From Anabaena sp. PCC 7108 (GTDB lineage: Bacteria > Cyanobacteriota > Cyanobacteriia > Cyanobacteriales > Nostocaceae): a DNA stretch of 64,000 nt. The stretch spans positions 2,615,403 to 2,679,402 of the forward strand of contig NZ_KB235896.1 of NCBI RefSeq assembly GCF_000332135.1, given 5' to 3'. Under the pieces are notes generated by a model, which searched no databases, was not told where the DNA came from, and worked only from the letters and a program-made list of their open reading frames with translations. This document shows positions 1 to 64,000 of the stretch, piece after piece. Each line of letters begins with the position of its first letter. Position 1 is the first letter of the stretch. The position numbers and the translations under genes are program-made.

Positions 1-662
1 CGGCTGCTGAAAAATTAGGTGCTGCTGAATTAGCGCCTAACTTTGGTCCAGGGGCGATGAAAAAAGGCGAACTGGATAGTCATTCTCACGACTCCCACGG
101 ACACAGCACTTCTCCCCATGAGTCTCCTTGGACGATGACTCTACCGTTGTTGGTGTTGGCTATCCCTTCGATGTTAATTGGTTTAACGGGTACTCCCTAC
201 GCCAATTATTTTGAGCAGTTCATCTATTCTCCTAACGAAAGTTTGGCTGAAGTGATGGAAAAAGCAGCGGAATTTGACCCCCATGAGTTTTACATTATGG
301 CGGGTAGTTCTATTGCTATTTCTGTGGTGGGTATTACTTTGGCTGTGCTGATGTATTTGGCTCGGAAAATTGACCCTGCTGCGATCGCATCTAAAATCAA
401 ACCACTGTATGAGTTATCGTTGAATAAATGGTATTTTGACGATATTTATCATCGTGTGTTTGTGCTTGGTTTGCGTCGTGTCGCTCGACAAGTGATGGAA
501 GTTGATTTCCGCGTTGTTGATGGTGCGGTTAATTTAACTGGTTTCTTTACTTTGGTTAGTGGTGAAGGTCTGAAATACCTGGAAAGCGGTCGGGTTCAAT
601 TCTATGCTCTGATTGTTTTTGGGGCTGTTTTGGGCTTGGTGATCGTTTTTGGTGTTACCTGA
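1..662 (+). CDS. ndhF: NAD(P)H-quinone oxidoreductase subunit 5 (NdhF), C-terminal part, cut by the window start
   Basis: This is the last ~219 residues of the large proton-pumping membrane subunit of the thylakoid NDH-1 complex. The reading frame is open to the left edge from base 3, so the gene begins outside the window. A His-rich loop (SHSHDSHGHS) is followed by hydrophobic helices such as MTLPLLVLAIPSMLIGLTG and SIAISVVGITLAVLMYLA. A YELSLNKWYFDDIYHRVF stretch leads to a last helix at the C-terminus, as in the NdhF lateral-helix end. ndhD1 lies 4.2 kb downstream on the same strand, which fits the NdhF1/NdhD1 pair of respiratory NDH-1L rather than the CO2-uptake forms. The paralog class is inferred from context. 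One HIP1 octamer sits near base 384. Confidence 0.93.
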   Translation, partial: AAEKLGAAELAPNFGPGAMKKGELDSHSHDSHGHSTSPHESPWTMTLPLLVLAIPSMLIGLTGTPYANYFEQFIYSPNESLAEVMEKAAEFDPHEFYIMAGSSIAISVVGITLAVLMYLARKIDPAAIASKIKPLYELSLNKWYFDDIYHRVFVLGLRRVARQVMEVDFRVVDGAVNLTGFFTLVSGEGLKYLESGRVQFYALIVFGAVLGLVIVFGVT

Positions 663-670
663 TTTTAATG

Positions 671-702
671 GGGGCGGTTTGTCCGCCCCTAGATTGTTTT
701 TT
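671..702 (+). terminator. Rho-independent terminator after ndhF
   Basis: GGGGCGG (671-677) and CCGCCCC (683-689) form a 7-bp perfect GC stem with loop TTTGT. A T-rich tract ending in TTTTTT (697-702) follows. It lies 9 bases after the ndhF stop codon. It implies that ndhF transcription ends here and that ndhD1 is not simply cotranscribed with it. Confidence 0.7.
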
Positions 703-852
703 ATGGTCATTAGTCATGCTATGAGTACAAATTTAATAGATGAAATTTAAGAATAGATACTAAAAAATCAGATAATTAAAAGTATATTAGCAAAATCAAC
801 GACACTATTTGGCTACTTTAATAGACTTACTAGATATATATCAGGATTCAAA

Positions 853-2304
853 ATGGTTTCAGATAATGAGGCAAAGTCACCAAATCAAGTAGATGCATCA
901 CCTACCAAAAACTTTTTTGTAGAGATGCTTACTCGTGATATTGATCTAGAAGATTCAATTCTTGATCTTCTAGATAATTGTATTGATGGAATACAACGCA
1001 TTATTAAAGATCGTCCAAGTTCAGATAAGCCATATCAAAATTTTTGGGCAAAAATAACATTTTCAAGTGAAGGATTTAAAATTGAGGATAACTGTGGAGG
1101 TATTCCTACAGAAGCTCAACAGTATGCTTTTAGAATGGGAAGACCTACAGACATCATTAATGGTAACACTTACACTATTGGTACTTATGGTATTGGTATG
1201 AAAAGAGCTATCTTCAAGATGGGTTGCTCTAGTACAATAACATCTCAAACTGAAAATGATTCCTTCAAAGTAACAATTGCTCCCGAATGGCTAATCTCTG
1301 ATAGTTGGGAATTACCCATCGAAAAAATAGAACCTTTTCTAGCTGAAAATGGTACGGCAATTGAAGTAACACATATACGTCCTGGGATTATCACACAATT
1401 TTCATCCCCGCAATCAACTCTTCTTGACTCCCTTGCAGGAAAAATTTCCCATCACTATAGCTATATTATGAACAAAGGCTTCACTGTTTTTGTAAATGGA
1501 AAAAAAGTACCTCTAATATCTCTAAATCTTCTTTGGGATGGTGTTGAGAAAATAAATAGTCAAAATAATGTTGCCATTGCTCCATATCTTTATGAAGCTC
1601 AGAAAGATGGAGTGGAAATCAAGCTGGCAATCGGTTTTTATAGAGCAATAGCTAGTGAAGATGAAGTAAATGAGGAAACAGAAGGAATCAGACGAAGTAG
1701 TAATACAGCAGGTTGGACTATCATTTGTAATGATCGAGTAGTATTGTATTGTGACAAAACACGTTTGACTGGCTGGGGTGAACCAACAGTTCCTAGTTAT
1801 CACCCTCAATTTATTGCTATTTCAGGTGTGGTACATTTTCGTAGTAAAGATGCAAGAAATCTTCCTATTACAACTACAAAAAGAGGTATAGATGCATCTT
1901 CTGAAATATATTTATATGTGAAGGATTTCATGCGGGAAGGACTGAGAATTTTTACTTCATATACTAACAAGTGGAAGAAAAATATTCCTCAAGAAAGAGA
2001 AATATCAAGTAACGCTAAGACTGCTGATTTAAATATGATATTCGAGACAATACCTGAAGAGGCTTGGAAACCAGTAAAAAGAAGAACTAGCGAGAGTAAA
2101 TCCTTTTCTACTCAAAGAACTTTTACTCCTAACCTACCCGTTCCTGAAACTCAAAATACTGGAACTAGAAGAAAGAATATAAGCTTTTCAAGACCTTCAA
2201 AAGAAATTGAGATAGTTGCTGAATATTTATTTGAAGACTCTGAACGTGAAGCATCAGAAGTTGGTAATGAGTGCTTTGAAAGAATTTTGGGAGAAGCAAA
2301 ATAA
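853..2304 (+). CDS. GHKL-superfamily ATP-binding protein (MORC/MutL/Hsp90-like ATPase), putative defence-related
   Basis: A 483-residue protein with a Bergerat-fold ATPase domain at the N-terminus. Visible motifs are an N-box DLLDNCIDG (38-46), a G1 box KIEDNCGGIP (about 76-85), a G2 loop GTYGIGMKRA (about 110-119) and a G3-like GTAIEV (about 167). The middle third is probably the S5-like domain that follows the ATPase in MutL and Hsp90. The last ~100 residues are polar and Ser/Arg/Glu-rich. There is no membrane segment and no kinase H-box, so it is not a histidine kinase. AGGA lies 7 bases before the ATG. The stop codon overlaps the next start (TAATG), so the two genes are probably translated together. 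GHKL ATPases of this kind are known in restriction-modification-like and antiviral operons, but the function here is inference. The gene is more AT-rich than ndhF and has no HIP1 site. Confidence 0.75.
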   Translation: MVSDNEAKSPNQVDASPTKNFFVEMLTRDIDLEDSILDLLDNCIDGIQRIIKDRPSSDKPYQNFWAKITFSSEGFKIEDNCGGIPTEAQQYAFRMGRPTDIINGNTYTIGTYGIGMKRAIFKMGCSSTITSQTENDSFKVTIAPEWLISDSWELPIEKIEPFLAENGTAIEVTHIRPGIITQFSSPQSTLLDSLAGKISHHYSYIMNKGFTVFVNGKKVPLISLNLLWDGVEKINSQNNVAIAPYLYEAQKDGVEIKLAIGFYRAIASEDEVNEETEGIRRSSNTAGWTIICNDRVVLYCDKTRLTGWGEPTVPSYHPQFIAISGVVHFRSKDARNLPITTTKRGIDASSEIYLYVKDFMREGLRIFTSYTNKWKKNIPQEREISSNAKTADLNMIFETIPEEAWKPVKRRTSESKSFSTQRTFTPNLPVPETQNTGTRRKNISFSRPSKEIEIVAEYLFEDSEREASEVGNECFERILGEAK

Positions 2305-3290
2305 TGAGTGGTGCATCTATTCCCTATCACCTACGACAGAATAAAGCAATTGACAGATATGCCTTCATGGAACTTCTCTCAAAAATTGACAAGTTCTGTA
2401 ATATTTGTGAGTATAGTTATATAGGTTTCGGTGGTCATTCATTGGAAGATTTTAAGTATATCCACTCTTATTTTGGAATTTCCAAGATGATTTCAATAGA
2501 AGAGGATGAAGAGGTATATAAGCGACAGCAATTTAACCAGCCTCATAATTGTATTAACTGTTTTAGGAAAACTAGCAGTGATTTTATCAATGATTTTCAA
2601 AGAACTGATGGAACTATTATTTGGTTAGATTATACAAAACCATCCGATTTAAGGAAGCAAATCGAAGAATTTCAAACTATCATTAATAAACTTATTCCAT
2701 TGGATGTTATAAAAATCACATTAAATGCCCATGCTGCTTCCTATCTACAAGCACCGCCAGGAGCTAAATCAGATGAAATACAAAAATCAAGATTAGAAGA
2801 GTTAAGGAGAAGATTAGGAGATATTTTCCCCTTTGCTGAAGTTACTACAGATATGATGACACAAAAGAGGTTGCCAGAAGCATTATGTCTAGTTCTAAAA
2901 TTTGCTGCTAATCTAGCAACTCAGGGTATACCTGATGTTTATTTTCAACCCATAACCTCCTTCTCATATTCTGACGGACAAGAAATGTTAACTGTCACAG
3001 GCATTATTTTAGAGCAGGAACAAGAAACTAATTTTTTTGATAGAACTCATATAAAAGAATGGGGACTTAGTAACACTAATTGGGGAAAACCACAAAAGAT
3101 AAATGTACCTAATCTAACGGTTAAGGAACGGTTATATATTGACGCTCTTCTACCTAATTCAGACGCAGATATAATTCAAAGTAAATTAGGATTTTCATTT
3201 GATAAAAATGATAAAAATTCACTCGAAATGTTGAATACTTATGTTCTTTTTTATCGCCAATCTCCATTTTTCTCAAGAATCCTTATTTGA
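2304..3290 (+). CDS. Rossmann-fold, methyltransferase-like partner of the GHKL ATPase
   Basis: A 328-residue protein whose start shares one base with the stop of the ATPase gene. The first half looks like a class I SAM-methyltransferase fold. SYIGFGGHSLEDF (about 38-50) resembles motif I. ISIEEDEEV shortly after could carry the acidic residue at the end of beta-2. IIWLDYTKP (about 104-112) sits where motif IV would be, followed by a beta strand in DVIKITLNAH. It lacks the NPPY or DPPY of DNA adenine and N4-cytosine methylases and the PC motif of C5 methylases, so it may not modify DNA bases. It may be a degenerate or non-enzymatic Rossmann protein. A Cys-rich patch (NCINCF) lies between. I do not recognise a named family with certainty. 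Confidence 0.6.
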   Translation: MSGASIPYHLRQNKAIDRYAFMELLSKIDKFCNICEYSYIGFGGHSLEDFKYIHSYFGISKMISIEEDEEVYKRQQFNQPHNCINCFRKTSSDFINDFQRTDGTIIWLDYTKPSDLRKQIEEFQTIINKLIPLDVIKITLNAHAASYLQAPPGAKSDEIQKSRLEELRRRLGDIFPFAEVTTDMMTQKRLPEALCLVLKFAANLATQGIPDVYFQPITSFSYSDGQEMLTVTGIILEQEQETNFFDRTHIKEWGLSNTNWGKPQKINVPNLTVKERLYIDALLPNSDADIIQSKLGFSFDKNDKNSLEMLNTYVLFYRQSPFFSRILI

Positions 3291-3665
3291 TAAACTATTT
3301 TTTGTATTTTAAACTAGCAGAAACTGTTACACCAATTTTGTAGAGTGCGTTACGCAACGCTAACACACCCTACTGTCTGAATCAGGATTTCCAGGATTTA
3401 AGGATGTTCAGGATGAAGAAAAAAACTCATCTTTAAAATCTGAAATATCCCCAGATAAATATTCATATAAAATCCTGTTACTCCCCTAATCCTGGGTATC
3501 CTGATTCAGACAATTAAGCATTTTCAGGATGTAGAAAAAAACTAATCTTTAAAACCTGAAATATCCCCAGATAAATATTCATACAAAATCCTGTAAATCC
3601 TTAAATCCTGGATATCCTGATTCAGACAAACTAATTTATCATTAATTAAGATTAAAAAATAATTC
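3291..3665. other. Gene-free stretch made mostly of repeats
   Basis: It holds an imperfect hairpin at 3340-3373 (left GTAGAGTGCGTTA, right TAACACACCCTAC) and then the inverted-end repeat element described separately. No open reading frame of interest is visible. The remaining ~35 bases before the next gene are AT-rich and may carry its promoter. Confidence 0.6.
3374..3628. repeat. Repeat element with 32-bp inverted ends and an internal 116-bp-period duplication
   Basis: The left end 3374-3405 (starts TGTCTGAATCAGGAT) and the right end 3597-3628 (ends ATCCTGATTCAGACA) are inverted copies with one mismatch in 32. Inside, a ~72-bp unit at 3409-3480 recurs at 3525-3596 with a few mismatches. A further copy of the right end sits at 3498-3512, so the element looks like a half-duplicated, MITE-like, non-coding repeat. 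A lone right end recurs at 4625-4649. Confidence 0.75.
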
Positions 3666-3953
3666 ATGTATTGTCAAAATATCAACTTCTCCCGCCATGC
3701 TATCCAGCAAATGTTTTATCGTCGCATCAGTAAAAAAGAAGTAGAAACTGTAATAGCTTATGGACAAATAATAGAAGAAAATACTGATGATACACCATAT
3801 CCCAGTTATTTAATATTAGATTTTGTAGAAGGTAAACCGATTCATGTTGTATTTTCCTACGATGAAGTTACAGATACAGGATATGTAGTAACAGCTTATA
3901 TCCCTGATGTTAATATTTGGTTAGATGGTTTTACAACTAGGAGACAAAGATAA
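3666..3953 (+). CDS. DUF4258 protein, probable toxin of a toxin-antitoxin pair
   Basis: A 95-residue small basic protein of the DUF4258 type. It has the usual N-terminal FSRHAIQQMFYRRIS segment, a central GQIIEENTDD, and a C-terminal strand pair around PIHVVFSYDE and GYVVTAYIPD. DUF4258 proteins are thought to share the RelE/ParE-like fold, so RNase toxin activity is a family-level inference. The stop overlaps the start of the zinc-finger gene by one base (TAATG), the typical tight coupling of a toxin-antitoxin pair. It sits directly right of the inverted-end repeat. Confidence 0.75.
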   Translation: MYCQNINFSRHAIQQMFYRRISKKEVETVIAYGQIIEENTDDTPYPSYLILDFVEGKPIHVVFSYDEVTDTGYVVTAYIPDVNIWLDGFTTRRQR

Positions 3954-4177
3954 TGAAATGCGTAATTTGTAAACATGGACAAACCAAACCCGGTTTAGTC
4001 ACCGTCACCTTAGAAAGAGATGAATGTATTATTGTCTTAAAAAAAGTTCCCGCAGAAATTTGTGATAACTGTGGTGAATATTATTTAAGTGATACAGTTA
4101 CCGAACAGGTTTTAGAAAAAGCAGAATTAGCAATTACTAAAGGAGCAGAATTAGAAATCATTAGATATGCAGCTTAA
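3953..4177 (+). CDS. YgiT-type zinc-finger antitoxin
   Basis: A 74-residue protein with two CxxC knuckles, CVIC at residues 3-6 and CDNC at about 37-40, as in the N-terminal zinc domain of MqsA/YgiT. The C-terminal helix (TVTEQVLEKAELAITKGAEL) lacks the HTH half of full MqsA, which is common in YgiT-type proteins paired with DUF4258. It is coupled to the upstream toxin gene by a one-base overlap. It is likely the antitoxin that neutralises the DUF4258 protein. Confidence 0.78.
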   Translation: MKCVICKHGQTKPGLVTVTLERDECIIVLKKVPAEICDNCGEYYLSDTVTEQVLEKAELAITKGAELEIIRYAA

Positions 4178-4215
4178 ATTTCTAAAACCCATCAGGATTT
4201 TAGATGAAAAGCAAA

Positions 4216-4341
4216 TCACCAAATTACCTCACGTCCTGGAACATAATCACGAATATTTCCCCAAACTTCATCAGGGTTAATTTCTATTTCTTCATCTATT
4301 AATTCTTATCGAAATTGTTATATAGATTCCGAAAGATTTGG
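4216..4341 (-). pseudogene. Remnant of a small partner gene behind the 4342-4563 antitoxin
   Basis: On the minus strand an open stretch reads ELIDEEIEINPDEVWGNI followed by RDYVPGREVIW and a stop at 4216-4218. It is preceded in frame by a stop at 4306-4308. A one-base shift would join it to an upstream segment reading YNNFDK. It looks like the C-terminal end of a small protein that lost its beginning by deletion and frameshift. It lies where a toxin partner of the antitoxin gene would be expected. The family is not recognised. Confidence 0.4.
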
Positions 4342-4563
4342 TTATTTAGCAATTGGTTTTGCAAGTCCTTCTGCAATATCTTTTTTAGCACGTTGAGCAG
4401 ATGCAACCAATTTTTCTTGAGTGTTCTGAAATGAATTATCCCATTTAAGTTCATCTTGCAAATCTGCCAAATATTCTCTCAGATGTTCTGCAACTTTTTC
4501 TTGTGCATCTTCAGATAAAGATTCCATCATTTTAATTACAGTAGTAATTGCTGGAGATGACAT
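4342..4563 (-). CDS. Small antitoxin-like protein, orphan
   Basis: A 73-residue acidic, helical protein starting MSSPAITTVIKMMESLSED. It matches the style of small cyanobacterial type II antitoxins, with an amphipathic N-terminal helix, a central EHLREYLADLQDELKWDNSF and a C-terminal AKKDIAEGL. Behind its stop is only a broken remnant, so it may now be an orphan antitoxin. RBS-like AAGGAAA lies a few bases before the ATG on the minus strand. The assignment is by resemblance; no catalytic residues are expected. Confidence 0.55.
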   Translation of the reverse strand: MSSPAITTVIKMMESLSEDAQEKVAEHLREYLADLQDELKWDNSFQNTQEKLVASAQRAKKDIAEGLAKPIAK

Positions 4564-4624
4564 AATCTAATTTCCTTTTAAACCTTACCAGTCTATTTTA
4601 CTAAACAAAACTCTATCACCAGAT

Positions 4625-4649
4625 AATCCTGGACATCCTGATTCAGACA
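4625..4649. repeat. Lone right end of the inverted-end repeat
   Basis: AATCCTGGACATCCTGATTC plus AGACA. Its reverse complement matches the left end at 3374-3398 at 24 of 25 positions. With that left end it brackets the DUF4258/YgiT pair and the orphan antitoxin. Confidence 0.7.
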
Positions 4650-4663
4650 AATTTGCCATTTAA

Positions 4664-4798
4664 TGTCGTACAGATGCCATAATTGCTCAACTTGAGCAAA
4701 TTAGCGGGCAATTTACCTGTCAGATGCTGACTGATAGAAGTGGTCTAAGAGTGCATCTGGGAGGGTGGGGTATTGTCAATTTAATTAAATCAACCTAA
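4664..4798 (+). pseudogene. Possible gene remnant before ndhD1
   Basis: A short open stretch directly after an in-frame stop reads DAIIAQLEQISGQFTCQMLT and then DRSGLRVHLGGWGIVNLIKS to a TAA at 4796-4798. The composition looks protein-like, but there is no start codon with an RBS and I do not recognise it. It begins about 14 bases right of the lone repeat end, so it could be the tail of an older gene cut when the repeat region arrived. Confidence 0.25.
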
Positions 4799-4882
4799 CA
4801 ATGAAGGGAAAATTGCCAAAAAGCTGTTAGTTATTAACTGTGACTTTTTGCCAAACATGATTTTAATTGCTGACTGATTGTG

Positions 4883-6457
4883 ATGAATATAGCTAATTTC
4901 CCGTGGTTGACGACGATTATTTTATTTCCCATAGCCGCGTCGCTACTGCTTCCCATCATCCCAGATAAAGACGGCAAAACAGTGCGCTGGTATTCCCTGA
5001 TTGTCGGGTTGATAGATTTTGCGCTGATTGTTTACGCTTTTTGTACTGGTTATGATTTCTCCAATCCCGATTTGCAACTGGTGGAGAGTTACCCCTGGGT
5101 TCCCCAATTGGGTTTAAATTGGTCAGTGGGCGCTGATGGCTTGTCTATGCCCCTGATTTTGCTAACTGGGTTCATTACTACCTTGGCGGTTTTAGCAGCT
5201 TGGCCTGTCACCTTCAAGCCGAAATTATTTTTCTTCTTGATTTTGGCGATGTATGGCGGCCAAATTGCTGTGTTCGCTGTCCAGGATATGCTGTTATTCT
5301 TCCTGGTGTGGGAATTGGAACTAGTGCCAATTTACTTCCTGTTGTCGATTTGGGGCGGTAAAAAACGCCAATATGCAGCGACCAAGTTTATTTTATACAC
5401 TGCTGGCGGTTCGCTGTTTATTTTGCTGTCTTCCTTGACGATGGGATTTTATGGCGATACAGTTACCTTTGATATGCGATCGCTCGCATTGAAAGATTTT
5501 GGACTCAATTTACAACTTTTACTGTACGCTGGCTTCCTCATTGCCTACGCTGTGAAGTTGCCCATCATTCCTTTGCATACCTGGCTACCAGATGCCCACG
5601 GTGAAGCTACAGCGCCCGTGCATATGTTACTAGCAGGTATTTTGCTGAAAATGGGTGGTTATGCCCTAATTCGCATGAATGCCCAAATGCTACCCGATGC
5701 CCATGCTTATGTTGCTCCAGTGTTGGTGATTTTGGGGGTAGTAAATATCATCTATGCTGCTTTAACATCCTTTGCCCAGAGGAACTTAAAACGGAAAATT
5801 GCCTACTCTTCAATTTCTCACATGGGCTTTGTTCTGATTGGTATTGCCTCTTTCACCGATTTGGGTTTAAGTGGGGCAGTTTTACAAATGGTTTCTCACG
5901 GCTTAATTGGGGCAAGTTTGTTCTTTTTAGTCGGTGCAACTTACGACCGTACACACACCTTAATGTTAGATGAAATGGGTGGTGTCGGTAAAAGAATGCG
6001 GAAGATTTTCGCTATGTTTACAACTTGTTCAATGGCATCTTTAGCATTGCCAGGAATGAGTGGTTTTGTAGCGGAATTAATGGTATTTGTTGGCTTTGCT
6101 ACTAGCGATGCTTATAACCCGACATTCAAAGTAATTGTCATTTTCTTGATGGCGGTTGGTGTGATTTTAACGCCAATTTATCTACTTTCAATGTTGAGAG
6201 AAATTTTCTACGGACAAGAAAACGAAGAGTTAGTTTCTCACCAAGCTTTGATAGATGCTGAACCTCGTGAAGTCTTTATCATTGCTTGTTTGTTAATTCC
6301 CATTATTGGGATTGGTTTTTATCCCAAGTTGCTAACACAAATGTACGACGCTACAACTGTACAATTGACGGCAAGATTGCGTGATTCTGTACCAACTTTA
6401 ACGGCTGAGAAAGCGGTGGGAACTGTTTCTTTGAGTGCGCCAATAATTGGTAATTAA
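4883..6457 (+). CDS. ndhD1: NAD(P)H-quinone oxidoreductase chain 4 (NdhD1)
   Basis: An antiporter-like, proton-pumping membrane subunit of NDH-1 with about 14 membrane helices. The proton-conducting antiporter motif [19 protein letters not shown] is at about 232-250. A glutamate-bearing helix has [20 protein letters not shown], and the family's SHMGFVLIG is present. Length (~524 residues) is normal. A GTG directly precedes the ATG at 4883; I take the ATG, giving [11 protein letters not shown], the usual NdhD1 N-terminus. Its normal partner ndhF lies upstream beyond an accessory insert. A HIP1 octamer lies inside the gene near 5477. A terminator follows. Confidence 0.95.
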
Positions 6458-6486
6458 TTCGTAGTTACAACTATGAGTTATGATGA

Positions 6487-6515
6487 GGGTGGGTTTTATA
6501 CCTGCCCTTTTTTTT
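6487..6515 (+). terminator. Rho-independent terminator after ndhD1
   Basis: GGGTGGG (6487-6493) pairs with CCTGCCC (6501-6507) with two G-T wobbles, and eight T follow directly (6508-6515). It is 30 bases after the ndhD1 stop and faces the end of the convergent DUF29 gene. Confidence 0.75.
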
Positions 6516-6523
6516 AGCTTTTT

Positions 6524-6955
6524 TTATTCTGGTAGCCAGTCTTCATCTAAAACTAACTCTAATTCATAAAGACATTCTTCGGGAAATGTAGAAATTATCA
6601 ATCCCGTTTGTTTTGTTGCTTGACGACGTGCTTTTTCATAGCTTTCTGTTAATTGTTCTTGAGGATAATTTTTGAGACTAGGACTATCTTTTATAGTTAA
6701 TTCAATTTGAGTGCGTGCATCTGTGATAGAATCTAACCAACTATCGGAACGTCGTTGAGGTTGATATTGCCATTTTAGCAAGTGTAAAAGTAAGCGAATT
6801 AATTGACTAGAAATAGCTCTTTTTTCACTTTTAACCAAGTCGGAAATCTCCTCAATTAAATGTTCTTTGTCTATTTCTTGCCAACGATTTTCTAGTAATA
6901 GTTTTGCAGTTTCTTCCAGCCACATATTGAAATCTGTCTGATAAGTCACAGTCAT
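6524..6955 (-). CDS. DUF29 family protein
   Basis: About 143 residues from the preferred ATG at 6955, which follows an AGAGG motif; a start at 7000 would add 15 residues that do not look like the family. The N-terminal part DFNMWLEETAKLLLENRWQE, the DKEHLIEEISDLVKSEKRAI segment and the LLLHLLKWQYQPQRRSDSW core are diagnostic of DUF29, a small family much expanded in cyanobacteria. The function is unknown. It is the first of several small accessory genes on this strand. Convergent with ndhD1. Confidence 0.85.
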   Translation of the reverse strand: MTVTYQTDFNMWLEETAKLLLENRWQEIDKEHLIEEISDLVKSEKRAISSQLIRLLLHLLKWQYQPQRRSDSWLDSITDARTQIELTIKDSPSLKNYPQEQLTESYEKARRQATKQTGLIISTFPEECLYELELVLDEDWLPE

Positions 6956-7003
6956 TTTTAGTTTACCTCTAACTATAATTATTTTATGACAGATAATCAA
7001 TCA

Positions 7004-7318
7004 TCAGTGAATCATTTCATTTAAAGCTATATTAATTATTTCTTCACTAACTCCATGATGTTTCAAATTTTCAATAAAAGTAGAAATTCCTTGATTACGA
7101 CTTTCTAAATAATATAATATGGCTGCGATAGGAGATGGAGGATCAATAGGATATTTTTGTTGTTCATAGACTTCTACTAAAGTCGTTAAAATATCTAATT
7201 TTTTATATTCTGGTGTATGAGGTTCAGCATCAAAAATTTGTTCGATTTCTTTTAATGCCTGTTGATAATCTGATTCTGTTTTAATGGGTTTTAAAGACAT
7301 TTTTTTTGTTTCACTCAA
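7004..7318 (-). CDS. HigA-like antitoxin fragment or variant without the DNA-binding domain
   Basis: 104 residues. The first ~70 (SLKPIKTESDYQQALKEIEQ, then PIDPPSPIAAILYYLESR) match the N-terminal half of HigA-type antitoxins that pair with HigB toxins. In HigA an HTH domain follows the LESR position. Here the chain switches to NQGISTFIENLKHHGVSEEI and ends, so no HTH is visible. No HigB-like gene is adjacent; the neighbours are DUF29 and DUF5615. It may be a remnant or a repurposed protein. Confidence 0.6.
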   Translation of the reverse strand: MSETKKMSLKPIKTESDYQQALKEIEQIFDAEPHTPEYKKLDILTTLVEVYEQQKYPIDPPSPIAAILYYLESRNQGISTFIENLKHHGVSEEIINIALNEMIH

Positions 7319-7335
7319 AGTTTTATAAAATTTGT

Positions 7336-7668
7336 TTAATATAGTGTCAAAACTCCTAAATCTGAATTTTCTGCAAAGGCTTGGATGTCCTCTAAATGTG
7401 ATTGCAAAATCTCTTCAATCTGGTTAGTTGAACAATTACCACGTCTAATCCAAATCACTTTCGGCGGATATCCACGCAGTATACTTAATTCATTAAAATC
7501 AGCATCTCTGGTAACAATTATAAATTTATTTTGTTTTGCAAATTCCCACAAAATTCTATCATCAGCTTGATCTAAACCTAAGAGAAAAACGTGCTGAGAG
7601 TTGGGGTAAATAGCAGCGAGTTTATCTACTAACCGGGGTGATAGATTATGGTCAAATAATAACTTCAT
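7336..7668 (-). CDS. DUF5615 PIN-like protein, probable toxin
   Basis: A 110-residue protein with the PIN-like signature of DUF5615: LLFDHNLSPRLVD at the N-terminus with the first acidic residue, and FIIVTRDADFNELS at about 50-62 with the second acidic cluster. The PPKVIWIRRGNCSTNQIEEI strand-helix closes the domain. PIN-like toxins are usually RNases; activity here is inferred. Its start overlaps the end of the DUF433 gene by four bases (ATGA), so the two are translationally coupled. Confidence 0.85.
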   Translation of the reverse strand: MKLLFDHNLSPRLVDKLAAIYPNSQHVFLLGLDQADDRILWEFAKQNKFIIVTRDADFNELSILRGYPPKVIWIRRGNCSTNQIEEILQSHLEDIQAFAENSDLGVLTLY

Positions 7669-7889
7669 GCTTGCACCATTAACATTTGTCTTTCTCTATC
7701 AGCCGCATAGCTAAGACAAGCTAAAATATCTTCTTGTGTTAAATAAGGAAAATCATTCAGTATTTCCTCATAAGTCATCCCAGAAGCAAGATATGATAAA
7801 ACATCATATACAGTAATTCGCATCCCACGAATACAAGGTTTACCTCCTCGTTTTCCTGGTTCAATGGTGATAATATTTTGATATTGCAT
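7665..7889 (-). CDS. DUF433 antitoxin
   Basis: A 74-residue protein with the DUF433 core: ITIEPGKRGGKPCIRGMRIT at the N-terminus, then VYDVLSYLASGMTYEEIL and FPYLTQEDILACLSYAAD. This is a winged-helix-like DNA-binding fold found next to DUF5615 toxins across cyanobacteria. It is the first gene of the pair and probably represses its own promoter, as antitoxins do; no operator was identified. Confidence 0.88.
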   Translation of the reverse strand: MQYQNIITIEPGKRGGKPCIRGMRITVYDVLSYLASGMTYEEILNDFPYLTQEDILACLSYAADRERQMLMVQA

Positions 7890-8015
7890 AGTGTTGAAGG
7901 GTTAGTTGTTTTTTCTATTTTAACGTTTGAGGTTATACTCTTTTTTATCTCACGAAAAGAAAGAAAATAAGGGTTTGGGCTAGAGATTTATGTTTTTAAC
8001 TTTACTATTATGAGT

Positions 8016-8807
8016 TTATAATATATCAACATCTTCTATAATAAAAAAATTTGTGATTAAATGCTTATCAATTTTCAATGCCAATTCTCTAAAAAAATTA
8101 TTCATTTTAATAGCTTTTGATAAGTCAATTTCTTTTATTTCACCATGAGCTATTTTATTGCGAATATCTGTTATTTCCTGAAAATTTTCCTTTTCTTGTT
8201 CTGTCATTTCTAATCCAAAGACATCATTTAAAATACGAGGAATTTCTTTGGATTTCATATACTTAATATTATCCAACTCCTTTTTTAGTTCATTTAATCC
8301 ATAAACAGATAATAATTGTGACGGAAACATATAGCCTTGTTGTATCAATTCATTTATAGCTTTTTTATATTTTAATACTTTTCCCTTCTTTTTTGAATTT
8401 GAATCTCTCAATTGAGCAACTAAATCATTTCGGTAATTTTGTCGATTTATTTGATTATCTCGCTTTAGCTTTACATAGCTTAAATAATTTTCCACACCAC
8501 CATTAATTTTAAAAAATTCCTCAATCACTGACTTAATATAGACCTCAAAATAACTAAATGCCGTAAGATATAAGAACTTGCCCAAACTTTTTTTATAATT
8601 AGGCATAATTTCTTTTAATCTATCATGGTCTGCAATTTGCTGAAAATAATCAGGATGAGGAATGTTAGGGGGTTTACCGTTACCAAGTTCAACAGCTTTT
8701 ATGTAAGCATTAAGAGCAGGTACAGCATGACAAGACAAAAGTACAAAATTAAGAGACTCTTGTATTTGATTTTTCAGAATTTTGTAGTTTTCTGAATACT
8801 TTCTCAT
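8016..8807 (-). CDS. HEPN-domain protein (RiboL-PSP-HEPN type), putative RNase
   Basis: A 263-residue Lys-rich, all-helical protein. The C-terminal ITDIRNKIAHGE carries the HEPN R-x4-H motif (Arg216, His221), the usual active site of HEPN RNases. The long N-terminal helical part with a FLYLTAFSYFEVYIKSVIEE core matches the RiboL-PSP-HEPN type (MAE_28990/MAE_18760-like). HEPN proteins often act in antiviral or abortive systems by cutting RNA, including tRNA. It is transcribed away from the interrupted tRNA-like gene, 50 bases apart, in very AT-rich DNA. No antitoxin such as MNT is adjacent. Confidence 0.75.
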   Translation of the reverse strand: MRKYSENYKILKNQIQESLNFVLLSCHAVPALNAYIKAVELGNGKPPNIPHPDYFQQIADHDRLKEIMPNYKKSLGKFLYLTAFSYFEVYIKSVIEEFFKINGGVENYLSYVKLKRDNQINRQNYRNDLVAQLRDSNSKKKGKVLKYKKAINELIQQGYMFPSQLLSVYGLNELKKELDNIKYMKSKEIPRILNDVFGLEMTEQEKENFQEITDIRNKIAHGEIKEIDLSKAIKMNNFFRELALKIDKHLITNFFIIEDVDIL

Positions 8808-8845
8808 AATTTACTATTGACTTATTTACTCTTAATCACTTATTG

Positions 8846-8851
8846 TATAAT
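8846..8851 (+). promoter_or_regulatory. -10 promoter element of the tRNA-like gene
   Basis: A perfect TATAAT lies 6 bases before the first base of the acceptor stem, so transcription would begin at or near the tRNA 5' end. A TTGACT lies further upstream at 8817-8822, but its 23-base spacer is longer than usual; TTACTC at 8825-8830 gives 15 bases. The -35 is therefore uncertain. Confidence 0.5.
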
Positions 8852-8857
8852 ATACAT

Positions 8858-8966
8858 GGACTGCTAGGGTAATGGTTAGCCCACTCCCCTCCTTTCTATA
8901 TGCAAGGAATGTCACTTAGTTTGCATACAAAAGGGAGCAGATTCGGTTCAATTCCGAAGCAGTCCA
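8858..8966 (+). tRNA. tRNA-Arg(CCU)-like gene with a 37-nt insert in the anticodon loop
   Basis: Acceptor stem GGACTGC (8858-8864) pairs perfectly with GCAGTCC (8959-8965), with discriminator A at 8966. The D-arm is canonical (TA, then GGGT/GCCC with GG in the loop). The T-arm is TTCGG-TTCAATT-CCGAA. The anticodon stem is CTCCC (8884-8888) with GGGAG (8933-8937). Between them are 44 bases instead of 7. Removing about 8894-8930 gives the loop CTCCTAA, the normal tRNA-Arg(CCU) loop. The insert has its own hairpin: TATGCAA (8899-8905) with TTGCATA (8921-8927). It is far too short for a group I intron and does not end in G. No CCA is encoded. It may be a functional tRNA with a processed insert, an extended-arm tRNA, or a broken copy. 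Confidence 0.6.
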
Positions 8967-8993
8967 CTTTAATTGTTTGGTTAATCAGCTTGA

Positions 8994-9605
8994 TTATTTG
9001 TCAGAAGAATTTTGAGATCCTGGATTTTTGGGTGGTGTTTCAGGAGGTTTGGGAGGTTGGGCAGCAGGTTTGGGAGATTGAGGACGCAATTGAGAAGCGC
9101 CACTCATACTGTGCTTCTCTTCCCGTTGCTGATGCTGTTTATTAAGGTGTTGTTCTTGACTCATACTTGTTTTTTTCTCGCTGAGGTTTAGTGTTGCTGA
9201 ATTAATTCCAATGATCACTACTAAAATTATACCTGTGATAAAACCCAATTCAGCAATTTTATCTAGAAGCATCAAAATTTTATCTTGGGTTTGATTCTCG
9301 CTCAGAATTTTCTCAATGTGTAAAGCGTTTCTATCAAGTATATAAATAATAGAAATAACTGTAATCAAAAAGCTAAGTAGAGTAAAACTAAACAGAAGTA
9401 GCTGAGTAAAGTTTGAAACGCCAATAGTTCTAAGTAAAGTAACCAGAACTCCAATTGCAGTTACAGATAGTGTTAATAGTTATTTATCTCTTTCAATCCT
9501 TGTGTTAATCCAAGCACTAACCATAGCACTATAGAAAGCTTTCTCTTTTTCTATATATTCTTTTTGTTGTAAATTTTCTGTATTATCTATTTTCTCATCA
9601 TTCAT
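8994..9605 (-). pseudogene. Membrane protein with a Pro-rich tail, interrupted by one in-frame stop codon
   Basis: From an ATG at 9605 the minus strand encodes 41 residues (MNDEKIDNTENLQQKEYIEK, ending INTRIERDK) and then TAA at 9482-9480. The same frame continues without a shift into LLTLSVTAIGVLVTLLRTIG, a second hydrophobic segment LLLFSFTLLSFLITVISIIY and a third around FITGIILVVIIGI. A soluble Gln/Pro-rich tail ends at 8994. A CAA-to-TAA change (Gln in a DKQLLTLS-like context) would explain the break. A TTG at 9368 could still start a 124-residue fragment. The intact form would be ~203 residues with two or three membrane helices. The family is not recognised; small membrane proteins of this shape are seen as effectors beside defence genes, which is inference. 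Confidence 0.65.
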
Positions 9606-9620
9606 AATATGAAGTTTATC

Positions 9621-9737
9621 TCAATTGGTTAGTAATTCTATATAAATTGCAGATGATAAAACTACAGCCGGACAGCGTTTAATACCTGTAACACCAGGAA
9701 AATCAACCGTTACCACATCCCCAGGATTAAATTTCAC
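9621..9737 (-). pseudogene. Truncated MazF/PemK-like toxin
   Basis: From GTG at 9737, overlapping the antitoxin stop by four bases, the frame reads VKFNPGDVVTVDFPGVTGIK, then RCPAVVLSSAIYIELLTN and stops after 39 codons. The start matches the N-terminal SH3-like barrel of PemK/MazF-type mRNA interferases (GDVVTVDFPG...KRRPAVVLSS), which are normally ~110-130 residues. The rest of the domain is missing, so the toxin is almost certainly inactive. Confidence 0.7.
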
Positions 9738-9967
9738 TGTGTTATTTCCTCGCTTTCAGGAAATATCGAAGCCGCATATTGTAAAGAAAAAGATGTAATA
9801 TCAAGTTGATCTTCTTCTGTCCAAGTATCACTTTCATCAATAATATATAAACCTTTCCCAGCTAAATTATTTTCTAAAGCATTAAGAATGAATCTAGCAA
9901 TCACATCTTGTTCAGTTTCAGGAAGTTGCTTTATTTGTGCAATGGCTTGTTCAAGTAACTTAGTCAT
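9734..9967 (-). CDS. Antitoxin of a decayed MazF/PemK-type module
   Basis: A 77-residue acidic protein beginning MTKLLEQAIAQIKQLPETEQ followed by DVIARFILNALE. This N-terminal helix pattern is typical of small cyanobacterial antitoxins encoded just before MazF/PemK- or ParE-type toxins. The next gene begins within its last codons (GTGA overlap), but that toxin is truncated, so this is a surviving antitoxin without its target. It may simply be decaying. Confidence 0.7.
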   Translation of the reverse strand: MTKLLEQAIAQIKQLPETEQDVIARFILNALENNLAGKGLYIIDESDTWTEEDQLDITSFSLQYAASIFPESEEITQ

Positions 9968-10010
9968 TATTTTTCACCATTCATCATTGTCTATTTTACT
10001 GCATATCAGT

Positions 10011-10060
10011 TCCAGGGAATAAATTCCCTATCTCAAAGCAAAAGTCGGTTTGAACCGACT
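10011..10060. repeat. Direct repeat, copy left of the Uma2 gene
   Basis: A 50-bp unit that begins TCCAGGGAATAAATTCCC (containing the palindrome GGGAATAAATTCCC) and ends AAAGTCGGTTTGAACCGACT, which is itself palindromic. It recurs at 10831-10880 in the same orientation with about six mismatches. Confidence 0.8.
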
Positions 10061-10077
10061 ATTTTTGTTTTTTATTA

Positions 10078-10755
10078 TCACTCTAATTCATCAGGATTCA
10101 CACCTAAAGCCTTTAATTTTTCAGCTAAAAGTTGCGTTTTTCTCCTTTCTGCGGCTAAAGCTGTTTCTGCTTGTTCCAAAAGTTGAGAAATTTCTAGATA
10201 TGAAGAAAACTTATTCCCATCAGGATGATAAATTTGTAATTCTTCCCCTGATAAATCAAACTTAATTCCTAACCTGGGACTAACCCAATTTTCCATTTCT
10301 GAAATGACATCTAAACCATCTTCCGTTCTTAACCATCCTCTCAACTGATTATTTTGAGGATTATAAATATAATATTCTTCTACTCCATATCTTTCATAAA
10401 ATATCAATTTTCTCTCCATTTCGGTTTGCGAATTACTAGGAGAAAGAATTTCAAAAACTACGTGGGGTGCAATATTATTTTCTTGCCATTGTAAATAAGA
10501 ACCGCGTTTACCTTTTGGTCGTCCAAACACAACCATAACATCTGGTGCATTGACTATATAATTTTTTCCTTCAATGGGATACCAAAATAAATCACCAGCT
10601 ACAAAAACATCAGGGTTATCTGCAAATAACCAATCTAAATTTTGTTGAATAACTAATATCCAACGAAACTGTTCTGTATTATTAGCCATTGGTTGTCCAT
10701 CACTGTCTGGGTAGATGACCTCTGATGTATTTAGGGGTAGAGGTTGAGTAACCAT
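10078..10755 (-). CDS. Uma2 family (DUF820) putative endonuclease-fold protein
   Basis: A 225-residue protein of the Uma2 family, a PD-(D/E)XK nuclease-fold group hugely expanded in cyanobacteria. The core motifs are YIVNAPDVMVVFG (catalytic-type Asp), HVVFEILSPSNSQTEMERKL (the E-x-L-SPS motif with a following Lys) and FYERYGVEEYYIYNP. The C-terminal 45 residues form an Ala/Glu-rich coiled coil common in the subgroup. The role is unknown and nuclease activity is a fold-based inference. It stands alone between two copies of a 50-bp direct repeat. Confidence 0.9.
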   Translation of the reverse strand: MVTQPLPLNTSEVIYPDSDGQPMANNTEQFRWILVIQQNLDWLFADNPDVFVAGDLFWYPIEGKNYIVNAPDVMVVFGRPKGKRGSYLQWQENNIAPHVVFEILSPSNSQTEMERKLIFYERYGVEEYYIYNPQNNQLRGWLRTEDGLDVISEMENWVSPRLGIKFDLSGEELQIYHPDGNKFSSYLEISQLLEQAETALAAERRKTQLLAEKLKALGVNPDELE

Positions 10756-10830
10756 AACTTTAAATTAGTTAGTTGTTTACTTTACCAATATCTTAGCATT
10801 AAAGAAGATATACCCTAATTCTTAATAAGA

Positions 10831-10880
10831 TCCAGGGAATAAATTCCCTGTCTAAAAGCAAAAGTCGGTTAAAACAGACT
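10831..10880. repeat. Direct repeat, copy right of the Uma2 gene
   Basis: Same orientation as 10011-10060. It begins TCCAGGGAATAAATTCCC and ends AAGTCGGTTAAAACAGACT. The pair encloses the Uma2 gene and its promoter region. Confidence 0.8.
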
Positions 10881-10920
10881 CATAACAAAAACTCTTTTCT
10901 TCCTCTCCGTGAGAAAACCC

Positions 10921-11190
10921 CTAAAAATCCTCATCATCCAGAAAAAACTCCGCCTCCTCATCAACGCTAGACTTCGACGCACCCAACTCCCAAAAAGGCT
11001 GTAAAATCGCTACACCAATTAAACCCACAGCCACACAAAAAGCCAACACCAACCCAAAAGGAATTTGAATAGATTGAAAAATCAAAAACCGTAAAGATAC
11101 AGGCGTAGCATTCTGCACAGAAATCAGTGCGATCGCAATTACCCAAACAGCTATAACTATAGATATTAGTAAATTCACAAAACTTTTCAT
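10921..11190 (-). CDS. LapA-domain (DUF1049) small membrane protein
   Basis: An 89-residue protein with two hydrophobic helices (LLISIVIAVWVIAIALISV and FGLVLAFCVAVGLIGVAIL) separated by the diagnostic QNATPVSLRFLIFQSIQIP loop of LapA/DUF1049. An acidic C-terminal tail (DEEAEFFLDDEDF) follows. In other bacteria LapA-domain proteins act in lipopolysaccharide assembly; the cyanobacterial role is not established. It follows the phosphomutase gene on the same strand with a GC-rich hairpin between them. A HIP1 octamer lies inside, near 11127. Confidence 0.85.
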   Translation of the reverse strand: MKSFVNLLISIVIAVWVIAIALISVQNATPVSLRFLIFQSIQIPFGLVLAFCVAVGLIGVAILQPFWELGASKSSVDEEAEFFLDDEDF

Positions 11191-11206
11191 ATTTTAATAA
11201 ATAATT

Positions 11207-11230
11207 CCCCTCCTCGCTTGCGGGGAGGGG
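11207..11230. repeat. GC-rich hairpin between the phosphomutase and LapA genes
   Basis: CCCCTCCTCGC and GCGGGGAGGGG form an 11-bp stem with one wobble and a TT loop. It is followed on the plus strand by TTAGGGGTGGGGTT. It is a common type of dispersed cyanobacterial hairpin and may also end the phosphomutase transcript, though the minus-strand tail AATTATTTATT is only a weak T-tract. Confidence 0.6.
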
Positions 11231-11244
11231 TTAGGGGTGGGGTT

Positions 11245-12672
11245 TTATCCTAACTTAGCAATTTCACTCTCCATAAATTGAGCAATTTGGCTAAGTTTTT
11301 CTGGCGAGTTAGTTTCCATATACACCCTCACCAAAGGTTCTGTACCAGAAGGACGCAGTAGCACCCAGCTACCCTCTTCTAAATACAATTTAATCCCATC
11401 CTTACGTCCGACTTCCTTCACCTTGATTCCTGCCACTACTGAAGGCGGATTTTTGGTGTAAGCATCAATCACCGCAGTTTTGTGAGACTCAGTCAGGTGT
11501 AAATCCAAGCGATTATTATACAAAGGACCATCAGCTTCAGCAATAGCTTCCTGAACCAATTGACTTAGAGGCTTACCCTCATAAGCGATCGCCTCAGCCA
11601 CCAGCATATCAGCCAAAACCCCATCCTTTTCAGGAATATGGCCAATGATACTCAAACCACCAGATTCTTCTCCACCAATCAAAACAGCGGTTTCCCGCAT
11701 TTTCTCACCAATGTATTTAAAACCAACAGCAGTTTCATAAATTTGCAGACCATACTTAGCAGCGAAATTATCTAACAAGTGAGTAGTTGCCACAGTGCGA
11801 ACAATTGCCCCGCTCTTACCCTTGTTTTTTATCAAATGCCGTGCTAGAACTAACAGCACCGTATTGGGAGTGAGGACATTACCTTGTTCATCAACAATAC
11901 CAAAGCGATCGCTATCGCCATCTGTCGCCAGACCTAAATCCGCCTGATCAGCCTTTACAGACTCCACCAACTCAACTAATTGTTCCCCTTTGGGTTCAGG
12001 CATACCGCCACCAAAAAGAACATCCCGCCAAGCGTGGAAACTTTCTAACTGACAGCCACTGTGTAGCAAAACTTCATCTAAATAACCGCGAGAGGTAGAA
12101 TACAAGGCATCATACTTTACCTTTAAATTTGCACTTTTAATTTTATCCACATCCAATAATGTGTAGATAAAATTTAGATAATCTGGCTTCGGATCAAAAG
12201 TAGAAATTGAACCAGATGGATTGCTTCCGGGCAACTCATCCGATGCACTTTCTATATTTGCGACAATAGTATCAGTAATTTCTGGAGTCGCCGGACCCGC
12301 ATAGTCGGGTATATATTTAATCCCACAATAAGGTGCAGGATTATGACTAGCAGTAAACATCAATGCCCCTGCGGAATTCAAGTGACGGGCGTTGTAGGCA
12401 ATTACAGGAGTCGGACAATCCCGATTAGTAATTTTCACATTCCACCCTAAATCTGCCAAAACCGCAGCAGATGTCCGGGCGAATTCGTCAGCTAAAAACC
12501 GCGTATCGTAGGCAATAAGTACTGGTCGGTCTTTGCTGTAAGCAGTTTCCAAGTAAATAGCTATTGCTCTAGTTACTTTTCGCACATTGGGAAAAGTAAA
12601 ATCATCAGCAATAATCCCACGCCAACCATCAGTACCAAACTTTATCTTGCTGGAATTGCTACTGTTGCTCAT
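11245..12672 (-). CDS. Phosphoglucomutase/phosphomannomutase family protein
   Basis: A 475-residue alpha-D-phosphohexomutase with all four family signatures. The phosphoserine loop is TASHNPAPYCGIKY, with the serine at residue 109. The metal loop is DGDSDRFG near 250, the sugar loop GGEESGG near 340 and the phosphate loop RPSGTEPLVRVY near 442. It interconverts hexose 1- and 6-phosphates for glycogen, sugar nucleotides and cell envelope. The substrate (glucose, mannose or glucosamine phosphate) cannot be fixed from the motifs. Start ATG at 12672 with a Ser/Asn-rich leader. The divergent PD-(D/E)XK gene begins 105 bases away. Confidence 0.9.
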   Translation of the reverse strand: MSNSSNSSKIKFGTDGWRGIIADDFTFPNVRKVTRAIAIYLETAYSKDRPVLIAYDTRFLADEFARTSAAVLADLGWNVKITNRDCPTPVIAYNARHLNSAGALMFTASHNPAPYCGIKYIPDYAGPATPEITDTIVANIESASDELPGSNPSGSISTFDPKPDYLNFIYTLLDVDKIKSANLKVKYDALYSTSRGYLDEVLLHSGCQLESFHAWRDVLFGGGMPEPKGEQLVELVESVKADQADLGLATDGDSDRFGIVDEQGNVLTPNTVLLVLARHLIKNKGKSGAIVRTVATTHLLDNFAAKYGLQIYETAVGFKYIGEKMRETAVLIGGEESGGLSIIGHIPEKDGVLADMLVAEAIAYEGKPLSQLVQEAIAEADGPLYNNRLDLHLTESHKTAVIDAYTKNPPSVVAGIKVKEVGRKDGIKLYLEEGSWVLLRPSGTEPLVRVYMETNSPEKLSQIAQFMESEIAKLG

Positions 12673-12777
12673 TTTGCTACTCTCTCCCTTGCATGATTAT
12701 TACTATTAGGAAGCATCCCGCAAAGCTTGTGTAGCCGCAAGTATCCCCACCGTATTTTCTCTCACTCTCCCTGAGCA

Positions 12778-13650
12778 ATGTCAACCCCCGATAGACCTTT
12801 TGCCAGTTATCACCTTTGGTCTTTATTTGCCCCAGCGATAGGGCAAGAACGTTGGCACTGCCAAATGAGGCGCGGATTTATTAAAGCGCGACAGCATGAA
12901 CCGCAAGTCAAAGCTTTATTAATGCAAGCTACACCACCTCAGCGAATTGGTATTCTTGCCCAAAAAGGCGTTTATGAGTTTCATCATCATCGACATTTGT
13001 TAACTCAGTCTGATGGTGTTGAGAAAGTTGCCCAATTACTGAAGCTACGGGACTCTAGTGAGCAAGTCAAGCAGCGAGTACTCCAAATTTTGCAAAAATA
13101 CCAAAAATCTCCCTTGCTGGTTGGTAAACACATTCTCCAATTAACTCCTGGAGATGAAGGATTTCCCAAACCAATAGTCATTGAACAACAAGATTATTGT
13201 TTTCGATTATATGCGGCTATGGACTGTGTATTTATCGAATCTGATAGCACCCTACATATTTTAGATTTTAAAACTGGTAAATCGGCTTTTGACCGTAGAC
13301 AAGCACTAGTTTATTTACTCGCAGCACGTTATCTTTATCCAGGAAAAACAGCTGTAGCCTCTTTTTATAATTTGGAAGTTGGTAAAAAATCTGAATTAAT
13401 AACTATTAATCATCATGAATTAGCATCCCTAGAATTTGAGTTGGCGAATATCGCCAATAGACACCAAATTGATTTACAAAAATATCAAGCAAGCAGCAGT
13501 AATTTTAGTAAAATATTTCCACCCAATCCCGGTAATCATTGCCGCTTTTGCCCCTTTAATTCAATTTGTGAGTTCTCTGATTTTCAAGGTGCAAAATTAC
13601 AGGCCATGCCAATTACTAGAAATCGCTGTCAATTACCTAAACTGCACTGA
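12778..13650 (+). CDS. PD-(D/E)XK nuclease family protein with a C-terminal Cys cluster
   Basis: A 290-residue protein of the RecB/Cas4-like nuclease type. MDCVFIESD (near 148) supplies the first acidic residue and HILDFKTGK (near 160-166) the D-x-K of the PD-(D/E)XK motif. A QALVYLLAARYLYP helix follows, as in the RecB QxxxY motif. Near the C-terminus HCRFCPFNSICEF gives C-x2-C-x5-C, typical of the iron-sulphur-cluster end of Cas4 and AddB nucleases. There are no cas genes nearby, so I read it as a housekeeping or repair-type nuclease. Its partner is unknown. Confidence 0.8.
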   Translation: MSTPDRPFASYHLWSLFAPAIGQERWHCQMRRGFIKARQHEPQVKALLMQATPPQRIGILAQKGVYEFHHHRHLLTQSDGVEKVAQLLKLRDSSEQVKQRVLQILQKYQKSPLLVGKHILQLTPGDEGFPKPIVIEQQDYCFRLYAAMDCVFIESDSTLHILDFKTGKSAFDRRQALVYLLAARYLYPGKTAVASFYNLEVGKKSELITINHHELASLEFELANIANRHQIDLQKYQASSSNFSKIFPPNPGNHCRFCPFNSICEFSDFQGAKLQAMPITRNRCQLPKLH

Positions 13651-13798
13651 ATTAATCAGCTAAAACATTTATGCTCATGCTTACCGTCTAGGTATTTAAT
13701 CATTGAATTTCATAGTAGTTGTCAGGTTGAATTAGAACTATAGAGTAATAATAAAACTCAGAAACAGAAAGACTTTACAACCTTGTTCCCTTCTATAA

Positions 13799-15160
13799 TT
13801 AACAGAATTGTTTAAACAAGGATAAATCAATATTACCAAAATGAATACTTATCGCAATATTCAATTGTTCTAAAGTGCCAACAAACCAACTAATACCATC
13901 GGTAGTAGCAGCTTCATAGTGGTTAAACAAGATTGCAAATCTTTTTTCTAAAAATGGTTTGACTTTACGACAAATCAGTACGACTTTCAGTAATAAACCA
14001 ATGGTTGGTAACGTCCCTTGATTACTGATCAAATCTAAGAAGATTGAGTGTTGTGGATAGGCTTGACTGTTGACCACTAAAAAGTTGAGTAAGTGACTGC
14101 AAGTTCTCACAACTAAAAAATCATTAAGATTTTGATGATCAGCTTGCGGTAACGTGCTTTGTAAATGAGAGTATAACCGCTGATTAAATTGACGCTTACC
14201 ATATTGTCCATCAACAGATGAGATTAGATATTCATATAAGTCATCTTTGAAACTATGGAATTTGGCGGTTTGACTGCTATGAGTGAGAAATTTTTGCGCT
14301 TTTTCTTGATAAGTGCAGTCACCTTCAGCATTACCAATAAATTGCTTTAAGGTGCTAAAGAGATCACGGTCGCTCAACAATGTAGGATTATTGACTGGGC
14401 GTAAAATCTGATGTGCTTCAGATGGCGAAACTCTTGTTGAGATATTAACCTGACGTACTTTATACGTTACGTATTGCGACAAGTCAATTTCAAATTTTTT
14501 TTGTACCTGCTTCTGGAAGTGTATAATTGTTTCTTTTTGTTCTAAAGTAGCGTTTTCGCTAATTAAGCAATGTTCATACAAGTAAGGATAGCGACGAATC
14601 AAACTCATTAAGGGCTGACTATCTTTAGTACTATCCCATCTGGGGGTTTGATTAACTATTTGAGTGAAGCGACGTAAGATTACATACTGGTCACTTTCAG
14701 AAAAAATCTGCACTAGTTCACGCAAGCGCCTAATTTCACGCAAGCGAAAACTACCTACTCCTAATCTATTAGGAGGAGACTCAAACAATTCGATTAACTC
14801 CGCAATAGCATGATGCAACTGTGGTTGCATATACCAGCGGTTAATTAAAATGTGGCAACAACGGTTGAGGAAAAATTTAAAATCCTCCATTGCGGTTTTA
14901 GAGCCTGTAATTTTATCTAAAATTGATATAATTTCCGGCTCAGGATAATTCGCACGTTCAATGAACAGACAGCGAAAACGTTCAATCATTTGGCTAGGAG
15001 ATTCCATTTGCACCAAATGAAGTAAATGTTGATATACTAGCTGCTCTTCTTGATAACAGTCATGATAATTGTGAAGGTACTCCAGTCTACCACCTGGCAT
15101 TTTGGCTGAAGGTGTTTGCTCCACAGTTTTCTCAGATTCAGAACTAATCCAATTGTTCAC
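13799..15160 (-). CDS. Conserved-looking protein of unknown function
   Basis: A 453-residue soluble protein, predicted largely helical, with no signal peptide, membrane segment or nucleotide-binding motif that I can see. It is rich in Leu, Gln, His and Arg. Segments such as FRCLFIERANYPEPEIISIL, the RLREIRRLRELVQIF helix and WFVGTLEQLNIAISIHFGN suggest an alpha-repeat or scaffold-like fold. It stands alone, with its own upstream gap, between the PD-(D/E)XK and transglutaminase genes. The good codon pattern and length argue for a real gene; no function is proposed. Confidence 0.7.
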   Translation of the reverse strand: MNNWISSESEKTVEQTPSAKMPGGRLEYLHNYHDCYQEEQLVYQHLLHLVQMESPSQMIERFRCLFIERANYPEPEIISILDKITGSKTAMEDFKFFLNRCCHILINRWYMQPQLHHAIAELIELFESPPNRLGVGSFRLREIRRLRELVQIFSESDQYVILRRFTQIVNQTPRWDSTKDSQPLMSLIRRYPYLYEHCLISENATLEQKETIIHFQKQVQKKFEIDLSQYVTYKVRQVNISTRVSPSEAHQILRPVNNPTLLSDRDLFSTLKQFIGNAEGDCTYQEKAQKFLTHSSQTAKFHSFKDDLYEYLISSVDGQYGKRQFNQRLYSHLQSTLPQADHQNLNDFLVVRTCSHLLNFLVVNSQAYPQHSIFLDLISNQGTLPTIGLLLKVVLICRKVKPFLEKRFAILFNHYEAATTDGISWFVGTLEQLNIAISIHFGNIDLSLFKQFC

Positions 15161-15487
15161 CTGCTTTTACCGTTTACAAACGTCCTTAAGTTAGTTTTCA
15201 TACTTTAAACTTGGCTTGTCAACCGTATAAATTGGTATTCAATAATGATCAAATTACTTTCTTCTCAATAGTTATCAGGAAGAATGTTATATGAATATCT
15301 TACTGCATATTACGGAAAACTACTGAGTAGTTAAATAAAGTGAACATAAATATTCCCTATCTCCAAGTAAACTTTTGATTAAGAACAGATAGAGAACTGG
15401 GGGCAAGGGGGAGTGTAGGGCAAATTCAAAAGTATTTTTACCTAATCCCTCATTGCAAACTACAAGTTCCCAGTTTCCGATTCTAAG
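15161..15487. other. Gene-free stretch
   Basis: AT-rich, with a short GGGG-rich segment near 15400-15415 and a stretch near 15445-15480 resembling the dispersed CAGTTTCC-type repeats. I see no convincing gene, hairpin or promoter. Confidence 0.4.
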
Positions 15488-17170
15488 TTAAAAAGGCGGT
15501 AATTCTTGAAGAATTGTAAACCGAATATGATTGATGGCTAATTCTCCAATAGAAATATCTTCCTTTGTTAACCGACGGCCGTTGCTAATCAAGGTTTCAA
15601 AGGTAACACCTTTACCAATTTCAATATGATACCAGCATAATCCCATAAAAAAGCGTGTAGGATAAGGACCAGCATCACCCACATCATCGGGATTAGATTC
15701 CATTGGCACCCAGCCAAAATTAGGGATGTAGAACTCTAGCCAAACATGATTAAAGTCTGGTTGCAGAGGAACTCCTTGCTGTTCTCCATAGGGAGGGCAT
15801 TTATATCTACCTACAGTGCGACAAAGAATTCCATTTAAACGGCATAAAGCCAATAATACACCGACGTATTCGCCACAAGAACCAACTCCCCGTTCTAATA
15901 CTACATCAGGTGTGTCAATGTATGGCTTAATCCCGTATGATAACTCATCATAAACATAATTACGGATGTTGTACATTTTCCGTAACATATTAGTTTCTGA
16001 ACCAACTGCTTCACGGGCTGCACGACGGACAATAGCCGTTTCCATTGCTAAATCATCATCATCAACCAAATAGCGTTCTTGGAATGCTGGTGTCGGTTCA
16101 GGAAGTTCTTCTACATCTTTCGGTGTGATGCGATACTTTATGCCTCGGACTTCTAACAGTGCTTTCCAGCCAAATATATGCCGTTCACCGGGAGTCAGGG
16201 AATCAAATTTAAATACTGCTATTCGCTGTCCCTCAAAGATTTCTTCTGTGAAGGGTAAACCAATTGCTTCAACTTGCTTGACCTTTTGGCGTTCAGTTTC
16301 TGATGGTAGGGCAATGCGCCATTCTACATTGGGTAAATAAACCTCGTCTAGGGGTGCAATTTCCTCAACATAGGACATTTCTATAAGATAACCATTAGAG
16401 AGGGCGTAGCGCTTATCTGGCTGGTAATGATAATACAGGGGATGAATAAAAGTCATATCCCGGTAGGTTAACTCATGACAAGGGTCGGCATTGGGATTAT
16501 CGCGAATATAAGGCTCCTCAGTGGCATAAGCAATGTAGAGATTTTCCTGTGTTGTATCGTTATTTCTATGTACTGCTATTCCAGTAGGAGATGCAAAAGG
16601 GGTAAGAACACTGAATCGAATTTCCCCAGTTGCCCTATCCATAGAATAAACGCTTTGTTCTGTGCGATCGCAAACCCAGAGAGTTTCCTGGGTGACGGTC
16701 AAATTTTCTATGCCCACACCAGGTGCATGAAACCGAGTAATTTCCTTGCGTGTTTCGCGGTCAAAAACTAGAATATAGCCAAGTCTTTGACAACTTACAT
16801 AAACAGTCGATTCCCAAACAGCTACGCCATCAGCACCATAAGGTAAAGTGACAAAATGCTCCAAACCTAAAGAGGCAAGTTTACACCGATAAACGCTATT
16901 TTCACGGCTTACCCACAGAGTATCTTCCCAGACGGCTAAACCTGTAACTTCTGTAAACTCCTTAACTTGGTGGGGATTAAGAATTTTACTATTATCAGAG
17001 GTGGGGTCAATTTCTAGTAGATGACCTTTGATTGTATCGATAGCAATCAGTCTATCTTTGATGAAAGCAATGCCGTATAGAGTAGCAGCAGTCAGCGGTC
17101 GGATTGTTTTTTGGCCAAACATTTGGCTAACAGTCAAACTAGGGAGTACAAAACTCATATTATTAGTCAT
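15488..17170 (-). CDS. Transglutaminase-like cysteine protease-fold protein with a propeller-like N-terminal half
   Basis: A 560-residue protein. The first ~230 residues contain repeated strands of the form TGLAVWEDTLWVSRENSVYR, DGVAVWESTVYVSCQRLGYI and ENLTVTQETLWVCDRTEQSV, which look like blades of a beta-propeller. The C-terminal half has the transglutaminase core: ERGVGSCGEYVGVLLALC with the nucleophile Cys near 431, DFNHVWLEFY with the His near 475, and WVPMESNPDD with the Asp. No signal peptide is visible. The domain is usually a peptidase or cross-linker; the substrate is unknown. A second ATG lies five codons in. Confidence 0.85.
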   Translation of the reverse strand: MTNNMSFVLPSLTVSQMFGQKTIRPLTAATLYGIAFIKDRLIAIDTIKGHLLEIDPTSDNSKILNPHQVKEFTEVTGLAVWEDTLWVSRENSVYRCKLASLGLEHFVTLPYGADGVAVWESTVYVSCQRLGYILVFDRETRKEITRFHAPGVGIENLTVTQETLWVCDRTEQSVYSMDRATGEIRFSVLTPFASPTGIAVHRNNDTTQENLYIAYATEEPYIRDNPNADPCHELTYRDMTFIHPLYYHYQPDKRYALSNGYLIEMSYVEEIAPLDEVYLPNVEWRIALPSETERQKVKQVEAIGLPFTEEIFEGQRIAVFKFDSLTPGERHIFGWKALLEVRGIKYRITPKDVEELPEPTPAFQERYLVDDDDLAMETAIVRRAAREAVGSETNMLRKMYNIRNYVYDELSYGIKPYIDTPDVVLERGVGSCGEYVGVLLALCRLNGILCRTVGRYKCPPYGEQQGVPLQPDFNHVWLEFYIPNFGWVPMESNPDDVGDAGPYPTRFFMGLCWYHIEIGKGVTFETLISNGRRLTKEDISIGELAINHIRFTILQELPPF

Positions 17171-17326
17171 TAATCATTAGTAAAAGGCAACAGGCAACAG
17201 ATTATTCTCTACATCTCCCCATCCACAATCTCCAGTCCCTAGTCCCCAATGTAACTTTAGTTGATGGAATTCCTGCCATCACTCAATTATGATCGAACTT
17301 TGTAACCATTTCCTGTGACTTACACG

Positions 17327-20197
17327 ATGTCTGCTCATTCTTTGCCTCAAGGTGCCGTTGTTTGGCATAGTTTAGAAGTTGATAAAGCGCTAGACCTGCT
17401 TGATAGTAACCTAGACAGTGGGTTAACACCTCAAGAGATTCAACAAAGGTTGCAAAAATACGGACCTAATGAACTAGAAGAACATGGCGGCCGAAGCGCT
17501 TGGGAGATTCTTCTGGATCAGTTCACAAACATCATGTTGTTGATGTTGATCGGTGTAGCCCTCATTTCGGGTTTTTTAGATTTTTTGGCGTTGCAAGGAG
17601 GCACATTAAAATCTAATGAAGTACCATTCAAAGACACAATTGCGATTATGGCGATTGTTATCCTCAATGGTATTTTGGGCTATGTGCAGGAAAGCCGTGC
17701 TGAACAAGCTTTAGCGGCGCTGAAAAAAATGACCTCTCCTCTAGTCAGAGTCATCCGTGACCGTAAACTAGTGGAAATTGCAGCTAAAGAATTAGTACCT
17801 GGGGATGTGATGCTGCTGGAAGCTGGTATGCAAATAGCGGCTGATGGACGCTTAATAGAACAGTCTAATTTGCAAGTGCGGGAGTCGGCACTAACCGGTG
17901 AAGCCGAAGCGGTGAATAAGCAGGCAACTCTCACATTACCAGAAGAAACATCTTTAGGCGATCGCATTAATTTAGTTTTTCAAGGAACGGAAGTAGTCCA
18001 AGGACGGGCTACAGTGCTTGTCACTAATACCGGCATGACAACGGAACTAGGCAAAATTGCCACGATGTTGCAGTCTGTGGATAGTGAACCTACACCCTTA
18101 CAGCAGCGCATGACTCAACTGGGTAATGTGCTGGTGACAGGTTCTTTGATTCTTGTAGCCATAGTTGTGGGTGGTGGACTCATTAATGATTTAGTGAAGG
18201 GAATAGGCTGGGTTAATTTACAAGAACTGGTGGAAGTTTCTCTGAGTATGGCGGTGGCTGTAGTTCCTGAAGGTTTACCCGCTGTAATTACTGTGACTTT
18301 GGCTTTGGGAACTCAGCGGATGGTGCGTCATCATGCTTTAATTCGTAAATTACCAGCAGTAGAAACTCTTGGTTCTGTAACTACGATTTGTTCTGATAAA
18401 ACTGGAACTCTGACTCAAAATAAAATGGTGGTGCAGTCAGTTTACACCAATCAAAAAAGTTTCCGAGTTACGGGTGAAGGTTATGTCCCCATTGGAGATT
18501 TTCAGTTAGAGGGGCAGAAAGTTGACCTTGATGAAAATCCCGAAATATCCGCTTTACTGGTTGCTTGTGCCGTTTGTAATGATTCAGTACTGCAAAAAGA
18601 AGCAGGGGAATGGGCAATTTTAGGCGACCCCACAGAAGGGGCTTTGGTAACATTGGCAGGTAAAGCCGGAATTGAAAAAGACCAATGGCATAGTAAATTA
18701 CCCCGTGTGTCTGAGTTTCCCTTTTCTTCAGAACGGAAACGCATGAGTGTAATTTGTCAAGTAGAAGAAATTGCCACGGGTGATCCGGCTATGAGTGGGG
18801 TTGACCCGTTAATAGCAGGGTTTTTAGCATCTGAACAATATCTAATGTTTACCAAGGGTTCACCAGAATTAACATTAGCGCGTTGCAATCAGATTTATAC
18901 GGGGAATACCTCAACCCTCATTGATGAAGAACGACGCGCCCAAATTTTGGCAGCAAATGACCAAATGGCATCTCAAGGTTTACGGGTGTTAGGTTTTGCT
19001 TATAAACCTCTTACAGAAGTAGCCCCAGAGGCTTCAGAAGATGCTTCTGAACAAGATTTGGTATGGTTAGGCTTAGTGGGAATGTTGGATGCACCACGCC
19101 CCGAAGTCAGGGCAGCTGTGCAAGAATGTCGCCAAGCCGGGATTCGCCCCATTATGATTACTGGTGATCATCAATTGACAGCACGGGCGATCGCTGTAGA
19201 CTTAGGTATAGCAGATGCAGATGCCAGAGTCCTCACTGGTCAAGAATTGCAACGAATGACTGATAAAGAAATAGAGGAACAAGTTGATTTAGTCAGTATT
19301 TACGCTAGAGTTTCTCCTGAACATAAACTGCGAATTGTCCAAGCTTTGCAACGTCGTGGTCGATTTGTCGCTATGACGGGCGATGGAGTCAATGATGCCC
19401 CTGCCCTCAAACAAGCCGATATAGGCATTGCTATGGGCATTACAGGTACAGATGTGAGTAAAGAAGCCAGCGATATGGTGCTGTTAGATGATAACTTTGC
19501 GACTATCGTCGCCGCTACGAAAGAAGGTCGAGTTGTTTACACTAACATCCGTCGTTTTATTAAATACATCTTGGGTAGTAACATTGGTGAAGTTCTCACC
19601 ATTGCCGCTGCACCTTTAATTGGCTTAGGTGGTGTACCTTTAACTCCTTTGCAAATTTTGTGGATGAACTTAGTCACGGATGGTTTACCTGCTTTAGCAT
19701 TAGCTGTAGAACCCCCAGAACCAGATGTGATGCAACGTCCTCCTTTTAGTCCCCGTGAAAGTATTTTTGCTAGGGGATTAGGTGCTTACATGGTTCGGAT
19801 TGGGATTGTTTTCGCCATCATTTCTATTTCTTTGATGTATTGGGCTTATAATCACACCCATGCAGCAGGTTATCAGGGTAATCCCGAAACTTGGAAAACA
19901 ATGGTATTTACTACTCTTTGTATCGCACAAATGGGTCATGCGATCGCTATTCGTTCTAATAACCAACTCACAATTGAAATGAATCCTTTTTCTAATCTTT
20001 TTGTACTGGGTTCTGTGATTGTGACAACAATTTTGCAGTTAATGTTAGTTTACGTCGAACCCTTAAGAAATTTCTTTGGTACTCACTGGTTAAGTCTTTC
20101 AGAATTAGCTATTTGTATTGGTTTCAGTAGTTTGATGTTTGTCTGGGTTGAATGTGAAAAATTATTCTTCCGTTTTATGGGCAAAAGGACTGTTTAA
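17327..20197 (+). CDS. Cation-translocating P-type ATPase, Ca2+-ATPase (P2A) type
   Basis: A ~956-residue membrane ATPase. The phosphorylation motif [13 protein letters not shown] has its Asp near 356. It also has TGES-like [10 protein letters not shown] in the actuator domain, [11 protein letters not shown] in the nucleotide domain, and [19 protein letters not shown] at the hinge. [15 protein letters not shown] in helix M4 carries the Glu of Ca2+-type pumps. [18 protein letters not shown] matches M6. This points to Ca2+ or Mn2+ export across the plasma or thylakoid membrane, in the PacL/PMA1 group. A GTG at 17315 is four codons upstream; I prefer the ATG. It stands alone and is followed by heptamer repeats. 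Confidence 0.93.
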
Positions 20198-20273
20198 TTG
20201 GTGATTGGTGATTGGTGATTGGTGATTGGTAATTGGTAATTGGTAATTGGTAATTGGTGATTGGTAATTGGTA
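20196..20273 (+). repeat. Heptanucleotide tandem repeat TTGGTGA/TTGGTAA
   Basis: About eleven head-to-tail copies of TTGGTGA or TTGGTAA start within the last codon of the P-ATPase gene. Such short tandemly repeated heptamers are known from heterocystous cyanobacteria. They do not encode anything visible. Confidence 0.9.
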
Positions 20274-20369
20274 AAAAAATAAATATTACCATTACCAAAC
20301 ATAAGTATCTCACTATAAGTATCTCACTAGATAACTAGCACCTTACCTTATTAATCATTATCTATTTAT

Positions 20370-20410
20370 TACCCAGTCCCCAATACCCAGTCCCCAGTCC
20401 CCAATACCTA
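20370..20410 (+). repeat. CCCCAGT/CCCCAAT-type heptamer repeat
   Basis: Four to five degenerate copies of CCCAGTC or CCCCAAT directly upstream of recF. They match the STRR1-type consensus CCCCART described in heterocystous cyanobacteria. A shorter run lies at 17220-17250. Confidence 0.75.
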
Positions 20411-20422
20411 ATCCCCTATGCT

Positions 20423-21535
20423 ATGTACCTAAAAACCCTACACCTCCGACAGTTTCGCAATTACCAAGAGCAAAAAATTGAGTTTACCGCTGCCAAAACA
20501 ATTTTGGTAGGTAATAATGCTCAGGGAAAATCGAATTTGTTGGAGGCTGTGGAGTTATTAGCAACATTGCGCTCGCACCGGATGGCACGCGATCGTGATT
20601 TAGTTAAAGAAGGGGAAAGTATTGCCCAAATTCATGCCACTCTAGAAAGAACATCTGGTATCAGTGACTTAACCCTGACACTACGCCGTAATGCTCGTCG
20701 CACTGTGGCTATTAATGGCGAAACGGTTCGTCGTCAACTGGATTTTCTGGGCGTAATTAATGCAGTTGAGTTTTCCAGTTTGGATTTAGAATTAGTGCGC
20801 GGTAGTCCTGAAGTTCGTCGTCACTGGTTAGATACACTTTTAATTCAACTCGAACCAGTTTATGCTCACATTTTGCATCAATATCACCAAGTGCTACGTC
20901 AACGCAATGCTTGTTTGAAAAGGAGCCAGGAATCAGGAGTCAAAAGTCAAAACTCAGAACTAGCTATTTGGGATACACAGTTAGTCACCGCTGGAACCAG
21001 GGTAATTATCAGACGTGACAGAGCTATTCAAAAACTAGCGCCTATTGCCGCTGCTTGGCACGCTAGTATAAGTGGCAGTACAGAAGTTTTAAAAGTTAAT
21101 TATGCGTCAAATGTCCCACTCGAAAAAAATCACCCCGAAGTAGTACAACAAGCATTTTTAGCTAAAATTCAACAGCGAACTCTTACAGAATTAGATAGAG
21201 GTATTACCCTGGTCGGTCCTCACCGCGACGAAGTGGAATTGATCATTAACCAAACACCCGCTCGTCAATATGGTTCTCAAGGACAACAACGAACATTAGT
21301 TCTGGCTTTAAAATTAGCGGAATTAAAATTAATCGAAGCAGTTGTCAACGAGCCACCCTTACTTTTGCTAGATGATGTCTTAGCAGAATTAGATCCATAC
21401 CGTCAAAATCAATTGTTTGAAGCTATCCAAGACCACTTTCAGACATTGATTACTACTACTCATTTAGGTTCTTTTGAACAAGATTGGTTAAAGTCTTCCC
21501 AAATTATCTGTGTGAAAGCAGGAGAACTAAGCTAA
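20423..21535 (+). CDS. recF: DNA replication and repair protein RecF
   Basis: A 370-residue SMC-like ATPase that loads RecA at gapped DNA with RecO and RecR. N-terminal MYLKTLHLRQFRNY is classic RecF. Walker A is GNNAQGKS (30-37). The signature region is GSQGQQRTLVLALKLAEL, and Walker B is PPLLLLDDVLAELD. D-loop and H-loop follow in LITTTHLGSF. Around residues 167-180 the sequence SQESGVKSQNSEL is encoded by a short low-complexity stretch (20921-20962) that looks like a dispersed repeat inserted in frame. It is transcribed alone, after a field of heptamer repeats. Confidence 0.95.
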   Translation: MYLKTLHLRQFRNYQEQKIEFTAAKTILVGNNAQGKSNLLEAVELLATLRSHRMARDRDLVKEGESIAQIHATLERTSGISDLTLTLRRNARRTVAINGETVRRQLDFLGVINAVEFSSLDLELVRGSPEVRRHWLDTLLIQLEPVYAHILHQYHQVLRQRNACLKRSQESGVKSQNSELAIWDTQLVTAGTRVIIRRDRAIQKLAPIAAAWHASISGSTEVLKVNYASNVPLEKNHPEVVQQAFLAKIQQRTLTELDRGITLVGPHRDEVELIINQTPARQYGSQGQQRTLVLALKLAELKLIEAVVNEPPLLLLDDVLAELDPYRQNQLFEAIQDHFQTLITTTHLGSFEQDWLKSSQIICVKAGELS

Positions 21536-21919
21536 TGTTATTTAAGTTGCATAATTCACAGACTTAGAAAGACACAGGGAAAACAGGAAACCGGAAATTT
21601 ATTTGTAGGTTGAATTAAGTGAATTGATGATTCAGACGAGAACAGGAAGCAACTCTTAACAGGAAAAACTCATGTTTAAAAACATGAGATTGAAATAATG
21701 ACACTGTTTTTTTCGTGTCACTCTCCTTGTAAAAACATCCTTTTTTTTACTGAGCTTTAAACTCAGAACTAAAGTTTCTTATCTGTTCCCTGTTCCCTGT
21801 TCCCTTTTTTTGTAATTTTACCAAAAGAATTACAAATATTGTTTCTGTTACCTGTTTCTTAATTCTTAAATTCTGCCCTAAAGCATTTGCATCAGATATT
21901 TTGTGAAATGGGATTAAAT
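21536..21919. other. Gene-free stretch with repeats
   Basis: It holds three copies of TGTTCCC at 21784-21805 (the reverse complement of the GGGAACA heptamer seen at 60151-60188). It also holds several AT-rich and A-tract segments and a short repeat of the word AAACATGAG. No gene is visible apart from the leader of the next one. Confidence 0.5.
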
Positions 21920-22333
21920 ATGAATCGCAGAAATTATGTATTAGATAAAGATGAAATTAAATCACTAGGTGCATCATTAAGAAGCATTGAGCCAAAGCTA
22001 CTCAAACCATCTTTAAAAGCAGATACAGTGAAAATTTGGTTACAAGGTGGAGAGCCTTATTTTGATATTTTTTTTGAATTAAGTAATGATGAAATTATAT
22101 GGTTTCAATTTACTTTACGTGGTAAATCACTTTCTTGGCATACTCAAACCACTAAACTGCAAACAGGTATTACCAATGAATTAAAGATTGATAATGTAAG
22201 TTTTTATGCAGCTAGTAAAACCGTAGAGAATGACGATATCTGTGATGCTAACTTTATAGAGTTAGTCAAATCCATTCTCCAAACAAGAGCAGAAGAAGAA
22301 ATTTTTGCCAAAGCCTTGTCATTGTTTAATTAG
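21920..22333 (+). CDS. Small protein of unknown function
   Basis: About 137 residues from the ATG at 21920 (MNRRNYVLDKDEIKSL); an ATG at 21908 and a TTG at 21887 are also in frame. The predicted strands KADTVKIWLQGGEPYFDIFF and DEIIWFQFTLRGKSLSWH resemble small immunity-like or anti-sigma-like folds, but I recognise no family. It ends with a helical RAEEEIFAKALSLF. Convergent with the MgtC gene. It is plausible as a real gene from its codon pattern. Confidence 0.55.
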   Translation: MNRRNYVLDKDEIKSLGASLRSIEPKLLKPSLKADTVKIWLQGGEPYFDIFFELSNDEIIWFQFTLRGKSLSWHTQTTKLQTGITNELKIDNVSFYAASKTVENDDICDANFIELVKSILQTRAEEEIFAKALSLFN

Positions 22334-22362
22334 TCAGTATTTATTTTCGTGATTACCAATCA

Positions 22363-22821
22363 CTAATGAAATTTTTCTACTTTTTTAAAAATATTGAGAA
22401 CCACAACAGTTAACACAGCAGTAATTAATCCTAGCTGCCATAAACCACAACCAGAAGCAATTCCTAAAGCAGCTGCCACCCAAATCGCTGCGGCCGAAGT
22501 AAGTCCGTGAATTTCCAGTGAGTTTGATTGTTGAGAAGATTCCCGTAAAATTTCTCCTGCACCCAGAAATCCTACACCAGATGCAATACCTTGAATCACC
22601 CGACTGAGAGTATCAGCAGTAATTTGTTCTCCACCGACTTGGATAGCAATGAGAGTAAACACAGAGGAACCCAAACTAACCAACATATGGGTTCTTAAAC
22701 CAGCGGGTTTGTGTCTAAGTTGGCGTTCTAATCCAATCATTCCGCCCATGAGTAATGCCAGACAAAGCCGAAAACAGATGTTCAGCCAATCATGGCTGGC
22801 AACATAGAAAGAGTTTGTCAA
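22363..22821 (-). CDS. MgtC/SapB family membrane protein
   Basis: A 152-residue protein with four to five membrane helices and the conserved MgtC signature: LLMGGMIGLERQLRHKPAGL, then RTHMLVSLGSSVFTLIA, and GVGFLGAGEIL. LTSAAAIWVAAALGIASG follows, with the helix-breaking Gly residues. MgtC is linked to Mg2+ limitation and to ATP-synthase and phosphate control in other bacteria; in cyanobacteria the role is uncertain. It is of the short form without the C-terminal ACT-like domain. A 210-base gap separates it from the divergent PEP-synthase-like gene. Confidence 0.9.
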   Translation of the reverse strand: MTNSFYVASHDWLNICFRLCLALLMGGMIGLERQLRHKPAGLRTHMLVSLGSSVFTLIAIQVGGEQITADTLSRVIQGIASGVGFLGAGEILRESSQQSNSLEIHGLTSAAAIWVAAALGIASGCGLWQLGLITAVLTVVVLNIFKKVEKFH

Positions 22822-23031
22822 TTAATTTATGATTGCGAGAAGTAATTTTATATTCTATGTTAATTGGTAAGTAGATGCGCGTAAAAAAAATATAAATACT
22901 GAATTTGTATTTTAGCGCTTTATTTATCTCAGCCTCAAGCCTGAAGCTACAGAAACAAATCCTGCCCACGCAGGCCAATTAAGCGCCTCTTGATCAAGAA
23001 CTTGGATGACAACTGACACCTAAATAATTGA

Positions 23032-25383
23032 GTGGATAAACTCTACTGGCTTGACCAAATTAAACTACAAGACCGCGCCAAAGTTGGCGATAAAGCGTTT
23101 TACTTAAGTAAATTTATGCAGAGGGGCTACCCAGTAGTACCTGGTTTTGTAGTTTCGGCAGATGTTTGGCGGCAATTTCTAGAAACCCTCAATAGTTCAG
23201 AGTCATTAGTTGCTGACTTACCCTATTCTTCCCTACATTTGGATGCAGCTAATTGGCAACAACTTCAGTACGTAGCTGGCCGCTTGCGTCAGGAAATTAT
23301 TTCTGCTACTGTACCGCATCATTGGGTAAGTACAATTTTCCAAGCTGCTAAAACATGGGAAAAGAAATGTTTAATATTGCGTCCAACCCTAGCAGTATCA
23401 GCCGCAGCGATACAGGTAATGGGGAATATCTCTGGCTTGCTGGAGTCCGTGTTTTGTCCCTGTGATCAAGAAGCGATCTCTGAGGCATTAAAACTAGTTT
23501 GGAGTCAGTTATTTCGTGCCAGAAGTCTACTGTACTGGCAAAGTGTAGGCATTAACTTACAACAAATTAATTTGGCGGTATTAGTGCAACCAGTAGAGAA
23601 TGCGATCGCTTCTGGTATATTCAACGCCAACAAGTTAGGAACAGATGTTGAAGCTACTTGGGGATTAGGAGTGGCAATTACCAACGGAGAAGTATTGCCA
23701 GATGTTTACTATATCCAAGACAAAACAGAACTTGTTCGCGAACAACATTTGGGAAATAAAATTCTTGCTTATCGTGTTTATGATCCTGCATCTTCAGATG
23801 TTAGCGAATCCCAATCTGAATCAGTGTTAACGATAGACAACAATTGTCTGTTGGCCTACCTACTAAGTGAGCATCAACAAAAACAGTATGCTTTATCAGC
23901 AGAATTACTGTCACAAGTTGTTTTCTTAGGAAATCAACTAGTCAGTGAAGTAGGTACAAAGTTGACTATGAAGTGGACAATCACTCAGGAAACTTCATCT
24001 ACAAAACTCTACATCACTCAAGTGAAGGCCTCCCCATTAGCAATTCCCGGTTCATACTTGATCAAAGGAATAGGGGCAGGTAAAGGACGTGTGATGGCTA
24101 ATGCCTATGTGATTGTCAGTTCACAACAAAAACCTGAACAAATTCCCCAGGGAGTGATTCTAATTGCACCAGCAATTACTCCTGATTGGTTGCCTTTACT
24201 CGATCAAGTGGGGGGAATTATTACAGAACAAGGTGGATTAACCAGCCACGCCGCGATTTTGTCCAGAGAATTGGGTATTCCCGCTATAGTCAGCGCCACA
24301 AATGCCACAAACCTGGTTCAAACTGGTGAACGACTACTGCTTGATGGCGACAGGGGAGAAGTTTATCGGAGTAAAGGAGATGGAGGAGTTGGAGAGATGG
24401 GACGGTGGGGAAATACTGGAGGTGGGGAAGAGAAACAAATAATGTCTTCTTTATCACCTGCTCATTTTCAATCAATGATCGCTACTCAACTACTGGTTAA
24501 TCTCAGCCAGCCGAGTCTCATTTCACAAGTGCAAATTTTACCTGTAGATGGGGTGGGATTACTACGTTCAGAATTGATGGTGCTAAACATTTTGGATGGA
24601 CAAAATCCTCATGTTTGGCTGTTAAATGGACGCAGAGCCGAATTATTAGAATTATGGTCTGAGCAGATTATGCAATTTGCCGGCGCTTTTGCACCAAGAC
24701 CAATTTTTTATCGGTCTTTAGATTGGCGACCGCAGGATTTGCCATCATTGAGTGATTATAAACTATCTTCTCCTCAATCGATATTAGGTGAACATGGTAC
24801 TTTTAGTTATTTACGTGATCCTACAGTTTTTGAATTAGAATTGGAGGCTTTAGCTGCTGTACAAAAAAGTGGTTACAGCAATATTCACCTGATGTTACCT
24901 TTTGTGCGGACTGTGGAAGAGTTTGTATTTTGCCGTCGTAAAGTTGAGCAAGCAGGATTAACTCAAAATACCCATTTTCAATTATGGATAATGGCGGAAG
25001 TTCCCAGTGTGCTGTTTTTGCTGCCAGAGTATATTAAAGCAGGTGTAGCAGGGATTTCTATTGGCACCAATGACCTCACTCAATTAATTTTAGGGGTGGA
25101 TAGAGAGCAAGGAGAACTAGCAAGTATATTTGATCAGCGTCATCCAGCGGTTATGGGTGCGATCGCTCAATTAATTAAAATGGCTAAAGATGGGGGGATT
25201 CCTTGTTCAATCTGCGGTCAAGCACCAGCCCTGTATCCAGAAATTATTGATAAGTTGGTGGAATGGGGTATTACGTCAATTTCTGTGGAACCAGAAGCAG
25301 TAGAAAAAACTTATAGTGCGATCGCTCGTGCCGAACAGCATATTATCCTAACAGCAGCACGTAGACAACTGGGGAATCTGTGA
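23032..25383 (+). CDS. Phosphoenolpyruvate-synthase-like protein (PEP-utilising enzyme)
   Basis: A 783-residue protein from GTG at 23032. It has an N-terminal PEP/pyruvate-binding domain (GDKAFYLSKFMQRGYPVVPG), a central swivelling domain with GGLTSHAAILSRELGIPAIV (catalytic His near 406), and a C-terminal TIM barrel with GVGLLRSELM, PIFYRSLDWR, GTNDLTQLILGVDR and CSICGQAP. The ATP-grasp half looks weaker than in canonical PpsA (RPTLAVSAAA for the usual RSSATAED), so the kinase half may be altered. Between residues ~448 and 468 a Gly-rich stretch, encoded by G-rich low-complexity DNA at 24373-24435, looks like an in-frame repeat insertion in the hinge. True PEP synthase or a regulatory paralog cannot be decided. 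Confidence 0.75.
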   Translation: MDKLYWLDQIKLQDRAKVGDKAFYLSKFMQRGYPVVPGFVVSADVWRQFLETLNSSESLVADLPYSSLHLDAANWQQLQYVAGRLRQEIISATVPHHWVSTIFQAAKTWEKKCLILRPTLAVSAAAIQVMGNISGLLESVFCPCDQEAISEALKLVWSQLFRARSLLYWQSVGINLQQINLAVLVQPVENAIASGIFNANKLGTDVEATWGLGVAITNGEVLPDVYYIQDKTELVREQHLGNKILAYRVYDPASSDVSESQSESVLTIDNNCLLAYLLSEHQQKQYALSAELLSQVVFLGNQLVSEVGTKLTMKWTITQETSSTKLYITQVKASPLAIPGSYLIKGIGAGKGRVMANAYVIVSSQQKPEQIPQGVILIAPAITPDWLPLLDQVGGIITEQGGLTSHAAILSRELGIPAIVSATNATNLVQTGERLLLDGDRGEVYRSKGDGGVGEMGRWGNTGGGEEKQIMSSLSPAHFQSMIATQLLVNLSQPSLISQVQILPVDGVGLLRSELMVLNILDGQNPHVWLLNGRRAELLELWSEQIMQFAGAFAPRPIFYRSLDWRPQDLPSLSDYKLSSPQSILGEHGTFSYLRDPTVFELELEALAAVQKSGYSNIHLMLPFVRTVEEFVFCRRKVEQAGLTQNTHFQLWIMAEVPSVLFLLPEYIKAGVAGISIGTNDLTQLILGVDREQGELASIFDQRHPAVMGAIAQLIKMAKDGGIPCSICGQAPALYPEIIDKLVEWGITSISVEPEAVEKTYSAIARAEQHIILTAARRQLGNL

Positions 25384-25437
25384 AACAGTTAGCAATTAAT
25401 TTGGCAAAATTATACCATGATTAATTTTTACAGTGCC

Positions 25438-25483
25438 TAATATCATGTCCAGTTGAATACTTATCATTTAGACTGATGCGGAG
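25438..25483 (+). repeat. Dispersed repeat, copy A
   Basis: A 46-bp segment starting TAATATCATGTCCAGTTGAA and ending GACTGATGCGGAG. It recurs in inverse orientation at 47310-47355 with about four mismatches. Behind it is a GGGAGACGCGGGG-type low-complexity tract. Confidence 0.75.
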
Positions 25484-25535
25484 ACAGGGAGACGCGGGGA
25501 AGCGGAGAGTTTTTTTATGAAGATGCAATTTACCA

Positions 25536-25563
25536 GTAGAGACGTTCCATGGAACGTCTCTAC
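25536..25563. repeat. 28-bp perfect palindrome
   Basis: GTAGAGACGTTCCA followed by its exact reverse complement. It lies between two convergent genes. The hairpin at 55895-55924 shares the GTAGAGAC...GTCTCTAC arms, so both belong to one dispersed family. It may act as a bidirectional terminator, but no T-tract follows directly. Confidence 0.8.
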
Positions 25564-25602
25564 CAAATAAATTTGGCGCAGCTTCACATGGAAGAGAAAT
25601 AA

Positions 25603-28600
25603 CTAAGCAATAAGTGAGATATCTGTAGCAGCTAAGACAGTACCGACTCCCAAATTAGCGAAGATTCCACCGCCACCACTACCAAAAGCCGACAAGTTGA
25701 CATTGTAGAACAAGTCTCCAGTACCTTGATTGTAAACAAAGTAAGTATTCTGACTGTCAATACCAGCATTAGTAGCTTGGTTAACTAAGCTAAAACCATT
25801 AGCAACCAATGATAAATTTGAACCGGCAGGACCAACAGCTGTAAAGGTGCTAATATCCAGCAAAATCTGATCTACTCCAGTAGCAAAGTCAGTAATTGTA
25901 TCCTTACCAATGGAAATACTTTTTGGACCTATCAACCCTAAAGTTGTACCCGTTTCCTCAGACAACCCAGTGACTGGATTGACAGCTACAGCTTGACCAC
26001 CAAATTCAAAAATATCAGCGTCGGCTCCACCGATGAGAGTATCATCACCTGCCTTTCCTTTCAAGGTGTCAGCACCTGACCCACCAAATAAAATGTTATT
26101 TTTGTGATTACCAATCAGGACATTATTTCCAGCATTACCAGTACCGTCGATAGATGCTGTTCCTGTCAGAGAAAGGTTTTCAACGAAGGGTGGTAAAGTA
26201 GTGGTGACAGAAGCAGTCAGGGTATCAGTGATAGTCGTAGTGGCACTGGTTTTTGTACCCAAACTGGCATTGGTAGGAGATGTTAGGCTTAGAGTAAAGG
26301 TTTCATCGGCTTCATTGATGAAATTATTAACAATGGGGATATTAATGACTTGACTGGTAACACCTGGGTTAAAGGTCAGAGTTCCTGTTTTGCCAGTATA
26401 GTCTGAACCTGCTATAGCTGTACCGTTACTAGTAGCATATTGAACAGTAATAGTTTGAGTGCTGATGTCGGAAAGAGTAACCGTATAGGAAACATTTTGA
26501 GAACTAGTACTGCCTTCAACTATGGTTTGGTCGTCACTGAGGTTAATAGTGATTAATGGCAAGTCATTATCAGCAACATTCACAGTGGCACTCGTAGCAG
26601 TACCCAGGGTGTATCCTGTCCCAGTAGCTAAATCGAGGATAGCTGTTTCTGCGCCTTCAATGATGGTGTCATCAATGGGGTTAACTGTCACCGTGGCTGT
26701 TGCAGAACCTGCGGCAAAAGTTACAGTTCCTGTGAGGTTACTGTAGTCAGTGCCATTGGTAGCCGTGCCTGTGGTGGTGTAGTTAACAGTCAAGGCATCA
26801 GTTAGATCACCTGTTCTGGCGAGAGTAAATACTCCCGGATTTGCAGTCACACCTGTGGCTGTTTCGGCAGCATTGGCATCTGTAGCCGCTACGGTAATTA
26901 CTGGTATCAGTGATAAGTCATTATCACCAATGAGTGATATGTCTGTAGCAGCTAAGGCTGTACCGACTCCCAAGTTAGCGAAGATTCCACCGCCACCATT
27001 ACCAAAAGCTGACAAGTTGACATTGTATAATAAGTCTCCAGTGCCTTGATTATAAACCAAGTACGCATTCTGAGTGTCAATACCAGCATTAGTAGCTTGG
27101 TTAACTAAGCTAAAACCATTAGCAAGCAATGATAAATCTAAACCTGCGGGGCCTATAGATGTAAAGGTGCTAATATCCAGGAAAATCTGATCTACTCCAG
27201 TGGCGAAGTCGGTAATGATATCCTTGCCAATGAAACTAGTTTTTGGACCTATAAACCCTAAATTTGCGCCTGTTTCTGTCAAAAACCCTGTTTCTGGATT
27301 TACAGCTAAAGCTTGACCACCAAATTCAAAAATGTCAGCGTCAGCTCCACCTGTGAGAGTATCAGCACCTGCCTTTCCTTTCAAGGTATCAGCACCTGTG
27401 CCACCAACTAAAATGTTATTGGCTTGATTACCAATCAGGACATTATTGCCAGCATTACCTGTACCGTTGATAGATGCTGTTCCTTCTAGAGAAAGGTTTT
27501 CTACGTTGCTAGGTAGGGTAGTAGTAACAGAGGCAACGAGGGTATCGGTTATGGTTGTGGTGGTGCTTGTTTTCGTACCTAAACTGGCATTGGTAGGAGA
27601 TGTCAGAGTCAGAGTAAAGGTTTCATTTGCTTCATTAATGGAGTCGTTGAGAATGGGAATATTGATAACTTGAGTTGTTACTCCTGGGTTGAAGGTTAAT
27701 GTTCCTGTTGTGCCAGTATAGTCTGAACCTGCGATGGCTGTACCGTTACTAGTTGCATATTGGACGGTAATGGTTTGGTTGCTGGTGTCGGAAAGAGTAA
27801 CTGTATAGGCAACGCTTTGAGGACTAGTATTGCCTTCAACTATGGTTTGGTTCTCACTTAGGTCAATAGTGACTAGTGGGAAGTCATTATCAGCAATATT
27901 GACAGTGGCAGTTTTAGCTGTACCCAGGGTATATCCTGTGCCAGCAGCTAAGTTGAGGATAGCTGTTTCTGTAGCTTCAACAATGGTGTCATCAATGGGA
28001 TTAACTGTCACCGTGGCTGTTGCAGAACCCGCAGCAAAAGTTACAGTTCCCGTGAGGTTGCTGTAGTCAGTACCGTTAGTAGCTGTACCTGCGGTGGTGT
28101 AATTAACAGTTAAGGCACTGGTTGTGCTACCTGTTCTGGTGAGGGTAAAGACTCCTGGATTAGCAATTTCACCTGTTGCGGTTTCAGCAGCATTAGCATC
28201 TGTAGCCGCTATGGTAATTACAGGTAGAGGAGGCAAGTCATTATCAGCAATATTGACAGTGGCACTCGTAGCTGTACCCAGGGTATATCCTGTCCCAGCA
28301 GATAAGTTGAGGATAGCTGTTTCTGTACCTTCAACAATGGTGTCATCAATGGGGTTAACTGTCACCGTGGCTGTTGCAGAACCCGCAGCAAAAGTTACAG
28401 TTCCCGTGAGGGTGGTGTAGTCTGTACCATCTGTACCATTGGTGGCTGTACCGTCGTTTTTGTAGTTAACAGTTAGAGCATCAGTTGTACTACCTGTTCT
28501 GGTGAGGGTAAAGACTCCAGGATTAGCGATTTCACCTGTTGCGGTTTCCGCTGCATTGGCATCTGTGGCGACAACTGTAATTACTGGTAGAGGAGGCAAG

Positions 28601-30717
28601 TCATTATCAGCAATATTCACAGTGGCACTCTTCACCGTACCCAGGGTATATCCTGTTCCAGCAGCTAAGTTGAGGATAGCTGTTTCTGTACCTTCAACAA
28701 TGGTGTCATCAATGGGATTAACTGTCACCGTGGCTGTTGCAGAACCCGCAGCAAAAGTTACAGTTTCCGTGAGGTTGCTGTAGTCAGTACCATTAGTAGC
28801 CGTACCTGCGGTGGTGTAGTTAACAGTTAAGGCGCTAGTTGTGCTACCTGTTCTGGTGAGGGTAAAGACTCCTGGATTAGCAATTTCACCTGTTGCGGTT
28901 TCAGCAGCATTAGCATCTGTAGCTGCTACGGTAATTACTGGTAGAGCCTGGGAGTCATCATCAATGATTGTAGCTGTAACTGTTCCTGGTGTGCCGATCG
29001 CATAATTTGCACTAGGAGCTAAGATTAAAGCTATGGTTTCATTGGACTCTACTGTGGTATCAGTTGTGGGGTTGATGGTTAGAGTTGCTGTACTTGCACC
29101 CGATGCAAAAGTAATGCTTCCTGCTGTGTTTGTGAAGGTTGCTGCTCCAGTTTGAACATAGTCAGTGTTCAGTGTAGCTGTGCCAGAAACTCCATAGTTC
29201 ACAGTTAAGGCCGCAGCTGTACTGCCAGTTCTGGTAAACGTGTAAACTAAATTTGTTGTCCCATCTTCAACGACGCTAGTGGGATTGACAGTTAAAGTGA
29301 TTACAGGAGCGTCATCATCAAGAATAGTACCTGTGACAGCAGTGGCTGTGCCGATACTGTAACCAGTTCCAGCAGCTAAGGTTAAAGCAACGCTTTCATC
29401 ATTTTCAATGATGGTATCTCCCGTAGGATTAATGGTTAGGGTTGCTGTACTTGCTCCTGTGGCAAAGGTAATTGTTCCTGTTGTGGCGTTAAAGCTGCCG
29501 GCTCCTGTTTGAGTGTAGTCACTATTGAAGGTAGCTGCACCGCCAACACTATAATTAACGGTTAGAGGACTCGTTGTATCCCCCTGACGAGTGAAAGTGT
29601 AAACTAAGTTTGTTGTTCCGTTTTCAAGGACGGTGGCAGGAGAAACCGATAGATTGACAGCATTATCCTGCTGCTCATTATCAGCAATAATCACTGTTGC
29701 ACTATTTGCTGTTCCCAAATCGTAATTATTAGTATCAGTTAATGACAGGATGACAGTTTCATTTCCTTCAACTAGAGCATCATCAACTGGAGTAACAGTA
29801 ACAGTGGCTGAAGTCTGACCAGCAGCGATAACTATGGTAGAAGGAATAGTATTGTAGTCGGTGGCAGATGCAGTTCCCGAAATTGTGTAATTAACTGTGA
29901 GGGCGTTGGCCGTGCTACCTGTCCGAGTGATAGTAAATACACCCAAGTTAGGTGTTGTTCCTTCTCCTGCGTTGCTATCTGTAGCTGTGACGCTGACGGA
30001 AGTTGCGTTACCAAAACTAGCTGCTTGGAGAAAAACGGCAGAGTCATAAGCTGAGTCACCAGTATCTGCGATCGCTAACTTGATGGAGTTAGTAACACCA
30101 GGGACGAGACCTGTTGCGGTTGCACTTAATACAGTTGTAAAACCATCAAACTGTAGATCAAAAGCAGTTCCATAATTGGGAGTGAAAAACGACGAGTTCG
30201 GACCGGTTCCTGGAGTGGATGAACTACCAGCATTGACGGTATTAATAGAAACTGGAGTTGTCGTACCAGGGATGAGAGCAATGTTTTCACCATTTAAGAA
30301 AAAGGCAAAGACATCATTGAAGCTTGAATTTACAAACTCGGGATACTCTTCAGAAGCAAATACATAGGAGAAGCTGATAGTACTCGTCGATGGAATAAAG
30401 TCAAACTCTAATACTGCTGCATCATTTGTACTGAGAGGACTAACTATGGAATTTAGATCACTGTCACCTGGTCTACCATTGCTACCGGTTCTGCTACTTG
30501 TATTATTTGGACCTTGGGCAAAAGCAATGTTCCCAGTGCTAAGAATAATACCGCTATCTATACCTATACCTGCTGCTGTCCCTCCAGTAAATGTACCTCC
30601 AGCAACGTTTGCACCTGTAAAAGTTATATTGGTCGCTGTCACACCAGTGCCGAGTAAAGTGTTGACAAGTTGCGTGGCTGTAATGCTAGTTAAATCAGTT
30701 GTACTTACTGTAGTCAT
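25603..30717 (-). CDS. Giant Calx-beta/RTX repeat protein, probable surface or secreted adhesin
   Basis: About 1704 residues from the ATG at 30717 (MTTVSTTDL); a TTG at 30741 is less likely. The first ~240 residues are a choice-of-anchor L-type domain (LVNTLLGTGVTATNITFTGA, and ISFSYVFASEEYPEF). Nine Calx-beta domains follow, recognisable by DY, GT-TF and DD-VE-ET-L motifs. Two RTX-type Ca2+-binding blocks (GNAGNNVLIGN..NNILVGG..GADTLKGKAGADTL) each carry an identical type of tail (ITDFATGVDQIFLDIST). There is no N-terminal signal peptide, which fits type I secretion. The last 440 residues are an internal duplication of the preceding segment (1320-bp offset). Likely Ca2+-dependent adhesion or matrix function. 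Confidence 0.9.
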   Translation of the reverse strand: MTTVSTTDLTSITATQLVNTLLGTGVTATNITFTGANVAGGTFTGGTAAGIGIDSGIILSTGNIAFAQGPNNTSSRTGSNGRPGDSDLNSIVSPLSTNDAAVLEFDFIPSTSTISFSYVFASEEYPEFVNSSFNDVFAFFLNGENIALIPGTTTPVSINTVNAGSSSTPGTGPNSSFFTPNYGTAFDLQFDGFTTVLSATATGLVPGVTNSIKLAIADTGDSAYDSAVFLQAASFGNATSVSVTATDSNAGEGTTPNLGVFTITRTGSTANALTVNYTISGTASATDYNTIPSTIVIAAGQTSATVTVTPVDDALVEGNETVILSLTDTNNYDLGTANSATVIIADNEQQDNAVNLSVSPATVLENGTTNLVYTFTRQGDTTSPLTVNYSVGGAATFNSDYTQTGAGSFNATTGTITFATGASTATLTINPTGDTIIENDESVALTLAAGTGYSIGTATAVTGTILDDDAPVITLTVNPTSVVEDGTTNLVYTFTRTGSTAAALTVNYGVSGTATLNTDYVQTGAATFTNTAGSITFASGASTATLTINPTTDTTVESNETIALILAPSANYAIGTPGTVTATIIDDDSQALPVITVAATDANAAETATGEIANPGVFTLTRTGSTTSALTVNYTTAGTATNGTDYSNLTETVTFAAGSATATVTVNPIDDTIVEGTETAILNLAAGTGYTLGTVKSATVNIADNDLPPLPVITVVATDANAAETATGEIANPGVFTLTRTGSTTDALTVNYKNDGTATNGTDGTDYTTLTGTVTFAAGSATATVTVNPIDDTIVEGTETAILNLSAGTGYTLGTATSATVNIADNDLPPLPVITIAATDANAAETATGEIANPGVFTLTRTGSTTSALTVNYTTAGTATNGTDYSNLTGTVTFAAGSATATVTVNPIDDTIVEATETAILNLAAGTGYTLGTAKTATVNIADNDFPLVTIDLSENQTIVEGNTSPQSVAYTVTLSDTSNQTITVQYATSNGTAIAGSDYTGTTGTLTFNPGVTTQVINIPILNDSINEANETFTLTLTSPTNASLGTKTSTTTTITDTLVASVTTTLPSNVENLSLEGTASINGTGNAGNNVLIGNQANNILVGGTGADTLKGKAGADTLTGGADADIFEFGGQALAVNPETGFLTETGANLGFIGPKTSFIGKDIITDFATGVDQIFLDISTFTSIGPAGLDLSLLANGFSLVNQATNAGIDTQNAYLVYNQGTGDLLYNVNLSAFGNGGGGIFANLGVGTALAATDISLIGDNDLSLIPVITVAATDANAAETATGVTANPGVFTLARTGDLTDALTVNYTTTGTATNGTDYSNLTGTVTFAAGSATATVTVNPIDDTIIEGAETAILDLATGTGYTLGTATSATVNVADNDLPLITINLSDDQTIVEGSTSSQNVSYTVTLSDISTQTITVQYATSNGTAIAGSDYTGKTGTLTFNPGVTSQVINIPIVNNFINEADETFTLSLTSPTNASLGTKTSATTTITDTLTASVTTTLPPFVENLSLTGTASIDGTGNAGNNVLIGNHKNNILFGGSGADTLKGKAGDDTLIGGADADIFEFGGQAVAVNPVTGLSEETGTTLGLIGPKSISIGKDTITDFATGVDQILLDISTFTAVGPAGSNLSLVANGFSLVNQATNAGIDSQNTYFVYNQGTGDLFYNVNLSAFGSGGGGIFANLGVGTVLAATDISLIA

Positions 30718-30879
30718 AATATAGAGGCTTATACGTCTCAAATATTTTAACTTTATTTTGATACCACTTAGCGGGTGTTTGCAAACTTTTCTGTGTGAGA
30801 GTTAACACTTACTAGATACCCGTTGAAAAGAGGGATTAGGGGGATCTAAATTAAACTTAAGTTAAGAATTCGTAATGAT

Positions 30880-31854
30880 TTAGTCATGAAGATATTCAAT
30901 CATTTTGGCATTTTCTAGTAATTTTGCCTCTCGTTGTCCCTGAGAACGCGCATTAGCAGTAAATAACCCAATAGGAGTACTTAACAAATCTACAAAATCA
31001 GCCTTACCAAAAATATTTTTAATACTTGCTTTTGGTAACTCTTTTAATAACCAACGGAAGAGACGATAACGGTATTCTCCTGGTGTCATCTCTCGCATTA
31101 GGTCTACACCATGCAATTCATGCAAGTAACGATTAGAACGACCATAACGTCGCCATTGACTAGATAATTCTTTGATTGTCACTCGGTGACGATGTTGAAC
31201 AATAGCATTTGGTGCAAATTCTAATTTACCCAAATTACCTTTGAGAATGCGCCAACAAATATCTGCATCTCCCCCTGTGGTAAGATAGGGACGAAATAAT
31301 CCAGAACTGTTAAAGATAGTCCGACGAATTCCTAGATTTGCAGTTTGCCCATAGGAACAAAATTTATGAGCAAGGGTATGTTTTTGGGATAAAGTTTCTT
31401 GTTTATCTGCGAATTTTTCCAGGATGTTTTTACCTGGTAATGCCTGAATTTCCCCAGCGACAATTACTACTTCTGAATTCCTAAAAGGCTGAATTAATGT
31501 GTTGAGCCATTGAGGTTGGGGGCGACAATCAGCATCAGTAAAAGCGATAATTTCACCCGTAGCAGCTTTAATCCCTGTGTTACGTGCAGCGTAGGAACTT
31601 TGAATATTATTTTCACTTAAGGGACAGATAGTAATAGGGGAATTTTCCGCCTTGGTATTGAGAATGGAGAGAGTGCGATCGCTACTGTTATTATCTACCA
31701 GTAAATACTCTACTTGATCTTTGGGATAAGTTTGCCATAAAAGACAACTCAGTAAATCAGGTAATTCGGCTTCACCATTATAAATAGGAATTACTACTGA
31801 AACCTTGGGGAAAAAGCTTTGAGAGGTATTTACATCAACTGGTTGATTATTCAT
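30880..31854 (-). CDS. Family 2 glycosyltransferase
   Basis: A 324-residue GT-A fold enzyme. KVSVVIPIYNGEAELPDLLS at the N-terminus is the nucleotide-sugar binding start. LLVDNNSSDRTLSIL carries the first Asp region, AFTDADCRPQPQWL is the DXD motif (DAD), and GGDADICWRI is the acceptor-side ED-like motif. A C-terminal helical part includes QHRHRVTIKELSSQWRRYGR. No membrane helices are obvious. It probably adds a sugar to an envelope or exopolysaccharide precursor. It stands alone between the giant adhesin-like gene and the protease gene, both on the same strand. Confidence 0.9.
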   Translation of the reverse strand: MNNQPVDVNTSQSFFPKVSVVIPIYNGEAELPDLLSCLLWQTYPKDQVEYLLVDNNSSDRTLSILNTKAENSPITICPLSENNIQSSYAARNTGIKAATGEIIAFTDADCRPQPQWLNTLIQPFRNSEVVIVAGEIQALPGKNILEKFADKQETLSQKHTLAHKFCSYGQTANLGIRRTIFNSSGLFRPYLTTGGDADICWRILKGNLGKLEFAPNAIVQHRHRVTIKELSSQWRRYGRSNRYLHELHGVDLMREMTPGEYRYRLFRWLLKELPKASIKNIFGKADFVDLLSTPIGLFTANARSQGQREAKLLENAKMIEYLHD

Positions 31855-31966
31855 AATCTGAAATTTTCTGGCTTAGATTAATAAATATATACCAGTATAT
31901 ATAGTGGGATACCCCCGTAGAAATCTCTATTTGGTTTTTGCCAAAATCTCAAATCCCTAATAAAAT

Positions 31967-31990
31967 CCCACCCTTAATTTTAAGAGTGGG
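31967..31990 (-). terminator. Rho-independent terminator after the processing protease
   Basis: Read on the minus strand, CCCACTCTTAA and TTAAGGGTGGG form an 11-bp stem with one wobble and a two-base loop, followed by ATTTTATT. It lies 43 bases beyond the stop of the 32034-33371 gene. Confidence 0.6.
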
Positions 31991-32033
31991 AGAAAATTAA
32001 TCACAAAAATACATGAACACCTGATAAAGAAAC

Positions 32034-33371
32034 TTAAAATTTCAAGTCTTCAGCACGACTGCTGAGGGGCTGTGAGTTAGGAATGGTAACAGGTTGAGCA
32101 AATTTGCTATTAGCAAGAACAGCAATAGCACGGGCATATTGGGGATCACTCTGAGTGCCGATTAAATCTGGATTAGAAGCCAATTGACGCTCTTGGGCTG
32201 CTGTCAAATCTAGTTTGATATCGGGGGTAATTCCCTTATGGTTGATATCTGTGCCTTTAGGGGTGTAATAGTGGGCAATAGTGACTGCTAACCCAGAACC
32301 ATCAGCTAGTTGATGAACTGATTGCACTAAGGCTTTACCAAAAGTTTGACCACCTATAACTACTGCGCGTTTATTATCCTTGAGTGCGCCAGTTAAAATT
32401 TCACTAGCACTAGCGGAGTTACCATCGACTAAAACGGCTAAAGGACGATTTGTTAAGGCAGTGCGATTAGCTTTTGTTTCTTCACTACTACCTACACGGT
32501 CTACGGTCTTGACAATTCCACCATTGTCATACCACATCCGCGCAATTTCTATGCTTGCTTGCAATAAACCTCCGGGATTTCCTCGCAAATCTAAAACATA
32601 GGAATCAACTTTTTGATTGTCCAAGTTGCGAATAGCCCGTCGCATTTGATCAGCGGCGTGGGCGCTAAATTCTCTTAAGCGAATATAGCCAACTCGACGA
32701 CCACCTTCTTGCTTGAGGGTATAACGGACTGTGGGGACTTCAATTGTTGCCCTTGTCAGTTTTAAATCAAACGTATTTTTCCCAGTTCTTCCCAGTTTCA
32801 AGGTGACAGTGCTACCTGCTTTACCACGAATAAGATTAGAAGCATCATCTACTTTCATCTTGAGAGTAGATTTACCATCAACTGCCAATATCTCATCCCC
32901 AGCTTGAATACCTGCTCTGAGCGCCGGGGAATTTTCAATCGCTTCGATGACAGTTAAGCGGTTGGTTTTTTCGTTTACTTCCATGCGAATACCAATTCCC
33001 GAAACTTCCCCAGATGTTTGACTGGTTAGAGTTTCAAACTGCTTGGGGTCCATAAACCTTGTGTATGGATCTCCCAATTTTTGTAGGGCTTCGCGGATAG
33101 CTACATAAGCCTGTTCGTTGGAAGTATAGTCTTTATTTAACAGGCTTTGCCTAGTTGCTTGCCAATCTTGTTGATTAAATTTGCCATCAACATATTCACG
33201 ATTCACAAGTTGCCATACTTGGTCAACTAACGCTTTGGGACTATCTTGTAGAGCAGCGTGAACGGAGCGAGTCCAAGCTTGACCAAATACAGATAGAGTA
33301 GCAGTTGTGGCGATCGCTCCACCAATCAAGGCTACTTGGAGCGGTGAGTGACGTTTCGCAGATTGGTTCAT
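32034..33371 (-). CDS. ctpB: Carboxyl-terminal processing protease (S41), CtpB type
   Basis: A 445-residue periplasmic or lumenal serine protease. There is an N-terminal hydrophobic segment (VALIGGAIATTATLSVFGQA) ending near an AxA-like site. The PDZ domain (EVSGIGIRMEVNEKTNRLTV, AGIQAGDEILAVDG) is followed by the S41 catalytic core. The core has LRGNPGGLLQASIEIA, then VDGNSASASEILTGALKD with the nucleophile Ser near 318, and GGQTFGKALVQ with the Lys near 345. The family trims protein C-termini; CtpA matures the D1 protein, while CtpB and CtpC paralogs have less clear substrates. The choice of ctpB over ctpC is by overall resemblance and not certain. Confidence 0.85.
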   Translation of the reverse strand: MNQSAKRHSPLQVALIGGAIATTATLSVFGQAWTRSVHAALQDSPKALVDQVWQLVNREYVDGKFNQQDWQATRQSLLNKDYTSNEQAYVAIREALQKLGDPYTRFMDPKQFETLTSQTSGEVSGIGIRMEVNEKTNRLTVIEAIENSPALRAGIQAGDEILAVDGKSTLKMKVDDASNLIRGKAGSTVTLKLGRTGKNTFDLKLTRATIEVPTVRYTLKQEGGRRVGYIRLREFSAHAADQMRRAIRNLDNQKVDSYVLDLRGNPGGLLQASIEIARMWYDNGGIVKTVDRVGSSEETKANRTALTNRPLAVLVDGNSASASEILTGALKDNKRAVVIGGQTFGKALVQSVHQLADGSGLAVTIAHYYTPKGTDINHKGITPDIKLDLTAAQERQLASNPDLIGTQSDPQYARAIAVLANSKFAQPVTIPNSQPLSSRAEDLKF

Positions 33372-33688
33372 GTATTGGATTGGAATAGTTGTATTGTTGA
33401 CAGTTTAACAATCAGGCTTTCCTGAGATTTTCAAGTTTTTATACCCTAAATTTCAGCTATGCTTAATTCATCATTTTTCCCTTTTTAAATGATGTGAAAA
33501 TTACTGTCTTTTATTAGCAATAATTGCTTGTGTTTTTCGGGTCTACAGTAAAAATAAACACACCACTGTTGTGACACGGGTCACTGCTTCATCTTTACAC
33601 CCTAAATTCTTTCACTAAGATAGCACTTTGTTGAGTTGATGGGAGAGTTTTTCAATTTTAGACAATAAAAGCGTTAACTTTCTATGTT
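33372..33688. other. Divergent intergenic stretch
   Basis: It lies between the divergent protease and YdcF genes. AT-rich, with a GATGTGAAAATTACTGTC and a TTGTGACACGGGTCACTGC segment. The latter contains GTGAC-ACGG-GTCAC, an inverted repeat at about 33572-33585 that could be a regulator site. No small gene is visible. Confidence 0.4.
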
Positions 33689-34399
33689 ATGAAGCACAAA
33701 TTTACCATTGATTTATCAAATTTATTGCGGGGTAGATTTAGAAAATTCAGGAGTTTGTTAAAATATGTTGCTTTTACTGTGTGTTTTATCCTGGTTATTC
33801 GGTTCACTTCCACCACTATAGCCTTAGTTTCTGCTTCCTCACAGCGGGTAGATGCCTTATTTGTGCTAGGAGGTAGCATTCGCAGGGAAATTTATGTAGC
33901 TCAATTAGCCAAACAATATCCACAAACCCCGCTTTTAATTTCTCATGGTTCCCTAAATCCATGTATTTCACTAATTTTTCAGCGAGAAGCAGCAGATTTA
34001 CAAAATACATGGTTAGAGAATTGTGCTAATTCTACCTTTGAAAATTTTTATTATGGAGTACCAATTTTGCGGCGTTGGGGTGTACGTAAGGTAAAATTGA
34101 TTACTTCTGGAACTCATGTATTCCGAGCCAAGTTGATGGCACAAATCATCTTAGGCGCTCATGGTATCTGGGTCGATATTGATGTTGTTAAGGAACAAGG
34201 TATTCCTGGTAATCATGAGTCTTGGCTCAAAACTTTCTTAGACGTTCTTCGCAGCTTATTATGGGCGATTCTAAGTCAAATTATTCAGCCTCAATGTTCA
34301 CAGGTGACAAGACTGGTTGATGTGGATATGCAAGCTTGGGAAAAGAGCGGTTTTCAGTGTGAACATCAGGGGGGAATAATTCGCAGAAGTGAAAATTAA
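33689..34399 (+). CDS. YdcF/SanA family protein (DUF218)
   Basis: A 236-residue protein with one N-terminal membrane anchor (YVAFTVCFILVIRFTSTTIA) and the DUF218 core: VDALFVLGGSIRREI at the first strand, LLISHGSLNPC, ENCANSTFENFYYG and VKLITSGTHVFRAKLMAQ. The family includes SanA (envelope barrier) and YdcF (SAM-binding in vitro). The role is probably in envelope or polysaccharide maintenance. Start ATG at 33689. It stands alone upstream of cydA. Confidence 0.85.
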   Translation: MKHKFTIDLSNLLRGRFRKFRSLLKYVAFTVCFILVIRFTSTTIALVSASSQRVDALFVLGGSIRREIYVAQLAKQYPQTPLLISHGSLNPCISLIFQREAADLQNTWLENCANSTFENFYYGVPILRRWGVRKVKLITSGTHVFRAKLMAQIILGAHGIWVDIDVVKEQGIPGNHESWLKTFLDVLRSLLWAILSQIIQPQCSQVTRLVDVDMQAWEKSGFQCEHQGGIIRRSEN

Positions 34400-34646
34400 A
34401 AATCAAAAATTAAACATGAAAATTACGGTTAATATGCTGATATCATAACTTGGTTATAATCTGCGTATTTTTGCTGTTAATGCCTTGACATGAAAAATAA
34501 GTTCCCAAAAAAAAGTCACCTACATCAAACGACTTATTGTCAAACATTTCAAAGCTTAAAACTTTTGGAAGTAATACCGTGTAAACAAATATTACTGTAT
34601 ATCCTAAATAGGTATTTACCTCTTGTGCGTAACTCCCTCAAAGAGT

Positions 34647-36089
34647 ATGGAAATTTTATCTAATACTGTAGCGTTATCACGGTTGCAATTTGCATTTACG
34701 GCGATTTTTCACATGATTTGGCCTGTGCTAACTACAGGTATGTCTATTTACTTAATTGTTGTGGAAGGACTATGGTTAAAAACCAAAAATCCTACCTATT
34801 ATCATCATGCTCGTTTTTGGTCAAAACTGTATTTACTAAACTTTGGTATCGGAGTTGCATCAGGTTTACCAATGGGTTTTCAGTTTGGGACTAACTGGGC
34901 TCCATTATCAGAAGCCGTGGGAGATTTCCTAGGTAGTATTCTGGGATTTGAAGGCTCAATGGCATTTATGTTAGAGGCTTCTTTTCTAGGAATTATGATG
35001 TTTGGTTGGGAACGAGTACCTCCCGTAATTCACTACTTAGCAACTATTCTCGTAGCTTTTGGGGCGAATCTTTCCACATTTTGGATTTTGGTTGCTAATT
35101 CATGGTTTCAGACTCCTAGTGGTGGAGAAATGTTGAATGGTAAGTTTATTGTTGATGACTATTTCCAAGCAATTTTAAATCCCTTTATGGTAAATAGTGT
35201 TCTTCATATGTTCTTGGCAACTTTGGAGACTTCTTTATTTGTCATTGGTGGCATTAGTGCTTGGTATATTCTCAATAATCGCCATTCGGAGTTTTTTAGC
35301 AAATCCTTGAAAATAGTCTTAGCAATATCTATTTTTGTTGCTCCTTTACAAGTATACATTGGTCATGCTAGTGGTGATCAAGTTTATCACTATCAACCAA
35401 CTAAGTTAGCCGCGATAGAATCCCAATGGGAAACAGTACCTGCTGGTGAATCTGCTAAGTGGAACATATTAGCAATTCCTAATAGAAAAGCAGAAAAAAA
35501 TGATTGGGAAATTTCTGTTCCTAATGGTTTAAGTTACATTTTAGAACTCAAACCTAAACTTTCTCAACCTGTATTGGGACTCAAGGAATGGAAACCAGAA
35601 GACCGTCCACCAATGATTCCTTTGATTTTTTATTCCTTCCGAATCATGGCAGGAATCGGCTTTTTCTTAGTAGGATTAATGCTGTGGAGTATTCTGCAAT
35701 GGCTCAGAGGTAAACTAAGCCCGAATAACTTAACTCAACAAAAATGGTTATTACGAGCTTGGATTTTATCCGCACCTTTAGGCTATATTGCTATTGAATC
35801 AGGCTGGATTGTGCGCTGTGTGGGACGACAACCTTGGACAGTATATGGACAAATTCGGACTACTGATGCAGCTTCTCATTTACCAGCAGGTGAAGTGTTA
35901 TTTTCCCTAACAGTTATTGCCCTTCTTTATAGTGTTTTATTTGTCTCAGCCATGTTTTTTGGTAGCCGTATTATTCGTAAAGGACCAGATTTAACTTTAC
36001 CAATACCTGGAGGTGAGATTAAAACAGTTATTGTCACTGAACCGGTGAGTCACATTCCCGATAGTCGTCCTCTAGAAACGCCACAATAG
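34647..36089 (+). CDS. cydA: Cytochrome bd-type quinol oxidase subunit I
   Basis: About 480 residues from ATG at 34647 (MEILSNTVALSRLQFAF); an upstream TTG in frame is disfavoured. FAFTAIFHMIWPVLT holds His22, the counterpart of the heme ligand His19 of E. coli CydA. VNSVLHMFLATLETS holds the second heme His (near 187). SFRIMAGIGF carries the heme Met, and GRQPWTVYGQIRT is the family signature near the end. The periplasmic Q-loop is short, as in CioA-type oxidases. It reduces O2 with electrons from plastoquinol and gives respiration at low O2 or an electron safety valve. It forms an operon with cydB 10 bases downstream. Confidence 0.95.
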   Translation: MEILSNTVALSRLQFAFTAIFHMIWPVLTTGMSIYLIVVEGLWLKTKNPTYYHHARFWSKLYLLNFGIGVASGLPMGFQFGTNWAPLSEAVGDFLGSILGFEGSMAFMLEASFLGIMMFGWERVPPVIHYLATILVAFGANLSTFWILVANSWFQTPSGGEMLNGKFIVDDYFQAILNPFMVNSVLHMFLATLETSLFVIGGISAWYILNNRHSEFFSKSLKIVLAISIFVAPLQVYIGHASGDQVYHYQPTKLAAIESQWETVPAGESAKWNILAIPNRKAEKNDWEISVPNGLSYILELKPKLSQPVLGLKEWKPEDRPPMIPLIFYSFRIMAGIGFFLVGLMLWSILQWLRGKLSPNNLTQQKWLLRAWILSAPLGYIAIESGWIVRCVGRQPWTVYGQIRTTDAASHLPAGEVLFSLTVIALLYSVLFVSAMFFGSRIIRKGPDLTLPIPGGEIKTVIVTEPVSHIPDSRPLETPQ

Positions 36090-36099
36090 GAACTATTAT

Positions 36100-37113
36100 A
36101 TGGAAGCTTTATTGCGCTTTTTACCACAAGTTTGGTTTTTTATTCTAGGGCTTTTCCTGTTCCTTTATGTGCTGTTAGATGGTTTTGATTTAGGCGTTGG
36201 TATTCTCTCTTTGACTTCTTCCGATGAAAAACGTCGTAGTTTATTAATGACCAGTTTAGGTAATGTTTGGGATGCTAATGAAACTTGGTTAGTTTTGATG
36301 GCAGGGGCTTTATTCGGAGCATTTCCTTTAGCCTATGGCACAATTCTCAATGCTCTTTACTTACCCCTAATGGTGATGGTTGTAGGGTTAATTTTGCGGG
36401 CTGTTGCTTTTGAATTTCGGGAACATTCTGATAATAAAAGTTTTTGGAATTTTGCCTTTGGAATTGGTAGTTTTATTGCTTCTTTATTTCAAGGATTTGC
36501 CTTAGGTGGTGTATTAGCAGGAATCAAAGTTGATACAGCCGGACATTTTAGTGGAGGAATGTGGGATTGGTTAAGTTGGCAATCATTATTAACAGCATTA
36601 ACACTTGTACAAGGTTATGTGTTAATTGGTTCAACTTACCTGATTCTGAAAACAGAAGGTACATTACAGGAAACTCATTTTCGCACAGCAAAATTAGCAG
36701 CTTGGACAACTTTTATTGGTGCAATTTTCATTACCATTAGCACACCAATTGTCTATGAAAATGCTAGAGCTAGACTATTTCATCAACCAGAAGTCTATAT
36801 CTTTGCTCTAATCCCTTTGTTGGGTGTACTATTAATTTGGTTGCTGCTGCAAAGCCTAAATAATAAGCAGGAAGTTGCCTCATTTGTTTACACAGCATTA
36901 ATATTTCTGCTGACATTTATTGGTTTAGGATTTATTGCCTTTCCCTACATTATTCCCCCCACTATTACCATCTATCAAGCGGCATCTTCTGCCACTTCAA
37001 TGGTGTTTATGATTACGTTCATTGGGTTTTTGATTCCGATTATGTTGTTTTACAATATCTACAATTACTTTGTTTTCCGAGGTAAAGTAGTCATGAGTGA
37101 AGAGGGAGAATAA
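36100..37113 (+). CDS. cydB: Cytochrome bd-type quinol oxidase subunit II
   Basis: A 337-residue membrane protein with eight to nine helices. FFILGLFLFLYVLLDGFDLG is the conserved CydB start. LGNVWDANETWLVLMAGALF carries the signature WDxNE-W, and LILRAVAFEFREH is the loop before helix four. It forms the heterodimer with CydA. The gene starts 10 bases after cydA, in the same operon, and a strong terminator follows. Confidence 0.95.
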   Translation: MEALLRFLPQVWFFILGLFLFLYVLLDGFDLGVGILSLTSSDEKRRSLLMTSLGNVWDANETWLVLMAGALFGAFPLAYGTILNALYLPLMVMVVGLILRAVAFEFREHSDNKSFWNFAFGIGSFIASLFQGFALGGVLAGIKVDTAGHFSGGMWDWLSWQSLLTALTLVQGYVLIGSTYLILKTEGTLQETHFRTAKLAAWTTFIGAIFITISTPIVYENARARLFHQPEVYIFALIPLLGVLLIWLLLQSLNNKQEVASFVYTALIFLLTFIGLGFIAFPYIIPPTITIYQAASSATSMVFMITFIGFLIPIMLFYNIYNYFVFRGKVVMSEEGE

Positions 37114-37135
37114 ATTAGTATGATATTTGCCAGAT

Positions 37136-37167
37136 TCTCGACTTTTTAGAAAAGTCGAGATTTTTTT
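37136..37167 (+). terminator. Strong Rho-independent terminator after cydAB
   Basis: TCTCGACTTTT (37136-37146) and AAAAGTCGAGA (37150-37160) make an 11-bp perfect stem with loop TAG, followed by seven T (37161-37167). It closes cydAB and faces the end of the convergent ABC-transporter ATPase gene. Confidence 0.92.
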
Positions 37168-37176
37168 GAATTACAA

Positions 37177-38190
37177 CTATAAAAAGTTCAAAAATTTAAT
37201 CAGTTCATACAACGAATGATGTGTAGACACAGCCTGACTATTTGTGACTCGCCAAAAAACTACTTCAGACGCAGATATCACTTCTACCGTAATTTCTGTA
37301 GACTGATAACCTTGTATAACAACAAATCCAACTCTTTTTAAAGCCCGAATTGTCCAAATAGCCGCAACACCTTCACCTCTTAAATTAACTTCCCCTTTAT
37401 ATGGTGTATGCAGATGAAATTCCCCAGAAAACATATCAAATTCCACACCTTCACTGCGGAAAGTATCAGCAAATATACCATTTAATATCAAATCTTCCGG
37501 TGCGCCAACGTGGAGAATACCATTATTTCCTAACAGCCAAATTTTATCAGCAAGGCGCAAAGCTAAATCTAAATCATGGGTAGAAAGCAGAATTGCTTGA
37601 TTTGTATCCCGCACTAACTGACGCAACAATTGCATAATTTCCACCCGACGTGGTAAATCTAAAAAAGCTGTAGGTTCATCCAATAACATCACAATAGGCG
37701 ACTGCGCTAAAGCACGAGCAATCATAATTTTCTGTCGTTCACCATCACTTAATTCACAAACATTCCGTTGGGCTAAATTTACCGCCCCCACAGATTTTAT
37801 TGCCCAATTAATAATATCTTCATCTTCAGATGATAACCTTCCCCACCAGTCAGTATAAGGATATCTTCCCATAGTTACCAAAGCATAAGCTGATAACATT
37901 CCCACATCAATTTTTTCAGTCAATACCAAACTTAAACGTTTTGCTAACTCCTGTGGTGGTAACTTATAAATATCATCTTTTAAAAGCTTAACTTCCCCGG
38001 CAATTGGTGGTTGCATTCCCGCCAGAGTTCTTAATAAAGTAGACTTACCAGCACCATTAGCACCTAGTAGACAAACCAACTCACCCGCTTGCAAAGATGT
38101 AGAAATATTCGCTGCAACATTCCGAATAGTTTTCTGGGAAGTCTTATAACCAATAGTCAAATTGTGAGTTGTCAGAATTGAGTTACTCAT
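37177..38190 (-). CDS. ABC transporter ATP-binding protein, FecE/BtuD type
   Basis: A 337-residue ATPase. Walker A is GANGAGKST (near 44-52), the signature is LSDGERQKIMIARALAQ, and Walker B is IVMLLDEPTAFLDL with a following H-loop STHDLDLAL. It belongs to the group that serves iron-siderophore, heme and cobalamin importers. After ~250 residues it carries an ~85-residue C-terminal extension (from about HLHTPYKGEVNLRGEGVAAI to the end) that the short family members lack. It is the last gene of the minus-strand uptake locus, 68 bases after the permease gene across a CTCTGCG-type repeat. Confidence 0.88.
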   Translation of the reverse strand: MSNSILTTHNLTIGYKTSQKTIRNVAANISTSLQAGELVCLLGANGAGKSTLLRTLAGMQPPIAGEVKLLKDDIYKLPPQELAKRLSLVLTEKIDVGMLSAYALVTMGRYPYTDWWGRLSSEDEDIINWAIKSVGAVNLAQRNVCELSDGERQKIMIARALAQSPIVMLLDEPTAFLDLPRRVEIMQLLRQLVRDTNQAILLSTHDLDLALRLADKIWLLGNNGILHVGAPEDLILNGIFADTFRSEGVEFDMFSGEFHLHTPYKGEVNLRGEGVAAIWTIRALKRVGFVVIQGYQSTEITVEVISASEVVFWRVTNSQAVSTHHSLYELIKFLNFL

Positions 38191-38258
38191 AATCCATAGC
38201 GAATTAAACGTATAAACACCCTGCGTACCTCCGCGCTTACCTCCGTGTACCTCTGCGT

Positions 38259-39344
38259 TTAAAAAGCTTTCTTAGAATTACGCCGCAGAATTACCCACGT
38301 AACAACAGGAGTTCCAATTAAAGCCGTAATAGCATTTAAAGGTAAAACCATTTGATTTATCAGAATTTGGGAAACCAAATCAGCAAATAAAGCTAAAATT
38401 GCCCCCATAATTATGACACTAGGGATTAATATCCGATGATCTGAAGTATTAAAAAGACTCCGACAAAGATGGGGAATCGCCACACCTAAAAATGCTATCG
38501 GTCCACAAAAAGCAGTAATTGCTCCTGCTAATATAGAGGCACTACTAATCACAGAAAATCTAGTTTTCTGCACTGTCAAGCCTAAACTGCGTGCATAGGA
38601 TTCACCTAATAAAAGTGCATTCAGAGATTTTGATTGCAGCACCGCTATTAATAAACCTAAACAGATAACTGGAGTTAAAATAGCTAATTGTTGCCAAGTT
38701 ACCCCAGTGAAACTGCCAAAAGTCCACATTATATAACTTTGAATCCGTTCTTTTGAACTAAATTGCAACAAAATACTTACCATTGCACTTGTCGCATATC
38801 CAAATAATAAACCTAAAATTAACAATGTCATTGTATCTTGCACACGACGAGAAACAACTAACATCAACCCTAAAACTGATGCTGCACCAAAACTTGCCGC
38901 TATAACTAAACTAAAATCACCAATGATTCCCAAATTAGTTAATAATGTTGGTGCAGTCACACTTGCTGTTAGTAGAACTAACGCAACTCCTAAACTTGCA
39001 CCCGAACTAATTCCTAAGACAAAAGGACCAGCTAAAGGATTTTTAAATAGAGTTTGCATTTGTAAACCACTCACACCTAAAGCTGCACCAGCTAAAGTTG
39101 CAGTTAAGGCTTTAGGTAAACGAAACTTGAAGATAATATTTGTCCATGTTATTTTTTCTGCTTCTTGTCCGAGTAAAATTGTAATTACCTGATTAATAGG
39201 AATCTCAACTGCACCTAAAGCTAAATCTAGTAAAAATGCCAAAACTAAACTTATTAGTAAAATTGAAAAAACTAGAGCCTTGATTCGAGTTGCAGGTTTT
39301 TGGTGTAATAAAGAATTTGAAAGTTGAGACTTTGCGGTTAACAT
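38259..39344 (-). CDS. ABC transporter permease, FecCD/BtuC type
   Basis: A 361-residue permease with about ten membrane helices. The conserved features are LSGAALGVSGLQMQTLFKNP-type sequence (here LAGAALGVSGLQMQTLFKNP), LAGPFVLGISSGASLG, and GPIAFLGVAIPHLCRSL near the C-terminus. The latter is the coupling-helix region that contacts the ATPase. Start ATG at 39344 shares one base with the stop of the binding-protein gene (TAATG). It transports an iron chelate or corrinoid across the plasma membrane. Confidence 0.9.
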   Translation of the reverse strand: MLTAKSQLSNSLLHQKPATRIKALVFSILLISLVLAFLLDLALGAVEIPINQVITILLGQEAEKITWTNIIFKFRLPKALTATLAGAALGVSGLQMQTLFKNPLAGPFVLGISSGASLGVALVLLTASVTAPTLLTNLGIIGDFSLVIAASFGAASVLGLMLVVSRRVQDTMTLLILGLLFGYATSAMVSILLQFSSKERIQSYIMWTFGSFTGVTWQQLAILTPVICLGLLIAVLQSKSLNALLLGESYARSLGLTVQKTRFSVISSASILAGAITAFCGPIAFLGVAIPHLCRSLFNTSDHRILIPSVIIMGAILALFADLVSQILINQMVLPLNAITALIGTPVVTWVILRRNSKKAF

Positions 39345-40555
39345 TATTGACTAAGTTTCCGATAATAAAATAATTGATGACTTTCTAAAATGTCTGGATG
39401 AAATATTTTTATTAAATCAGATAAAACTACATCTGGATTACTAATACCACTTTGCCAGTAATCATTACCACCATTAACATTAACGCGAGCATTATTATTA
39501 TAAATATTTCCTTTTTTAAAAGCTTTAAAATCACCATAGCGATTATCTTCGATAATGACATCTTTGAAAGTCTTCCAAGACTGTCTCAAATTCAACCAAT
39601 AATCAGCATTAGCAGCACGCTCAAAAACAGCTTCAAAAGATACAGGTAAACTACCAGAAGATTTATCCTCACTCCAGAGATAATTTGCACCTGCGTCAGC
39701 GAGATATTTGGCTACATAACTATTACCACCTGGTGTATACCAAGTTCCCTTAAAATTGAAGCCAACAAACACAGTCGGACGATTTTTAACAGCTTTAGCA
39801 ATAGCCGCAATATCTTCATACTTTTTAGCAATTTCAGCAAAGATTTTTTCCGACTCTTCCTCCTTGTTAAAAAATAAAGCAGTAAACTTCAACCATTCAC
39901 TTCTTCCCAATGGTGTATCTTCCATATATTCAGCATTTATCGCCACTTTCAAACCAGCTTCCAACAACTTAGGAAAACTATCAATTTGTTGATTTCCAGT
40001 CCCAAAAGTGGTAACTAACTCAGGATTAAGTTCTAAAACTTTCTCCACATTCACAGTAGAATTATTACCCACCGATACCACCTTACCAGCCTTGATTCTG
40101 TCAATAAATTCTGGTGTAGTTACCTGCTTAATATCACTAACACCGATTAACTTATCAACAACATTTAACTTAGAAAAATGTGGTAAATGAGTTGTAGAAA
40201 GAGAAATCACAGAATTTACAGGTGTAGTAAATATTTGTGATTTCTCAAACCCTGCTGGTGTCGGTGTACCGCATTGAACCAAAACATATTTAAAACCTGT
40301 TTTAGCATCTTGCCAAGGATTTTTAATCGTCACGACTTTGTAGTTTTTATAATATTCAACTGCAAAACCTATAGCATGAGTAACCTTCACCTTGTTGGGA
40401 AAATAATCAACATTAGGATCATAACTTTGAACACAACCATTATTAGCAGAACTAACAACCAGACTATTCTGAGAACCTTGACAAGAAACAACCAAAACAG
40501 CAACTAAAAACAACTGACATAAAAAGATAATAACCTTATACTTCCCAAAAATCAT
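39344..40555 (-). CDS. ABC transporter substrate-binding lipoprotein, BtuF/FecB type
   Basis: About 403 residues from ATG at 40555 (MIFGKYKVIIFLCQLFLVAV). An upstream start would overlap the previous gene and hide the signal peptide. The signal ends in the lipobox LVVSC. The mature protein has the TroA/BtuF two-lobe fold with TTHLPHFSKLNVVDKLIGVS, NVEKVLELNPELVTTFG and a long backbone helix. GGNSYVAKYLADAGANYLW lies in the second lobe. A GGAAG motif sits directly before the ATG. The ligand could be a corrinoid or a ferric chelate; the riboswitch upstream favours the former. Confidence 0.88.
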   Translation of the reverse strand: MIFGKYKVIIFLCQLFLVAVLVVSCQGSQNSLVVSSANNGCVQSYDPNVDYFPNKVKVTHAIGFAVEYYKNYKVVTIKNPWQDAKTGFKYVLVQCGTPTPAGFEKSQIFTTPVNSVISLSTTHLPHFSKLNVVDKLIGVSDIKQVTTPEFIDRIKAGKVVSVGNNSTVNVEKVLELNPELVTTFGTGNQQIDSFPKLLEAGLKVAINAEYMEDTPLGRSEWLKFTALFFNKEEESEKIFAEIAKKYEDIAAIAKAVKNRPTVFVGFNFKGTWYTPGGNSYVAKYLADAGANYLWSEDKSSGSLPVSFEAVFERAANADYWLNLRQSWKTFKDVIIEDNRYGDFKAFKKGNIYNNNARVNVNGGNDYWQSGISNPDVVLSDLIKIFHPDILESHQLFYYRKLSQ

Positions 40556-40619
40556 CTTCCATATTTCTCTTTGCGCCTCTGCGCCTCTGCGTGAAAAAAT
40601 AACCCTACCCAAATACAAA

Positions 40620-41480
40620 CTAAGGATATATATATTCAACAACCTTATTCCCCGCAACCAAATGTTCCTGTACAATTCTTTCTGCAACTTCCGGCTTAAC
40701 ACGACTGTACCAAGTTCTATCAGTAGAATGATAAACAACAGGCCCTAACTTACAAACCTGTAAACAACCACTTGTTCTCACTTCCAAATCTAATTCCGCT
40801 TTTTCAACAGCAGCTTTTAAAGCCTCAAAAGTAGGTTGCCATTTTCGGGAAGGATAACAACGTCCAGAAGTGCAAACTGCAATATAGGCACATTTGAGAG
40901 GATTTTTAGTAAAAGGAATGGGCTTTTTACCTAATACATAAATATCTCTAAGTTCCTGATAAAAAGCTAACTTTGTAAAATCTCCCTTTCCTTCAGGGAG
41001 CAAATTTTCATCTTCTACATAGGGATTAGGTAAAAATATCGTCATAGCCTTTTCCCCAGCACCATTCCAAAATTGAATACCCCAACTTCTCGGTTCACCT
41101 TCGGGATTTATTCGCCGATAAAATGCACCCTTACTAATCAACCGTTGCTGTCTTACTTCGATGGAAGTTTCAGCATTGGGACCACCTAGAGTTTCCTCAA
41201 TACATAAATGAAAATGCCAATCTCTAGTAATAACAGTTAAATATCCATCATAGAGAACACATTTTTTAGGTGCTTCGTGAAACTCCAACTCTAAAACACT
41301 ACCTTGTTCCAAATGTCCCAAACCAACTTGATGCCAATTTTCTTGAAATAAAGTATAAGCTAAACAAGCTAGAACATCAGCTTGACAATCAAAAAACTCA
41401 TATTCAATTTGCCAATCATTCCCCGTCGCTTCAATTGTTTTTTCATTTACTGGTGTTACCCAACAATTAAAATCAGCCAT
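40620..41480 (-). CDS. (2Fe-2S) thioredoxin-like ferredoxin domain protein
   Basis: A 286-residue protein. The last ~90 residues form a thioredoxin-like 2Fe-2S ferredoxin domain: CAYIAVCTSGRCYPS with the first cysteines and GCLQVCKLGPVVYH with the second pair. YSRVKPEVAERIVQEHL follows, as in HoxE/NuoE-like domains. The N-terminal ~190 residues (EYEFFDCQADVLACLAYTLF, LYDGYLTVITRDWHFHLCIE) are a separate domain of unknown function found beside such ferredoxins in cyanobacterial corrinoid or iron loci. It may reduce the imported metal complex; this is inference. It lies between the receptor and lipoprotein genes. Confidence 0.8.
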   Translation of the reverse strand: MADFNCWVTPVNEKTIEATGNDWQIEYEFFDCQADVLACLAYTLFQENWHQVGLGHLEQGSVLELEFHEAPKKCVLYDGYLTVITRDWHFHLCIEETLGGPNAETSIEVRQQRLISKGAFYRRINPEGEPRSWGIQFWNGAGEKAMTIFLPNPYVEDENLLPEGKGDFTKLAFYQELRDIYVLGKKPIPFTKNPLKCAYIAVCTSGRCYPSRKWQPTFEALKAAVEKAELDLEVRTSGCLQVCKLGPVVYHSTDRTWYSRVKPEVAERIVQEHLVAGNKVVEYIYP

Positions 41481-41546
41481 AAAACACCCTCCTTTTATTA
41501 AACTTTTGTATTACTTTTAGGACTTAAGCAACTGGTATATCAAGAA

Positions 41547-41604
41547 GGTGCGTCAGAGTTAATAATTTGGTAATAGTCAACAAACTTTTGATATCTGACG
41601 CACC
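41547..41604. repeat. Inverted repeat between receptor gene and ferredoxin gene
   Basis: GGTGCGTCAGA (41547-41557) and TCTGACGCACC (41594-41604) are perfect 11-bp inverted arms around a 36-base AT-rich loop. The right arm is followed by CTAC, as in the hairpin at 3340-3373. It lies 15 bases beyond the receptor stop on the minus strand and could attenuate transcription into the ferredoxin and ABC genes. Confidence 0.7.
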
Positions 41605-41619
41605 CTACAATACCGAATA

Positions 41620-43722
41620 TTAAAAAGTAGCACTCAAACCAATTTGAAAACCTCTACCTCCGTCAGGAAAACCAGGAAACAACTGATAACGCTGATTAAA
41701 GAGATTTTCCACACTACCTGTAACTACCAGTTTATCATTTAAAGGTACACGCAGTTTAAAATCAAAAGTGGTATAACCAGATAAAAATTCTGTATTTGTA
41801 TTATTAGTAGGATATCCATTTAAGGAATTCATTAATAAACCCAAATACAAACCTTGAGGATTTTCATAAGAAACTCCCAAATTTAATTTATCTGCACCAG
41901 CGAAGCGCAATTCTTTGTCAATTTCTGCCGCATTAGAACTTTTCAAAATACGCGGATCATTTGCCGTGTAATTAACAAAAGTATAAATGTTTTTGGCAAG
42001 TTGCAAATTCAAAGTCGCCTCAATTCCAGTAGTTTCCACCAGTCCGATATTTTCCCAAGTTCCTGTATTACCATTTACTGGTGGTGTCAGTCTTTTAAAG
42101 GCAATTGTATCTGATACGCTATTTTTGAAAAATGTTAATCTTACTAAACCAATATTACCAAGTTTTTGGTCAATGCCAATATCAAAACTATCACCTCTTT
42201 CTGGTTTAAGTTCTGGGTTGCCAATATTGCTAGGATTGACATTAAATAAGTTAGCAATAGTAGGAACTCGGAAATTTTTGATGTAATTTGCTCTTAAGGT
42301 GGTTGAGTCGGAAACAGCAAATTTTGTTCCTACAGATGGAGATGTAACAGAACCATTTATCAAGCTGCTAAAATCTTGACGTAAACCTAAATTAACAGTC
42401 AAATTAGGGATTAATGCTACTTCATATTTGGCAAATAATGCTCCTTGATTAATATCATTGTCATAGTTCAATGTTTCTATATTAGTGGAATAGCTAAAAG
42501 AAGTATTCCGAACATTGACAGTGCGATAATCAAAGCCATAAACTAAACTTTGATTTTTAGCAAAATTCCAACTATGTGTAGTTTGAATTCCGTAGGAACT
42601 TTGGTTAGTTTCAAAGCGACTTGAACCACTAGGATCAAAACGAGTGTTCAAAAAATCACCATAAACTCTTGCTGTTAATAAAGAATCATCTCCACCTCCT
42701 AATTTTGAATTCCAGGTTAAATCCGTTAAAACTTGATCTGTGTATTTGCGATTTTTATCGGTAAGCGAATTAAAAAAACCTTGTCCATTGACTGGAAAAG
42801 GAATTGGCACTCCTCCTGGTGTTCCTTGTTCTTTATTTAAGTATAAAGTCGAGAAACTGAGTGTATTTCGTTTTCCTAAATCTGCTTCTAATTTGAGATT
42901 AAAATTGTTATAAAGTGCATCATTATTTTTTCGAGTTCCCGAAAAATTAGCTTCAGGAATAGAAAAAGGATAATTATTTTCAGCTTGGGTACGGTTATAA
43001 CCTACAACCCAAGAAATATCACCCTTTTTACCGCTATTTTGAATACTCTGTTGATTGAGTCCATAAGCACCAAAATTTACTTTTGCTTCTGTGGTAATTT
43101 TCTCTGTAGGACGACGGGTGATAATATTAATTACTCCCCCAATTGCATCAGAACCATACAGAGTTGAACCTCCTCCTGGTAATACTTCAACTCTTTGAAT
43201 ATTGTTTGTTGTAAATTCGGAAAGATCAAAACCACCACTACCGGCATTATTAATTGGTCTACCATCAAGTAATATTAATACTTGACCAGTATTAGAACCA
43301 CGAATAAATTGACCACTTAAAGCATTAACTTCTGTTCCTACTGTACCATCACCTAATATACCAGGCAGAAATTTAAGTGCTTCTCTGACGGTTCTCGCAC
43401 CTTGTGCTTCCATTTCTTCACCCGTAATTACATAAATTGGTCGGGTAGAATCTTTGACTGTTCCTTCCCGACGAAAGGGTGAAAAAACAGGTTCATTTAA
43501 TATTGTGTCAATGACATTTATTTCAATATCAGCTTCTTTTTCTTCTGTAGCTTTTGGTGGATTTTGAGATATTTCTTCTACGACTGGTTGTAAATCTTTT
43601 GCAGAACCTTTGTCTTGGGGAATTTCTACTCCGATAACTTTGCAATTCTCACACCACATTCCCAAAGTCACACTAGACGCAATAATTTGAATTCCCAGTT
43701 TCGCAACTAAATTAGTAGACAT
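41620..43722 (-). CDS. TonB-dependent outer-membrane receptor
   Basis: A 700-residue receptor. The plug domain is clear from ~85: PIYVITGEEMEAQGARTVRE, then PGILGDG, QVLILLDGRPIN, QRVEVLPGGGSTLYGSDAIG and VINIITRR. The 22-strand barrel follows, with NYIKNFRVPTIANLFNV and the ending GFQIGLSATF, a normal C-terminal Phe. The N-terminus (IIASSVTLGM) is a weak signal, followed by a long acidic linker before the plug. There is no STN signalling domain. It imports a corrinoid (BtuB-like) or a siderophore. A Fur-box-like palindrome lies ~140 bases upstream and a cobalamin riboswitch precedes the gene before it. Confidence 0.92.
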   Translation of the reverse strand: MSTNLVAKLGIQIIASSVTLGMWCENCKVIGVEIPQDKGSAKDLQPVVEEISQNPPKATEEKEADIEINVIDTILNEPVFSPFRREGTVKDSTRPIYVITGEEMEAQGARTVREALKFLPGILGDGTVGTEVNALSGQFIRGSNTGQVLILLDGRPINNAGSGGFDLSEFTTNNIQRVEVLPGGGSTLYGSDAIGGVINIITRRPTEKITTEAKVNFGAYGLNQQSIQNSGKKGDISWVVGYNRTQAENNYPFSIPEANFSGTRKNNDALYNNFNLKLEADLGKRNTLSFSTLYLNKEQGTPGGVPIPFPVNGQGFFNSLTDKNRKYTDQVLTDLTWNSKLGGGDDSLLTARVYGDFLNTRFDPSGSSRFETNQSSYGIQTTHSWNFAKNQSLVYGFDYRTVNVRNTSFSYSTNIETLNYDNDINQGALFAKYEVALIPNLTVNLGLRQDFSSLINGSVTSPSVGTKFAVSDSTTLRANYIKNFRVPTIANLFNVNPSNIGNPELKPERGDSFDIGIDQKLGNIGLVRLTFFKNSVSDTIAFKRLTPPVNGNTGTWENIGLVETTGIEATLNLQLAKNIYTFVNYTANDPRILKSSNAAEIDKELRFAGADKLNLGVSYENPQGLYLGLLMNSLNGYPTNNTNTEFLSGYTTFDFKLRVPLNDKLVVTGSVENLFNQRYQLFPGFPDGGRGFQIGLSATF

Positions 43723-43860
43723 TTTTTACCTAAACACCTGTATAACTAAAAATTTGACCAAGGTAAAAGTTGCAGTCTTTTTCATTAACCAGCACGGTAA
43801 TTTACTCAATTACACGCTAAAAAAAGACTGCGACAGTAAAGAAAGAAGCCGCATTAATAT

Positions 43861-43879
43861 GAGAATTATAATCATTATC
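43861..43879. promoter_or_regulatory. Fur-box-like operator before the receptor gene
   Basis: GAGAATTATAATCATTATC matches the 19-bp Fur consensus (GATAATGATAATCATTATC) at 17 of 19 positions. It lies between the DUF1636 gene and the receptor gene, 139-157 bases before the receptor start, within its likely promoter region. It suggests iron-dependent repression of the receptor and downstream genes. Confidence 0.6.
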
Positions 43880-43971
43880 ACATAAATGGTAAAAATTGCA
43901 ATAGCTGCTTGGCATCAATTCAACTAGTCACCAACAGCAAAATACTTTTTATACTGATATCTAGCGAGAAA

Positions 43972-44382
43972 TTAACTATGAGTGATGTTCAATTGCGCCC
44001 ACTTATTTAGTGCCGGAATTTTCGCTAAGATACCTTTTTTCAAAGGTTCTGGTCGTTCTGACCAAGGTAACAAACCATCCGCTTTAGTATAGTATAGATT
44101 TGCACATTCTAGTATTGCAGATGTACTACCATCTACGGGTAAATCACCAAAGAGATAGGTTGATTTTCCTGCTGCTGCAAAAGCAATTACACAAGAATGA
44201 CTGCAAGCACTCATACATTCAACCCCCTGAATGCAGAATTTATCCTGCATTTCTCTATCTTGTGCAAGTGTTTGAAGCTGTTGTAGTAGTTTTTCTCCAC
44301 TACTTTCACCAACTCGCTTACCGTTTTCCCACTTACCACCACAAGTTGTGCAGACAAATAAAGTATGTTTTTGATTGAGCAT
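43972..44382 (-). CDS. DUF1636 metal-binding protein
   Basis: A 136-residue Cys-rich protein: FVCTTCGGKW at the N-terminus and CIQGVECMSACSHSC in the middle. FAAAGKSTYLFGDLP follows, the DUF1636 pattern. The fold is probably thioredoxin-like ferredoxin with a metal or 2Fe-2S site. DUF1636 genes commonly sit with cobalamin-related genes. It is the first gene behind the cobalamin riboswitch and is followed, after a gap with a Fur-box-like site, by the TonB-dependent receptor. A role in handling cobalt, corrinoid or iron on entry is an inference. Confidence 0.82.
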   Translation of the reverse strand: MLNQKHTLFVCTTCGGKWENGKRVGESSGEKLLQQLQTLAQDREMQDKFCIQGVECMSACSHSCVIAFAAAGKSTYLFGDLPVDGSTSAILECANLYYTKADGLLPWSERPEPLKKGILAKIPALNKWAQLNITHS

Positions 44383-45177
44383 TGATTGAAAAATGTGTAA
44401 GAACTAGTCGGGAACGCAGACATGAAAGTTTTTACAGCGAAACTACAGCAGCAACCTCTCCTGCAAACCAATAATGTTTGAAATCATTCCTTCCCAAGCT
44501 AAAAAAGGACTGATGTCAATTGATATATTTGATTGAATTGAAAACTGCTATGTTTATGTAAAGTTGCCAGAAATCTATTGAAGATATGAATAAGCGTCAG
44601 TCATATACGCTTGCCGTCTTCTCGGATAAAAGGGTATAAAAAATTAAATTGACTGTTGATACTCTCAGAGTAATATACAATTTGTAGAGAATCTCTGATG
44701 CCAAAATGATGAATTTTGATGGAAATATTCATGGATTTATTCATCTGTACCACGCAGATGGATATAAGTTATTTTACCTTCGGCGGGCATTCTGACTTAG
44801 AGAGATAATTCTCATTACAGCTGCGGGACAGCGTTGGATTTACACCAAACTTTCCCCCTTGCGTTTAATGGTTTTTGCCATTAAAACCGACGTATAAATG
44901 AACATACTATAGTTTTTGTCTATTGTCAATAGGCATCGCCGGATAATATTTGTTTATCCTTTTTGTGAAAGGCTTTTTGGGAAGAAATTAATCATGATGA
45001 TGCTGGATTCTATAAAAGAATTGTAGTCAAATTGAGCAGTTCTTTGGAGAAAAAAATTTTGGCAAGGACTTGTAAATCTATTTGAATCCTTAGCTTGATA
45101 GTTGAATATAAATATAAATTTCCCAAACCAAATACTTTCAAATATTACACTCTATAACTCTGCACCACTGGGGGCTA
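44383..45177. other. Long leader and gene-free stretch around the riboswitch
   Basis: Apart from the riboswitch (44775-44895), the 390 bases between it and the DUF1636 start are AT-rich and hold no recognisable gene. They may contain the expression platform: CTCTGAGAGT and AGAGATTCTCT segments near 44665-44700 can fold on each other. 44896-45177 holds nothing that I can identify, and the plus-strand open frame there is antisense to nth. Confidence 0.45.
44775..44895 (-). promoter_or_regulatory. Cobalamin riboswitch
   Basis: On the minus strand, from about 44895, the conserved elements appear in order. First comes a GGTTTTAATGGC arm, then GGTGTAAATCC. The B12 box core GCTGTCCCGCAGCTGTAA follows (44815-44832), then a variable TGAGAATTATCTCTC hairpin, and AAGTCAGAATGCCCGCC with the closing arm. 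All hallmark motifs of the B12-binding aptamer are present. In this class, binding of adenosyl- or methylcobalamin shuts off downstream expression. The controlled genes here are DUF1636 and possibly the receptor and ABC genes. Confidence 0.92.
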
Positions 45178-45822
45178 TTATAATTTCATTGCACACAAAT
45201 CAGCCAAATCACAAACATTACAACCTGGAGAACGTGCCTTACACACAGCCCGTCCGTGATAAATTAGACGAATTGACCAATTCTCCCAATCTGGTTGGGG
45301 TAATAACTTCATTAAATCTTTCTCAATCCCAACAGGTTCAGTATTTTTTGTTAAACCTAAACGCTGACTTAATCGCTTAACATGAGTGTCTACAGTCACT
45401 CCTGCATTAATCCCATAAGCATGAGCTAACACCACATTTGCAGTTTTCCTTGCTACTCCTGGAAGCTTTAAAAGTTCTTCCATTTGATTAGGAACTACAG
45501 AATTAAAATCACTGACAATCATGCGACAAGCACCTTGAATATTCTTCGCTTTGTTGCGATAAAAACCAGTCGAACGCACCAATTCTTCTAACTCTAATAA
45601 ATCAGCATTTGCTAAAGTTTCAGCATCAGGAAATCTACCAAATAATCCTGGTGTCACCTTATTTACGCGTTCATCTGTACATTGGGCAGAAAGAATGGTT
45701 GCTACTAGCAATTGCACAGGAGTTGAATAGTTCAAGGAACAAGTAGCATCTGGATAAAGGCACTGGAGACGCGAAAGAATTTCTAAAGCGCGTTGTTTTT
45801 TAGATAATGATTTAGTAGCCAA
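45178..45822 (-). CDS. nth: Endonuclease III
   Basis: A 214-residue base-excision DNA glycosylase/AP lyase for oxidised pyrimidines. The helix-hairpin-helix motif LLKLPGVARKTANVVLAHA contains the catalytic Lys, and GVTVDTHVKRLSQRLGL holds the catalytic Asp. The C-terminal iron-sulphur loop is CKARSPGCNVCDLADLC (C-x6-C-x2-C-x5-C). Length is normal. It follows rseP on the same strand, with a 15-bp inverted repeat between. Confidence 0.95.
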   Translation of the reverse strand: MATKSLSKKQRALEILSRLQCLYPDATCSLNYSTPVQLLVATILSAQCTDERVNKVTPGLFGRFPDAETLANADLLELEELVRSTGFYRNKAKNIQGACRMIVSDFNSVVPNQMEELLKLPGVARKTANVVLAHAYGINAGVTVDTHVKRLSQRLGLTKNTEPVGIEKDLMKLLPQPDWENWSIRLIYHGRAVCKARSPGCNVCDLADLCAMKL

Positions 45823-45885
45823 TCAATTTTCTATTTTAGATTTTAGATTTATTTTCTAGTTTAAACTAGATTGCGATATTTTTTT

Positions 45886-45931
45886 AGATTGAGAATTTTA
45901 AATAAATTATTTCATCTAAAATTCTCAATCT
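45886..45931. repeat. 15-bp perfect inverted repeat between rseP and nth
   Basis: AGATTGAGAATTTTA (45886-45900) and TAAAATTCTCAATCT (45917-45931), loop of 16. It lies behind the rseP stop on the minus strand. No T-tract follows on that strand, so it may be a processing site or weak terminator. Confidence 0.65.
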
Positions 45932-45946
45932 AAAATTTGTTTATGC

Positions 45947-47047
45947 TCACTGAAACAGTTTTTGCACCCAATCTAACTGGAAGGTTAACTGTGTGGTTTC
46001 TTTAACAATCAGGAAAATGCCTAATCCTAAAAGTAACACTAAACCAGTTTGCATCACGCCTTCTTGAATTTTGGCTGGTAAGGGTTTACCAAATAAACCT
46101 TCAATTAGCAAGAAAGCCAGTTGACCACCATCTAATGCTGGTAAAGGCAAAATGTTGATAACTGCCAAGTTAATGCTGATAATTGCGGCGAAAGAGAACA
46201 GATTTGCAATATTGTCAGATGCTAATTTTGCACCGATTTTGACAATATTAACTGGGCCAGAAACTTGTCCAACAGTTTGTTGAAAGTTGGTAGCTAATTG
46301 TCCAAAACCTTTGACTGTACCAACAATTAATTGTTGAAATCTGTTAGCTGCAACGCTGAATATCTCACCAATATTTTGGGGACGGCGATATACTGCTTTA
46401 CCATTAGGACCTAGTTCAATGCCTACTAAACCTTTGCCATCTGCACCCATTTTGGGGGTTAATGTTAAAGATATTTGTTCGTTTTGGTGTTGAACTTTTA
46501 AGTCTATTTGCTGATTGGGATGAGTTTGGATTTCCTTGGTCAGCAATAAGGTGGAATCGCTACCAGCAGTGAGTTCTTGACCATTAACAGCCAGGATAAT
46601 GTCTCCTTCTCTAATACCAGCTTGGTAGGAAACAGATTGTTCATTTACTGGTTTGACAACTACACCTGGTTGATACTGGAACTCCTGTGGTATGCCGACG
46701 ATACCCAGTTGCAAAGCTAACATCAAATAGGCGAAAATTAAATTGGCAATTACTCCGGCACTAATGACAATTGCCCGATCTAAAACTGGACGGTTCCGCA
46801 GCAGATTTGGGTCATTGGGAGGAACTTCACTATCTGGATCATCATCAGGAAAGCCGACAAAGCCACCCAAGGGAAAAGCGCGGATAGCATATTCCGTTTG
46901 TGATCCTTGGTACTTGAAAATTACGGGGCCAAAACCCAAGGAAAAGCGGTTAACGTAAATACCTTGAGAACGAGCGGCTATAAAGTGTCCAGCTTCGTGT
47001 ACCAAAATCAAAATAGCCAAGACTGCGATCGCTGCTAAAACTGACAT
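45947..47047 (-). CDS. rseP: Site-2 zinc metalloprotease RseP family
   Basis: A 366-residue intramembrane protease. LILVHEAGHFIAARSQGI in the first helix carries the HExxH zinc site (His17, Glu18, His21). FGPVIFKYQGSQTEYAIRAF and GGFVGFPDDD form the membrane-embedded beta region. A PDZ domain follows (YQAGIREGDIILAVNGQEL), then NILPLPALDGGQLAFLLIE, the second zinc-ligand motif with the Asp. It cleaves anti-sigma factors or signal-peptide remnants within the membrane. The single-PDZ form is normal for cyanobacteria. Confidence 0.93.
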   Translation of the reverse strand: MSVLAAIAVLAILILVHEAGHFIAARSQGIYVNRFSLGFGPVIFKYQGSQTEYAIRAFPLGGFVGFPDDDPDSEVPPNDPNLLRNRPVLDRAIVISAGVIANLIFAYLMLALQLGIVGIPQEFQYQPGVVVKPVNEQSVSYQAGIREGDIILAVNGQELTAGSDSTLLLTKEIQTHPNQQIDLKVQHQNEQISLTLTPKMGADGKGLVGIELGPNGKAVYRRPQNIGEIFSVAANRFQQLIVGTVKGFGQLATNFQQTVGQVSGPVNIVKIGAKLASDNIANLFSFAAIISINLAVINILPLPALDGGQLAFLLIEGLFGKPLPAKIQEGVMQTGLVLLLGLGIFLIVKETTQLTFQLDWVQKLFQ

Positions 47048-47374
47048 AGAGCAAATTAGTCAAAACATTGAAACATATACTCTTATTGTAGTTTGGTTGG
47101 GAACGGTCAGGCAAAACCCATTGCCTGTGTTGGTTTTGCATTAGCGTTAGTATGGATCGCTGACTTGTCAATTCGCAATTTGCAACTTTTAAACATTGAT
47201 TTTACCTCACACTAAGGAACAATAGCGATCGCATAACTCACTTGCGTAAGTCCTGAGAAAGCTATTCATATCATGTCCACCTAATCCCTAATCACTTATC
47301 AAAAAAATTCTCCGCGTCAGTCTAATTGATAAGTATTCAACTAGACATAATATTATGGGAGGAAAGTTTGATGA
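47048..47374. other. Gene-free stretch upstream of rseP
   Basis: It carries the rseP promoter region, a HIP1 octamer near 47226 and the dispersed repeat copy at 47310-47355. No gene is visible. Confidence 0.5.
47310..47355 (-). repeat. Dispersed repeat, copy B
   Basis: Inverse copy of 25438-25483. Read on the minus strand it begins TAATATTATGTCTAGTTGAA and ends GACTGACGCGGAG, about 42 of 46 identical to copy A. Confidence 0.75.
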
Positions 47375-47409
47375 TAAAAAAGAATGGTCTCGCCAATTTA
47401 ACAAGACCA
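47375..47409 (-). terminator. Rho-independent terminator of the ho2-hemN side
   Basis: On the minus strand TGGTCTTG (47409-47402) pairs with CGAGACCA (47392-47385), one wobble, loop TTAAATTGG, followed by TTCTTTTTT. It lies 60 bases beyond the hemN stop. Confidence 0.8.
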
Positions 47410-47469
47410 CACAAATAAATGCTACCCTAATTCTATTAATCTGAGAATCTTGATCTCAACTACTCAGAC

Positions 47470-48852
47470 TTAAATTGCGCGAGAGAATTTTGTCTCTTTA
47501 GTTCTTGTATGAGTATCGAAGATGACAGCAATATTTCTCACCAATAATCTCCCAATATCAGTAATTTGGATTTCATCAGCTAATAAATTGACTAATCCAT
47601 CAGCTTCTAAAGGTTTTAATTCCTCTAATTCCAGAGAGAAATATTGATCAAAACTGATGTGGTATTTGGCTTCAATACCTGACTTGTGTAGCTGGAAATG
47701 AGACATGATAGACATAATTACATCACGTCTAATAATATCATCATGACTCAGTTTGACACCTTTAGTAGTAGGGATTATACCTGCTGAAACTGCTTTGTAA
47801 TAATCCTTTAATCCTTTATGATTTTGAGCATAAGCATCTTCTAGCATACTAATCGATGTAGAACCAAAACCAAAAAGTTCCGTTTCTGCATGGGTGGTGT
47901 AACCTTGGAAGTTACGTTTTAGAGTACCATTACTTTGAGCAATAGCTAATTCGTCATTAGTTTTGGCAAAATGATCCATCCCGATAAACAGATACTTGTT
48001 ACCTGTTAACTCCTCAATCGTCATTTTGAGCATATCTAACTTTTCCTGTGCTGCGGGTAATGCATCTTGAGGTATCCTTTTCTGCACAGGTTTCATCCAC
48101 GGTACATAAGCAAAATTAAACACCACAATTCTATCAGGATCTAGAGAAATAGTCTTTTGTATAGTTTCCCGAAAAGTCTGAAGATTTTGGTAGGGTAAAC
48201 CATAAATTAAATCCACATTCACACTGTCAAATTTAGCTTCTTTAATCCAACCCATAGCATCAAAAAGCATTGCTTCTGGTTGAATACGGTTTACCGCTAC
48301 TTGCACTTCTGGGTTAAAATCCTGGATACCAAAACTAATGCGATTAAAGCCAATATCTTTCAGAAAATGGATGTACTCTCTAGTTACATAGCGGGGGTTA
48401 ATTTCAATTGAAACTTCAGCTTGTGAATCAATGTTGAAATAACGATTAATCTTGTTCCACAAAAATTCAACTTGATCAAGTTCCAAATAATTAGGAGTAC
48501 CACCACCCCAATGAACTTGCAGCACTTTTCTGTTTGTATCAATCAAAGCCGTGGTATTTTGGATTTCTTGCACCAAATGTTCCAAGTATGGTTTGGCAAT
48601 ATTCTTGTTATTAGAAATAACTGTATTACAGCCACAAAAATAACAAGTACTCTGACAAAAGGGAATATGGAAATACAAAGATAGGGGTGTTTGTCGTTGA
48701 TTAGAAGCGGTAATTGCTGCTTGAAAATCTGTAGCGGTGAATGCTTCACTTAATTCTGTAGCAGGTGGATAGCTGGTATATCTGGGTGCGCGAGTATCAT
48801 ACTTTTTAATCAGATCCAGATCAAACCTTACACCAGGTAATAGAAAGACCAT
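47470..48852 (-). CDS. hemN: Oxygen-independent coproporphyrinogen III oxidase
   Basis: A ~460-residue radical-SAM enzyme that makes protoporphyrinogen IX without O2. YFHIPFCQSTCYFCGCN holds the C-x3-C-x2-C cluster motif and following Cys of HemN. HWGGGTPNYL and GIQDFNPEVQVAVNRIQ are family motifs, and a C-terminal HemN domain is present. It is full length with the N-terminal RAPRYTSYPPATEL, typical of genuine HemN rather than HemW. GGAGG lies 5 bases before the ATG at 48852; a TTG precedes it. It lies downstream of heme oxygenase on the same strand, a pair induced at low O2 in cyanobacteria. Confidence 0.93.
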   Translation of the reverse strand: MVFLLPGVRFDLDLIKKYDTRAPRYTSYPPATELSEAFTATDFQAAITASNQRQTPLSLYFHIPFCQSTCYFCGCNTVISNNKNIAKPYLEHLVQEIQNTTALIDTNRKVLQVHWGGGTPNYLELDQVEFLWNKINRYFNIDSQAEVSIEINPRYVTREYIHFLKDIGFNRISFGIQDFNPEVQVAVNRIQPEAMLFDAMGWIKEAKFDSVNVDLIYGLPYQNLQTFRETIQKTISLDPDRIVVFNFAYVPWMKPVQKRIPQDALPAAQEKLDMLKMTIEELTGNKYLFIGMDHFAKTNDELAIAQSNGTLKRNFQGYTTHAETELFGFGSTSISMLEDAYAQNHKGLKDYYKAVSAGIIPTTKGVKLSHDDIIRRDVIMSIMSHFQLHKSGIEAKYHISFDQYFSLELEELKPLEADGLVNLLADEIQITDIGRLLVRNIAVIFDTHTRTKETKFSRAI

Positions 48853-49190
48853 CAAAACCTCCGAGTATCTGTGAGTTTAGTGCCTAGTAGGCATAGCAAT
48901 TTTGAATTGGGAATATCACGATTAATTTTCCCAATTTTGTGTTGTAAGATTGACAATTTTTTGATTACTAATTGCCAATATATTTGTATGCTTCAGTTGC
49001 AAAGACTGAAACGAGCTAGGACTTACGTCAAGAAACCCGGTTTTGATCAAAAATACTATAAACTAGTTGTAGTAAATAGAATTCATGACTACACAAATTA
49101 GTTTAGTTGTGAATTCTACTATTTTAAATAAACCTTAAAAAACGCAAAATCACAAGAGTTGGCAAGATGTTTTGCGTAATTCATACTTGA
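48853..49190. other. Gap between heme oxygenase and hemN genes
   Basis: 338 AT-rich bases. The small plus-strand open frame here (48871-49101) lacks a family resemblance and an RBS, and I do not count it as a gene. A hemN promoter may lie within; no terminator hairpin behind the heme oxygenase gene was found. Confidence 0.4.
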
Positions 49191-49865
49191 TCAAATTAAG
49201 TCATTATATGTGGCTCGACCAAGGGCTAGTATTAAAATACTTTCTAACTCCTTAATTATCTGCGTATTCAAGTAAAAAGCATGGTTGGCTTCTGCTACAA
49301 TTTGATCAACATTTGTATCATCAACAGGTACTGTATCTAATGCTTGACGATACTTGTTTTTGAATGCTTGCTTATCTGGAATTTGCTCAAAGTTATAAAA
49401 GGAAGTTCCTTCATATCCAGACAATTTCAAAGTAGATTGAGCAATTTTTTGTAGCATTTGTCCCCCAGAAAGATCACCCATATAACGAGTATATGAATGA
49501 CCTAACAATAATGCAGGTTCATGAGCAGATATTTCTTGAATACGAGCAATGTAATTTTGAGTAGCAGTTGAAGGTGAGATTCTCTTGTACCATTGACTTC
49601 CATAATAAAACTCCATGTCTTTTTCTAGGGAAGCTTGGCGCTTTAGTTCAGGAAAATAAACTACACTAATTACAGGATGTTGTTTATTTTTCTCAATTGC
49701 TGCTTCTAGCTCACTGTAAACAAAATACAAGTTCTTCAACAACTGAATAAAGCAGTCTCTATCAATAACACCTTGGACAAAACATTTCATGAATCCGACA
49801 TTTTCTGCGTCTGTATGAGCTTGTTGAGTACCAGAACGCAATTTGATGGCTAAATTATTACTCAT
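49191..49865 (-). CDS. ho2: Heme oxygenase (biliverdin-forming), low-oxygen HO2 type by context
   Basis: A ~224-residue heme oxygenase from the ATG at 49865, after a GAAGGAAG motif 5 bases upstream; a longer N-terminal start is less likely. LRSGTQQAHTDAE contains the proximal heme His17. LLGHSYTRYMGDLSGGQMLQ is the distal-helix signature with the flexible Gly residues. It cleaves heme to biliverdin IX-alpha, the precursor of phycobilins. Neighbouring hemN and the AcsF-type cyclase mark it as the HO2-like form of the low-O2 gene set; that designation rests on context. Confidence 0.92.
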   Translation of the reverse strand: MSNNLAIKLRSGTQQAHTDAENVGFMKCFVQGVIDRDCFIQLLKNLYFVYSELEAAIEKNKQHPVISVVYFPELKRQASLEKDMEFYYGSQWYKRISPSTATQNYIARIQEISAHEPALLLGHSYTRYMGDLSGGQMLQKIAQSTLKLSGYEGTSFYNFEQIPDKQAFKNKYRQALDTVPVDDTNVDQIVAEANHAFYLNTQIIKELESILILALGRATYNDLI

Positions 49866-50260
49866 TATTGCTTCCTTCTTGTTCAAGTGCAAAGTTTCTA
49901 GAATGTCACCGACTTGTTTATCAGTTCACCGTCGATGTCACAGTGAGAAGATTGCTATTGTAGAGATATGCACTCTCTGTACTAATCTATCCAGCAAATA
50001 TCACGGCTGAATATATCCTGGCTATTTTGCTCTCTTACAAAATATTTAACTATTAATCTTCTTAATAAAGATAAAGATATTCATATTTCTTTAGACTTTC
50101 CTGAGCAAATTTACCCTATATGTTGCTTTTATAGGCAAAATTACCTTAGATATGAAAGAATTACTTAATTTCATGTATATAACCAAGAAAAATTAGCAAG
50201 TAGATATATCAAAAATTAAGTGCCATACTGGGAACATTCAACTAAAACACTTTTAAAAAT
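49866..50260. other. Divergent promoter region of the low-oxygen tetrapyrrole genes
   Basis: 395 bases between the heme oxygenase gene (minus) and the secreted thioredoxin-like gene (plus). Very AT-rich to the right, with an ATTCACCGTCGATG segment near 49925. In Synechocystis such genes are activated at low O2 by the MarR-type regulator ChlR; I could not identify a matching operator, and no regulator gene is in the window. Confidence 0.4.
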
Positions 50261-51547
50261 ATGCAGTTTACTAATTTGCAACTCCCATTTATTGTTATTT
50301 TAGCTGGTTGCGTTTTTTCCCCTGCTGGTTATACCCAAGATACCAATTCAAACACATCTAAACTAACTCAAGAAGTTACAAAATTACGACAACAGGGAGC
50401 AGCGGGATTACAAACATTTCTCAAATCACATCATAATGAATTAACATCACCACAAATCAAAACAGCTTTAGATCAATTGTGTCAGCAAAGGAATTGTTAT
50501 GCATCTAAATTGTATTGGTACACAGATTTAGAACAAGCTAAAGCTGCTGCTAAAACTAGTGGTAAACCAATTCTTTCTTTGCGGTTGTTAGGTAGATTAG
50601 ATACAGACTTGAGTTGTGCTAACAGCCGATTTTTTAGAGTAGCATTATATCCAAATTCAGAAATTTCTCAACTATTAAGAGAAAACTTTATTTTGCATTG
50701 GCAAACAGTACGTCCTGTACCCAAAGTCACAATTGATTTTGGTGACGGACGCAAGTTAGAAAGAACAATTACAGGGAACAGCATTCATTATATTTTAGAT
50801 AGTTCTGGTCGTCCCATTGATGCTATTCCCGGACTTTATGGACCGAAAGCTTTTCTTAAACAACTAAAACAAGCAGAAATAATCGCAACAGAGTTGGGTA
50901 AAAGTAGCGGGACAAAATACGAAAATTTATTACAACAATATCATCTGCGTCAACTTGATGGAATTCAAAACCAATGGAGAGCAGATTTATCCCAATTGGG
51001 TATTCAGTCTCCACCTCAATTAGTACCACTGAGCAATAATTCTACTTTACCTCCTAGCGCTAGTGTTGCAGGTTCTCTTGCAGTTTCTAAGTCCGTCGTA
51101 GAAAGACCTATTATCAATGCAATTCAACCTGAGATATTGGATAATAAATCTAATCCTTTAGAAATTATTGATCAGGCAACTTGGAACAAATTAGCGCAAT
51201 TATACCAAAATGATGCTAAACTTGATAGTAATAGTATAGCTTTAATTCAAGCGAAGAAGTTACCAAATACAACCAGCAAAAATAATTTATCCAGAGTAAT
51301 TAGTAATTTTGAAACAGTCATGGCTCTGGATACAGTCAGAAATGAATATATGCTACATAGGCAAATTCATCAATGGTTTTTACAAAGAAATGAAACATTA
51401 GATGTCAATCAACTCAATGAAAAAGTTTATGCTGAACTGTTTCTAACTCCTAGTTCTGATCCTTGGTTAGGTTTAGCAAACAATGATACTTATAGTGCAA
51501 TTGATAATGGTGGCATTATTGAGAATTCTGCATCACTAAACCGCTAA
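50261..51547 (+). CDS. Predicted secreted protein with a thioredoxin-like region, unknown function
   Basis: 428 residues. A hydrophobic N-terminus (LQLPFIVILAGCVFSPAGYT) looks like a signal peptide, possibly with a lipobox at LAGC. Residues ~85-150 (YTDLEQAKAAAKTSGKPILS, then LREN-FILHWQTV) read like the DUF255/thioredoxin fold in which a cofactor-free thioredoxin domain lacks CxxC. The remaining ~220 residues are polar. It is placed between heme oxygenase and the AcsF-type cyclase and is transcribed with or just before the latter. A role in redox or assembly of the low-O2 proteins is a guess. Confidence 0.6.
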   Translation: MQFTNLQLPFIVILAGCVFSPAGYTQDTNSNTSKLTQEVTKLRQQGAAGLQTFLKSHHNELTSPQIKTALDQLCQQRNCYASKLYWYTDLEQAKAAAKTSGKPILSLRLLGRLDTDLSCANSRFFRVALYPNSEISQLLRENFILHWQTVRPVPKVTIDFGDGRKLERTITGNSIHYILDSSGRPIDAIPGLYGPKAFLKQLKQAEIIATELGKSSGTKYENLLQQYHLRQLDGIQNQWRADLSQLGIQSPPQLVPLSNNSTLPPSASVAGSLAVSKSVVERPIINAIQPEILDNKSNPLEIIDQATWNKLAQLYQNDAKLDSNSIALIQAKKLPNTTSKNNLSRVISNFETVMALDTVRNEYMLHRQIHQWFLQRNETLDVNQLNEKVYAELFLTPSSDPWLGLANNDTYSAIDNGGIIENSASLNR

Positions 51548-51676
51548 AATCTCATGTAATTCTTAAATCTGCTCAGGTGATTTTGTACAATTTATTTTCA
51601 ATAATTTAACTGATGACTACTAATAACTATTTATGCTTAGATAATTTTAAAAGCATAAAATAGCAAAAGGATTATC

Positions 51677-52753
51677 ATGGTTAAGTCGTTGGAAACTCCC
51701 GCAGTTGAGTTATTGAAACCAGGTGTCAAAGCCCCGGTTCAAGAAACATTATTAACTCCCCGTTTTTATACCACAGATTTTGATGCTGTGGCAAAAATGG
51801 ATATTTCTGCTCATGAGGAGGAAATCAGGGCAATAGTTGAAGAACTCAAGGCTGATTATAACCGCCATCACTTCGTTCGTGATGATGAATTTAAACAGTC
51901 GTGGGATCACATTGAGGGAGAGAAGAGACTAGCCTTTATTGACTTTTTAGAACGTTCCTGCACTTCAGAATTTTCAGGGTTTTTGCTGTTTAAAGAATTA
52001 TCTCGTCGTATCAAAGATAGTAACCCTTTGCTATCAGAAGCTTTTGGTTATTTAGCACGAGATGAAGCCCGTCATGCAGGGTTTTTAAATAAGTCTATGG
52101 CAGATTTTAATCTTTCCCTGGACTTAAGTTATTTAACTAAAAATCGCACTTATACATTCTTTCCTCCAGAATGGGTAATTTACACAGTTTACCTGTCTGA
52201 AAAAATTGGCTATTGGCGATATATTTTAGTGTATCGCCACATGGCACAAAATCCAGAATTCCAGTTTTATCCACTGTTTCGGAAGTTTGAAAGTTGGTGT
52301 CAGGATGAAAATAGACACGGGGATTTCTTCAAAGCTTTGTTACGTTCTCAACCCCAGTTATGGAATAATTGGAAAGCGCGGTTATGGGTGCGGTTCTTCT
52401 TATTAACGGTGTTTGTTACCCACACAATGACCGTATTTGAACGAGCTAATTTCTATGAAATATTAGGAGTTCATCCTCGTAAATACAATAATCAGGTAAT
52501 TGAAGAAACCAACAAAACCGCAGCGAGGGCATTTCCCCTGATCTTGAATACAAATCACCCTTACTTTTTCTGGTATTTGGAACAATGTGCAATCAATAAC
52601 CAGAAAATCATCGAACTCAATAACAGTAAGCGTGGGCTAATTGTCAAGTTCTTCAAAAAAATGCCGTTGATGAAAAACATCGTTTGGTATATGTTGAAAC
52701 TTTACCTGATTAAACCTATCAACGCCGAAAAGACTCGTGAGGCTATTTGTTAA
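51677..52753 (+). CDS. acsF: Mg-protoporphyrin IX monomethyl ester oxidative cyclase, AcsF/ChlA type
   Basis: A 358-residue di-iron enzyme that forms the fifth ring of chlorophyll. The di-iron ligand motifs are FLERSCTSEFSGFLLFKELS, DEARHAGFL (near 130) and QDENRHGDFF (near 215). Family landmarks include TPRFYTTDFDAVAKMDIS near the N-terminus. AAGGA lies 5 bases before the ATG. With heme oxygenase and hemN nearby, this is most likely the low-O2 paralog (ChlAII). A second, housekeeping copy would then lie elsewhere in the genome. Confidence 0.93.
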   Translation: MVKSLETPAVELLKPGVKAPVQETLLTPRFYTTDFDAVAKMDISAHEEEIRAIVEELKADYNRHHFVRDDEFKQSWDHIEGEKRLAFIDFLERSCTSEFSGFLLFKELSRRIKDSNPLLSEAFGYLARDEARHAGFLNKSMADFNLSLDLSYLTKNRTYTFFPPEWVIYTVYLSEKIGYWRYILVYRHMAQNPEFQFYPLFRKFESWCQDENRHGDFFKALLRSQPQLWNNWKARLWVRFFLLTVFVTHTMTVFERANFYEILGVHPRKYNNQVIEETNKTAARAFPLILNTNHPYFFWYLEQCAINNQKIIELNNSKRGLIVKFFKKMPLMKNIVWYMLKLYLIKPINAEKTREAIC

Positions 52754-52767
52754 TTGATAGCCATAGC

Positions 52768-53673
52768 CTAAAAATCTTTTTTGGGAATCTCCTCATGAAA
52801 ATCTATCATCAATTGCATAGTTTCTACTGCTAAATCACGTAAGTCCCGATTTAGATATACAGCACCTTGAGAACCAAACCAACGGTCAAAAATTGCCACA
52901 TATTTGGGGTTATTATTAACAAATCCTTGCATAAACTTGATGAGGGAATAATTCACTGAGTCGAGGAATTTAGAGTTATTCTCAGGAACCATGCAAGCAA
53001 TTCCTTCTCGTGAGTAGGGACGAGGGGGTGCGATCGCAAAACTATCTTGATTTTTTGCTGTCTGTAACCATCCCTCTAAAAGAATACTATCGGATGCAAA
53101 AGCGTCAATTTTGCCCTGTTCCAAAGCAGCAAATCCTTCTGCCCTAGCCTGAAAATATACAAGCTTGGCTTGGGGTTGTATCTCCTTGATTGCTTGTTCG
53201 TTGGTAGTTCCAGCCAGCACACCCACACGCTTACCAATGAGAGATTCAAGCGACCCTAAATTGCTATCCTTCTTAATTAAGATTTGAGTACCTGTGACAC
53301 CATAGCTGCTCGAAAAATCCACTTTTTTATCTCGCTCCCAAGTAAAACTACTAGCATCACAGACAATATCAACTTGTCGGTTAATTATCTTGGGAATCCT
53401 TTCTGCTGGGGTAACTCCAACTAATTGAAGTTTAATTTTTTTGCCTAATTCTTTCTCTAACTGCTTCTGAATCAAAGTCAGCATATCCACCGAATAACCA
53501 GTCAATTTCCCTTGATTATCAGCGTAGGCGAAGGGTAAAGCATCTCTGCTCGTACCGGCGGTTAATACTCCTGTCCGCGCTACTTTTTGCATTACAGTTT
53601 CTGCCCCTGCAACACCAGGTATAATTGCTGGAAATATCAAACCAAGTATTATAGGCGCAAGATTTCTATACAT
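52768..53673 (-). CDS. Amino-acid-type solute-binding protein (SBP_bac_3)
   Basis: About 301 residues from ATG at 53673 (MYRNLAPIILGLIFPAIIPG), chosen because it begins directly with a signal peptide ending near GVAGA; starts further upstream add an odd 41 residues. The core has VARTGVLTAGTSRDALPFAY, GYSVDMLTLIQKQLEKEL, DIVCDASSFTWERDKKVDFS and GVLAGTTNEQAI, the pattern of periplasmic amino-acid binding proteins. No permease or ATPase gene is adjacent, so it is an orphan binding protein or works with a distant transporter. Convergent with acsF, 14 bases apart. Confidence 0.88.
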   Translation of the reverse strand: MYRNLAPIILGLIFPAIIPGVAGAETVMQKVARTGVLTAGTSRDALPFAYADNQGKLTGYSVDMLTLIQKQLEKELGKKIKLQLVGVTPAERIPKIINRQVDIVCDASSFTWERDKKVDFSSSYGVTGTQILIKKDSNLGSLESLIGKRVGVLAGTTNEQAIKEIQPQAKLVYFQARAEGFAALEQGKIDAFASDSILLEGWLQTAKNQDSFAIAPPRPYSREGIACMVPENNSKFLDSVNYSLIKFMQGFVNNNPKYVAIFDRWFGSQGAVYLNRDLRDLAVETMQLMIDFHEEIPKKDF

Positions 53674-53892
53674 CTTCAATTTAGTAAAAGCAGGTAAACA
53701 CGAGATATTAATTCTGGTATTGACAAACATATTCAAATTCAAATCTTTGGGCATCAACAGCATCAAAATACAAGAATTATCTCTATCAATTGCCAAGTAA
53801 ACCGTTCTAGAAATGATTCTTCACATTGAGTTCTGTACCGCTATGTATTTATGATTAAGCATCGATAAATAAATGTATAATCAGTCACTTGT

Positions 53893-53988
53893 ATGGATTC
53901 TTTAAATAGAACCGTGTATACATCCCAACTGGATGAGGATAAAATTGAAGAGTATTCGGCATTTGCCCTCACGGAGATTTTGGCCTGA
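53893..53988 (+). CDS. Possible 31-residue leader peptide coupled to recN
   Basis: An ATG-started frame encodes MDSLNRTVYTSQLDEDKIEE plus YSAFALTEILA, and its TGA overlaps the recN start by one base (TGATG). The tight coupling and acidic, protein-like composition suggest translation that feeds recN. No clear RBS precedes it, and no family is recognised. It may be spurious. Confidence 0.35.
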   Translation: MDSLNRTVYTSQLDEDKIEEYSAFALTEILA

Positions 53989-55715
53989 TGTTGCTATGCC
54001 TCAGAATTGAGAATTTTGCCCTCATTGACCAACTGGAATTGGATTTTGGCGCTGGGTTGAACGTGTTAACAGGAGAAACTGGCGCGGGAAAGTCGATTAT
54101 TTTGGATGCGATTGATGCAGTTTTAGGTGGTAAAGTTTCTAGTCGTGTAATTCGCACCGGCACGAGTCGCGCTTTGGTGGAAGGTACTTTCAGTTTAAAT
54201 CCTTTCCTAGCGGCTTGGTTGAGTGAACAGGAAATTGATTTAATTGATGATAATTCTGTAATAATTAGTCGAGAAATCAGCACGACTATAAGTAATATCC
54301 GCAGTCGTTCCCGTGTGAATGGAGTGTTAGTAAATCGGCAAATTATGGCTGGTTTGCGCGACCGCTTGGTGGAAATTACCGCCCAAGGACAAACTGTACA
54401 AGTGGGACAATCTGCTCAAGTTCGAAATTGGTTAGATTTATATGGTGGCGACTCTTTGATGCAACAACGCCAAAAAGTTGCTGTTGCTTTTATTGCTTAT
54501 CAACAAGCACACCAAACTTTAGAAAAACGCCGTACTTCCGAACGAGAACGTTTACAACAACTGGATTTACTCACCTATCAAGTGCAAGAATTGGGTGCAG
54601 CAAATCTCAGTGATGCTCAAGAAATGGAACAATTGACACAGGAAAGAGAACGCCTCAATCACGTTGTTGATTTGCAACAAATGAGTTACAAAGTTTATCA
54701 GGCTTTGTATCAAAATGAAGATGAAACTCCAACCGCTGCGGATTTATTGGGAGATAGTGAAACGATATTAAATCACATGGTAGAGTTCGATTCTCACTTA
54801 CAATCTTTGCTGGAATTGGTGCGAGATGCAGTAGCAGCAGTGATGGAAGTGGGAAGACAAATTAGTGCTTATGGGGAAGGATTAGAAGCAGATCCGCAAC
54901 GGTTAGAAGAGGTTGAGGAAAGGATTCGGGAATTAAAACAAATTTGTCGTAAATACGGACCGACTCTTACGGAAGCGATCGCTTATTATGAACGTATCCA
55001 AAAAGAATTAGCTGAACTTAATAACAGTGAATTATCAATAGAAACTTTAGAACAACAAGAACAAACTTGTTTACACCACCTCAACAAAGTCAGTCAGATA
55101 TTAACTCAACTGCGTTGTCAAACTGCGGCTAATTTAGAATCTCATTTATTAGCTGAACTTAAGCCCTTAGCAATGGAAAAGGTAAAATTTCAAGTTGAAA
55201 TTACACCAATTCCTCCTACCGCTATAGGTGTAGATAAAATTACTTTTATGTTTAGCCCTAACCCTGGTGAACCTATACAACCATTAACAGAAATTGCTTC
55301 TGGTGGGGAAATGAGCAGATTTTTACTAGCTTTAAAAGCTTGTTTTAATCAACATGATGGGGCTGATACAATGGTATTTGATGAAATTGATGTTGGTGTA
55401 TCGGGAAGAGTTGCTCAAGCTATTGCTGAGAAATTACACCAACTTAGTCAAAATCAACAGGTATTATGTGTTACTCATCAACCTTTAATTGCCGCAATGG
55501 CAGATCGACATTTTCGAGTTGATAAACAAGTAATTAATAAAAATGGTAACACTGAACAGCGTACAGTTGTCAGAGTTACCAGTTTGGATAATTTAAGTAC
55601 TCGTCGGGAAGAACTAGCACAGTTAGCAGGTGGTAAATCTGCCAATCAAGCGATCGCATTTGCCGAATCTCTGTTATTACAAGCTGCAAACCACCGTCGT
55701 CAAGAACAAAGTTAA
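53988..55715 (+). CDS. recN: DNA repair protein RecN
   Basis: A 575-residue SMC-like ATPase for double-strand-break repair. N-terminal MLLCLRIENFALIDQLEL and Walker A LTGETGAGKS (near 28-36) are followed by a long coiled coil. The signature is IASGGEMSRFLLALK, Walker B is TMVFDEIDVGVSG, and the H-loop is LCVTHQPLIAAMADRHF. Length is typical. The coiled-coil arms are Gln- and Glu-rich. Start codon ATG overlaps the stop of a small open frame. A HIP1 octamer occurs near 54976 and again near 55650. Confidence 0.95.
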   Translation: MLLCLRIENFALIDQLELDFGAGLNVLTGETGAGKSIILDAIDAVLGGKVSSRVIRTGTSRALVEGTFSLNPFLAAWLSEQEIDLIDDNSVIISREISTTISNIRSRSRVNGVLVNRQIMAGLRDRLVEITAQGQTVQVGQSAQVRNWLDLYGGDSLMQQRQKVAVAFIAYQQAHQTLEKRRTSERERLQQLDLLTYQVQELGAANLSDAQEMEQLTQERERLNHVVDLQQMSYKVYQALYQNEDETPTAADLLGDSETILNHMVEFDSHLQSLLELVRDAVAAVMEVGRQISAYGEGLEADPQRLEEVEERIRELKQICRKYGPTLTEAIAYYERIQKELAELNNSELSIETLEQQEQTCLHHLNKVSQILTQLRCQTAANLESHLLAELKPLAMEKVKFQVEITPIPPTAIGVDKITFMFSPNPGEPIQPLTEIASGGEMSRFLLALKACFNQHDGADTMVFDEIDVGVSGRVAQAIAEKLHQLSQNQQVLCVTHQPLIAAMADRHFRVDKQVINKNGNTEQRTVVRVTSLDNLSTRREELAQLAGGKSANQAIAFAESLLLQAANHRRQEQS

Positions 55716-56250
55716 GTTCTCAACCGATGGTAAATTGTGTGTATTATACATCGACCGAATTTAAATATGCGTTTTTCATACTCCTTTCCCACTAGAAGGA
55801 TACGGATTAAATGAACCGCGAAGACGCGAAGGACGCGAAGAAAGAAGGAAGAAGGAAGAAGATAAGTAATCTTCACTGGGAAGGGAGTAACCCTTGTAGA
55901 GACTTTGCATACAAAGTCTCTACATCCTTTTTCACTCCTATGTCTATTGCGTAAGTCCTAAAAATGGTGACGAAAGCTGATAGCTAATAACTAGCCAATG
56001 AATACTTACTCAACAATTGCAAAGATATTTGACAAATATTCACTCTCATTATGACTCTTCTTAGAATAAAGATAATCAGAGAAATTCTGAAGTTAAGTAT
56101 CTCTCAACATCGTTTACAACTTTACTACTTATCGTTAGATTCCACTCCAAAAAACCAACACTAACAAAAGAAAAAATTTCCTGTTTTCAACAAGTTTTCA
56201 ACATTTTGTATCAATTTTAATCATCATCTTCAAAAAATGAGGTGTAGACA
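55716..56250. other. Gene-free stretch upstream of the psbA-type gene
   Basis: It holds a CGCGAAGACGCGAAGG-type low-complexity repeat and GAAGGAAGAA tract (55815-55862) and the hairpin at 55895-55924. The AT-rich leader of the D1-type gene ends with the RBS GAGGTG 6 bases before the ATG. The psbA promoter should lie in the last 200 bases, but I could not fix -35/-10 elements. Confidence 0.5.
55895..55924. repeat. Hairpin repeat
   Basis: TGTAGAGACTTTG and CAAAGTCTCTACA, a 13-bp perfect stem with a CATA loop. It has the same outer arms as the palindrome at 25536-25563. Confidence 0.8.
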
Positions 56251-57333
56251 ATGACTATCATTGCTCCACGTCGAGAAGAATTCGATTTCTTTGAACTATG
56301 GGATCGCTTTTGTGCTTGGGTGACTAGCACAGAAAATCGTCTCTATATTGGCTGGTTTGGCGTTTTAATGATTCCCACCTTGTTAGCTGCCACCACTTGT
56401 TTTGTAATTGCTTTTATCGCTGCACCGGCAGTAGATATGGAAGGTATTAGAGAGCCAATTCGAGGTTCTCTAATGGATGGGAACAATATAATTACAGCCG
56501 CAGTAGTGCCAACTTCTGCTGCAATTGGTCTTCACTTTTACCCAATTTGGGAAGCTGCTTCATTAGATGAATGGCTTTATAATGGTGGTCCATATCAACT
56601 CATTGTCCTGCATTTTCTGATTGGAATTTGGTGCTATTTAGGGCAATTATGGGAGTTAAGTTATCGTTTGGGTATGCGTCCGTGGATTTCCATTGCTTAT
56701 TCTGCACCAGTCATAGCAGCCACATCAGTATTGCTAGTTTACCCAATTGGTCAAGGTAGCTTTGCTGACGGTTTACCCCTTGGTATAGCAGGTACATTTC
56801 ACTTTATGTTGGCATTCCAAGGAGACCATAATATTTTGATGCACCCCTTCCATATGTTGGGAGTTGCGGGAGTATTTGGTGGTGCATTATTGAGTTCCTT
56901 ACATGGTTCTTTGGTAACATCTACTTTACTGCGAAAAACTGACGAAAATGAATCTCCCAATGCTGGATATAAGTTAGGTCAGCGTCATGTAACCTATGCC
57001 TATTTAGCAGGACATTATGGTTATCTTGGTCGCTTGTTAATTCCTCCTTTTGCAAGTCGAAATCACCGCGCATTTCATTTTTTGCAAGCTGCATTACCAA
57101 CAATTGGTATTTGGTTTGCCGCAGCCGGGGTAGTGAGTATGTCCTTTAATTTGAATGGTTTTAACTTCAATCATTCAATTTTAGATAGCCAAGGTGCAGT
57201 CATTAGAACCGATGCGGATATGCTCAATCGAGCTAATTTGGGTATTCAAGCCATGCACGCTCCTAATGTCCATATTTTCCCAATAGTTATGTTTAGCGGC
57301 GACGCAATTCCTGTGAATTTAGTGATGTTGTAG
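56251..57333 (+). CDS. psbA: Divergent photosystem II D1 protein (rogue/sentinel type)
   Basis: 360 residues, clearly D1, but divergent. In canonical numbering it keeps Tyr161, His118, His198, His190, His215, His272, Ser264, Asp170, His332 and His337. It changes Mn-cluster or nearby residues: Asp61 to Glu, Glu189 to Asp, Glu333 to Ala and Asp342 to Val. The C-terminus ends in NLVML without the Ala344 processing site. Charge-separation and plastoquinone sites are thus retained while water oxidation should be lost. This is the rogue or sentinel D1 pattern reported in diazotrophic cyanobacteria, which is thought to disable PSII O2 evolution. It is not the chlorophyll f synthase, because positions 129-131 read QLW and not a QD pair. 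RBS GAGGTG precedes the ATG. Confidence 0.88.
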
Positions 57334-57342
57334 ATATTTGAG

Positions 57343-57369
57343 GGTGGGTTAGTTAGCGATTAACCCACC
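57343..57369 (+). terminator. Terminator after the D1-type gene
   Basis: GGTGGGTTA (57343-57351) and TAACCCACC (57361-57369) form a 9-bp perfect stem with a 9-base loop, followed by an AT-rich tract with TTTTT. It lies 10 bases after the stop. Confidence 0.7.
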
Positions 57370-57417
57370 ATATAATTTTTCACAGTTTGATATTGTTTTT
57401 TAGCATTGATTGAGAAT

Positions 57418-58773
57418 TTAAATCTCAACTAACACCGACAAAAGTTGTTCAATTTCTTCGACACTATTATAGTGTGCTAATCCAATTCGTAGTAAACCAC
57501 CAGTTGTTTCTACACCTAACTTTTCTGTGAGTTCAATAGCATAGAAATTACCGTGCCAACAGAAGATTCCTTTCTCTGCTAAAATCTTAGCTACATCTGC
57601 CGGTGTTTTTCCCTCAATCCGAATCGAAACAGTTGGTGTTCTCCAGATAAATTGACGAGGTTCAGTAATACCATAAACCCTTAAACCCGGAATTTCTAAC
57701 AATCCAGAAATCAGCTTTTTACTTAATTCTCTTTCATATTGCTGAATGGCAGACATTGCAGCTAACAAAGCCGCACGACGACTGTGATAAGCTGATGCTA
57801 GTTCATAGTTAGGTTGTCCAGGTTCTGTGAGAAAGCGAGGACAATGAAATGTAGTTAAACCTTCTTTATCAGCTTCCATTAAAGACGAAAGCAATTCATT
57901 ATCTAAAGTTGGAGAAACATGACAACCTAATTTTGCTAAATAATTAATTGTTGCTACCAATCCTGCCAAACCTTCATGATTTAAAGTTCCTGTTTCCCAA
58001 CGAGATGGAACTTCATCAGATGCAGGTTTTACTTTATAAGGAGAAAACCGCGCTAAATGTTCTCTTTTTCCGTAGAGAATCCCAACATGAGGAGAGAAAA
58101 ATTTGTAAGCAGAACAAGCGAGAAAATCACAGTTTAAATGATGAACATTAATCGGTGCATGAGGTGCATAATGAACAGCATCAACAAAAACTAAAGCACC
58201 AACAGCATGAGCTATATTGACAATTTTAGCAATATCATTAATAGTCCCCACTGCATTAGAAGCATAACTTACCGCTACTAACTTGGTGCGGGAATTAATT
58301 TTCTGTTGCAAATCATTCATGTCGAGAGTGCAGTCTTCAACATTGATATCCACAGTGCGGATAATGACACCCTTTTCTTCCAAAGCATACCAAGGAGAAA
58401 CATTAGCCGCATGATCAAGACAAGTCACAATAATCTCATCACCTGCTTGTAATTCTCTACCAATAGCGCGACTGACAGCAAAAGTGAGAGTAGTCATATT
58501 TGCGCCAAATACGACTTCATCATAATCGCATCCTAAAAAATCTGCGATCGCAGCCCGTGCAGAATTAATCACCGCATCCGTTCGCACACTGGTAGCAAAA
58601 TAACCGTGAGCATTAGCATTAGAACGTACTAGATAATCACTCATCGCATCCAGCACCGCACCTGGTATTTGAGTTCCACCAGGACCATCAAAAAAAATCG
58701 CTGGGTATCCATTAATAGTTTGTGTTAATGCTGGAAATTGAGAACGAATCCATTTTAAATCAAGAGATTCCAT
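57418..58773 (-). CDS. Cysteine-desulfurase-like PLP enzyme (class V aminotransferase fold)
   Basis: A 451-residue PLP enzyme. The N-terminus WIRSQFPALTQTINGYPAIF and FFDGPGGTQIPGAVLDAMSD match the cysteine-desulfurase-like VC1184 type. FVDAVHYAPHAPINV holds the PLP Asp, and CSAYKFFSPHVGILYGK holds the Schiff-base Lys (near 229). The SufS/NifS active-site Cys loop is not obvious, so a role other than Fe-S assembly is possible. AAGGAAA precedes the ATG. It lies upstream, on the same strand, of nothing related. A HIP1 octamer is near 58545. Confidence 0.88.
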   Translation of the reverse strand: MESLDLKWIRSQFPALTQTINGYPAIFFDGPGGTQIPGAVLDAMSDYLVRSNANAHGYFATSVRTDAVINSARAAIADFLGCDYDEVVFGANMTTLTFAVSRAIGRELQAGDEIIVTCLDHAANVSPWYALEEKGVIIRTVDINVEDCTLDMNDLQQKINSRTKLVAVSYASNAVGTINDIAKIVNIAHAVGALVFVDAVHYAPHAPINVHHLNCDFLACSAYKFFSPHVGILYGKREHLARFSPYKVKPASDEVPSRWETGTLNHEGLAGLVATINYLAKLGCHVSPTLDNELLSSLMEADKEGLTTFHCPRFLTEPGQPNYELASAYHSRRAALLAAMSAIQQYERELSKKLISGLLEIPGLRVYGITEPRQFIWRTPTVSIRIEGKTPADVAKILAEKGIFCWHGNFYAIELTEKLGVETTGGLLRIGLAHYNSVEEIEQLLSVLVEI

Positions 58774-58887
58774 AAATAAATTTCCTTATTTTTTAATAAC
58801 TAAAGAGAGCAAAAATAAATTATATCTCCATCTCAAAAATAACCTCCTCCGTGTCCCTCTGCGCTTAACTCTGCGTTCCTCTGTCTT

Positions 58888-58930
58888 GAAAAGTTTCCTA
58901 CGCCGGGAACCCGGCTTCGAGGAACTTTTC
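58888..58930. repeat. Nested hairpin
   Basis: Outer arms GAAAAGTTTCCT and AGGAACTTTTC (one bulge) enclose inner arms GCCGGG and CCCGGC. It lies just beyond the stop of the Ap4A phosphorylase gene on the minus strand and may end its transcript. CTCTGCG-type repeats lie directly left (58850-58882). Confidence 0.65.
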
Positions 58931-58936
58931 GCTGCG

Positions 58937-59818
58937 TTAAAAATCCACTACAGCCACATTCCTCAAAATATTCATCGGACCTATATCTTTAAGCAGTTGC
59001 AATTGTTCAGCATTCCGCACCAACAAAGCACCAGCAAACCCCAAAGAATTCACAGAAATTGACTCAAATTCATCCTGAGATCGCGGTACAATTAACATCC
59101 ATTCCCGCGTAGCTAAAAGATTATATGCCATAGATTGTATATTATTAATAGCTTCAATACCCACTATCCGCAGTAAATCTTGATATTTTTTTAAAGTTAC
59201 CTCAGCACCTGCATGGATATCTAGAGTTGTAAAAGAGTGTAAAAAAGGAAATCCGGATATAGTTGCAACAGAATCTTGAAATTTAGCTGCTTTTAAAAGT
59301 GGTGTAATAGGAATATCTTGCCCAGAAAAAGGGACAACTTGTAAATGTTTATGTCTCTGACTAGCACCAGCCAGTTTACCACCGTTATAAAACACTAAAC
59401 CATCAAAGTCAGCAAGAATTGCCCACATCGCGGCAAAATCTTCTAAAGTTAGTAAGCTTTCCTGTTCTTCAAACGCACGGGTAATAATCAACAAGTGATA
59501 ATCTACGACATTGAATTTATTTAAAATGCAAACGCGAGTATCAGAAATATCCGCCACAAATAAATCTTCTTCATAAGGTAAGAAAGGATTAAACTCTTTA
59601 CCAGTTGATATGGTTTGTTTTTCTTGTTTTTCCTTAGCTGCTTTTTTAAGGTTTAGGTTAGATAAAATTCTGACTAAAAATTTAATTCCATCTTCTTCAA
59701 TAAATTCAAACTCTGTCGGGATAGATTTTAGCGCCCCACGTTTTAAAGCTTGTTCTGTGGTTTGTTTAACTTTTGTCCATAGTGTGCCTGGTTCTAATAG
59801 GATTTTTTCTGGTTTCAT
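58937..59818 (-). CDS. ATP adenylyltransferase (Ap4A phosphorylase)
   Basis: A 293-residue HIT-superfamily enzyme that splits diadenosine tetraphosphate to ATP and ADP. NPFLPYEEDLFVADISD and FNVVDYHLLIITRAFEEQES form the N-terminal half. FYNGGKLAGASQRHKHLQVV holds the HxHxQ catalytic motif (HKHLQ). REWMLIVPRSQDEFESISVN and SLGFAGALLVRN complete the ATP_transf C-terminal domain. Length is typical. It stands alone. Confidence 0.93.
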   Translation of the reverse strand: MKPEKILLEPGTLWTKVKQTTEQALKRGALKSIPTEFEFIEEDGIKFLVRILSNLNLKKAAKEKQEKQTISTGKEFNPFLPYEEDLFVADISDTRVCILNKFNVVDYHLLIITRAFEEQESLLTLEDFAAMWAILADFDGLVFYNGGKLAGASQRHKHLQVVPFSGQDIPITPLLKAAKFQDSVATISGFPFLHSFTTLDIHAGAEVTLKKYQDLLRIVGIEAINNIQSMAYNLLATREWMLIVPRSQDEFESISVNSLGFAGALLVRNAEQLQLLKDIGPMNILRNVAVVDF

Positions 59819-60767
59819 TTGTTTTTAGATATTATGAATTTTCAAGACGTAAGTTTTTAATAATTGCCATGACAATTAGTGCAATTACCAAAAGAGACAT
59901 TACTCATTAAAGAATTATCCTCTTGTTTGGGAGCAATTGCAACTAGTAAACAACCGATTAAGCCCCTATGGGTATACTTCAATATGAAATACAGCTAAAT
60001 GAGCGATTAATACTATTTTAAATAAAAAATTACAGTGTATATCTCCTTAGTAATACTCTTCGTTATATGAGTAAGAATAGTATAAGAGGGTATTTGAAAA
60101 ATCTCAATTCATTATAAGTAGTCGTGCAAAATAAATTTTATAGTTAGGAGAGGGAACAGGGAACAGGGAACAGGGAACAGGGAACAGGTAAGGAATACAG
60201 ACATTCTTGTTTTCAATCAATATGTACAATTAATTTTGCTTGGGTACTTAAACCTGGCAACTAGTACAGTACGGCGTAAGTAAGATAACCATTAAAAAAT
60301 CTCTGAAAAGCTTATACAATCTGCTTTTTTAATTTTTAATTTTTAATTTTTAATTCCGCCCTGCGGTACTAGAAGTCGCGTTCGTCGGTTTGAGACTCTT
60401 GATTTTTCATTACTCTATGCAGGTAGTGAAACCATTACTGTAGGCTGGTTTCCCACCGTAGGAAACTGGCGAACCCGAAAGGACTTTGCTTATGTAGTAG
60501 TGTTCGCCATTGGCATAGCGTAGCCATATTATATTTGCCCAACACTTTTCAAATATCCTCTAAGATATCTTTAAATAAATGGTTGTAAATTTCACCTATA
60601 CTGAGTCCATTCACATAAAAAAGTTGGATACTAACTTGTTTAACTTTAGATGGATCAGTAAAAGCAACTTTTATAAACTTTAAAGCTAAAAAATATTAGA
60701 AATAGTAACATCCAACTTTTTAATCTCTTTCTTTAATTACATTTTATGAATGCTTTATTAGGAAAAT
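59819..60767. other. Long gene-free stretch with repeats
   Basis: 949 bases without a convincing gene. They hold five copies of the GGGAACA heptamer (60151-60188), a TTTTTAA heptamer run (60325-60356), and a GAAACTGGCGAACCCGAAAGG segment with further dispersed-repeat look-alikes (60360-60535). The last 200 bases before the binding-protein gene are AT-rich and likely hold its promoter. Confidence 0.55.
60151..60188 (+). repeat. GGGAACA heptamer tandem repeat
   Basis: About five head-to-tail copies of AGGGAAC. The reverse-complement form TGTTCCC occurs three times at 21784-21805. Confidence 0.85.
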
Positions 60768-62066
60768 ATGTTCCAGCAAATTACAATAGATAAATCACAT
60801 TTAGTCAAATTAAATCTTCAAAAATGTATTTTATTACTATTATATTTTATATTAGGAATAATGTTATTTTATTTAGCTCATTCCCAGATCAAAGCTTCTA
60901 ACCAACCTATAAAAGTTGGTATTCTCCATTCTCTTAGTGGCACAATGGCAATTAGTGAAAAATCCGTTGTTGATGCTACCTTCTTGGCAATTGAAGAAAT
61001 CAACAACAAAAATGGAATTCTTGGTAGAAAAATTCAGCCAATTATAGTTGATGGTAAATCAGATGATCATACATTTGCTCAAGAAGCCGAAAAATTAATT
61101 ACTCAAGAAAAAGTTGTCACTATCTTTGGTTGCTGGACTTCTTCTAGTCGAAAAACTGTTAAGCCTATATTTGAAAAATATAATCATCTACTAATTTATC
61201 CAGTACAGTATGAGGGTTTAGAGGAGTCACCGAATATAGTTTACACAGGTGCTGCACCCAATCAACAAATTATTCCTGCCGTCAAATGGTCTTTTGATAA
61301 TTTAGGTAAACGGTTTTTTCTAGTAGGTTCAGATTATATTTTTCCGCGCACAGCCAACGCTATTATCAAAGACCAAGTCACAGCATTAGGAGGAAAAATT
61401 TTAGGGGAAGAATATATAATTTTGGGTAGCAATAATGTGGAAATAGCAGTGCAAAGAATTTTGAAAACCCAGCCAGATGTGATCTTAAACACAATCAATG
61501 GTGATAGTAATATTGCCTTTTTTAAAGCTTTAAGAAAATCTGGAATTACTTCCGATAAAATTCCTACTATTTCTTTTAGTATTGCTGAAGAGGAATTAAA
61601 TTATTTGCCGAGAGAATATGTCGTAAGTGATTATGCAGTCTGGAATTATTTTCAGAGTATTAATGATAACATTAATAATAACTTTATTCAAAATTTTAAA
61701 ACTAAATATGGTAAATATAGAGTTACATCCGATCCCATTGAAGCAGGCTATTTTGGAGTTTATTTATGGGCGCAGGCTGTTACAGATGCAGGTAAAGACG
61801 AAGTAAATCTTATTAAAGAACATATTAAAGATCAAAGTTTTAAAGCACCGGAAGGTATTGTATATATAGATTCAGAGAATCAACATACCTGGAAAACCGT
61901 CAGAGTTGGTAAAATAAAAGCAGATGGACAATTTAAAATTGTGTGGAACTCAGATAAGCCAATTCGTCCTTTACCCTATCCTCTTTCCCGTTCCAAAGCA
62001 GATTGGGAGATGTTTGTAAATTCTCTCTATAAGACTTGGAATAACAACTGGGCTAATCCCAATTAA
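60768..62066 (+). CDS. Urea/short-chain-amide-type periplasmic binding protein
   Basis: 432 residues. A membrane-anchor-like segment (LLLLYFILGIMLFYLAHS) is followed by the type I binding-protein fold: KVGILHSLSGTMAISEKSVV, FGCWTSSSRKTVKPIFEKYN, LLIYPVQYEGLEESPNIVYT and GAAPNQQIIPAVKW. The GCWTSxSRK and YPVQYEG elements match the urea-binding UrtA group and its AmiC relative. AGGA lies 4 bases before the ATG. No urtBCDE genes follow; instead a histidine kinase begins 20 bases downstream, so it is probably the ligand-binding partner of that sensor. The ligand is inferred from similarity. Confidence 0.88.
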   Translation: MFQQITIDKSHLVKLNLQKCILLLLYFILGIMLFYLAHSQIKASNQPIKVGILHSLSGTMAISEKSVVDATFLAIEEINNKNGILGRKIQPIIVDGKSDDHTFAQEAEKLITQEKVVTIFGCWTSSSRKTVKPIFEKYNHLLIYPVQYEGLEESPNIVYTGAAPNQQIIPAVKWSFDNLGKRFFLVGSDYIFPRTANAIIKDQVTALGGKILGEEYIILGSNNVEIAVQRILKTQPDVILNTINGDSNIAFFKALRKSGITSDKIPTISFSIAEEELNYLPREYVVSDYAVWNYFQSINDNINNNFIQNFKTKYGKYRVTSDPIEAGYFGVYLWAQAVTDAGKDEVNLIKEHIKDQSFKAPEGIVYIDSENQHTWKTVRVGKIKADGQFKIVWNSDKPIRPLPYPLSRSKADWEMFVNSLYKTWNNNWANPN

Positions 62067-62085
62067 AAACACCTGAACCAAGGAG

Positions 62086-64000
62086 ATGCTAAACTTGAAA
62101 AAAAGCAAAATAGTCAACAAACTATTATTATGGTTTTTATTAATTGCCTTAGTACCTCTAACAAGTGTTACCTGTTTAGCATATTATATCGTCCAAAAAT
62201 CTCAAGAGAAAGAAGTAAATAATAATCTTAGTTATATTGCTGAAGCTAAAGCTAAGAGATTAGATAATTATATCAATGAACGTAAAAATAATGCCGCAGC
62301 TATTGCTCAAATACCAAGCATCGTTGATGCTATAGAAGCGTATCAAAAAACCTTTGAACAATCAGGAATTGACGCACTAGCATCTTGGCAGATAGATGAA
62401 AAATATCGCCCATTTATAGCTAAATATTTAGAAATATTTGATTATTCTGACATAATTTTGATATCACAATCTGGTGATAATATTTTTTCCATAAAACGTG
62501 GTCAATCATATGGTAAAAACTATTATGATCAGGATTTTAAGAATTCAGAACTAGCAAAAGTATTTGACCGCGCTAAAACATTGATGCAAGTAGAAGTTTC
62601 TAATTTTGGATATTATGAAACTATCAATGAACCAGCTGCTTTTATTGCTGCTCCAGTGTTTAAAAACAATTTGATTATTGGTGTGGTAGTCTTACAATTG
62701 AATAATCAAGAATTTAATAAAGTAGTAAACGATTACACCGGTTTGGGTAATACTGGCGAAACAATTGTCGGTTCAGTAGTAGGAAAACAAATAATCTTTA
62801 CTTCTGCAACCAGACATGATCCAAATGCAGCTTTTCAAAGAACTGTTAAGATTAGTAAAAAGAAATTAAACCCACTAGATCAAGCAGTACATGGAATTAA
62901 AGGTACAGGTATTACGATTGACTATCGCTACCAAGAAACTATTGCGGCTTGGAGGTACTTACCTTCTTTAAATAGTGGGTTGCTCGTGAAAATAGATACA
63001 TCAGAAGCCTTTGCAACTTTAATAACTCTAAGAAATATTGTGATTTTTTTAGGAATAATTACAATTGTTTTAGTTAATTTTGCCGCTTTTATAGTTGCCA
63101 AATCAATTTCTAAACCAGTTGTGGAACTCACTCAAATTGTTCACGAATTGGCACAAGGGAATCTACATAAAAAAGTACCAGTTCTCACCAATGACGAAAT
63201 TGGTCAATTGGCGCAATCATTTAATCGTATGACTGAAAAGCTAGAAGCATCTTTTAAAACTATTCAACAACGAGAACAAGAAGTAGCAACTGCTAAAGAA
63301 AAACTAGAAGTTGTTTTAGAGCAATTACAGCAGGAGGCACAACAACTCGCTTCTCAATTGGTGCAAAGTGAAAAGATGTCTAGTTTAGGTCAGTTAGTAG
63401 CAGGTGTAGCGCATGAAATTAATAACCCAGTTAACTTTATTTATGGTAATATTAATCCTGCTCATGAATACATTGCAGATTTATTGAGGCTGATACAGCT
63501 TTATCAAGTCTACTATCCCCAACCAGTCCCAGAAATTCAAGATGAAATAGAAGCAATTGATTTGAGTTTCTTAATTACAGATTTGCCTAAATTATTAAAT
63601 TCAATGAAAGTTGGTACTCAAAGAATTAAAGAAATTGTTATATCTCTGCGAAATTTTTCTCGCTTGGATGAAGCAGAGATGAAAACAGTAAATATTCATG
63701 ATGGTTTAGATAGTACGCTGATGATTTTGCAAAATCGGTTCAAAGCCACATCTAACCGTCCTGCAATTGAACTGATTAAAGAGTACGATAACTTACCTTT
63801 AGTAGAGTGCTACGCTGGACAACTCAACCAGGTATTTATGAATATTCTCGTGAATGCGGTTGATGCTTTAGAAGAGTCTATTTTCAATCCAGAATTTGCA
63901 TTGATTAACCCACAGATTCGCATTTATACTAAACTCACGGAGGATAAAAAAGTAATTATTCGCATAGCCGATAATGGAACTGGCATTCCTGAAAACGTAT
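62086..64000 (+). CDS. Membrane histidine kinase with Cache-like sensor and HAMP domain, cut by the window end
   Basis: At least 638 residues. One N-terminal membrane helix (KLLLWFLLIALVPLTSVTCL) precedes a ~280-residue extracytoplasmic Cache-like region. A second helix (IVIFLGIITIVLVNFAAFIV) and HAMP (SISKPVVELTQIVHELAQGN) follow, then a coiled coil. The H-box GQLVAGVAHEINNP has phospho-accepting His443, the N-box is NILVNAVDAL near 585 and the G1 box IADNGTGIPE near 628. The sequence then leaves the window, so the end of the ATPase domain and any receiver domain are not seen. AAGGAG touches the ATG at 62086; a TTG nine bases further on has better spacing. It is cotranscribed with the urea-type binding protein. 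Confidence 0.9.
   Translation, partial: MLNLKKSKIVNKLLLWFLLIALVPLTSVTCLAYYIVQKSQEKEVNNNLSYIAEAKAKRLDNYINERKNNAAAIAQIPSIVDAIEAYQKTFEQSGIDALASWQIDEKYRPFIAKYLEIFDYSDIILISQSGDNIFSIKRGQSYGKNYYDQDFKNSELAKVFDRAKTLMQVEVSNFGYYETINEPAAFIAAPVFKNNLIIGVVVLQLNNQEFNKVVNDYTGLGNTGETIVGSVVGKQIIFTSATRHDPNAAFQRTVKISKKKLNPLDQAVHGIKGTGITIDYRYQETIAAWRYLPSLNSGLLVKIDTSEAFATLITLRNIVIFLGIITIVLVNFAAFIVAKSISKPVVELTQIVHELAQGNLHKKVPVLTNDEIGQLAQSFNRMTEKLEASFKTIQQREQEVATAKEKLEVVLEQLQQEAQQLASQLVQSEKMSSLGQLVAGVAHEINNPVNFIYGNINPAHEYIADLLRLIQLYQVYYPQPVPEIQDEIEAIDLSFLITDLPKLLNSMKVGTQRIKEIVISLRNFSRLDEAEMKTVNIHDGLDSTLMILQNRFKATSNRPAIELIKEYDNLPLVECYAGQLNQVFMNILVNAVDALEESIFNPEFALINPQIRIYTKLTEDKKVIIRIADNGTGIPENV

Follow-up and report, generated by a model that had tools for sequence, protein, structure and literature searches.

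A tRNA-like RNA gene with a hairpin in its anticodon loop beside a HEPN-domain protein gene in Anabaena sp. PCC 7108

The tRNA-like gene and its surroundings

The window, by which is meant the whole 64,000-nt stretch of Anabaena sp. PCC 7108 DNA that was analysed, contains a gene for a tRNA-shaped RNA with an enlarged anticodon loop and, next to it, a divergent gene for a HEPN-domain protein (Table 1). Re-analysis confirmed the coordinates and the tRNA anatomy, with a hairpin in a 44-base loop, that had been given in the first-pass annotation. The statement that all stems were perfect held for their completeness (7+4+5+5 pairs), but one D-stem pair is T-G, leaving 20 of the 21 pairs Watson–Crick. 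The variable loop is 4 nt long, and the bases that form the tRNA elbow (T8-A14, G18 G19 and TTCAA) are present. The G+C content of the RNA gene is 46.8 %, against 37.6 % for the window.

Table 1. Positions in the window of the tRNA-like RNA gene, its parts and the neighbouring gene
Feature	Position	Strand	Remarks
HEPN-domain protein gene, 263 aa	8016..8807	-	RNxxxH motif (RNKIAH); divergent, 50 bp from the RNA
TATAAT, -10-like	8846-8851	+	6 bases before G1
Whole tRNA-like RNA gene	8858..8966	+	Complete cloverleaf, 44-nt anticodon loop
Acceptor stem, 5' side, GGACTGC	8858..8864	+	Partner 8959-8965 (GCAGTCC), 7/7 Watson–Crick
D arm, GGGT-AATGGTTA-GCCC	8867..8882	+	One T-G pair; GG in D-loop
Anticodon stem, 5' side, CTCCC	8884..8888	+	Pairs with 8933-8937 in the cloverleaf reading, 5/5
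Stretch of 44 nt replacing the 7-nt anticodon loop	8889..8932	+	
Hairpin TATGCAAG...TTTGCATA within the 44-nt loop	8899..8927	+	
Anticodon stem, 3' side, GGGAG	8933..8937	+	
T arm, TTCGG-TTCAATT-CCGAA	8942..8958	+	5/5 pairs, T-loop TTCAATT
Acceptor stem, 3' side, and discriminator A	8959..8966	+	No CCA encoded

The TATAAT reported earlier just upstream of the RNA gene was borne out, and its spacing suggests that transcription may start at or near G1. A TTGACT at 8817-8822, 23 bases above the TATAAT, is too distant for a standard -35 element, and a consensus promoter scan listed TTGACT/TATTGT with a spacing of 18 instead of the TATAAT. One promoter-like site was found, compared with an average of 1.3 in shuffled sequences, and a scan of the locus found no terminator for the RNA gene.

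The neighbouring protein was assigned by Pfam to HEPN_RiboL-PSP (6.9e-12, 46.1 bits); it also scored 26.5 bits with Abi_2 (cut-off 25.6), the HEPN_RiboL-PSP score being the higher of the two. Its gene has a G+C content of only 27 %, compared with 37.6 % for the window. The segment 7924-9068, comprising the HEPN gene and the RNA, had no match in any of seven related loci (four from congeners and three from other family members). Both of its flanks aligned in four of the seven (L092, L094, L095 and L098; three congeners and one other genus), whereas in the other three (L093, L096 and L097; one congener) a single flank aligned or the flank was rearranged. The RNA and the HEPN gene were each found only here in the order sample.

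The small genes around this segment encode DUF29, a PD-Lambda-2_B-like N-terminus, DUF5615 and Uma2. The first three form a row at 6524-7668 on the minus strand, parts of which are rearranged in the congener L093, and the 104-aa protein within the row matches the N-terminus of PADLOC PD-Lambda-2_B (8e-17); all four genes have a toxin–antitoxin or nuclease appearance, and those of the row may equally be defence genes. At 8994-9600 (minus strand) lies a small membrane-protein-like frame with an internal stop; the homologous frame of a congener (L095, 7746-8351) is intact, encodes 201 aa and gave no Pfam match at E 0.01. A weak Yfr10 match inside the HEPN coding region (8725-8796, minus strand; 26.2 bits, gathering score 43) is probably due to chance, and a cobalamin riboswitch was detected elsewhere in the window at 44765-44906 (minus strand, 63.6 bits).

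Fold of the RNA and comparison with decoding tRNAs

The cloverleaf lacks none of its parts and lies far outside what chance would produce. When both strands of the 64 kb were scanned for strict cloverleaves, this RNA was the single find; none of 100 dinucleotide-shuffled windows yielded such an object, and a looser scan added one further place in the window, at 41885, that looks spurious. The strand 8858-8967 had a folding energy of -39.4 kcal/mol, compared with a shuffle mean of -25.1 (z -4.4), a value equalled by none of 200 shuffles. The gene was not called by ARAGORN when introns were disallowed and had no match in an Rfam cmscan; with introns allowed, ARAGORN labelled it Leu(CAA).

RNAfold gave the canonical anticodon stem (8884-8888 with 8933-8937) a pair probability of at most 0.004. 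Instead, GGGAG was predicted to pair with CTCCT at 8889-8893 (probability 0.98-0.99), producing a long arm in which CTCCTTT/AAGGGAG and the TATGCAAG/TTTGCATA hairpin are continuous, with a small internal loop. Forcing the cloverleaf onto the RNA costs 4.7 kcal/mol. Support for the remaining stems was moderate (D stem 0.65-0.67, T stem 0.72-0.79, first T pair 0.13), and because RNAfold ignores tertiary contacts and modifications the preference for the shifted arm is a lean rather than a proof. The loop hairpin is single-copy in the genome in a search allowing up to three mismatches, on which ground a repeat or MITE insert was rejected. No clear parent was found among the host tRNAs, the best partial match being tRNA-Val(GAC) with a summed local score of 20.5. 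The loop contains CCTCCTTT, which resembles the 3' end of the host 16S rRNA (CACCTCCTTTTTAGG); the likeness is short, was noticed post hoc and carries no argument.

The gene had been labelled tRNA-Arg(CCU) in the first-pass annotation on the ground that removing 37 bases restores CTCCTAA. This is true, CTCCTAA being the loop of the host tRNA-Arg(CCU) when the loop is kept as 5+2 bases, but it is not unique: keeping 4+3 bases gives CTCCAAA, the loop of the host tRNA-Trp(CCA), and keeping 3+4 bases gives CTCAAAA, the loop of the host tRNA-Leu(CAA). With three host loops obtainable by three different cuts, the gene cannot be given an anticodon. A search for a normal tRNA-Arg(CCU) gene elsewhere in the genome, which had been proposed as a check, found an intact one (locus L026), so that the Arg(CCU) label is weakened on both counts. 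Intact genes for tRNA-Trp(CCA) and tRNA-Leu(CAA) are likewise present in the host, which has tRNAs for all 20 amino acids. The host tRNAs listed do not include a tRNA-Leu(UAA), whose gene is often interrupted by a group I intron in cyanobacteria and would then escape such searches.

The RNA shares with decoding tRNAs the cloverleaf stems and the elbow bases of the D- and T-loops, but a 7-nt loop with an unambiguous anticodon is missing, its place being taken by 44 nt that can be cut in three equally good ways. The core also differs. Position 11 is a pyrimidine in all 42 distinct host tRNAs, whereas the RNA has G11-C24; decoding tRNAs follow the R15-Y48 (Levitt pair) rule, and the RNA has A15/A48 instead, so that both the Y11-R24 and the R15-Y48 core pairs are absent. 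With its elbow bases intact and these core positions unlike those of decoding tRNAs, the RNA looks, as far as its sequence goes, tRNA-like in the top half and not in the decoding half.

The group I introns of tRNA-Arg(CCU), tRNA-Leu(UAA) and tRNA-fMet are situated in the anticodon loop, as is the insert here, but this insert is far too short for a catalytic core (>200 nt), which is absent, and cmscan gave no match to any group I family in Rfam; the earlier argument that it is too short for a group I intron was therefore upheld. Nor was a bulge-helix-bulge found at the junctions, where RNAfold predicted a continuous arm. Bacterial tRNA genes are presented as uniform apart from group I and group II introns in passages of a review (PMC4033280). 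A spliced Arg(CCU) gene was rejected as the main reading on the three cuts, the intact host gene and the shifted-arm fold, and it is improbable that the RNA is an Arg(CCU) tRNA with an intron.

Relatives of the RNA and of the HEPN protein

No homologue of the RNA was detected by DNA search in 59 relatives (E 0.01), by a covariance model of limited sensitivity, built from the RNA alone, in the 387 other genomes sampled from the order (E 1e-4), or by blastn in plasmids and phages. An exact 18-mer of the D arm had no match in viral contigs, and an exact 19-mer of the T arm matched one viral contig, in which it belongs to a 71-nt cloverleaf with a CTCATAA loop inside a tRNA array. The order-wide search was run with Infernal's stricter filters: an ordinary tRNA on locus L112 (genome G033), scoring 38.1 bits with the RNA model (about E 3e-5 by scaling), went unreported at the limit of 1e-4, so that matches scoring less than about 40 bits may go undetected. 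On its reverse strand, the RNA locus itself scored 40.6 bits, and scores of that size are thus no proof of kinship. Only close relatives of the RNA are excluded by the model search. Since no homologue is known, there is neither covariation nor a sign of selection to report for the RNA. A whole-genome tRNA search, in which 150 of 410 candidates were scored, missed the window RNA itself, and other such genes may therefore have escaped.

Other tRNA-like RNAs were encountered in this genome. Three clear and one degraded copies lie directly upstream of a Ro60 gene (TROVE and vWA_Ro60 domains) at C2:3048367-3048970 (L045 2000-2603, minus strand). In these RNAs, which ARAGORN read as intron-bearing tRNAs, a conserved module, CTTGCCT..AGGCCGA..AGGGTTATCG, takes the place of the anticodon arm; the Rfam YrlA model scored 26.1 bits on the locus (gathering 69), and clusters of the same RNAs were present in related genomes (L109-L111). 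YrlA mimics tRNA, and the L045-type RNAs are best read as YrlA-type Y RNAs. Like them, the window RNA has a tRNA body whose anticodon arm is replaced by a structured element, but it lacks the Y module and is not adjacent to a Ro60 gene. A second tRNA-like gene is found at C2:2736692-2736790 (L046 1000-1098, minus strand). Its D arm is Leu-like and its anticodon region holds additional sequence, by eye a short hairpin (GCC-AAAT-GGC); it scores 39 bits with RF00005 and is matched by relatives over 20-27 bases only. In related genomes (L112-L115), arrays of at least 9 to 21 tRNA genes within 3 kb include odd tRNAs, and one tRNA of L112 has, by eye, an insert in the variable region.

In cyanobacterial genes for tRNA-Arg, -Gly and -Lys, anticodon-loop inserts of 22-49 nt, comparable to that of the window RNA, are described as 'group I introns' in the sections of PMC5733544 (2017) drawn on here. 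Five motifs are printed there for the inserts of the Gly and Lys genes: CTTGxCT and AAGxC agree with the Y-RNA module, GAAGAAT has no exact fit, and the remaining two are too short for a verdict. The fit of the first two suggests that the Gly and Lys 'introns', two of the three kinds reported, may be Ro60 Y RNAs, as judged by printed motifs rather than full sequences.

A search with the single HEPN sequence gave two weak partial matches among the 387 other genomes of the order and none in plasmids, phages, genome contigs or viral contigs. Searching with a mixed HEPN alignment recovered six relatives that match residues 3 or 4 to 257 at 29-36 % identity, originating from Alteromonas, two gammaproteobacterial MAGs, Duganella, Psychrobacter and Acinetobacter (the last with an internal stop), and a profile of the window protein and five relatives added a seventh from a viral contig at 39 % identity. 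With this profile, no member was recovered from the other 387 order genomes or from 174 others of the phylum (the 175 phylum genomes overlap in listed members with the 388 order genomes, both counts including the source genome), and later searches of plasmids and phages found none either. The motif RNxIAHG does not vary among the window protein and the five relatives aligned with it, and L105 has it as well. Four of the seven relatives, when scanned, matched HEPN_RiboL-PSP, with no Abi_2 match at E 0.01. In all seven, the G+C content of the HEPN gene is lower than that of its own locus. Of 42 proteins encoded at and near the loci of the seven relatives, none but the HEPN protein recurred between loci; no conserved protein antitoxin is therefore seen there, and an RNA partner is conceivable.

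No tRNA-like gene was found beside any of the seven relatives in flanks of 0.7-4 kb a side (971 bases upstream for L104 and 689 downstream for L102), using a custom scan, ARAGORN with introns and the RNA model. A half tRNA at the edge of locus L105, about 3.9 kb from a HEPN gene whose frame has an internal stop, was not counted. No shared non-coding block was found within 600 bases either side of the HEPN genes, and the RNA model had no match in the genomes or records of all seven relatives, a result that is uninformative alone for want of a positive control. ARAGORN with introns likewise found no tRNA-like gene at the 30 best-scoring HEPN_RiboL-PSP loci of the order (one of them in this genome) or at the two weak matches of the single-sequence search, which may not be HEPN genes. 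A conserved pairing of HEPN protein and RNA is thus unsupported (0/7 relatives with the RNA), and any pairing is at most lineage-specific. Four of the seven relatives are 66-83 % identical to each other and hence represent few independent cases; at 29-39 % identity to the window protein, the homologues say little on recent pairings, either way.

Possible origins and role of the RNA

The anatomy of the RNA, its rarity and its linkage with the HEPN gene in this one genome are established at the level of sequence. The explanation that we tentatively place first, at somewhat less than an even chance, is that of an RNA that mimics tRNA without decoding, its gene sharing a small foreign cassette with that of a HEPN ribonuclease. 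Transcription would begin at or near G1, and the product would stay unspliced and be kept as a tRNA-shaped molecule of roughly 109 nt, which tRNA enzymes could trim and provide with CCA, the extended hairpin arm taking the place of decoding. We infer that the HEPN enzyme is the prime candidate partner; the most likely job of the RNA, which is weakly supported, would be to be bound by the enzyme as a tRNA-shaped inhibitor or decoy, much as AbiF-type HEPN proteins are restrained by RNA antitoxins. A more specific form is doubtful, namely that the RNA is an antitoxin, a co-acquired mimic that has a hairpin arm in place of the cleavable anticodon loop and restrains a tRNA-recognising HEPN ribonuclease.

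AbiF is a toxin with an RNA antitoxin, and the two loci resemble each other in that a HEPN protein, here of a Pfam family neighbouring Abi_2, lies beside a small structured RNA (RCd22/RF03085 in the case of AbiF). The window RNA has no RF03085 match in Rfam, however, and the conserved linkage of RNA and HEPN gene of the AbiF type was not found in the flanks searched of the seven relatives. In the portions of PMC12373285 used here, which describe the AbiF protein (Abi_2 family) with its linked ncRNA, RCd22 is upstream on the same strand, whereas the window RNA is tRNA-shaped and divergent from the HEPN gene. Among titles and abstract openings of open-licence PMC papers, no tRNA-like RNA paired with a HEPN gene was found.

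The strongest rival to the tRNA-mimic reading is a recently acquired dead tRNA, that is, a foreign tRNA gene, perhaps taken from the tRNA array of a phage or plasmid, in which the anticodon loop was recently interrupted and the stems have not yet decayed. We hold this to be unlikely, if a serious contender. In its favour, the gene is a singleton with no homologue found, it lies in a variable region where the frame at 8994-9600 is broken by a stop relative to its congener homologue, and the arrays of related genomes carry odd tRNAs, including the one with the variable-region insert (L112). Against it are the 20 of 21 Watson–Crick pairs and the intact elbow, the lack of a second genomic copy of the insert and, by eye, of a flanking duplication on both sides, and the longer paired arm formed by hairpin and stem, which would be unexpected for a random insert. 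The RNA could also be a functional small RNA of tRNA-like form whose job has nothing to do with the HEPN gene, for instance a sponge for a protein that binds tRNA, or a regulatory sRNA that owes its protection to the tRNA shape. Its anatomy would then be the same as that of a HEPN-associated mimic, this genome has other tRNA-like RNAs with replaced anticodon arms (the Ro60-linked cluster and the second kind at L046), and the HEPN relatives lack the RNA in the flanks searched; as no homologue was found and no other obvious partner gene is nearby, we consider this rather unlikely. The decoy and the pseudogene that kept its stems, both raised by the first-pass annotation, still stand.

Its further suggestion of an unknown processing route has been weakened. 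If this were a tRNA gene whose 37-nt mini-intron is excised by an unknown bacterial route, it would gain a normal loop and would have company in the published cyanobacterial inserts of 22-49 nt (PMC5733544), two kinds of which share motifs with the Y-RNA module, going by the motifs printed there, and may not be introns either. The existence of at least three cuts that restore a host loop, the intact host genes for tRNA-Arg(CCU), tRNA-Trp and tRNA-Leu(CAA), the failure to match group I introns, an arm that does not fold as a bulge-helix-bulge but in the shifted form, and G11 and A15/A48, which are poor for a decoding tRNA, make this very improbable. That the RNA is a stray Y RNA of the Ro60 system, whose host members share the plan of a tRNA body with a replaced anticodon arm, is more improbable still. 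A purpose-built model of ten such RNAs (three from this genome) gave no match to 8858-8966 at E 10, on which this identity was rejected; the best ungapped motif matches were partial (5/8, 5/7 and 8/11, chance level uncomputed), and the Ro60 gene near C2:3.047 Mb is about 0.42 Mb from the RNA at C2:2.624 Mb.

That gene finders miss the gene at 8858-8966 or label it an intron-bearing tRNA is a useful result regardless of which explanation applies, and two of the published short 'introns' of cyanobacterial tRNA genes could, by the motifs printed for them, be Y RNAs. Should the RNA be made and remain full-length, it would be an RNA that has kept the shape of a tRNA but abandoned decoding, and would fall outside the Ro60, tmRNA and viral examples already known. 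Should it, in addition, bind or restrain the HEPN enzyme, it would act as an antitoxin that mimics tRNA, offering a direct handle on how HEPN enzymes choose their tRNA targets.
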